Of a stretch of DNA of 41,307 bases, positions 1 to 41,307 are shown piece by piece (the first letter of the stretch is position 1; each line of letters starts with the position of its first letter). The translations under genes and the position numbers were made by a program. The notes beneath the pieces are model-generated. The model saw only the letters and a program-made list of their open reading frames with translations. It was not told the origin of the DNA and did not search any database. Source of the DNA: Hysterium pulicare CBS 123377 (lineage: Eukaryota > Ascomycota > Dothideomycetes > Hysteriales > Hysteriaceae); the NCBI GenBank assembly GCA_000467715.1, contig AJFK01000610.1, positions 1-41,307 on the forward strand, in the 5' to 3' direction.

Positions 1-3000
1 GGAAACCCGATGACGTTTATCATTGCCTCGATCTCTTTTGCGCGTCTCACAAAGGGGAAATGGCTTGAACTAGGCCGATCTTTCATAGCGCTCTGGGTCA
101 CAAGCGAAGCAGTAAGCTGGCACGGGCGTGCAATTGCTGCCAGGAAGAATATTCTTGAATTCACAAAGTTCCAATGGGGAATCACCTCAATTCTATGTTC
201 CGCGTGTTGACGGCAACATAGCTTCGAGATAATATATACCGACAGTCAGGGGAGAACCAAATATCAGAGATGGAATCAGCTGTTTCGAAAAGCTACAAGG
301 AGAGGCTGTTTTTGTCGCATGAATCGAGGTCGAGCCAAGTGAGCACAGCGCTTTCCGCCAAACCAACGAAGATGGCGGTTAGAATAAGCTTTCGTGACGC
401 AGCGCCGACAGGAGTAGCGTTATGCTATCTTCGGGTGGGCAAAGCGTGAGATCGAAACCTTTCAACTTTAGACTCTGCCCGCAGGAGAAAATCGGCCAGA
501 CTTACGGGTGAAGTTCCTCTTGCACTTGATATTATTATTCTTTTACCCTCTTCACCTATCCACAATTCCCGCTTCCATCTCCAATTCGCACGCCGATGGG
601 ATAGAGGGCTATGATCCTCCGACCTTGTGCACGCACGAACTCGAGCCTTACCCTGACTATGATTGGGAACCTAAAGTAACGACGAGGTCGTATAGCACCA
701 TTCATGGACAATGAGCAAAGGATTCAAGCGGAAGTGTCGTTTCCCCTCTTCCTTTTCTAAGCATCAATGCACATCCCAAAGTTCTCAGCCACCAACCTTA
801 TTCTCAACCTAGTTAATGCATTAGCCAGCCACAAAGTCTTTAGTAACTGAGCCATTTCTTTTCTTGGCACTGACAAACGCGAGCTGATCATCATGGCAGT
901 TCTTTTTTGGTGTGATGGTTCCAGTGGCAATTGGCTGCGATATACCCGAAGGCGAGGAGGGAGCCGATTGGTGAAGCGCTAAGCATACCAGTTTATCGCC
1001 CCTATTCTCACGGTGGCGGTAGGTTTCCCAAGGCACAAGCGAACGCAAACGTTTCCGGAGCGTGTCTCTCATTTTAAACACATGACCGTCTCCGATTGGT
1101 TGTTGATGACCAGTGAGTATATACCTAGGGCTCCGGCGCCCGTGTATCAGCAAGTACAGCGTTTTGAGGTTGACTGGTATGCTAACCCGGGGGCCATGCA
1201 TAGCAGTGAGCGGGTAGATGCAATTTTTTTACGTCGGAAGTTCTTGTTCCCTCTCATGCACGATCGACCATGTCACGATGTGGAAGGGCTCGCATCTGTA
1301 GAATCCAGCAGATCTAAACGACTTGTCGACACCGCTTTTGAAGTTCGGGATGGATGTGGACGCGACCCACGAAGGACGTTCTCCAGGCATACGTCAACAA
1401 AATCAGTGGCGTTGGAGCTCATATCGAAGACCAGTTGTTTCAAGAACGTCTCATTAATAGCAATCTTTGATTGGAAAGCCCCTGACGATGAACGTATTCA
1501 CGACAGTAGGCTTGCCGCCTCTCGTAGCGATTGGGCAAGGATAGGTGTTTGCAAAATTCATCTGGGGCCATTTCTTGCCCGACATCTTACGTGAATAGGG
1601 AAGTTCTAAGCAGGTTAGCATCTTCTTCGATCGCTATATAGTTCTGAGGCTCACCATCACCTGCCGGTTGGGTTATTTTTTAAAGAACGCCATTTGGAAA
1701 ACATCTTAAATCAGAGAGAACTAGACTGAAACGGCAATTAGACGGTCTGACAAGGTTCTTCATCCGAGTACTTGAGTGATTCTCAGCTAAAATATCGCAC
1801 AATCGATTGTGCTCTTTGAGAAGAAGTATGAACGGAGAACAAGACCCAGTCTTTATTTGTGCGCGGGTCACTCCCAGTGAGCGAAATTTCCGGATCTCCC
1901 GTCGGTCGAGTGTTGGGTGCAACACTCGTAGTGTTCGATAGCAAATACTAAAGCCTCGCCCTTCATTCGCGTCATAAGCTCCTGTGTTGCAGTTTCCCAT
2001 TTTCGAATGAGCCTAAGATATGCGCCAGCTCCCACGTGTTGCTATATAGAGAGGATACGTCCCGCCAAGTAAGGATGCTATTCACATTTTCTCTTGGATT
2101 CTAAGGTGGAGTGGCTGCGCATGAATACGCTCTGGTCCTAGGGACTGTACGGGTTGTAGCTGGGTAACATTGCCGCTCGTCATTCGGGGTGGTAACATTA
2201 CGCTACTCTGTAGGGGGATGCTGCAAAGGTGTAACGTCATGCATCATAAAGTCCACCAAGCCAAGTAGTAGGGGCGTATGCTCGGGGTTGATTATTTTCT
2301 TCCGGCGAAAAAGGCATTGCTGACCGCTTGCGGATTGGGTCTCTCTCTGAAATCTGAAACGCCATCCGCGTACTAGCGCTGGTCGATTTGGCTTCGTCGT
2401 AGTCTCCTTCACTTACTTCGTCGGCCTTGACGACGTTTGCATGGGCCGTCGTACTTTCGATACCACGTAAGATTGGGGTTTGTGTAAGAGGGTTACTTGC
2501 ATATTTCCTACGAGTATACGTTAAACCAACCAATTGACCTTATCTGTTGTGCATCTCGAATCTATATCAAGAGAAAGATGACGAAACGGTGCGTTCGCTT
2601 GTTGAGGGAGTCATGGCCTCGGAACATGCCCAGGCAAAACGGTAACGTTGTCAGGTACGTCGAGACTCTTTCGAATACCGTCGAAAGTTGCGTTATGCGA
2701 AACCGAGCCGTTGATGAATAGCATTTGTAGCTTTTATTTAGGTCATTATGTAATGAAGCTGACATCCGAAGCCGTTGCGCGAATCATCAGCAGCTGATAT
2801 CAGTTATTTCTGCAGTGCATTGTGTGGGCTGCTGAAGTGCGACGATGGTGTTGATGGAGCGGTCACAGACGACAGCCATTAGTGTCGGGCACTGGATAAC
2901 GGTATGTGCATCTGCGCACTGCTGAGAAAGGGCTCCACCAACAGAGTTCATCCAATGACTGCTCGCTTGCAGTTTCAGCTGAGCAATTTTGTGGGTTGGC

Positions 3001-4749
3001 ATTGACATAACCATAATAGACATCCCCCATGGGATGACAAACGGGACAATCAGTAGAAATGATTGCGCACATCGAACGATGACGGCCATTCTTTGAGTCT
3101 TACAAGTGGTTTTCGGCCTCGTCAGATATCACAATGCGATGCTCTATTCGCCATCCGACATGTTACTACAAGCAGCCAGCCCACCATTGCTTAAGCATTC
3201 TCCAGGCCGTACGTTTCCAGGTGCGTGGCTTAATGGCTCTCCGCTATCTTGTGGCCTGGAGGCGCATGCGCTTCGGTTAAATGAGCCAGTATTGCGATGC
3301 ATGTTCTCCGGAGAGCCTCCTAGCCAAAGTTAGCCTTGGTGTGTTTAATAAAGGAGTGTAGCTGTTACCAGAATACAAGGCACTATTGTTTGTCATAGTT
3401 GTTGGGGCGTGCAAGTGCGGGCTAAGAAGTGCGAATTGGAGGCAAGCTAGCCTTCACATTGCCCAGCAGGCTGACGGGCCAAGGACATGTTCACGGAAAT
3501 AAGAAGCCGCCGCTGTGAAACAAAGCATTTTTGAGAACGGCTTCGATTCTTGCTGATACGGAGGTTGATAGGTAGTAAGGGTGAGTGGGATGGCCTCGTT
3601 GCAAAATCGCCCAGAGAAGCTCTAAAAATGTTTTTTTTCGTTACCACCCTCGCAAGCACAGACCGTTGCATAGCCTGCAGACCAAATGGACATGTTTCAC
3701 ACGATTCCGTCCTTCGTACAGGTTCAGTTGGAACTCCAATTTGAAGAACCCGCGCGTTAGTCTTGTCGTCCTCAGTTCTTGGCATGAAAAGTCAATCCAT
3801 CAGTCCGTAACCGTTCGAAAATAAACATAACTTTGCAATACAGAGCTAATCCAGCTTTCTAGTCCCCATAAGCGAACAGCTATCACGCTTTTTGCTGCCG
3901 ATGCCGTTTTTCAAGTGATGCTGATACCGGGCGGACTGGATTCCTGCCAGGTGTTCATGTTAAGGAACCACAGGCGAGATATCGGCGATGCCTTATGTGA
4001 TGTCTTATGTGATTAGGAGGTGAGCGAGGGAAGTCTAATTATAAGACTGAAAGTGAGTACTAGTTTGAGGGTGGAGACGCTGGACGGTATAATATGAGCT
4101 TACCAGGAGCAGGGAGGATTTGAAAGGGCAGAAAATTGCGGAAGTATTTGGTCTGACTACAATGAAGCGCACTTTGTAACGCAAGATCCAAGGGAATAAA
4201 TTTTACAGATTGAGCCAGGCTGAGAGGTTGGTTGGGGTGAAATAGCGATGGTGGTTTGTATTGAAGGTTGGGGAGCGGAGTAACATTTACCAAACCACCT
4301 TAGTGGGAGCGTAGCATTTCCCGTATATTAAAGGTTTCTGGTCTTCTCCTCTCCATCCAGACAGTCAGTATCGGCGCAAAGGCATACCTCTTGTGCGGCA
4401 TTCTCTGCAGATACTCCAAGGTTCAGCGATAGTAATTTTAGCACTTCAAGTTTGGGTTACGAACTTAACGGCCGAAGACCTCTCGTGGCCAGGACAGCGA
4501 AGTCAGGCGCAAACCTCTTGTCGAAATTGTCAGCGATCTGCATGTTGTGCTGTCCTGGTGCCCTCCTGCCCAGCTTCCATGATGTTCTTGTAGATGCGGT
4601 TGTTGGTTGTCGGAATGCCGTATTCTAATGTCCGGCGGTCAGGATCAGATTGCCGAACTATGGCTTGCCCACATTGGCCTCATTGAGCTTATCTGCGAGG
4701 TTGATGAAGGATTTGATAAAGCTCAACCCCGCGCAAGTAGTGTTTATAT
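1..4749. other. No supportable gene; 4.7 kb without recognisable content
   Basis: I see no gene here that I can defend. The longest open stretch is 1013-1594 (+), 193 codons from a GTG, with no recognisable motif and an equally open frame on the other strand. Short open stretches at 2203-2533, 2787-3089 and 3447-3785 (-) also lack motifs and ATG-plus-intron support. No tandem repeat or transposase motif was seen. It is probably intergenic or very old decayed sequence. Confidence 0.5.
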
Positions 4750-5384
4750 TTAAAGCTCTCATTCATGGTTGATTTCATTGAATAATGTAACGGTGTTGCT
4801 TTGATTTTCTGCGAGGCTGGGTGCGTGTCGTCCGGCGCCAGCCCCCCTGTGGTGGAAGTTGATGCCAAATCGTTCCTCGTCTTCCTCATATGCAAGCCCT
4901 TGCTCTTGATGTACTTTTCGGTTCCGGCATCGTGGCCAGTTTGTGCAGGACCGCGAGCGAGGGAGCGAGTGAGAATCCACGCATGTCGGAGCCGCTCAAA
5001 ATCGTGCCGGCCTCCAGAGTGTACTCGCCGTCGGCGTTATTGCGAAAGCGAGCGAAAAACCCTTGGGTCTGCTCACGAGAGAACGAGATGCCGGGGAAGG
5101 AGCTGTGGTTGAAGAGGTAGCGAAGGGCCGTGAGCTTGAAATTTTGCTTGAGCTAGTCGATAGACTGCATTCTCGTCCACGACCGTTGGCTTCACTAGAG
5201 AGACGTGGTCGCTATCTTTGTGCTCGAAGCACAGGACATGGCAGTGCTCGAGGCGCATGTCGCCGGAGCCGCCCATTCTGGTTGCCTTGCGCTTTTCTGC
5301 GCGAGAGAGGACGACCCAGGTGTACAGGGCATCTGCGAAAGTGCGATAGGCGACGTCCAGTGTCAAGGGGACAAAGTGCACCAT
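4750..5384 (-). pseudogene. Broken unidentified coding stretch
   Basis: Read on the minus strand, this region gives long plausible protein in successive frames. An ATG at 5384 opens a frame with MVHFVPLTLDVAYRTFADAL near its start and VSLVKPTVVDENAVYRL further on. Near 5150 the sensible frame shifts to one reading FKLTALRYLFNHSSFPGISF and then a run ending in LAVLHKLATMP. Near 4920 it shifts again to a frame containing GLAYEEDEERFGINFHHRG. At least two frame changes with no GT-AG border of usable length suggest a decayed gene rather than introns. I do not recognise the family, and sequencing indels could produce the same picture. Confidence 0.3.
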
Positions 5385-7404
5385 CTTCGGGCCATTAGGC
5401 TTTCATGCAGGCAAATTTCCAACACATTTCTTTCCACCTCAAATTTCGATTGAAGGAGAGTTCTAGACGGAAAAGATAGCGCCCGCCATAGAGCCGCCAC
5501 GGAATTTCGAAAAGCTTGGTGGAGGCTTTGGAAAGTGCCTTGAAAGTATATGTAATGCGAGATGGAAATAGGAGGGTGTTTAACTGGGTTTGAATAACGG
5601 ACGTGAGGATGGAGAGTGCCTTTCGCGATGATCTGAAGCGGACAGTTGGATAAGCCTCTCAAACTCATATCAGCGGACTTGAGGCTGTAGAAGCTGGGCC
5701 GCTGAAGGATCTCCGGCAATGGCGCGAAGAAGCCTGCATTCCGGTGAGGTCGTTCGGCAATATAGACATTCCTCAATATGTTGGCGCCACGAGTGTTCTG
5801 ACGATGGCTGTCACCTCCCACTCCACTTCGCTCTCATTCACTTCACTTCCAAATGATCGACCGCTAAAATCCGCGCTAAAAACTAGCTCAACCTCGCACC
5901 TCGAAAGTTAGCATTCTGGGCCTCAGCAATCAACACTTTTTTATTATGTTGCCGGATTAGGAAGGAGTTTGGCACTTGGTCTGTGCCCACGCCCTCGCAA
6001 GGTATCTCATTCATGTGAGAGAACCCAGCAGTGCTGTAGTCATTTTTGACGTTTGCTCTCATTCTTATTCTGGAATTGCTTCCTGCGTCAAGCAAATATA
6101 TCACTGTGTTTGAGTATTTACTACTACAGAGAGATCGCATGCCAATCGTTCTTCCTCCAAATCCGTATAGTAGGTCTGGGAGAGTCCCTACATTGTGCAG
6201 GACTGATATACTCCAGAATATGTGAGAGTCCCTTCAAAGCAGGAAGATTGTTCTCGTTCGGCCAATACTCATCTTCAAGCTCCCGAGTGAGCGGGCGTTT
6301 TGCAATATTCAGAGGGCAACTGGATTTGTCACTTTTTTCACGAACACCCTTTGCAACTTTGATCAGCGACGTAAGGCTTCTCGTCAAGAATGAAGCTACG
6401 AGGAGAATCGTCCAAACTCATCTCCAGAGTATATTTTTGATACTCGAGGGACGATCAGGGAAACAAGGCTTTGGCAGGTCAAGAGCCTACTGGACCTAAA
6501 CTTCCTCATCAATGAGCGGAATGCTGCGTTAGGACTTTTCTCTTCAATGTCCTTCACATCCGCTCCAATATCCCAACAGGAGTTAATCTACACAGACTGG
6601 ACTCCTACTGGTTTGGATTTCCAACTCTCTATGTAGGCTTCAAAACCTAATGATATCACCTCCGGTTTCTAAAAAGCTGCATACAAAGCCAGTACAGGTA
6701 CGCATCCACGTATGCACATGCATGCATCACTTGCCACTACGGTATACTCCGACTCATTTGTGATTTCACCGTGCCTGCGCAGAGATGGGATTTCATCGCC
6801 TAGGGAAAATCAATCTCGGCAAGTAGTTGTTTAGCCGATCCACAAGGGAACGACACACAAAGAAATCTCTTTCCTCGACTGGGAATTCATAGCCTCAAGC
6901 AAGGTTTCGACAATGTTCGGATTGGATCTATACAGCATCGTCCGCACTTCCGACCGCATAAAGGTGACAAGGTCGATTCCTGCCGCACTATCAGTTGTTC
7001 GTGTTCTGACCGAGACGCAAGATCTTTCCCGAAGGTCACTGGTTTTATTAACTTCAGCGCGCTTATAGTTACTAGATGCACTTTGGAACGAGGTTACGGA
7101 GCTCCAAAGCTGTCTTGCGCCGATGTGCCTGAAAGAGAACGTCATGAGTCGCAGTGCTCCATATACCAAAAAAGCTCGAGAATGGCCCTTGGTTAGTATT
7201 TCATTTTTTCAATTTTCTAGTTTCTAGGGAGACTTGTGCGGACTCTACATTGTGTCCAGCAATTGCCCTATCGCCGTTGGTGGGCACCAATGTGCCAGCC
7301 TCACTTTCAAATGCCGACATATATGAAAGCTGCGAATCAGTTCCATAAAGCACCCGTTGTTCATCAGGCCTAGCAATCTGGCTCCTCCCATTCCTGTTCA
7401 TGAT
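5385..7404. other. No intact gene; short minus-strand coding-like fragments
   Basis: Nothing here is a complete gene. Minus-strand open stretches at 5883-6140, 6124-6387 and 6831-7169 have protein-like composition (for example DLVTFMRSEVRTMLYRSN in the last) but no domain I recognise and no clear splice borders joining them. The 152-codon minus frame at 5363-5821 overlaps the upstream end of the broken stretch next door and also shows no motif. They may be pieces of one or more decayed genes. Confidence 0.3.
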
Positions 7405-8377
7405 TCAGGTGCTGTTACCCTCGCCCACGTGTTGCTTCTTGGGTCCCAATTTGCCTTTTGATTTCGGAGATTGGTGGTTTTCGGAGTCCGGTTCGGTGTC
7501 GGAGATCTCTTCTGGCTTTTGATCGATGTACAGGGTCATGACGTTCACATTGCTATGTAGGTGTCGAATAGCTTCTTGGAGCTGTTTGTCCGACGTTACG
7601 TAAAACTTGTGTCCGTCAATGCGATAGGTAAGTACATGATTGTCGGTATAATTGACGTTCTCCGCGACATCGAGTATTTGGACGAGCTTTTGGAACTTGA
7701 TAGCCCTGTGAAGAGTTATTGACTGCGGAGGATACAGAGTCGGAGCCAAGAAGAACATACTTCGTATTGAAATTTTTAGTCGACGTGAAAATCGGCTGGT
7801 TATCCTCGATCAAGTCCTCCAAACCCACCATCTCTCGTGCGATAGGTCCCGCTCGCATCTTCATGACCTGGAAAGAACAGGTATCAAGCGGAGCATTCTG
7901 CGCAGCGCGATTTCGAACGCGGGTTTTTCGTGCATTCTCAGCGTAATCCGTGTATCGACCTCGCTTCGTTGGTGGGCTGGTAGCTGCGCTGTAGTCGAAC
8001 CTCCTCTTCACCCCGACCTTGATCTCGTTGGCGAGGTCGGCGATGAGCCCCTTTCGGGCACGATCAGCCCAAACGAAAGGGATCTTCTTGCTGTCGAGGG
8101 AGGGAAATTTCTCGATCAACTTCTCGATTAGTTCGCCTCTCTGCCAATGGGATTCACCCTGCGTAAAGTCCAATTCCCAATAAAATGTATCTCTTAGCCA
8201 AGTGTTGACGGTCTTCCGGATGTCATCGTATTCCGCGTAGGTGAGATCGAACCCTCGTAACAGGTCTTTCCGACTCCAGTTCGGGCCCATGTAGGTCGCA
8301 AGATAGAATTCTTTGTCGGGCGCGGGTTGGTTCGCACGCGGCGCTAGGCGAAGCTCGTCGCCATCATCGTCGGACAT
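7405..8377 (-). CDS. Uncharacterised fungal protein with a C-terminal PB1-like segment
   Basis: Two exons, 8377-7761 and 7705-7405, joined by a 55-nt intron, give 305 aa with the frame kept across the junction (AA|G, Lys206). The ATG at 8377 is the first in the frame. Residues 1-20 are acidic then Pro/Ala-rich. Residues 23-122 form a helical, Trp/Phe-containing region with RGFDLTYAEYDDIRKTV near its start. KRR (124-126) and KRGR (138-141) look like nuclear localisation signals. Residues 207-267 follow the PB1 pattern: LTYRIDGHKFYVTSDKQLQEA, then LYID at 264-267. The tail is acidic (EEISDTEPDSE) and then basic. PB1 domains mediate dimeric protein contacts, so a nuclear scaffold role is inference. 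I do not recognise the whole protein. It is one of the few intact genes in a decayed region. Confidence 0.75.
7706..7760 (-). other. Intron of the PB1-like gene (55 nt)
   Basis: On the minus strand the intron begins GTATGT, contains CAATAAC as a likely branch site 8 bases before the end, and ends TTCACAG. Removing it joins two open frames and gives a total coding length divisible by three. Reading through it instead gives a stretch KYVLLGSDSV, which has a look-alike near 40.2 kb. Confidence 0.75.
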
Positions 8378-9834
8378 GATTGTGGTGATAGATTGACGTA
8401 GTTTTTCCCAAGGGGATCCAAACTGGAGTTGTGAGTTAGCAGGTGAGGAAACTCATGTCGGAAGTTCTCGGCAGAAGCGACTGAGCGTAATGGGTGAGGC
8501 GGTGAAAACAATGCCCGCTTAAAAAGTATGACTCATCTAGGTGAATGAGTGTGACGTCGTACTCATGATTATACAGTTCATAAGGCGTACCCTTTGTGAG
8601 TGCCTGAAGCGTCGCGAAGACCCTTTGATGACTTGTAGTCACTGGTGATCACCAAGGTTTTGGACTATCAAATCCACCTAACCGGCCCGAGAGATCTGAT
8701 TCCCAGCCATCGACTTGCTGTACAAGACACTCAAATTACTCCAATTCTCCCATTTCAGATCCTGAGATATCGAGCTCCCTCACGCTGACTGCATGGTCAG
8801 CCAACTTCTTTTTCTCCCGTCACTCTATTTATCCCAGCTTCCATTTGTAAGTAGGTTTGGAGGTTGTTGTCGGATTGATTTGCGCAATAGGTAGGACAGA
8901 CGTCCTAGGCCTTTCTACCTGCCTCTTGCATTGATTCTCATGTTGGTATTAAACACTAGATCTTGATGCCCTCTGCAGATCATAATCAAAATCTTTATTG
9001 GAGGATCTTCTTTCGCAAACAAATGCTCCCCAAACCATCAAGCGCTCCCAATTGGTCCGTATCAGATTTCATTGTAAAAAGTTCCCATTATGCCCGCAGC
9101 CTAGGCCAAACACGGGATCCATCTTTCTCCATGCTCTCAAGACCATCTTCTTTGCCACCGCACTTGCAATCAAGGATGGCAGAGGGCGGTTCCTGTCCTT
9201 TGTGAGAATCGAGTCCAACGGCGGCGTCAAGAGTTAGGCCATGCCCCTTCCGTCTACGAGCGACGATAGGAACTTCCACATGGCGCGATAGAAACTGCTA
9301 GGCTGCTCCTTCGCGCATACGAGCATCGTTGCTGTTCTTCTGGAGGCTGGTATGGATATTTCCCTCGCGATTGCGGAAGAAGAGGTGGAAGGAGTGGGTG
9401 TTGTACGCACGAATCCCACCACCGGGTATTTGGCTGCTCGAGTTGTGGCTGCAATACTTTAGTCAATATTGTATCAAAGAATTAGCATCCGAGGATATGG
9501 CTCGACAAAGAGCAAGCTAGCACCTCTCGGGATACGACAAGGCTTGTAGAGTATGATATGGAGTAGGTCTGACAATGCTGGAATCACCCGCCAGAATGGA
9601 GAAGAGCAATAAGTCAGGCTCAGACCACACTCTTCCCTTTGACTGAAAACCTTCCTTTCAACCGCCCCCCAAGATCAGGAGCGCAGCACCTCTCAAATGA
9701 GCTCCTTGCTCTTCCCTCTAAGCTCGATTGCGGTGTATGTCATTCCTCCCATTTCAGCTCCAGATTCTCTTGCGACGAGACCAACAGGCGTCAGCGCGCG
9801 AATAGACCGAACTTCCGCCATGAGCTGATATCGC
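8378..9834. other. Upstream region of the PB1-like gene and gene-free DNA
   Basis: The first few hundred bases should hold the promoter of the minus-strand gene ending at 7405, but I see no clear TATA box. A plus-strand frame near 8998-9237 contains LKTIFFATALAIKDGRGRFL, which looks protein-like but has no recognised family and no partner exon. Nothing else could be supported. Confidence 0.35.
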
Positions 9835-10110
9835 TCATTCCGTGCCTGCAGCACTAGCGAGTGGAAGGGCTTCCTTTTCTGGGTCTTGAACTTTCCGGAA
9901 TGTCATGGGCCTCTTTGTCGTATATAGGGTCACAGGTGCATTCGAGGATGACCGCGTCGCGGGAGAACTCATCGAGCGTGCCGTCTTCACACACCATGCT
10001 GTCATTTCCAAGGTGCAACGAAATGAGTTTGAGCTGTAATATGTTGTCCCGTTCCCTAACAGCCGCTCTGTTGAGCTATTCCCCGAAAGAGTTTCTGCGT
10101 GGCCGGCTTG
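9720..10110 (-). pseudogene. Broken unidentified coding stretch
   Basis: The minus strand reads as plausible protein in two frames: LKLISLHLGNDSMVCEDGT and ILECTCDPIYDKEAHDIPES from about 10090 to 9860, then RYQLMAEVRSIRALTPVGLV and GMTYTAIELRGKSKELI from about 9850 to 9710, where it stops. The frame changes between the two parts with no convincing intron. Family unknown. A decayed gene is the simplest reading, at low confidence. Confidence 0.22.
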
Positions 10111-10559
10111 GTCCGCAAAAAACTTTTCCCTTCTTTCCGGGCAGGCGGGATTGTGAATCAAGTTTTGTCTAAGAGATAGGTACTGGAATGGGCAGAGCCT
10201 ACAACACGGGCCCCCGTTGGGTTGTCTCGTAAGCGCGCGACGTCTTCAAGAAGAAAGTGAAAGGACTTGCTCTTTTCTTTGCTATTGGCCCTCTGGCCGA
10301 CTTCTGGCCACACAGTTCCTGGTTTGTTTGTGCGGGATTCAAAGCACTTTTGGAGCGTTATATGGACGCGCCGAGTCGTGTTATCAGCAGATTCATGCCG
10401 GAGAAATCATCTGCTGCGGGAAAGGGGGAAGACTGTCGACCAGCCTCTAGAACTGGAGAGCTCGCTCACCGCGGCACAGCGTAGACAAAATGGTATACCT
10501 AAGATTCTGAGTATACTTCAGAAGGCAAATCTTGATAGAGGGCGCCTTGGGGTCTTACG

Positions 10560-12000
10560 TGGATAAATGGAGTTGGCCCGTTCATCCTTCCTCTGCTGAT
10601 AGAAGGAGAAGGCCTTGACAAGTAGTTGGACTGAGACATTGTAGTCTATGACTACCTTGTTGCGCTTCTCCACAATGCTCACCTAGTCATCAAGTTGCCT
10701 CTTGATCTTTGCATGTTGATACAAAAGCGCTTCTTTGAAGCTCTTGAGCAGTCTAGCCAAGGCCATCTCCATTAACAGTAGTTTATACCTCCCGTGGCAT
10801 TGGGCGTCGACTTTACCATCTGGTCGCACTCTGTGTTTTAGCCTTCGGTCAGCTTTTCGAGACTTGACCCCGCGTCGCCAAATGTAGAATAAGATGAAAC
10901 TCGTCCCCTGCCTGGCCGTCTGCACTTCGTGGCAGTCTTCTCCACCCCGTTGGCTGATTAAGTGGCGATGTTGAATCTATCGGGGCAAAAGGTGATCCTG
11001 CAAAGTGCATTAAGGATGACGTTAGTGTTTCAGTTCCAAGTCCTCGCAATCCCAACTGTCGCAACAGACGTTCTCGTCCGGAGCAAGTTCCGCTTGGTCT
11101 TGATAGTTGGCAATCTGGGCTTCAATCACCTTAAGCTCCCCATTCAGGACCTCATTTAGGAACTAGGTTGGAGTCTCAATATTATTTACGTGGATTTGGC
11201 AGTTTTTGTGGCTCTTTGACTCTTGGAATTTCCCCAAGCACTGCTGGCGTTGAGTCGTTTCTTAATGATAGGTACACAGTGAAGCCCTTGTAGAAGCTTC
11301 TTGTACAGGACTCTTGCGTAATTATACGGCGACTTCTCCAGTTATCTAGCGCATGACAAATGCTGCGCCAGTTGACGTTGTCGTTTGCAGTCTCCAGTCG
11401 AATGTACCAGAAATGCTCAAGTCATAGTCGCTTCTCCTTTATTTACCTCTTATTTTGCGTGGTGTTCTGCATAATCTCACCACCACTGGCTGCAAAATAT
11501 TTCAAATCAACCTGATCCCGAAGCATCTGGCATAGATCCGGATGCAAAACGGCGTCGGGAAGGGTAAGGCCCTTCTCCAAGGTCAAGGAATCCGTAGATT
11601 CGACTGCCAGCTTGCCGTCTACCTTGCCGTATGGCTTCCTAAAATTGTCATTGACGTATTTGGTCAACGCTCCTTTACCGTGTTCTCCACCACGGTCAAG
11701 TTGTAGTTAGTAGAGGTACCCCAGGATTTAAGCATGGCAATCTTATCTTTTCCACAAGCACACGTGAACTTCAGTTGTTCCGAAATTGCCATTGATCACG
11801 GGGAGCAGATTGTAACCAAATACACAGTCATTTTGCCTAGAGAAGAATAAGTATTTGCATCAGGACAATTCTTGCTAGTGAAGTATATACCTCCCACGAT
11901 GAATTGTTAAGTAATGGATTGGAAGTTCCATTGATATCAGGGTCTAGAGAAACATTCCCAGACGTAGTGATGCGCACGCAATTTCAATGACACCCACAAC
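10560..12000 (-). pseudogene. Decayed multi-exon gene, unidentified
   Basis: Several minus-strand segments read as coherent protein but change frame repeatedly. They include VRITTSGNVSLDPDINGTSN (about 11980-11900), a candidate 54-nt intron from GTATATAC to TTCTCTAG (about 11892-11838), NDCVFGYNLLPVINGNFGTT (about 11830-11770), a 74-codon open stretch 11443-11667 containing KLAVESTDSLTLEKGLTLPD, then FLNEVLNGELKVIEAQIANY (about 11165-11100) and, near 10700-10560, VVIDYNVSVQLLVKAFSFYQ. The Asn/Gly-rich first part suggests a secreted or surface protein and the last parts look helical. I cannot name the family, and these could be two adjacent decayed genes. At least four frame breaks make it non-functional as read. 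Confidence 0.3.
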
Positions 12001-13404
12001 CTTCCTCCACATGATCCAGTTAGTTTCTTTGTTCAGTGTGAAATTAAAGAAAAGTAGCGCAACTCCAATTTTATCCCAGCCCAGAAATCAATGTATGCAT
12101 CCACCGTAAACGTTCATCTTTCCCCAACCCTAGCGAGTGCACTGCACTAAACTTTCCCCACAATGATACCGCGGATTATATACTCCATTTTGGGAAAATC
12201 GGGTTGGGTCTAGCCGATAGATGGGCAAGATTCCGCTCAGACATTCGTCTCGGCAGACACGAAGGGATGACACAAAGGGATAGGTACACGTAAAGAGCTT
12301 AGGCGACTACCTATCTACGCACGGAAGGAAGCTGAATTGTCTCTGGGTCGTATGTATTGTGGGGCGAGTCCTGCCGGGGGAATTTGAGGATGCTCCAAGT
12401 CTTAGCTTCTTTCTAGTACGGGCAGCAATCGCTGCTCGACCATCAACTCTGCCTACTTGTACTCAAATAGTTCCTATCGGGTCCGGTAGGATATCCATTG
12501 TTGATTCTGAAGCCCGGGTCTCCATACTTGCACGGGGTTGCCTTTTTGATTAAGCAGGACAAAGTACCCGGATGGTCGCCTCCATTCCGGCTAGGGAGGG
12601 TAGGAAAGATGTATTCCCACGAAAGGCCTTCGTGCCACATCTGAAGCAGCTTAATATCTTCTCCTTCTGTTCATGAAATCTTGCTCTTCTTCGGCTTCAA
12701 CGCTGTTTGATGCATCTTGGATGTGCAGCAGCGTCGTGATTGATATCCATTGCCGCGGATTTAATTAGTAAGTGGAGATCAATCGCAGTTTGAAGTCAAG
12801 ATTGTACGTCACATCATCCCCAATCGTGGTGTGTTTGAGGAAGCCTAGGATGGGCCAGCCGACCCAGCCCTAATACTCAGCAACTGGTAACACCTTTGCT
12901 GCAGTAAACGGACTCCGAAAATTTCGCGGAGCATGATGGGTGCTGTTATCGACCAAGGTTGGCGGACACCCGAAGCGAAGCTTGGAGTATGCCTGTAGCA
13001 GGTCACAGAGAGGTGGGGTTCGCTGTTGATCTCTGTATACGTATCTCGGTGCCCCCAGGAACCTCGAGAGGCTTGTGACGCGTGGAGGTGATCGTCGTTG
13101 ATCGGAGGTCTTAAATACCCAAGATGGGCCTCAGACTGAGCTTAGCTCGAGGAATGGGGAGAAGGGGCTGTTCGAGATGCGTTCCGTTAGCAACTTGGCC
13201 CTCGTGAGGTGCCAGTTGCCTTTAGAGTCAGTCACCCACATAGAGCTAAGTAAGACCCTCAATTGATCTTGGTCCAGGCATCGCCCAGGTACTCGAAAGC
13301 TTTTCTGCGCATCTCGGGGACTCGAAAATGTCCATTTCTGACCGTAGAGCCGAGTCTTTTGAGAGTATGGTTTGCAGGACGGCCATAGCATTGACTTTCA
13401 TATA
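12001..13404. other. No supportable gene
   Basis: The minus frame 13131-13391 contains CLDQDQLRVLLSSMWVTDSK, which looks protein-like and could be a decayed downstream part of the frame at 13405-13839, but no splice border connects them. The rest, including 12001-13130, shows nothing I can support. Confidence 0.35.
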
Positions 13405-13839
13405 TCATGATGATTGAACCAAGAACCCGACCTGTTTGGATATTCCCCCAGAGAGTTCATTGCTTTTTTTTTCGGGCGTCCCGCAAGCTACCGAGCTTGT
13501 ACCCCACGAAGTCGAAAACGGGGCTTGTCGATCTCGGGGGTCCGCGTCGACGACCTCGACCATGTCCTGCTGATCACCTCCAGCTGGGTGCCCGAGATTA
13601 TCCTTCTGTGACGCAAGCTCATCCTGCTGCTGCATCACTCCAGCTCCCCCTTCCACTACTATCTTAGTCTCTTGCTGTTCCCACAAGTCAAGATACGGCC
13701 TGTGCCATGTCGAGAAGTATCTTGCAGCTCTTCTGGTGTGCGATCTCGAATTTGGGTCTAGTTGCGGTGTTTCGGCCAATAATGACTCCACTTGTTGCTC
13801 TTCCAAAGCCAAGCTAAGTTCTTTCGCCACAATAGCCAT
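13405..13839 (-). CDS. Hypothetical protein, Gln/Glu-rich
   Basis: A single open frame of 144 aa starts at ATG 13839. The same frame stays open upstream with DSGDDGWTDEN, so the true start may lie further up. The N-terminal third is helical and acidic (KELSLALEEQQVESLLAETP). Residues around 40-56 read RYFSTWHRPYLDLWEQQ, resembling the third-histidine part of a tyrosinase CuA site, but no other tyrosinase element follows. The C-terminal half is Gln/Asp-rich and probably disordered. The opposite strand is also open over 13407-13667, which weakens the call. It may be a fragment or a chance frame. Confidence 0.3.
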   Translation of the reverse strand: MAIVAKELSLALEEQQVESLLAETPQLDPNSRSHTRRAARYFSTWHRPYLDLWEQQETKIVVEGGAGVMQQQDELASQKDNLGHPAGGDQQDMVEVVDADPRDRQAPFSTSWGTSSVACGTPEKKSNELSGGISKQVGFLVQSS

Positions 13840-13913
13840 GTTCTCATCAGTCCATCCATCATCGCCGCTGTCTAGAAGATTGGGAATAGGGTGGAGGGTA
13901 AGCGCAGAGGAAC

Positions 13914-13968
13914 TATTAATTGGGGGAATTATTAATTAGGGGAATTATTAATTGAAGGAATTATTAAA
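13914..13968. repeat. AT-rich 16-nt tandem repeat, about 3.5 copies
   Basis: The unit TATTAATTGGGGGAAT is repeated with small changes (TTGGGGGAAT, TTAGGGGAAT, TTGAAGGAAT) and ends in a partial TATTAAA. The TATTAAT core is kept in each full copy while the G-run decays. It lies about 75 bases upstream of the hypothetical minus-strand frame ending at 13405. Confidence 0.8.
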
Positions 13969-15223
13969 ATTCTAATATATACGCTTTCGTGATGAAAACT
14001 ACCGTATTAGACGATCTAGAAACAGCCAAATATCTCACTTGTCTACTCTCTTTTCACTAGAGCGAGCTCTAAGGTTCTGGGGGCCCTATGCAGATTCGCA
14101 TCTGGGTCAATATGTCCGGCATCGACATCGCCGTACACGCTTTCGACCTCATCCCTACTATCTTCTCTAAGTCGTCATTGAGAAATACTGGTTGATCTGT
14201 ATCATTAGCGGACACCTTCGAGGCATAACCACTAACTAGTGCACCTACCTCGACTACCACCCTGGTGTTCACCCGACCTTAATTGTGTTGGGCTGACTTG
14301 GGGTCCAGCGCTATGAAGAGCTAGCTGTTCCAGAGGCTGAAGAGTGGACCCGGTCTTTGAGACCTCAGCCAAGATCATTGAACGCAGAGTAGTTCCTTGA
14401 AAGGTAGAAAGGCTGCTGGTTCCTTATCAATGTGAGTGAGACCGGGCCTGTGATCTGGATTATCAAATTAAAATGATTCTACTTTCGGTGTAGGTTTTCT
14501 ATGTATCTTCTGCTCCAGCTGCCGCGTTTCTACATGCCTCCATTTAACATATAGGGGAAGAAGAAGTAGCCGCAAGTCTGCGTTCTTTCTGGCTGCCGCT
14601 AGCATTGAGTGAGTGGACTGAACGACTGGGTTCAGAACGCCTTAGAGTATTTCTGTTGCAGAATAGCGGCTTCGATAGTGGAAATGCAAATTGAACACTT
14701 TGCGTGCTCTTGAGGGCGGCCATCTCGAAACGTAGTGAGCAGAGCACAAACCAGTTTAAACGTGTGTGGAGTGTTTGGTGAGGGGAATTGAGCGGTTGAA
14801 GTGGTAACCCCGTGAGCGTCTGCATGCTTGAATTGGAGTGGTCTCGTCCACACACTTACCTAGATACTTTACTGCTCGCAACTGCCGTACGCCATCCTAA
14901 AACCAATCTGGTCCTGCGCACAAAATCTCAGTCCCTCCAGGCTCCTTCCAGAGCTGATTTATCATGCAATCCCCAAGCTTCCTCGGCTTCACTGAACATC
15001 GAGAAATTGGCCTATGATTAGTCCAATCTTTCTCGAAAGCCACTCCACCACACCCATCCCGTGGAGCTTGCGGCCATCACCGTGTAGCTGAGCCTGAACT
15101 ACCTTCCCATCGCAGAATTGAGACCCCGCAGCGTAGATGATGCCGTGCCTATTCTGGCGGTGCTTGCGGCCCTGCCATAGCAGCTCCCTAGAGTCAGAGG
15201 ATCCTCGAAAAGGCCTTCTATCA
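13969..15223. other. No supportable gene
   Basis: Both strands carry short open stretches (14069-14272, 14544-14855 minus; 14812-15021 plus) without recognisable motifs or splice borders. I see no repeat or mobile-element signature. Confidence 0.4.
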
Positions 15224-15880
15224 CTAGATCCATCCTAGTATATACAAAAACAGCGGAATATAATCTACCTGCTCCCAATCCTTCAGGTCAGTCTGCCTGC
15301 TTGTAACCCATTCTCCTAGCGCCGGCTTTTGGTATTCGGTCCGTAGATGCTCAGTAAAAGCTTTGATAGTGCCAGTATCATGCAGACAATTACCTGTCAC
15401 AGCAACATTTGGCAGCGAATGGCCCTTATCTTCACTAATTATCGTAGGCCAAGGCATACAGTGCATGTCGTCATCTCCACCAGCCTGAGGGAGCTGGTTA
15501 AGATCCTTCCTTCGACGGGTAATACTACAACACAGCAAAGCAGAAGCCAGCTACGTGGCAGTGATGCAATTCCTTCTTGGCCACGTTCTATTGTATAACA
15601 GGAATGTCAAGGGCAAGCCCGCACTGTCGTACTCACCAAACGAGCACTCCCGCGAAGATCGAGACAGTACGACGACGACAAGAGGAAGGAGTGCTAGTGG
15701 CAGATCGAGGGTTCTAGCTTTAAGCATCGGTGCCGTCAAGGCTTTTAGCAGCGGCCAGACCGGCGAGGCGAAGTACGGTGGTAAAGAGTCGATGGCGCCG
15801 CAAATGAGCCCATTTCTTTCCCCTTCCGCTTTCTTCGTACCAGTTGTTGAATTCGCTCACAGCTGCAGTTCGCCGAAGTG
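15224..15880 (-). pseudogene. Broken gene, possibly for a secreted protein; unidentified
   Basis: On the minus strand a hydrophobic stretch LFTTVLRLAGLAAAKSLDG (about 15800-15740) resembles a signal peptide but soon meets a stop. A second frame gives a hydrophobic stretch with LPLALLPLVVVVL and then FLLYNRTWPRRNCITAT (to 15551). A third frame, from about 15510 down to 15224, reads RRRKDLNQLPQAGGDDDMHC, then SLPNVAVTGNCLHDTGTIKA and EHLRTEYQKPALGEWVTS. The protein-like quality of the last part is good, but no single reading frame or intron set links all parts. The family is not recognised. Confidence 0.28.
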
Positions 15881-17137
15881 AAATACTTGCAAAATGATGT
15901 TTGGGATGATTCAATTGCATACCCGCTTGATCTTCAGTAGAACTGGCTTCGGTGCGGAATTGAGAGAGTGTTGGAAATCTATCTTAGAGTCCGACGCCAA
16001 ACAAGGCCACGCAATTTAACTTTTGGACTATTTCAGCCCTTGACTACACGTTTATTTGGATTCAGCCTTACGTACCCTTATACTTGCTTCTCTTTTAGCA
16101 GGGTCCAAGTATTACCAACCTTGTCTTCCAGTCCAGCTCAATCTCAAATACAGCTGTTGTGCCTGATTCTGCATCAGCCATCAAACCTTCGAGCGTCAAA
16201 TACGTTTCTCCGACATGGTCTTTGAATACTGTCCTCTTGAATCCAGGCCTGTTCATCAGCATGGTTCATTACGGCGAGGTTCAAAGGGGCTTTCCGTTCT
16301 ATGTAGAGGCTTACTCGACAAAAGTTATCGAGATATTCGCGTTTCCTGTCCGCTCATCGACTAGCGAGCAGTATTCGGGATCGAGTATAAGCAATCGAGA
16401 TCAGTGCAGTTGAATGAGTGTTTGCGGCAGTTGAAGTACTGCAAGCGTAAGGAATTATTTCGACTGGAAGGAACAAAGATAGCAGAGTAGAAGGGAAAAG
16501 CCCCGAGCTTCTTGTTCTCTATTCCCTCCAACTCAGCAGCGTTGTTGCTCCGGGGAGCAGGAGGGTGTGACGATGAGAATGCTCGGGTCCGGTAGATATA
16601 TCTAGTTCATGGCTGCTATCGCCAAGACACAGACCTGGCAGATGCAGAGACTGGATTGGGCATAAATCTGACTTGAGCAATAGATACCATAAGGGGGGTA
16701 GGTTGGGGAGGAAGAACCAGAGTAAAACTATTCAAATCTGATTGCGAAATGTTTCCTAAGCAGCAAAGCGGCTTTCCAAACCTCGTGTTCACTGTATACA
16801 CAAGGAGCCCATACATATAATTTGTGTTATCTGGGCGCGTAGCTGCTATAGTATAACCAGAGACTTAACTATAACGCTACAGAAGAGATGCTTTTTAAAA
16901 GCAAACTGCTCTTAAAGGTTATAAGAACTTGTTAAATCATATCAGAGACCTTACAACTTAGAAGTGACATTACGCTGATGTTTATGGAAGTCTTGCCTAA
17001 CCTTTTTAGAAGGAAATCTTCCGAGAAGACTTGCTTTTGAGACGATTCAACTCAGTTTATATAATTGGCGAAGAAGCAGGATCGTCAACAAGGGAAACTT
17101 TCCATTAATATTTCATAAGCTCACGCAATCCGTCTCA

Positions 17138-17166
17138 GAAGCAACGCTTCTCAGAAGAGTTGCTTC
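17138..17166. repeat. 29-nt near-perfect palindrome
   Basis: The arms GAAGCAAC and GTTGCTTC pair perfectly. Inside them CTTCT and AGAAG pair around a single C, with one G/A mismatch between the two paired blocks. The whole 29-nt segment is therefore almost its own reverse complement. Function unknown. Confidence 0.7.
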
Positions 17167-17589
17167 CAAGAACTTTAGCCAAGCAAGAGTTGTTTAAAAG
17201 GAGATCTTGTTAAAGGGAAGCAGACTTTTGGCATTTTATCTCGCACAAAGCTACACTACTTCTACACTCTCCCTTTCTCGTTAACTTCTTCCCTTCTCTG
17301 GCGACGTGGCTACCGCATATTCCCGCGCTTCAGAATCGGATCCGCAAACATTCATTGCTTCTTAGAGAATGGTACGTGGTAATCGATTGCCAGCCCTGGC
17401 AAAACTTAGAACTTTGGTAATATGGTCCGTATTGCCGGTAACATATTGGGTCAGCTCTCCATCAGGGCAGTTTCTCCATGACCCTTATCCCGTCATCTGG
17501 CCTTCCAAGAAGCTCGCACTCCACATGGTAAGATTGATCATACCGGTAGTATCAAAGTGTATGATGTAGAAACCTTAGTTGAATTGTCC

Positions 17590-17614
17590 TCTGTTCGGTG
17601 TTAGACCGAACAGA
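17590..17614. repeat. Perfect 10-bp hairpin with 5-nt loop
   Basis: TCTGTTCGGT is followed by the loop GTTAG and then the exact reverse complement ACCGAACAGA. No open frame or known RNA family explains it. It could be a cruciform site, a remnant of a miniature inverted-repeat element, or chance. Confidence 0.65.
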
Positions 17615-18399
17615 CTCTATTCTACGTAGCTGCTTACTGGTACACTTTATCGACATTCATACTACAAGAGGTAGAATCAGGTGCTTTGCCGCGGAGCGAA
17701 GAACTGAGGAAAGAAGTGCCAATCAAACCCTCTTTCATGCGAAGCGTGTAGTCAAGTGTACATTGCATTGAGTCGGCACGGTACGTATTACGGCCGTGAG
17801 GGGAGTGCGCGCTGGTTGCCCAAAAGCACGAACGCGGCACCCTCCGCGAACGAATAGTTCACCAACCGAGCCTTTGGCGGTTGGGAACTCATATAGACAG
17901 GAAGCAGAACTTATAGAGTTGGTGGTCACAGGAGAGAGAACTTAGTCGTATAACATGTCCTGTTTAAAGAACTGATTGACTCGTGGTATAAGTGTTTGTG
18001 GAGTTCGAACATTACCACATTCTAAGGACTGCGCAGGGCCCGTGGAGAGTGGCTGACTTAACTTGGCCATGACTTTGAAGTTACCATCCCTGTTTGGCGA
18101 ATGATATTGAAGAAGCCCTTATAGTCCAGATAAAAAGGTGCTGGACTTAACAACTGGGCGCTGTGTCAAACCTGTACCACAGCCTGTCCAGGCATATTGG
18201 ATATCGTGACAGTCCTGTATGAAGTTGGCCAGTCTGATGGAAATTTGTGTTGCCCTAGGATAGGAACAGCAGTCTCCCTCATTGAGGCCTCGACCGAAGC
18301 GAACGATGAACATGAAGCCGTGGTGGATGTGCACTGAATGCGGACATGAATTTGCGAGAGCCTCCCGCGATTACAGCGCGAGGGACCGCCTCAGACTTA

Positions 18400-18988
18400 C
18401 GGCTAGCTTCTGGAACTGTTTGCTCTACAGCATCGTCGAGTGACGGACCCTTGGTTCCCGAGAACTTCCCCCGCGAGTGTATTGCATGTGCGACTCGTCA
18501 ACGGGCTCAGAGGCTGGATGCTGTGAACTGGCGTATCGGAATACTTCCAACGCTCTTCACTTCGTGGGACTAAGTGTGCGTGTTCTGCACCCTCAATATG
18601 GTTCATCATGGAACTTATGGCTTTATAAGCACATTTGAAGAGGGCCTTTTGAAGCACTCACCATTGATGAGGTCTTCAGAAACATGGGAATAGTAGCACC
18701 GCCCGCGCCGGATTGCATCCGAACCAACACCAATTCGCTGACCCATTCTCGATAGGGTAAAGAAACCTCCCATGTACTGTTAGCAACAATGATGCACGCG
18801 AACCGTGCACTTTTATGGTGAATGCCGCCTTCGAGGTGGTCTAATGCGGGGAGCATCATTAGCATGTTCCCTGTGTCGCTATATCCCGGATGACGCAGAC
18901 GGGCATCGTGGATGAGGCGTGTTAGAAGATCATGGCCGCAATCTTCGTGCGAAGATACTTTGTATGGCGAACGGGGTCGCAGTGTATC
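18400..18988 (-). pseudogene. Fungal HNH-endonuclease-type protein, decayed
   Basis: The minus-strand open stretch 18988-18662 reads CGHDLLTRLIHDARLRHPGY, then LPALDHLEGGIHHKSARFAC and IIVANSTWE. This resembles the N-terminal block of a fungal-only protein family that carries an HNH nuclease-like domain. The stretch ends at a canonical donor, GTGAGT (18661-18656). Beyond it, a second frame gives MMNHIEGAEHAHLVPRSEER (about 18610-18550), matching the HNH pattern in which a Glu-Gly precedes a conserved Ala-His-Leu-Val-Pro. The frame then shifts and the later part of the domain is unreadable. There is no start codon, since a TAG closes the frame at 18991. The family assignment is from memory of its conserved blocks. 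Function in the intact family is unknown, and this copy looks dead. Confidence 0.5.
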
Positions 18989-19964
18989 CTAAGACATGTG
19001 TTTGACCTTTATTGAGAACGAGGTTGGTCCCAGGATGATTTAGGTCCGATGTGGCGGAGGCAGAACCAGAAGGCCAACTAAGATGATGGAAACTTCGAAG
19101 AATCTGAAAACGAAAAGAAAGCTACTGTACCGCAATCTCGCGGCTAGTGTTTTCGCTCAAATCTGATTGGTATTTTGCTCATTGCATATTCCACCTGCTG
19201 ATATTCCATGTGTCGAGGTAGCTGGTTGGACAAGCGTGTTTGCCAGAGCCATCTTCGCCCCATTGCCACGTCGGCTTTGATATCTGCCCATGTGGGCACT
19301 TCATTTCAACCAAAAGACGTCTTCAAATGTGTCTCTAGGTATACACGCATCCAAGCCTGCAAACCACTCCATCTTCAACTGCTCCCCGCCTTCGCTTGCT
19401 CATAGCTCGTTGTCTCGACGCACACTCCTCCTCCCTTCAATTGCTCCATGAAGCGAACACGAACACGACGCAATCTATCGAGATCTGGGCAACCCGCTGC
19501 TATAGTTGCGGCCAGCCAGGGATGGCTCCTTCCATGGGGCCGAGCGTAATCTCAATTTACAGCAGCCAGAGGAGAGCATCGGAGCTTGGCTACCGGCGAC
19601 AGCTTTGGTCTCAGAGGCCGACCAAAACAAGAAGCACCCGATATCAACGATATTGAGGATCAACTTACGCACATTTCTGGAGTGCCGAGCGATGAAATAC
19701 TTTGGGACTACGCTGGAAAGGGTCAATGGAAGAGTTATCTATAAACCGGCCCTATAGAACCCATGCAGGAGTTGTGGTCGAACATTCTCAAGCCGAGCGC
19801 ATCTGGAATGCGTACGTTGTCAGTTCCACTTTCGCGACTCTGCTGATCTGCCGTAGCATGGCCATCGAACTCAGGCCACCTCCACCATCCTTCGAAGACA
19901 TACTCGACGCTGGGTCCCGTCTCCCAAGTAAGTCCTCACGAATCTCTTACCACAACTGCCGGCA
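18989..19964. other. No supportable gene
   Basis: Plus frames at 19208-19405, 19396-19656 and 19506-19757 are short and mutually overlapping, with no recognised motif. They may be decayed flanks of the copia relic that begins near 19965, but I could not match any of them to integrase or reverse transcriptase. Confidence 0.35.
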
Positions 19965-20274
19965 AACGCGACCAAGGAAGCTATCTTCCTCCGAAACCTC
20001 CTCGCTAAGCTCAACCCAGACGGAAGAGCCTCAAGCAACGGTGATATTTGCAGACAACTAAGGGGCCATTCAACTAGCTAAGAACCCCGAGTCCCACCCA
20101 AGGTCCACACACATTAACTTCATTTATCACTATACGCGGGAGAAGGTGGCGGAAGAGAAGACCAAGTTGTAGTATATCAATACTCGAGAGTAGGTCGCGG
20201 ATGGTCTTACCAAGGCGCTGCCAAGGGACAATTCTGAGGCCTTCCAGCGAACCTTGGGCATAGTGCTTAATTAA
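19965..20274 (+). mobile_element. Ty1/copia polyprotein relic (RNase H end)
   Basis: The plus strand preserves the C-terminal RNase H region of a copia Pol polyprotein. It reads NATKEAIFLRNLLAKL, then after a frame shift near 20015 ATVIFADN, a stop, GAIQLAKNPESHPRSTHINF, REKVAEEKTKL, a stop, YINTRE, a stop, and VADGLTKALPRDNSEAFQ, ending at TAA 20272-20274. ADNQGAI, AKNPESH and VADGLTKALPR are typical of the family. Stops at 20059-20061, 20170-20172 and 20191-20193 fall where the family usually has Gln or Glu. No reverse transcriptase, integrase or paired LTRs were found nearby, so this is a truncated dead copy. Confidence 0.75.
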
Positions 20275-21771
20275 AAGGCACTGTCCCTTTCCAACAGATT
20301 TTCACTTAATGCTCAACCCGACGACCTCATAATCTACTATGGGGCGCTGATGAGGAGACTTAAACTTGCAGCAATCTATCTTCAATTCTACACATGGAAG
20401 GCAGTTTTCTTACATTTACCTGTCAAGAAGTCACCCAGAACACTAACAAGGCACTCAGTCCATACGGTACTGGCAGACCTCTCAAGTATAGATATGGATT
20501 TAGCATTGATACATTATCCTCAGGGCTAATTATGAGGAGTTACGGCCGTATCATTTGAATCATACTTCCCTAGGAAGTCGTTCACTTTTTGGCCAAAAGT
20601 CACCTCCGTCACTAACCTAGCGACAACTACCACTACTTCTACGTTTATCCTCATCGCCGAGTTTAAAGGATTTCTACCGTGTCCCTCAGATGCTAATCTG
20701 CTGAAGGGGAGGGGAGGGGGGCCCAGCCGCTTCTAGCCACCTCTACCATCCTCGTGGAAACGGATACTTCTAGGCCTCAGATCCTCTCTAGGCCATTCAT
20801 ATTCGCTTCTGACGTTACTCTCTTTGTACAGAACCATCTTCGAACTGCATCTCTCCGCACCAGCTACTATACCTCCAGTAACACCACCATCCTTAGCAGG
20901 GGTCTAGCAACTGGAAGCTCCCCTCTCACTAGTGTTCAAATTAAAGCAACCCGGCACCAGCCGCCAGCAGATTCTACCCGAACATAGGATCGAGATTACC
21001 CGGCACTTGGAAATCTTAGATGCCCAATATACCAGTTTCCTCAAAGGCCTCCAGAACTTTCCTAATGCACCGTACATCCACTCCAAGCCCCTCTCCTCCA
21101 CAACCGCGAAGTCTAGGCGAGAATCGAAGAAGGAACTTGATAGCTAGAGACACGTGCTCACAGTTCTACAGGGTGGGAAGCCAGGCGTCCACCAGGCTAG
21201 GACTCTTCTTTATCTGGTCAAAACACTAGTAAGACGGAAGGACCAATGGGTACTCAGAAACTGGAAATTCAATAATAGTGAGAGCAGGGCCAGTCGAGTC
21301 AGCTCGAGAGAAAGACAGAAAGAGAGAACTAACTTTGGAAGCTCATGGTTATGACAAGACCTCGAGAACTCTGTCCGTAAAAACAAGATATCTTGCGTGT
21401 GGATAGAGTTCAAAGCGCGAACGTGCAGTAGTTCCGGCACTGGGGGCGTTCCAGCAGAGTGAGTATTCGGCTAAAGACCCTCACGTACGCGCTTGTTTAT
21501 CCTACGGCCCCTACACAGATCAATTCGAACTTCTTATTCCAATGTTGCCAAATCCTTAATTCAGTATTCAGGACTTTCGACACCGCATCACTATCATTGT
21601 GTCACACCAGAAGTATCAACCAACCGCTGGCAAAGATGGGCGGATAATTTTGTAACAATCCTTCTACGAGTTCTAAAATATGCCAAGGCTACAGCATCGT
21701 AAGCAACAGATGCTCTCGAACTGCCAAACGATGATCGAGCCGCGACGAATATCACCTGCTGCTTTCCAGCA
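20275..21771. other. Between the transposon relics; purine tract at 20703-20721
   Basis: No gene is supported. A 19-base purine run (20703-20721, G-rich) resembles a retrotransposon polypurine tract about 430 bases after the copia stop, but the following bases do not start with TG as an LTR would, so this is only a hint. A plus frame around 20950-21147 contains EHRIEITRHLEILDAQYTSF, protein-like but unassigned. The stretch may be degraded LTR or untranslated element sequence. Confidence 0.3.
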
Positions 21772-22729
21772 ATGGTACCGAACCTTGCGATGTCCAAGCG
21801 TGTTATGATTCACTACATGCTTCTTGATAGGAGGCTTATTCGTGTCGACATAGCTGCTGCTGCTGGCTGCAGTGATCGTGCAATCCGTTGCATTGGTACT
21901 GATGTGCGCTGCTTTGGGACGACCAGGGCCCCTTCAAACCGCATAGAACATCGTCATCGAATAATTCCAGTCATACTAGATGCGCTTTGCGAACATTTGA
22001 TTGAAAAACTGGATACTTATCCCGATAAGATAATTGGTTTCCTTCAATAAATTTGCAAAACTCGTAACTAAATCAAGCATCCGTAAAGCTTTGAAGTCCA
22101 TCAGCTGGTTAAAGAAGAAAATCCACTAAATAGCTGGAGAGCCAAACACAGAATTTGATGACTTCTACCTCTACACACTCTCAACCTTTCCGTCGTGGCA
22201 GCATGTTTACGTAGACGAGTCAGGATATAATAAGCGGATCGGCTTCCAAAAGACGGGATGGTCTCCTTATAGTGTCACACCAGTACAGGTTACCAAATTC
22301 CATCGCGACAATAGATACCAGATCCTGCCAGCTTACACACAAGACAGTATCCTGCTCTCTCCAGTGGCGGCAGCACGGATCTCGAATTGGTTGAGGACTT
22401 CTTGAGCAGCTTCTCCAACATTGTGGACGTTGACCCGAGCCCAGGTCTGTCCTCATCATGGACAACTTCATTTCACTATAGCGACCGAATCGATCAGATG
22501 TGCCTCGACGCCGGAGTGAAGGTCGCAGACTTCCCCCGTACTCACTAGGCATCAATCCAATCGAAGAATTCTTCGCCGAACTGAAAGCGTTTATGAAGAG
22601 GAAGTGGAGTGAATACGAAGACAACCCATTGCAGGACTTTGGAGCATATTTGGAGTGGTGTGTCAATGTTGCTGGCGGATAAAAGACAATGCAGAGGGAC
22701 ATTTTCGGCATGCAGGTGTCACCGCCTAG
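21772..22729 (+). mobile_element. Tc1/mariner transposase relic
   Basis: The sequence starts at an ATG with MVPNLAMSKRVMIHYMLLDR and continues to AAAGCSDRAIRCIGTDVRCF, the helix-turn-helix DNA-binding half typical of fungal Tc1/mariner transposases. After stops and frame shifts the catalytic half reads HVYVDESGYNKRIGFQKTGW, RYQILPAYTQDS, SVLIMDN and NPIEEFFAELKAFMKRKWSE, ending HFRHAGVTA and TAG at 22727. The catalytic acids appear as Asp at 22214-22216, Asp at 22461-22463 and Glu at 22563-22565. Total length is about 319 codons, close to the usual 330-350. Stops include TAA at 22048 and TAG near 22134 and 22547. Flanking terminal inverted repeats were not found by eye. Confidence 0.85.
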
Positions 22730-23591
22730 TACTTCAATGCTCGCAGTCGAGTAAAATTACCTCACAAAATCTAGACACGTATATCAAGGCCTTATGGCAG
22801 TAATGGGGTCTTCCTAATTGTCAAATTCATGACACTTATATTCTCAGGCGCAAACGTAGCGATAGCAACAGCTTGCTGTCCTTCATTTTGGGTTCGTCCA
22901 CAACTTCGTTTGCCGCTAATGTAGTTTCAATGACAGTCCGACCAGGAGCCTTTGCTTTCTTTACGTCTAATTGGCTTACAACGGGTCCTGGACTGTACCT
23001 CCTATTTCCCACAAGAAACTTTCCTAATGGCCAATCTCTTATTTATAAGTTAACTTGGACAGTCTATGATTGGCAATCGCTCAGTCACGTTCTTTTGACT
23101 TCACGCCGAGACTCTTCAAGTAATCTCTTCTATGATGACAAACGGTGGTGCTCTTCCACGTGAAGATGATCGCCCGTACATAACCTAAGACTTCTAGGAC
23201 ACTTTTGTTGACAGGCAATCAGTAGATGCGACCCTAATAGACTCTTCATCTACGCCAGCTAGTTTTGCACCAACTCCTGCAAGCCCTTCCTGCCAGACCC
23301 CTCCACCCTTTTGCGGCCATGGTCTCATCCAGACAAGCTTCGATTCATTGAGTGGGACAATTGGGAGGCGATGAACAGGTACGAAGAAGATGTGCCGAGT
23401 TCCCCCCACTACAGAATCGTGTGGAAGGTAGTGGTTGACGGACACTGAGGAAGACGTCGTTCTAAACCCTGTTCCATATTGGCTCATGGTCCTTCGCCCA
23501 AAGCTTAATAAGCTTCTCTTTAAGAAAGTGCCCCAAAACAGGCAAGTGAGATGTGACAACACAGTTGTTGTGGTCTCGGTGACGGCTCCGA
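22730..23591. other. No supportable gene
   Basis: This stretch separates the transposase relic from the next decayed gene. Open frames on both strands (22873-23163 plus, 23194-23562 minus) show no motif. It may include the 3' end of the Tc1/mariner element, but I could not identify its terminal repeat. Confidence 0.4.
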
Positions 23592-24424
23592 GACCTTCTC
23601 AAGCTATTCGATGACCTGAGCATCGATTGGTCAGTCATAGCGAAGACACTCATGGGATGGGGGTAGCATTTCCGCTCCGGTAAGAAAGTTATTGTCCACT
23701 TCTCTTTCAACTATGTAGACACGTAACCGCCGCTAACAGGCTCTGCAAAACATGGAACCAAGCGAGGCTCATCAGCAACCCAGGAAATGCTCGCCGATCG
23801 AGATGGACAGCTTGAAGCGGAGGAAGAGGATACTGGGACTGCCCCAATAAGGAAGAGATGCACGCTCTTTTCCGTTGCCCAGGATCGCCATGTGACCGGG
23901 GGTCTTACAGTTTGATAGATCCAGCCGGCAAAAAGCATCACCACCCGAGGACGCCGCACCGGAAGGCGCTCATCGCTTTCAGGCAACAGGCAAACGTTCT
24001 GAAGAGCCAAGATGACCTTCCTGAAGATGCCCGTGAACAACTGTACCTGGAAGAGCGTCAGCAGCTGGAGAGGCAGCCCAAAACTAACAGTGTTTCGTCA
24101 CCCTTCCCGCCTATCAACATCACTAATGTCCTGCCTCAATCCCAGTCACCTATGACCGGCTCCAATGCACCGAAGCCACAAGGCGATGTACGCCCTTGTG
24201 GTAATGTATGTCTCGCCATTCCCGGTCCGTGGGATCTGGCGGTGAAGGAGTACACTGAGTGGCAGCAGTCGAGTGTTGTTGACGAGAAACTGAAGGCAGA
24301 GTGTTCGAGGGCTTACGAGGTTGTATTGGAGGACGGTATCGGTTTGGAACAGGTGTACGAGGATCAAAGCCCTGGGTTTTTGATTCAGAATGGCATCAAG
24401 TCGGAAAATGCTCTTCTGCCCTGA
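23592..24424 (+). pseudogene. Decayed member of a repetitive fungal protein family
   Basis: The first part reads DLLKLFDDLSIDWSVIAKTL, a TAG, then SGKKVIVHFSFNYVDT, a TAA, then SATQEMLADRDGQLEAEEED. Near 23855 the frame shifts into a 188-codon open stretch starting at ATG 23858: FRCPGSPCDRGSYSLIDPAG, KKHHHPRTPHRKALIAFRQQ, DDLPEDAREQLYLEERQQLE, PPINITNVLP, VKEYTEWQQSSVVDEKLKAE and VLEDGIGLEQVYEDQSPGFL. This matches, from memory, an uncharacterised multicopy family of ascomycetes with a Cys-x4-Cys block, a Pro-rich linker carrying PPINITNVLP, and a helical C-terminal domain. The C-terminus ends early by comparison. Two stops, one frameshift and a shortened tail make it a pseudogene. Function of the family is unknown. 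Confidence 0.6.
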
Positions 24425-25133
24425 GATATGAATATAGACCAAGGGCTGAAGGATAACCGAGGAATTGGTTATTGTAGTCACGTAGGTGAAGCTGGGAAGG
24501 ATGCGGACTCCTTGCGGTAGGAGTAATTGAAATATACTGCGCATCGTCGCGAGGTTTCGAAATTATCTACCATCCAAGTAAATTGAGATAGATTGATTAA
24601 ATCTTGCTCGGATCATACTGTCGCAAACTTGACATTGCCGTGACCGTCCGGTTGATTGAGAACTACGACCATGTGTCCTGCGACGCTCTTGGGAAGCGGA
24701 GTATAAGCAATACCTTCCTTCTAACAGGCTTCTTGCGTCTTGATCGTGTGGAGTTTGCCCTGCGTTCCGCGTCTATTCTTCCTCATGGTGTTTCAAGTAG
24801 AGATGGAGGTAGGATCCATTCCGCAGATGAAAAAGCAAATATAACTTGCGAGGTACAGCTATGCAGTACAGTGGTTGTGTCGTCGGCCAGTTATATTAAC
24901 TACTGGCTCTCGGCAGTCGGCAGTGCCCGTGGTGCAAGGCACAGAATATGAACTTATCAGAAAGCGGAGGGGTCTAACCAATAGTATAAGGTATTCGCGA
25001 CTAGGGTGCAGGAGCAAAGAAAGTAGTCGAAGTACGTGAACCGTGTTGCATTGCTGGAAACTTTAATATTAAGTTTTGATGGAGTGCCAAGCCGGTCGGA
25101 TCGATGCTGTTCTGGGAGCGCCTTACCTACTTT
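24425..25133. other. No supportable gene
   Basis: An open plus frame 24604-24951 (115 codons, no ATG start) has no motif. Nothing else was seen between the repetitive-family pseudogene and the minisatellite. Confidence 0.4.
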
Positions 25134-25364
25134 TAGGGGGGTGTACTCATTGAAAAGGGGGGTGGATGCAGTGAACTAGGGGCGGTGGATATAGTGAATA
25201 AGAGGGGTGCATGAAGTAAGAAGGGGGGTGCATGTAGTGGAAAGCGGGATGCATGTAATGAGAAGGGGGGTGTATATAGTGGAAAGGGGGGTGTATATAG
25301 AGGAAAGGGGGGGTATATATAGAGGAAAGGGGGTGTATGTAGTGAAAAGGGGGTAGATTTAGTA
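25134..25364. repeat. G-rich minisatellite, about 21-nt unit, about 11 copies
   Basis: The plus strand carries imperfect copies of a unit close to AAGGGGGGTGTATATAGTGG, with most units 21 nt and a few 20 or 22-23 nt. Each copy has a run of 4-7 G followed by a TA-rich part. Outer copies are more diverged than the three central ones (about 25262-25325). The minus strand translates to a Pro/His/Tyr repeat (PPFHYIH), which I regard as a by-product because 21 is a multiple of three. Confidence 0.9.
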
Positions 25365-28064
25365 ATGCTCTATATAACCATTCTAATTTCTCTAGAAACA
25401 AAGAGCATCAAAAGAAATTCTTTGAGTTCTAATCTCCAGTTCTTACACATAGCGATGGATGAGAAACTCCGCGCAGGGATATTGGCTGGGGGTTCAACCC
25501 AGGTAATGGCCCGACTTCTGTAGGTCTTACGGGACTCTGGACAGTACTTGTTGGCCAGAAAATGATTCTCGAAGAATGACCGGATCGTGGAAGCCCGCGT
25601 ATGGAAGGGATATGTCCTCGTTGCAGCTTCTCCGGCAGGACAAGGGCCTTCAGATGCGGCAGCTTGTTTGAATCCAATAAAGATGCAACTGGAGGTATAA
25701 GGCTCACGGGGTGTTGACCTGAATGCGCCGAGCAACGTTGGGTAAACATCCATAGTCAATTCCTAGTTCAAAGGTTACGTAAAACTCCGCGGAAGAAAAA
25801 TACTAAAGAAATCGTTGAAAACATATCCTTATAAAAGAAATCCTCCGAGAGTGATTTCATTTTCCTCCTTCACCGAAAATCTCGATTTTGCTTCGAGAAG
25901 CTAGGCTCTTCGGAACGTTTGCTTCCTTTGCGAAATTCGTTAATTTCGAAAATCGTAATTAAGCATTGTTGACTCAGAGGCTCAGCCTCCAAGTCGGATT
26001 TTGTAACATACGATATTCGTAACAGAAGCCGACCATACGAGAAGCACTGCTTCTGGGCTGATTTGTGTAAGTCTGACAAATCGCATTACTTGATTCCCTT
26101 CTAACAGCTATGCTTCCAACTCGAATTTCTTAGGACTTAAAATTATAAGAGAAACACATCTTTTCAGAGGCAACTCTTCTCTTACAAAGTCTATGCACTC
26201 ATGAAGGCGTTAAGAAGCTGACTCTTGCCCAAAGCAACGCTGCCCATGAAGATATCGTACACCTTGAGAATGAAGAAGAGGCAACGTCGTCTCAGAAGCA
26301 AACCGACGAAAGAAAAGATGTAATGACCCAATCATAATTCATACACCAGCGCCATCACGTTGGAGCTTGCGATGTAGCGATACGAGTGGTTAATTAAGCA
26401 TACTCTTCAAAACCCCTACAGTCTCGCTCGTGATGAAGATCTTGGCTGGGTTATCTAGCTGTCAGAAGAAAGCTGGTAGGCATGTATAGTCCGAGCGCAA
26501 TCCGTTCACGATCTCATTCATACACAGAGTCGCCCAAGAAGCTGCGAGGGAAAGACACGGCAAACCCCAATATGTACACGTACCATCTGCTTCAGTCCAA
26601 ACCTGGAAAGGTTATCAAGGCTGGCGGTAGTGAGAATCTGCCGGGCTGTAGTTGGGAATAGTAAGAGTGATCATGGAAGACGCTGCTCGGCGATAGAGGC
26701 TATGTAGTAAATTCCAAATTCCTGTGGATCATTCGTACTACCCGTTTCGTTGGGCTTATCCTGGCACATGAAGTTTTGGCTGGTGACGGAGAGACTTTTG
26801 CTGCGCAAGGTAAGGGCTCCTTCGCACGCTCACACTCAATGTATTATCGTTCTCTGCGTAGATGTTCTCTGCGTAGATTAGCGGTGTCGGATACACTTCG
26901 AAAGTGTTTGATGCTTTGAGTGTGGGACGAGCTCTCATGATCAGCTGGTCCGATAACATGCGGACCTTGGGAATATAGTCAACCTGTGCAGGGTTGTGTG
27001 AAACATTGTGGTATTCATATCGATCTGCAGGTCTTTCTTGGTTTACAGGAAGACGTAATGCGCCGGAATAGTATGAGAAAGGCAGCCTGAGAAGCGGACT
27101 TGACAATAGGGACGGAAATAGATTGCGACCGTGACTAACGAAATCCAGAAAGTTGCGCCTCTCATCCCCGTAGAAATGCGGAAGGTTTATGGCTGTGGCT
27201 GGTTCGTCGGAACCTCCACCACTCGCTTGCTCTTCCGATTCCTGGGGACGACCCCTTGTGAATACATCTGCCTGTCGGTTTCAACCATCATAGCCGATTC
27301 GACTCCTAGAACCACAGTATGTTGTGGAATAGCAAACTGCTGCTGTGCAGCAATCTCAGGTTGTGAAAGCCTTGAGTGACGTGGTGGGTAAGCGTGGATC
27401 TGTCGAAGATGGCAGTTTGCCGATAATCGGATGTGCCATTATAGACTGAAGAACATCATATGAACCACTCCCAGCTCCTTTGTAGAAATGTCCATGGTCG
27501 AGGTCCATGTTGCCCCGAATTGTGAATGTCTTGGCTTGGATGGCGATGATCGGAAACGAAAGCCGGTCGGGGCGCATTCGGGGGCTACGGTGCATCCGCA
27601 TACGACGAATAAGTCTCGCCAGCATCGCAAACTGCCGGAGGTTGGAGGTGATGGCTTGGTCGTCTGAGAATTGTCAGTGAAGTGCCAAAATGTCACGGAA
27701 TGGGAGGTCTCGGCGCTTTGTGTGGAGCGCGGCCTGTTCCAGCAATTGCAAGAAGCAGTACTTCATGCAGGCTGCACATGGAAGATGCTGCATGCTCGAA
27801 TATGAGACCAGTTCATGGATTGTCGGCAGCTTGGAGGGTCGGTGGTGTTCTTATACGGCGATAACTTGCATGCTCTTGAGATGCGACGTTTGCGACATGC
27901 GATGAGGCCGAGAGCTGCTGCCCCGCCGACCACCACAGCCCCAACATGCCTTGCTCCAACCCTTCACACTTCAGCCTCCCAACTCCACCATCAAATCGCG
28001 CCCTCACAAGCACCCCAAAATTCTCCCCGGCATTCCACCCAGTGTTGAACAAGCTCCGTTCAAC
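25365..28064. other. No intact gene in 2.7 kb
   Basis: Open but unassigned frames occur at 25370-25759 (-, 129 codons from ATG, two minus frames open at once), 26756-27106 (-) and 27356-27625 (-). The last contains SFPIIAIQAKTFTIRGNMDL and MDLDHGHFYKGAGSGSYDVL, which look protein-like but match nothing I know. The 25.77-26.33 kb part is AT-rich and rich in GAAG/CTTC words, as at 16.8-17.2 kb. I could not join any of these into a gene model. Confidence 0.35.
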
Positions 28065-29170
28065 ATGTCAGCTGGCGCATCAACCAAAGGAATCGTGAAG
28101 TCCCCGAAGCCGTGCCGATATTGCGACAGCTGGGGATTCCACCAGCCACCGCCAAACGAGATTTACCCTCCGACAACAAGCCAGGACTGCATCCCCCTCG
28201 GAAACGGCGTCGAACTCTAGGCACCCTCTCCGAAAATCCTAGATGCCTACTCCGTGATTCCGCGCCTGTCGCGAAATCGAAGCCGACTCCCATGAATCCC
28301 GCTGCATCCGTCAAACGTAGACGCAGACGCCCGCGCAGGCAGACGGTGGACGGTGGACGATGGGCGAGACTGTGGACACAAACGGAGAGAGAGGGAGACG
28401 AATGGAGAGAGAGGGAGACGAATGGAGAGAGAGGGAGACGAATGGAGAGAGAAGGAGACGAGTTTGGATGGAGCAGGGCGAGGGCGGGCCTCAATCAGAG
28501 GCGCGAGGGCAGCCAAACTTGCTCTCCCGATCGGTTCAATATCTGCATCCATGGCTACATTTGCGAGAGGGAACTGCTGGGAAGTTTGCAGGCAATATTG
28601 GAGGCGGTGCAGAAGTTCAAGATGGAATCATTTCTAAGACGGCGATCTGGATGCGCCTTCGATGGAGTCTTGCTTCTACGCCTTGCAGAACGCTCCGCCC
28701 CTTCCTCCCCAGGGACTACGAGCACTAGAACCTCCAGGACCCCAAAAAGCCAATCCCGAGGAACTTCTCCAACCAAAAGGACGGTGTTGACGATGGAAGA
28801 GCTAGCGAGAATGAACCCGAAAGTACTATTCGAACCCATACGGGAAGCACGCGATTTGGGAATCGTCAGTCCGGCTTCGGCCGAGGGCCAGCCGCTAGAA
28901 ATGCCTGTATACGCTTGGGAGATCGAGGGGAATGCCTGGTTGCTTCATGTCGCCGCGGCGAAATTGACTGAGAAGGGGATGGATAGGCCGAACGTCTATT
29001 TCTTTGGTCCGATACGGCTTGGAGATACATCGAAGATGGATGACTGTCAGAGATTGCCAGCCAATTTGATTGATACTGCGAAGTGGGTGCAGAAGAGCTT
29101 TCGGTTGTGGTTCGAAGAGCAGAATGTCGCGAAACGCAAGGCCACGGGGCAGGCGGGTAAGGTGGAGTAA
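28065..29170 (+). pseudogene. Fungal PD-(D/E)XK-like protein, apparently lacking the nuclease core
   Basis: The likely original start is ATG 28065 (MSAGASTKGIV), but the sensible frame shifts near 28110 to one that stays open to the TAA at 29168. In that frame HPPRKRRRTLG and a second Arg-rich block KRRRRRPRR come first, then a 20-nt tandem repeat, then SRTPKSQSRGTSPTKR and MEELARMNPKVLFEPIREAR. It ends with PVYAWEIEGNAWLLHVAAAK, VYFFGPIRLGDTSKMDD and WVQKSFRLWFEEQNVAKRKA. A basic N-terminus, a SPTKR linker and this closing block resemble fungal proteins with a PD-(D/E)XK nuclease-like domain (PF20516, from memory). The stretch that should hold the catalytic core, between LFEPI and the closing block, is only about 20 residues. 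The frame break and missing core suggest a degenerate copy. Confidence 0.42.
28381..28460. repeat. 20-nt tandem repeat, four copies
   Basis: Four consecutive 20-base units close to AATGGAGAGAGAGGGAGACG, differing by single bases in the first and last copy. The unit is not a multiple of three, so each copy is read in a different frame inside the surrounding open frame, giving an Arg/Glu-rich segment. It interrupts a region that otherwise resembles a fungal nuclease-like family. Confidence 0.9.
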
Positions 29171-30749
29171 GGCATTCTATCTTGCAGAAACACATGTTAC
29201 GCACCAAATACTGTGATACATCGTGCAGCTTGATAACAGCCAAATCAAATGTGAAAGTTATAGCAAAGATGAGACAGGGAGAACAGAACCGAAGCGTCCG
29301 CGTGGGCGTCCGGAGGGTGGCTGGACGAGTTTCCAGCTCGGCTTTACGTGGATCAGAATCACCGACATGGAAAAGGATCCATCTGGCCATGAACAGGACG
29401 GAATCTTGGATCTCTATCACGTCCCTAGGGCTGTTGGACCTTCTGTTGAAATACTATCAGAGGTCATTGCTCTCATATCTCCAAACTGCACTCCCGGGAA
29501 TTATCGGATACCCTTGGCTTCCCTTTATAATCAATATACCGCAGAGCTCTCCGCGGTATACAAATAAAGGCACTAACAGCTTTCTTTATATGATTCATCT
29601 TGACGCCTAGCTTCCATATCGCTCCCCGGGTTGTCGCGTACCATGATCTCTCCATACTCAGCCGCAAGAAAACACTGTCCCGTGGGCTGCGGCACTTCCT
29701 GGTACCAGAACGTTACCTTCATCACCCTTGCCACCTTCGAATTGCGTCGCTTTACGGCGTTCAAACTTCGAGGAATACCCTCTCGAGGAGTCGGCTGGTG
29801 CATCTGATGGACTCATCATCCTTCTAATGGAGAATCCTACCTACGACCCAACGGAATCGCATTTAGATAAATCCCCCTCCCCACAGAACACGATCTTACC
29901 GGACTTAGGATTTTGCTTCCTGGATACCTAAACTGTCACGTTCACGCGGACATCGTTTCAAAACTAGAAATTCCGCACGCTGACCCGCCGCCATTTTCGA
30001 GCAGATGCTACCGCGATAACCGGAATTTCAAAGTTAACGGAATTACTATGGAAAACTCAACCATGACCACGACAACCGTGGCGAATTGTCGGACATTCAT
30101 CATTGCCAACCAGAGCACATGCTGCTGCATTAGTCAACGTCCAATCAGAGAGGCAAGGTCGGCGAATGGATTGAGAAGATGGTCTCAAGGCTCGAAACAT
30201 GGCTTCGGTACGATGGCCGGTATGACAGTTTTAAGCCATGTCTCACCCGAGGTGTCACAACCGTGGCACACCCTCCCACGCCTCACTGCCATCCTTGCTA
30301 CCCTATTTTCAATACCCACGATGGCCAGTATATCTACACTTACTCAGGCAAATTCATCTCCTTACCCATACATACCTCTACGTATGTGAGCCGGAGCTGC
30401 CCCTTCATCAAGTATGCCTATCAGCTACGAGTGAAACTATCTTCCGCAAGCTGATGAAAGCCCGCTGCACTAATGCAGCTTGCCAAATCAATGTCTCAGG
30501 CCGACGGGAACCTACAATTCACAAACAAGGACAGAAAGAAAAACATAGCACTCCCTCCCCGCACACTTCTCTCATCTCCGAAAACTCTACAACATGCACT
30601 GCGTGGTCCCTAAATTGCCTTGCCTTCTAAACTAAGTCACCTTATTCTCTGCTTCCTCCCCTACGTCAAACTCTCCTCAACAAATATCGTTCATTAGACC
30701 AGTGGTATCATTTTCCCACTCGACCTTTATTCTCTGGGTCTGTACTAAA
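29171..30749. other. Intergenic, upstream of the F-box gene
   Basis: No gene is supported. A plus frame at 29223-29567 (114 codons, no ATG start) and another at 29913-30389 are open but motif-free. A hairpin with perfect 8-bp arms TATACCGC/GCGGTATA and a 10-nt loop lies at 29535-29560, followed by an AAATAAAG that resembles a polyadenylation signal. The last 100-200 bases before 30750 presumably contain the F-box promoter; the start lies in ACTAAAATGCC, with A at -3. Confidence 0.4.
29535..29560. repeat. Hairpin with 8-bp arms
   Basis: TATACCGC pairs perfectly with GCGGTATA across a 10-nt loop that itself contains the palindrome AGAGCTCT. It is followed within a few bases by AAATAAAG. It could be part of a transcript end or be coincidental. 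Confidence 0.5.
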
Positions 30750-32471
30750 ATGCCTGGTTGCCACGGAGCATATGGTTGTCCTGGTGTCAAATGCTTCCTC
30801 TGCGCTGTCGTAGTCGATGTCCAACCGGAACATGTTGAGAACTTGCACAGGAGGATTTGTGAAGGCAATGACTTCGACGATGAAAAACTATCTTTTGCGG
30901 GGCAAATGCCATATTGGATGAAAAAGGCCTGCCTTATTGGAAAGCATCGAAACCCACCTCTCGGTAAGGCGGACGGCCGCAAATGTTTCGTATCCGGGGC
31001 TATCAAAGCAGATCACGCACGATTGCACGATTTCTATGTCGACAAGAGTGATGATCCATTGACACGCACGTTAGGGCCCGCGCCCGATAGCCCCAGATTC
31101 CAGGCGAGATGCTATGAGCACCCAGTACCTCAGGACGACATGTACCCAGAATCTTCCTATCCGGTTCATTTATCATGTCTTGAGGTTTTTTGCAATGCCT
31201 TTAGGCATGTCGTTGGCCTGGAGACGATGGAAACCGAATATGGCCGCTTCAACCCGTTTCAACATTTCTCCATGGACGAATCGAGGAACTCGCCGTGTGC
31301 TCCAGATAAAATCGCGGTAGACGCACTCCATGCCGCGATAAGTCATTACCATGGTGATGATCGACACCGTCTCGAGCTTGATTACGGCGAACTCCAGGAG
31401 TCCGCCTCCACTGCAACAGATCTATTGCCTCACAAGTTGACGGTCAGTTGATTGACTAGTTGTTCAACAAGATGTGTATACACGTACTAACAACTTTACA
31501 AGGCATTTCTAGTGGACCCGATGTACGGTCCAAGAGGCTTTTTATTCGATTATTACTTCAACGACTTGCCTCGCATACGTCCAGCAATGTTTGACTTTCA
31601 CTATCCCTTTGATGGGTGGCGGCACGAAGTCAAAGTCACGGAGATAGAAGAAGTCGAAGACTCGTTCTACTATCGAGTTGAACGAGCGGATCACCTTAGT
31701 CGCGCATTCGATTCTCCAGTCAACGTCAGCCCAACAACTCCATCATACCAGCCCCCCGATATTCCTAAGCGTTTCCTTGCTTTTCAGAAATTTCAGAATG
31801 CCAGCAAACTGCCTATACTACCGGCGAAGATCTGGCTACAAAATTACAGCTCGCTGCGGTTTCATCGGAAGCATCCACATAAACCTATGCCTCCTGAGCT
31901 TTCGAATCCACTTAGGCTGTCCTTCCGAACCGATCCCGATACTCCAAGTCGAGGCATGTCTTCGCGGAGTGGCACTATTTCTTTACCAGAGGAATTACTC
32001 GTGAAAGTCTGCGCATATCTGCCGGGGCCAGCGATAATGTCGCTGGGGTACTCGTGCAAATTCTTACACAGATTCTGTCAGGACGGGCTGATTTGGAAAA
32101 ACGCTTTGGCGCGAGATATGCCATGGCTCTGGGAGATTTTTCAATCTCCACATTACACCGAGGATGTATCCCCTTTTGAGTACGACTGGCAGCGAGTGTA
32201 CATGGACTTCGTCGCCGATGAAAACAATAGGCGAGCCGGCTCATGCTGGTTCCCAGGTCTCGCTAACCGGCAGCGAGTCTGGAAGATCGCAACGGAGCAG
32301 ATCCTGCCGCAATATTTCCGCTATCTGAAAGAACTCGAACGCGTTGGTAAGCGTGGCCCGTCTGACGATCAAGACGGTCCTTCAAGATCCGCGAAGAGAG
32401 CTCGAGTGGGCAGCTTGTGTAGCGAATCCAGTCGTGAGGGCATCGAAGCCGAGCAGGGTCGTGAAGCATAA
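30750..32471 (+). CDS. F-box domain protein
   Basis: Two exons, 30750-31442 and 31503-32471, give 553 aa with the frame kept. I chose ATG 30750 as the first in-frame ATG; an upstream GTG at 30702 is not a eukaryotic start. The N-terminus is Cys-rich (MPGCHGAYGCPGVKCFLC; Cys 4, 10, 15, 18), a feature of many ascomycete F-box proteins, and may bind zinc. The F-box is at about residues 389-437 (ISLPEELLVKVCAYLPGPAI, then SCKFLHRFCQDGLIWKNALA), with the usual LPxELL start, a central SL and a closing W. The tail is polar with a KRAR signal at 529-532. F-box proteins bind Skp1 and bring substrates to SCF ubiquitin ligases. No leucine-rich or WD repeats are seen, so the substrate is unknown. Confidence 0.88.
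31443..31502 (+). other. Intron of the F-box gene (60 nt)
   Basis: It begins GTCAGT, contains an exact TACTAAC branch site about a dozen bases before the end, and ends TTTACAAG. Removal joins ACG to GCA in phase 0 and removes the in-frame TGA that directly follows the donor (GTC AGT TGA). Confidence 0.85.
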
Positions 32472-35228
32472 GGTTCTGGCATCGTTGACTTTTGACTTCC
32501 TGGGCAGTGAGGAAGGGTTTGACGATGGAGTTGAAATGCACGTGTCAACTTGGAGGGGCCGCTCTTTCAGTGTTGGTTTTTTGATAGTTGCTTTCCTTCT
32601 TTCTTCTCTCCTTCCATGACTGAGTCCCGTAATTAATTCACGATTGTGTCACATAGGACATCGAACTTCCCTCTTCTTTTGCTCGCATATGACATCTTGA
32701 AAAGTGAACGTCTCCAGCTTCATGGAAAGAGTCCTCTCTTGAATGTACACTAGATAGGCTAAACGGCGCGGTGACGCTGCGGGTGTTGAATGGCCCTTTG
32801 CCCACTAAGAGGGTCTCTCCAGCGACTTCGGCCGCCTTGCTCACTTCCGCTATCTACAAAATTGACGTAGGAGCATCGTGGTCAAGGCATCTTTCTTGGT
32901 GTTTCCGCATGGACAGCCACCTTAACCTGCTAGCGTCGGTGCTTTGCTATTCCGCAAGTCTTGGCAACCCAAAGACATTCGAAACGCCGCCATAACTCCC
33001 CAACAGCCGCGGATTCGCTTGTAGCCAACGTCGTCCTCCCTCATTCGCAACAGCCTCCCTCGCGCCCACTTTCTGCGCTCTTCCTACCTTGCCCTGCGAT
33101 CCGACCCATCTGCTTCATCACCGAATCCGCCAAATGACCCCCAAGGGAACATCCCTCCCAGCGGCCGCCCATCATCGCGTCGGATTCGACCTTGTTACCG
33201 CAAACAACCCGATATACAAACACCGACTGGGGGCATAAGGCTTACCGACACTGTGGGTGAAGCACACACTCTGGACATGTGACGGGCGAAAGGGCCGATC
33301 CGCAGGACACTGCAATTCATGGGAGCTTTATCACCGACTGTCGGAGGGAGACTACTGTGGCAAAATGGCATGAAGTCGGGTCTTCAACTCTGGTCGTGCA
33401 TAACGCTGTTGCAATGGCGGATGACACCTGAAGGAGTGCCCTTGAAAAGACATGTTTCGGTCACGATCCCAATCCCAAAACAACGCAGCTCCTACCGAGG
33501 GGTTTAGGCTACTCTTATCCTCTCCAATCATGATCCACCGAATCACGGAGAGTAGGAAGCGTCATTGATGAAGGCTGTAAGAAATGCACGTTTCTCGAAC
33601 CCCGCTGGACGCTTGTAGTATACTGACAACTCACCCTCCGTAGGTCTCAAGCCTCCCTTCCCCGATTTCTCGCACGCTTCCTCTTCCCCTCTCCCACCGC
33701 CAACGAGTCCTCGAGCTGACAGGGCTGCATCATAGCCAAGACTCCGCCGAATGCGTTATCATTTTGCTCCACCGGGGAGAACTACAGAGCTTCTTTGAGA
33801 GCGTTTACAATGGTTGAACTCAATGACATTTGACAATTGTATCGGAGGTTGGGCTATCGCATCTGCCGCGGAGAAATCGTGATTTGCACAAAGACATCAG
33901 CTGGTGCTGTCCATCCTTGGATTGAGGAGAGCTTGTTTAGCAAAATGCGGTGGCTTGAGAAGCTTCTAGAACCTTGCTCGGAGCCTAACTTAGGGCAAAA
34001 GAGAGACTATCCCGAGCTTGGACGTTACTTCTTGCATTGGGTGGCAATTAATACGTTCCTTTTATGCCGTCATTTTCATTTCGGGAGCACTGCTGTCGAA
34101 ACGCTATCTTCTGGTCATCAAATGATTCGAACTTCCTGGGGTGAAAAGAGATTCCATCAATCACAATATGTCAACTACGCTTTGATAACGCCCAACTCTG
34201 CTTCGGACATAGTGGAATGCGATTGGCGAGCAGGGTGCCTTGCAAGCGAGCTGGGCTAAACCAGTCCGGGCTAGCCGACTCGTAGAATGACCCTTAGTCA
34301 ATCCACGATAACATCCCTCATATAACTCTATCTAGACTTCCAAGTGTGTTGCTCGTTTTCATATGGGGTAGCAATAGCATCAACTGCAAATATTCCTATT
34401 CCATGTGTACCGTGTTGGCTGGTGCGGCGCAATCTTGCAATAGCATGAAGACGATTCATCAAACCTACTTGACGGTTTGCCAACCTTTAGTAGGGCCCTT
34501 TCCCCGTGAGTCAACACAGATGACCTTCCATCTAAGTTAGCTATCTAGGTTTCAGAAATCATATACGCATCTACACCTCATGTCAGCGCATGAACTCTAC
34601 AGTGTTGGGCTAGTTGCTCCGCCCTCCACAATAACATGCACGTCCATATTTTGATTTCGATTTCTCTGGAAGCATTGGTGGAATGTAACGACTTAGCATA
34701 GTTCTAAAAGCGGTCGGCTTCCAGGAAATAGCGATGGAAGGCAAGGGTCTCATTACTTATAGCTGAACCACGGTAGTACCAGCGAAGCTCTTCCGCCATG
34801 TAGAGATCTGAAAAGTTGTGTCACTTGACCGGTCAACTGGCACTGATGACTGCACATACGAAAGTTGACGCTCGAAAACCCTAGTTCGCAATGCGGCGGA
34901 AGGGAATCAAAGCCTTACTTTGTCTCTGAATAGATGGTTGTTGTGTTTCCCGGTCTTCACTGAACCACTCTCAGGCTCACGTGATATGCACGTATCCGCA
35001 CGCCAACGCCCACTTCAATTTCGGCACACTCTGGCTTTTTCCCTTGTCTTTTTCACCTCGCTCTATTACCAGGCTACAGCACTACACGATCGTGAGTAGA
35101 ACAAACCCGCCCGAAATGCTTCTCTCTCTCAAACCAGATACATTTACTAACGCGAACACCAGCTGGTAAAGGCAGCTCCCAGATCAGCCCGCCAAAGTCG
35201 GCATACGCACCTTAGGGCCGACTAAAAC
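32472..35228. other. Intergenic, 2.75 kb between the F-box and SIM-RING genes
   Basis: No gene could be supported. A plus frame at 33837-34259 (140 codons, no ATG start) contains MRWLEKLLEPCSEPNLGQKR but matches nothing known. Other frames are short. The last few hundred bases should include the promoter of the gene starting at 35229. I see no tandem repeats or mobile-element motifs. Confidence 0.45.
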
Positions 35229-36039
35229 ATGAACTCAAGCGACTTCACCACCCAACTCCTCCCATCATTCAGACAGATGAGGACAAGCCCGCAGGTCATT
35301 GGATCTAAACGACATCCCATCGTTATATCGGATGACGAAGACGACGCAAACCATGTCGCGAAGCCAGCGGGCCGTCGTCGCCAACTTCCTCCTCCAGGAA
35401 CTCAGATCGTGGTCATATCCGACGACGAGGATGATGGCGATGACCACAACTCTGCACACGGTAGATTGGCGGGCAATAGTACTGAGAAGGAAAATTCTTC
35501 CCACACATCTAATGATGTGAGCAATCCGTGCTCTCGCTGCCGATCTTCCCTTGATGCGGAACCGATGGTTCATTTCTTCCGTTGCGGCTGCGTATGATGT
35601 CCAATTTCCCTCTCATTTGGAGTTTTCAGCTTACACTCGCAGACAATTTGCAAGGGGTGCGATATGAACGTTCAGACTATTACTGGCAAAGAATGCCCCA
35701 ACCATCCAGATATGAGACGGCAGATCTCCTGTATTCTCTATGGAGACTTCAGTTGCCGTATCTGTTTCATGTCGAAATCGGATTTCAATGACGACGACCT
35801 CACAAACGATCCATCAAAAGATCGTGTGAGCTTATTGTGTGGTATGTCTAAAACAGTCACGGATTCCTCTCCAGACGCTGACCTACTTAGGGCACATGCT
35901 CTGCAGGGACTGTCTTCAAAGACATGCTCGAAATTACGAACGTGGCAAGCCTTTCCCCTGCCCGGAATGCCGGATGCTACACTACAATGAGAGCCAAATT
36001 GTCCGATCTGCTTACGCACATGTCCGAGCTCCTCGCTGA
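35229..36039 (+). CDS. RING-finger protein with tandem SUMO-interaction-like motifs (STUbL-like)
   Basis: Three exons, 35229-35591, 35643-35841 and 35891-36039, give 711 nt and 236 aa. The ATG at 35229 is the first in frame. Two near-identical motifs, PIVISDDEDD (30-39) and IVVISDDEDD (60-69), have the hydrophobic core plus acidic tail of SUMO-interacting motifs. A first zinc module follows: C101-x2-C104-x14-C119-x-C121-x2-C124-x2-C127-x11-C139-x2-H142. Then comes a canonical C3HC4 RING: C159-x2-C162-x24-C187-x-H189-x2-C192-x2-C195-x15-C211-x2-C214. SIMs followed by a C-terminal RING in about 240 aa is the layout of SUMO-targeted ubiquitin ligases such as Slx8/Rfp1, which ubiquitinate SUMO-modified nuclear proteins. 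That role is inference. The C7H module is unusual for them. The last 22 residues after the RING look unstructured, and a shifted frame there encodes a better helix. Confidence 0.88.
35592..35642 (+). other. Intron 1 of the SIM-RING gene (51 nt)
   Basis: It starts GTATGATG and ends CTCGCAG. Removal joins Cys121 to Thr122 in phase 0, restoring the C-x-C-x2-C-x2-C spacing of the first zinc module and removing an immediate in-frame TGA. Confidence 0.8.
35842..35890 (+). other. Intron 2 of the SIM-RING gene (49 nt)
   Basis: It starts GTATGTC and ends CTACTTAG, with CTGAC as a likely branch site. It splits the Gly188 codon, and splicing restores the C-G-H-x2-C-x2-C core of the RING, which strongly supports these borders. 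Confidence 0.88.
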
Positions 36040-36339
36040 TTAGGATTCCGGGTTGGAGTACTAATAGGCGATGGGCCATATGTTGGATAAGAGGCGACAA
36101 AGGGGAGAGGTGGGTGGGTTGGGAGGAGAGTGGAGATGAGATGGACATAACCAATTTGAATGCGCGTTTACGTGAGCTGTAGAATGGACAAGTTATTAGT
36201 TGGGCATAGGCTTTTCTCCTATCATGCCACGTTGGCACTAAACTTGAGACATTTTATCTCTCCATCCGATCTAAATAAGGTTACCATATTCCATCACTCT
36301 CAATAATCTGACGATTACCTCATTCCCTGCTGTCCTCAG
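36040..36339. other. Short gap between the two RING-type loci
   Basis: About 300 bases follow the TGA of the SIM-RING gene. Its 3' end resembles an intron end (AATCTGACGATTACC, then CTGTCCTCAG), just before the degenerate RING frame. I could not find an upstream exon with a start codon here. Confidence 0.5.
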
Positions 36340-36847
36340 GGAAGCGTGCAGACGTTCCTGAGATACCGACCTACGACGAGTTGATGACTCAACTTGAGCT
36401 TCTGCAATGCAACATCTCACATGCACCCTTCAAAAGCGACTCTTCCTCCGTTCGTACGCCTTGTGGACATGACCTCTTCCGCTTCAATCTCGAGAGCTGG
36501 TTCAAGGCGGGCGAAGAGATGTCGAATACTTGTCCTACCTGTCGAACATCCCTTTGGAAGATCGACATCCCTCCATCTACTCTGAGGCGGAAAGGCGTGA
36601 CTTCGTAAATCTTATGGAGGATCCCTGGAGGGTCACTTACCCTATCCCGAGCGTTGGCGGTGCTGCTATCGCAATAGTACACCTCATAAGCCGGTACCCA
36701 GCCGATGAAGAGCCCCTCGATAAGTTGCATAGTACCTTTTCCGGCATGGCTCAGCTAATGGTTGCCACGCACATCGACTCCGAACACCAGGATGATATGG
36801 ACCTCCCTTTTGTCCCGATATCTGTCTGTGGGGATTGTATTTGTTGA
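36340..36847 (+). pseudogene. Degenerate RING-like gene, frameshifted
   Basis: After a 3' splice-like CTGTCCTCAG, the frame reads KRADVPEIPTYDELMTQLEL, then LLQCNISH, VRTPCGHDLFRFNLESWF and SNTCPTCRTSLW. The pair Cys-Gly-His and Cys-Pro-Thr-Cys keeps zinc site 2 of a RING, but the expected C5 and C6 are Phe and Asn, so site 1 is lost. Near 36570 the frame must shift by one base to continue as SEAERRDFVNLMEDPWRVTY through HIDSEHQDDMDLPFVPISVC to a TGA at 36845; otherwise it stops at 36608. No start codon or first exon is visible. It may be a decayed neighbour or duplicate of the SIM-RING type, or a diverged one-zinc RING with one sequencing indel. Confidence 0.5.
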
Positions 36848-38587
36848 CAAGACTGGACTGGGCCCTGGTCATTTGGTGGTTCTGAAGATGGGGACAGGCC
36901 GACCACACGCTCTGAAGACATCATAGCAGGCAGTTCTGATTTGATTTACCGCTATCATGTGGCGCAACACCGATTCTCTCTTTCGCGATTAGTCTCCTTC
37001 TTGTACAGAGTATCCCTTCAGATTATCGAACCGCCCTTTCCATCGCTTGGTCACGTGACATTGTTTGGACTATTCGGACATGACTTCTTGTTCTCTTACA
37101 AGGGGTTTTTCGACGAGCTTAAGGTTTGAGCGAGTACTGCTGCATTTTACTAGGAAAGGACTTGAAGAAAGTTACAACACATATTCAGTCAGACTAATAT
37201 CATTGTAAAGAGTCCCCCAACCACCAGAATTGCAGCATAGTTCTTCACCATCGACGAGCGCTGGGACAAACCCAACATGACATATTTCACGTAATGGCGA
37301 ACGTGGACAGGCTGAATCCTCGGGGGTATTTACATGAAGGTCCAAGTGCTGGCGAACGATGGATCCACTCGAAATGCATTAGCTCCTCCAACATCCGACA
37401 TTCTACCTTAATCTTCCATGCCACAAAGATCCCAGCTTCGTATTGCTGGTCTGCTGAAGACCTCTTGATAGCCCCGCATCATATCGACTACAACGTGGAA
37501 CATGCCTGGCCATTATTATGAAGTCCTCTTACACAGGGTTCGGACACGAAAGAGTATATACATCTTCCTTACGGACACACTTGGGCATGCAGGAGCGAAG
37601 TAGCCGTCAATGCCTGCTTCATGGGTATGGTAGCCAAGTGGACGAAGCATTGTAGGCATACATACAAGTGGCCAGCCCTTCCATGAGACGCAAACATCCA
37701 TCGCGCTGGGCTTGCAGGGGTGGTGGGTTGTGTCTCCTCGTTTTGATGGTACTCGGACAAAATTGCGTAGACAAGGTTCGTTGCTTCGCATCACATTCCT
37801 ATTTCTCTTCTGAAGACATATCCCCAACAACGAAGGTTCAGATGAGGGAATCCCGGACGTGGTTCGGGCTCGGGAGAGAACAAATATCAGATATGGGACC
37901 CTTAAAGTAGACATGGCATGTACCCCGAACGCGCCTTCTTCTTGAATTCGCTAACGAGAATGAGCACCGTTCCATATGGAGTGAGATACTGTAGGCTGCC
38001 TCCGTGACCCGAACGCTTCCTGCTTCCACCGCCTGCATGATCATTGATGAGCTGTTTGGGGGTAAGAAGGATCACTTGGTGGAGTAGGCTAGACGGCACT
38101 CGAAGAATCTCGGAAATGCTGCGAAGACTCCGGTAATGGCTCTGAAATTAGAACACCACTATGGGTTGGGTATGTATTCTGGAAAATAAGTACAATATGA
38201 GTGTCGGTAAGGCGGAAGGGTTCGCTTCATTCCTTGTTCTTGCGCACAAACCTGAATCTTGCTTAAAGGTGGTAGATCATCTACTCAAGAAAAGCCATTT
38301 CTGCCGTAGGAGTATTGTACACCTCATTTATTCGCGCTAAAGGCGTCCGCGGGATGTCAAGCTCCAGACTGATATCGAAGCGCATACTCTTGGGAGCAAC
38401 CATCTCCAAGCGCGTCCAGGCACCCCCACTGCAAGGAAAGAGGTTTCATTAGTCATCTTGATTGTCGTTAAAAAACGTACCATGTTCTTCGAAGGAAAAG
38501 TAGCCAGCGAGCTCTTCGGGACTGGGAATCCAACGTTTGCTAGACCGAAAGTGATGCAATGGATACTTTGAGCAATCGAAATTCTTA
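36848..38587. other. No supportable gene
   Basis: Open but unassigned frames lie at 37294-37521 (+) and 37516-37914 (-). The latter contains MDVCVSWKGWPLVCMPTMLR and GYHTHEAGIDGYFAPACPSV, which look protein-like but match no family I know. No repeats or mobile-element motifs were seen. Confidence 0.35.
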
Positions 38588-38965
38588 TTGGAAAACCCTG
38601 TTGAAATCAGCCATCCGAAGGGTTTATCGAAAAAGCCATCGGAAACATCTATCAAAAGAATATCCCAGCACCGTACTTTTTGGGTTGAAGTATATGATGA
38701 GTCCGCGGTCAATCCTGTTGCTCGCAGACCTACCGCGAAACCAAGTTGGCTGTCGCGCTTGACTTTTCAGCATCCAGCTGCAATCGAATCATTAGTAGAC
38801 AAGAAGGGATGACAGGAATTGGGGCTGAACCTCAAAGCTCAAAACATCCAAACATGGAATGATGGCGTGCACGATGACCATGCAAACGTGTCACTTCTTG
38901 CAGCCCCATACGACAGTGCTGTTTACAAGGTTGGGGCGCGTATAGACCGGCTAATTGATTTGTGA
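38588..38965 (+). pseudogene. Open frame interrupted by one stop, unidentified
   Basis: A single plus-strand frame runs 126 codons with only one internal stop (TGA at 38810-38812) before a final TGA at 38963. It contains HRTFWVEVYDESAVNPVARR and, after the stop, LNLKAQNIQTWNDGVHDDHA and YDSAVYKVGARIDRLIDL. There is no ATG at the start, so it would need an upstream exon. FWVEVYDE recalls the WVEVY motif near the DNA-binding domains of Rad4/XPC, but the rest does not follow that family. The minus strand 38449-38712 is also open. Probably a decayed fragment. Confidence 0.25.
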
Positions 38966-39662
38966 AGTGAGCTGCTTGATTAAGCTATTCCCGCGGAAAC
39001 CGACAAGATAGACGCAGCTACATGTTAAAGGATAGGAAAATTCTCTTCGTTGACATGTTGAAGGATATGAAAAAGTCTCTTGATTTAGATTCACCGGAGT
39101 GTAGCATTGCGCTGCTACGGCAGATACGGCTCCAGCGAATATCGTGTGATTCATCGTTGTCCAGTGAACGTGCAATTCACTGACCAAAAAGTTCGGTCCA
39201 CCTGCGATGGTTGAGTGATGCTCATTGCATCTTGGATGCTTTGGAGCAGATCCGTCCCAATTGCGGACCTCCGAACTCGAAGGACCCATGTTGGCAGCAA
39301 ACGTTCCCGAAGGCGCAAACCAGTTCCGAATGCGCTTTCGCACGAGTAGCAAAGATCGGTTGTTACACTGGAGGTTCTCCTTACCTTATCACCGAGTACT
39401 AAGCTACTGAATAGATGATATCTGATGCATTATGCTACCGAGCTGAAAAAAGTTTCTCAGCATGTGCTGGCACAAAAGGCGGAGATCGTACAATGTCCAT
39501 GTCTTTGGATCTTGGGAGTGTTCGAATTTCCAGCGAGCCATCCTGTGGATAATCATTTAATATGCAGAGAGCGACTATCTAATAGCGCAACCTGCACATC
39601 TTCAATCATTCCGGAGAGATCTGGGAATGGGGATTCCAGTATGCGTTTGTGCAGGTCAGCTT
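38966..39662. other. No supportable gene
   Basis: A minus frame (38951-39352) and short plus frames (39211-39410) are open without motifs. Nothing else was seen. Confidence 0.4.
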
Positions 39663-40151
39663 CTATTGTTCTAATAGGGTGAATTCCACACCAGCAATGG
39701 CTCGAGCAATAACACTGAACTTCGTCTTCTTTACTGGAATGCTGCTTGCTTCAAATAGGGATCTATTATCTTTGGGCAAAGCTTTGCTGAGTCTCTTTGG
39801 GCGTGAAAGGACTTCTGGGTGCCGAGTAAGATGTATGTTCCTGTTCTGAGCTTTCGCATTTCTCGAGAATTCATCTAAGACAAGATCACGGTTCGTAGAG
39901 CTCGCTAGCAATAAGGGACTGGCCGCATTGTCTCGAAACAGCTTCTGAAACTGATCTTCGCTGCTTGTTAAACGAAGGCTATGCCATTGGATCAGCGGTA
40001 AAGTCACTCTCAGAACTTTCCCATGTACCTTACAGCAGTCAGGCAGAGGGCATCCTGCCTGCTTTTCATTGAAAGCGCACAAACTGCCAAGAAAGTATCT
40101 AAGTGGATCAGCCAGTGGTTGAAGCAGGCAAAGCAGAATTGCCACGTTCAC
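39663..40151 (-). CDS. Hypothetical protein, 162 aa
   Basis: A single open frame starts at ATG 40151 and ends at TGA 39663. The N-terminus is hydrophobic (MNVAILLCLLQPLADPLRYF) and might be a signal or anchor. Next comes a Cys-containing segment (EKQAGCPLPDCCKVHGK). The C-terminal half is polar with basic runs (HLTRHPEVLSRPKRLSKALP) and ends VIARAIAGVEFTLLEQ. I do not recognise a family. No introns are needed and the reverse strand is not comparably open, which favours a real or recently intact gene, but length alone does not exclude chance. Confidence 0.38.
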   Translation of the reverse strand: MNVAILLCLLQPLADPLRYFLGSLCAFNEKQAGCPLPDCCKVHGKVLRVTLPLIQWHSLRLTSSEDQFQKLFRDNAASPLLLASSTNRDLVLDEFSRNAKAQNRNIHLTRHPEVLSRPKRLSKALPKDNRSLFEASSIPVKKTKFSVIARAIAGVEFTLLEQ

Positions 40152-41281
40152 AATTGAAAGCTGTTTCCAAATGTAGAATGAGTATGAAGATGACGAATGT
40201 TTTCGGGGTCAAGTATGGACTTCTTGGAAGTGATAGTGTTCCGCAGCAGCCTTTTGAATATAATTCGCTTTGGAATCGAGAGGTGAGAGGTCACCTTGCT
40301 CAACAGTCTTCAAAATCGAAGGGAGGGTAGCCCGGCCTTTCGGCTTGAACGAACGGGTCCAGCAGAACGGACTTGGGCATGGTAAAAGTTATTGGAGAAC
40401 AGGTAACATAGATGCGATGGTGGAAGCGATAAAAAGTACATTGTTGGGGTTGATTGAGGTTGATTGATGCTATGCAACATTATCGCAGGCGTCAAGCTGC
40501 CATATGTGTTGTTGAATTTCCTCGCTCTACGTTCCCGACATGTCCTCCTCCAAGTAGTCCCCACTTCTTTAGATGTAGCGCTCTATATCCAAAAGACTGA
40601 CCTTCTCTCCATACCAACGCTGCAGGCCCTGCACCATCTTCCACATCCCACAAGTTATACCACCTTCTTCAATCATCTTGTCAATTGTCTTGAAGGAACA
40701 ATCCGCAGTAACGTATCACGCCTGACCGCCAACCCCCGTGTATCTAAACTCCTACTACCGAACAGGATAGCACAAAAGATCTTCGAGTCTAGAGGAACCT
40801 CGCGTCATTTTGTGACGATTTAGAGGATTGGGGCATTGAGGTGACGTTAAAGGCAAACGTATGGATTTGGACAATACCTCACCATTCAGAGAACATAGTG
40901 GAAGGGTAGTGGCGGTATGGGGTCGTCGAGGTCTGAATGAGTTGGTTGATAGATTGCGCAAGGAAGTTCAATTGTGGAAAGCGAGGAAGAACCTCAGAAA
41001 AAGACCCTTTCACTCGATAACAGTGCTGGATCTGGGAGTGGTACGGCTCCCTTTAGCAATGCTCTCAGACTGAGTGTCGGCGACGGCGATGGCATGGTGT
41101 GGGAAGCCTCATAGAGGGCATCAGCTCAAAGGGCCCAGTCGAAGCAGATGACTTTGGTGGTACGGGTTCCTGACCGTCAAAGTAGACATGTTCGGGCATC
41201 TGTATGATACTGGAGACTTTTTGCGAGAAGAAGAAGAAAAGTTTAAACAGCTACCTAGGAGTGCTGTTGGACGCAGTGAAA
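40152..41281. other. No supportable gene near the right edge
   Basis: Plus frames at 40464-40823 (119 codons) and 40861-41073 (70 codons from ATG, with RGLNELVDRLRKEVQLWKAR) are open but unassigned. A short segment at 40211-40240 encodes KYGLLGSDSV and resembles part of the gene at 7.4-8.4 kb. The final genes, if any, would be cut by the window edge. Confidence 0.35.
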
Positions 41282-41307
41282 GGGGGGGGGGGGGGGGGGG
41301 GGGGGGG
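41282..41307. repeat. Homopolymer of 26 G at the window end
   Basis: An uninterrupted run of G closes the window. It is not a fungal telomere repeat (TTAGGG). It looks like an assembly or sequencing edge effect, or a genuine homopolymer at which the assembly stopped. Confidence 0.85.

Follow-up and report, generated by a model that had tools for sequence, protein, structure and literature searches.

SUMO-targeted ubiquitin ligases (STUbLs) connect SUMO and ubiquitin in genome upkeep, and in the parts of the literature on which we draw here they are defined by the combination of a SUMO-interacting motif (SIM) with a RING (PMC8161396). The SIM consensus is given as a four-residue core of the form hXhh or hhXh with flanking acids, such as the SIM of PML, in which VVVI is followed by serines and acids, and that of Daxx, IIVLSDSD (PMC8616421). 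RNF4 is described as mostly monomeric and inactive until dimerised by SUMO chains (PMC3991395), and its S166W substitution as bypassing dimerisation (PMC8161396). Here we analyse a gene in a window of 41,307 nucleotides, which is the whole of contig C431 of a 37.2 Mb genome in 596 contigs, whose short introns and gene content lead us to infer a fungal source. We read this gene, tentatively and with slightly less than even confidence, as encoding a RING E3 ligase, present in one copy and probably nuclear, which would follow the STUbL plan and reach SUMO through its acidic N-terminus and ubiquitin through its RING.

The gene spans 35229-36039 of the forward strand in three exons, its two introns being 51 and 49 nt long, with a predicted spliced product of 236 residues (Table 1) and an in-frame TAA two codons upstream of the ATG. 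Near the 3' ends of introns 1 and 2 lie the branch-like sequences CTTAC and CTGAC, respectively. Allowing intron lengths of 40-120 nt left 35 frame-open two-intron models, and we examined the eight with common donor types. A rival model of equal length, with an intron at 35826-35874 (GTGAGC...CCAG), loses the RING ligand C187, and on donor and branch motif we prefer, by eye, the splice model proposed in an earlier note on this DNA. Scored by the codon preferences of 65 long open frames from the same genome, 27,338 codons in all, the spliced frame reaches +18.1 bits, compared with -5.0 and -4.1 bits for the other sense frames (6 and 12 stops) and 4.2, -16.1 and -8.0 bits for the antisense frames of the gene. 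This coding signal is modest and comes mostly from exon 1 (13.3 bits, against 2.9 for exon 2 and 2.5 for exon 3, the last being tied by another frame), and the codon score alone is not decisive because one frame in the 600 bases downstream of the gene reaches 10.8 bits despite 12 stops. At the level of sequence, the two short introns and the protein length that the earlier note had put forward are supported.

Table 1. Coordinates of the predicted gene and its features in the window (residue numbers refer to the spliced product)
Feature	Position	Strand	Residues	Remarks
SIM-like motif 1, PIVISDDEDD	35316..35345	+	30-39	three-residue hydrophobic core, no strict hhXh/hXhh match
SIM-like motif 2, IVVISDDEDD	35406..35435	+	60-69	SIM consensus matched
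Exon 1	35229..35591	+	1-121	both acidic motifs; ligands C101, C104, C119, C121
Intron 1	35592..35642	+		51 nt, GTATGA...CTTACACTCGCAG; acceptor GCAG; predicted from sequence
Exon 2	35643..35841	+		remainder of C7H module and first part of RING
Intron 2	35842..35890	+		49 nt, GTATGT...CTGACCTACTTAG; acceptor TTAG; phase 1, Gly codon of CGH; predicted from sequence
Exon 3	35891..36039	+		remainder of RING, C-terminal tail, stop TGA
C7H module	35529..35705 (intron 1 inside)	+	101-142	ligand spacing
C3HC4 RING	35754..35970 (intron 2 inside)	+	159-214	Pfam zf-RING_UBOX, zf-C3HC4; hhalign 97%

The ligands of the C-terminal RING are C159, C162, C187, H189, C192, C195, C211 and C214, with a first loop of 24 residues. 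It clears the Pfam cut-offs of zf-RING_UBOX, with 27.9 bits where 25.2 are required, and of zf-C3HC4, with 24.3 where 21 are required, and misses those of zf-RING_5, zf-C3HC4_4 and zf-RING_2; compared by hhalign with 16 aligned RINGs of the same genome, it obtains a probability of 97%. Ile161, Pro212 and Arg215 are present, of which we take the first to be the E2-contact position and the last to be the linchpin; with these residues, two Pfam cut-offs and the hhalign result behind it, the canonical C3HC4 RING that had been read here by eye stands. The best matches of a PDB sequence search with this RING were TRIM25 (E 0.0003) and TRIM69, and RNF4 matched at E 0.2. We rejected a TRIM protein, in which a B-box follows the RING, as a candidate: here the Cys/His module comes before the RING, and the six Pfam matches up to E 10 include no B-box family. 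NCBIfam gave no match to the protein up to E 10. Four residues after the sixth RING ligand lies His199, at a position occupied by Trp in 45 of 69 RINGs, and in 9 of 21 when the fifth ligand is Cys; these 69 were found by ligand pattern in fetched loci and are not a fair sample of the genome. Because His199 stands where Trp is common, at what we presume to be the counterpart of RNF4 S166, whose change to Trp bypasses dimerisation, it is plausible by analogy that the window RING is dimer-dependent. As a separate observation, 19 of the same 69 pattern-found RINGs from fetched loci, which again do not sample the genome fairly, have Gly as their fifth zinc ligand (CGHxFGxxC type).

Ahead of the RING, C101, C104, C119, C121, C124, C127, C139 and H142 are spaced C-x2-C-x14-C-x-C-x2-C-x2-C-x11-C-x2-H, the order and spacing of a cross-brace RING, with Cys where the first His would stand and a His closing the series. 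This C7H module depends on the first splice, since C121 and T122 lie on either side of intron 1. Residues 93-158 match a generic RING ligand pattern, as do 7 of 200,000 shuffles of that stretch, and Pfam zf-RING_5 aligns with residues 101-142 at E 0.042, covering positions 2-39 of its 43 and scoring 14.3 bits against a cut-off of 27.9. With hhalign, the module scores 3.9% against the 16 same-genome RINGs and its reversed-sequence control 4.4%; 9 of 100 full shuffles score higher (top 79%), and 100 ligand-keeping shuffles average 6.9% (top 61%). A PDB sequence search with residues 101-142 returned no match up to E 10. Given its ligands, this stretch is likely to be a second zinc-binding fold of RING-like layout; as a RING it is no more than a candidate, the profile evidence being weak or negative. 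The eight-ligand RING-like module of the earlier note thus keeps its ligands and spacing but fails to beat the hhalign controls, and the profile search that the note had called for lifts the C-terminal RING over two Pfam cut-offs but leaves residues 101-142 under that of zf-RING_5. Because position 103 is Arg (Ile in E2-binding RINGs) and the linchpin position, 143, is Pro, we would not expect the module to engage an E2 in the manner of a catalytic RING. PHD, FYVE and IBR readings of the stretch were set aside on ligand spacing, by rules that we assume for these folds.

The starts of the two acidic motifs lie 30 residues apart. Under the strict form of the consensus in PMC8616421, motif 2 fits and motif 1, with its three-residue core, fails, so that of the two SIM-like motifs originally proposed the second stands as a PML/Daxx-type motif and the first does not pass the strict test. 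Shuffling residues 1-99 produced at least one strict motif in 36 of 100,000 cases and two in 0 of 100,000; among 106 other frames of at least 200 codons, a comparison in which some loci had been fetched because they bear the motif, five carry one and none carries two. The broad SIM consensus is found in 17 of the 106 other frames, twice in two of those, and once in the window protein. We also searched the 37.2 Mb genome with a DNA pattern of three V/I/M codons, then S/T/C/W/R, then D-D-(D/E), Leu not being allowed, which occurs at 11 places, compared with 3 for the reversed pattern; by this pattern there is no second close motif pair elsewhere in the 37.2 Mb. Motifs of the VISDDED type also occur in other proteins of the same genome. 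The motif pair is unusual in the genome; a single SIM-like motif is not. Where the two motifs share codons (eight), six third bases differ and no first or second base does, which argues that the pair would be an old duplication or a convergence and not a recent copy. Elsewhere in the genome, a DNA cytosine methyltransferase frame (PF00145) on contig C109 (L034) ends in a C-terminal tail, VIVISDDEDP, of the same SIM-like type.

We rejected the gene as the Slx8 orthologue, for which a better candidate, which we take to be Slx8, lies on contig C68 (L081). That gene was found with an Slx8 probe together with family searches, and it carries YVDLTAD and IEEIDLVDEEDD motifs and a RING (CVICMDSPTNITATACG/HLFCHTC...CPVCRKAI) over Pfam cut-offs. 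The window is absent among the 18 listed matches of the probe, and its RING is not especially close to that of Slx8, which ranks 20th of 71 in global alignment. Intron 2 of the window gene and the RING intron of Slx8 fall at the same base, in phase 1 of the Gly codon of CGH, the one link between the two genes and a possible hint of descent from Slx8. As proof of kinship this is weakened because two further RING genes, which we take to be Hei10-like (L082) and Rbx1-like (L083), are also split at this codon, the former in phase 2 and the latter in phase 0; moreover, the four RING genes split at CxH were half-RING matches or the study subject itself, and are no fair sample. Searching the gene's own genome returned no paralogue, the three matches being its own exons (2 first-look candidates). 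Pattern searches picked out 87 stretches in viral contigs and 594 in those of bacteria and archaea, none of them confirmed as a relative, which is what one would expect of a fungal gene. An exon on contig C95 (L084) is SUMO-like, an identity that we presume, as we do the name Uls1-like for the frame L070. The best reading of the window gene is an extra, diverged RING E3 of STUbL plan, not the Slx8 orthologue.

The surroundings of the gene hold further frames. Just downstream, at 36312-36608 (+), lies a RING-like frame that has CGH and CPTCR but carries Ser as its second ligand and is without the Cys of ligands 5 and 6. Over 78 residues it shares 47% identity with a frame in the C31 RING cluster (L017) in which these ligands are likewise missing, so together the two look like a diverged half-RING subfamily in which one zinc site has been lost. 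Clustered RING families occur on contigs C290, C31, C440, C426 and C232 (L013-L024), and zf-RING_2 has at least 104 matches genome-wide. Two adjoining frames at 30702-32471 (+), the first without a Pfam match and the second F-box-like (31.6 bits, cut-off 24.3), may together make up a single F-box gene in the neighbourhood of the RING gene. The window also contains a 352-codon frame at 28112-29170 (+), with a short Arg/Glu-rich repeat of EREGDE type and an under-cut-off match to PDDEXK_12 (E 0.052), and a 144-codon frame at 13405-13839 (-), perhaps one exon, whose short match to tyrosinase stays below threshold (E 0.0074).

As a ligase on the STUbL plan, the protein would bind SUMO through its acidic N-terminus, mainly by IVVISDDEDD with the weaker motif at residues 30-39 assisting, and would in this way collect clients that carry SUMO, perhaps as poly-SUMO. 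At the C-terminus, the C3HC4 RING would take E2~ubiquitin and pass ubiquitin onto the SUMO-marked client, and the C7H module, predicted to be non-catalytic, may serve folding, dimerisation or client choice. The sequence contains the parts by which a STUbL is defined, a RING and at least one SIM by consensus, SUMO binding being a prediction from them, and the placing of the motifs ahead of a C-terminal RING agrees with the definition in PMC8161396. In favour of this plan we counted the RING features, motif 2, the rarity of the motif pair and the SUMO-like exon; against it we counted the commonness of the broad SIM consensus, the VISDDED motifs elsewhere, a RING that is not near Slx8 and matches RNF4 only at E 0.2, and a genome already equipped with a presumed Uls1-like frame and an Slx8-like gene. 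Of the STUbL candidate first proposed, SIM-like motifs before a C-terminal RING are supported and kinship with Slx8 is not. Some of the same observations make it quite possible, if somewhat less likely, that the protein is a RING E3 whose N-terminus does not bind SUMO at all, with VISDDEDD serving localisation, kinase docking or the binding of basic proteins and with clients chosen through residues 101-142: the motif type recurs in unrelated proteins of the genome, motif 1 fails the strict consensus, and the similarity of the RING shows no preference for Slx8. Two near-identical motifs 30 residues apart before a RING are rare in this genome, however, and motif 2 resembles the SIMs of PML and Daxx (PMC8616421), both of which speak against that explanation.

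The small size of the protein, with SIM-like motifs and a RING as in Rfp1 and Rfp2 (whose sizes we assume for this likeness), raises the possibility of a partner subunit of the Slx5/Rfp1 kind, itself non-catalytic, that brings SIMs to an Slx8-like protein by RING-RING contact. The genome does contain an Slx8-like gene, and intron 2 shares its base with the Slx8 RING intron. We nonetheless think a partner subunit unlikely, as the E2 Ile and the linchpin Arg are kept in the window RING, and we know of no C7H counterpart in Rfp1 or Slx5. None of the 16 ligands is missing, the frame is unbroken, each intron keeps its splice sites, and the spliced frame scores positive where the other sense frames score negative, which leaves it very improbable that the gene model is spurious or decaying and that RING fragments have been joined by chance in a region with another diverged RING piece; such an origin would draw on the weak coding signal of exons 2 and 3, the stop-laden downstream frame, the lack of a paralogue in the genome search and the RING-like frame missing three ligands just downstream. 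What keeps the partner subunit in consideration is the account of Rfp1 and Rfp2 as lacking E3 activity and recruiting Slx8 via RING-RING interaction (PMC8161396). Returning to the ligase on the STUbL plan, one extension of it, improbable in our estimation, is a single-chain STUbL in which the non-catalytic C7H module would be a built-in dimer partner of the active RING, with no need for SUMO-chain dimerisation or an Rfp1/Slx5 subunit.

Should the SIM-like motifs and the second zinc module hold, the gene would make it possible to explore whether a STUbL can carry its partner RING within the same chain, and the fungus would have a SUMO-reading ligase besides its Slx8-like and Uls1-like genes. 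Should SUMO binding fail, it would be another RING E3 in a RING-E3-rich genome.

Among described systems, none of the papers listed by literature searches announced, in its title or the opening of its abstract, a STUbL from a fungus that adds a zinc module or carries RINGs in tandem, although one may exist in print. Two RING-type modules in one chain are also found in this genome in L054, which we take to be CrgA-like (CrgA/LONRF-type), a family with a LON domain; its module starts are 174 residues apart, and it matches the window protein at E 0.028 at best, short of significance. Rad18 has its RING near the N-terminus, unlike the window protein, and a frame that we presume to be Rad18-like occupies a separate locus (L045). 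The likeness to yeast Rad18 is one of principle, a SIM steering a RING E3 to a SUMO-marked client (PMC3526273). RNF4 shares with the window protein its N-terminal SIMs and C-terminal RING, the latter being a weak PDB match, and Rfp1 and Rfp2 of S. pombe are likewise SIM-reading RING proteins, whereas the portions of both sources that we cite for them mention no zinc module between SIM and RING (PMC8161396, PMC3827193). Slx8 of the same genome also places SIM-like motifs before a C-terminal C3HC4 RING and shares the phase 1 RING intron at the Gly of CGH, but it is a separate gene with different motifs (YVDLTAD and IDLVDEEDD), a first RING loop of 11 residues compared with 24 in the window RING, and no C7H module seen, the window protein setting its two acidic motifs and its RING to either side of one.
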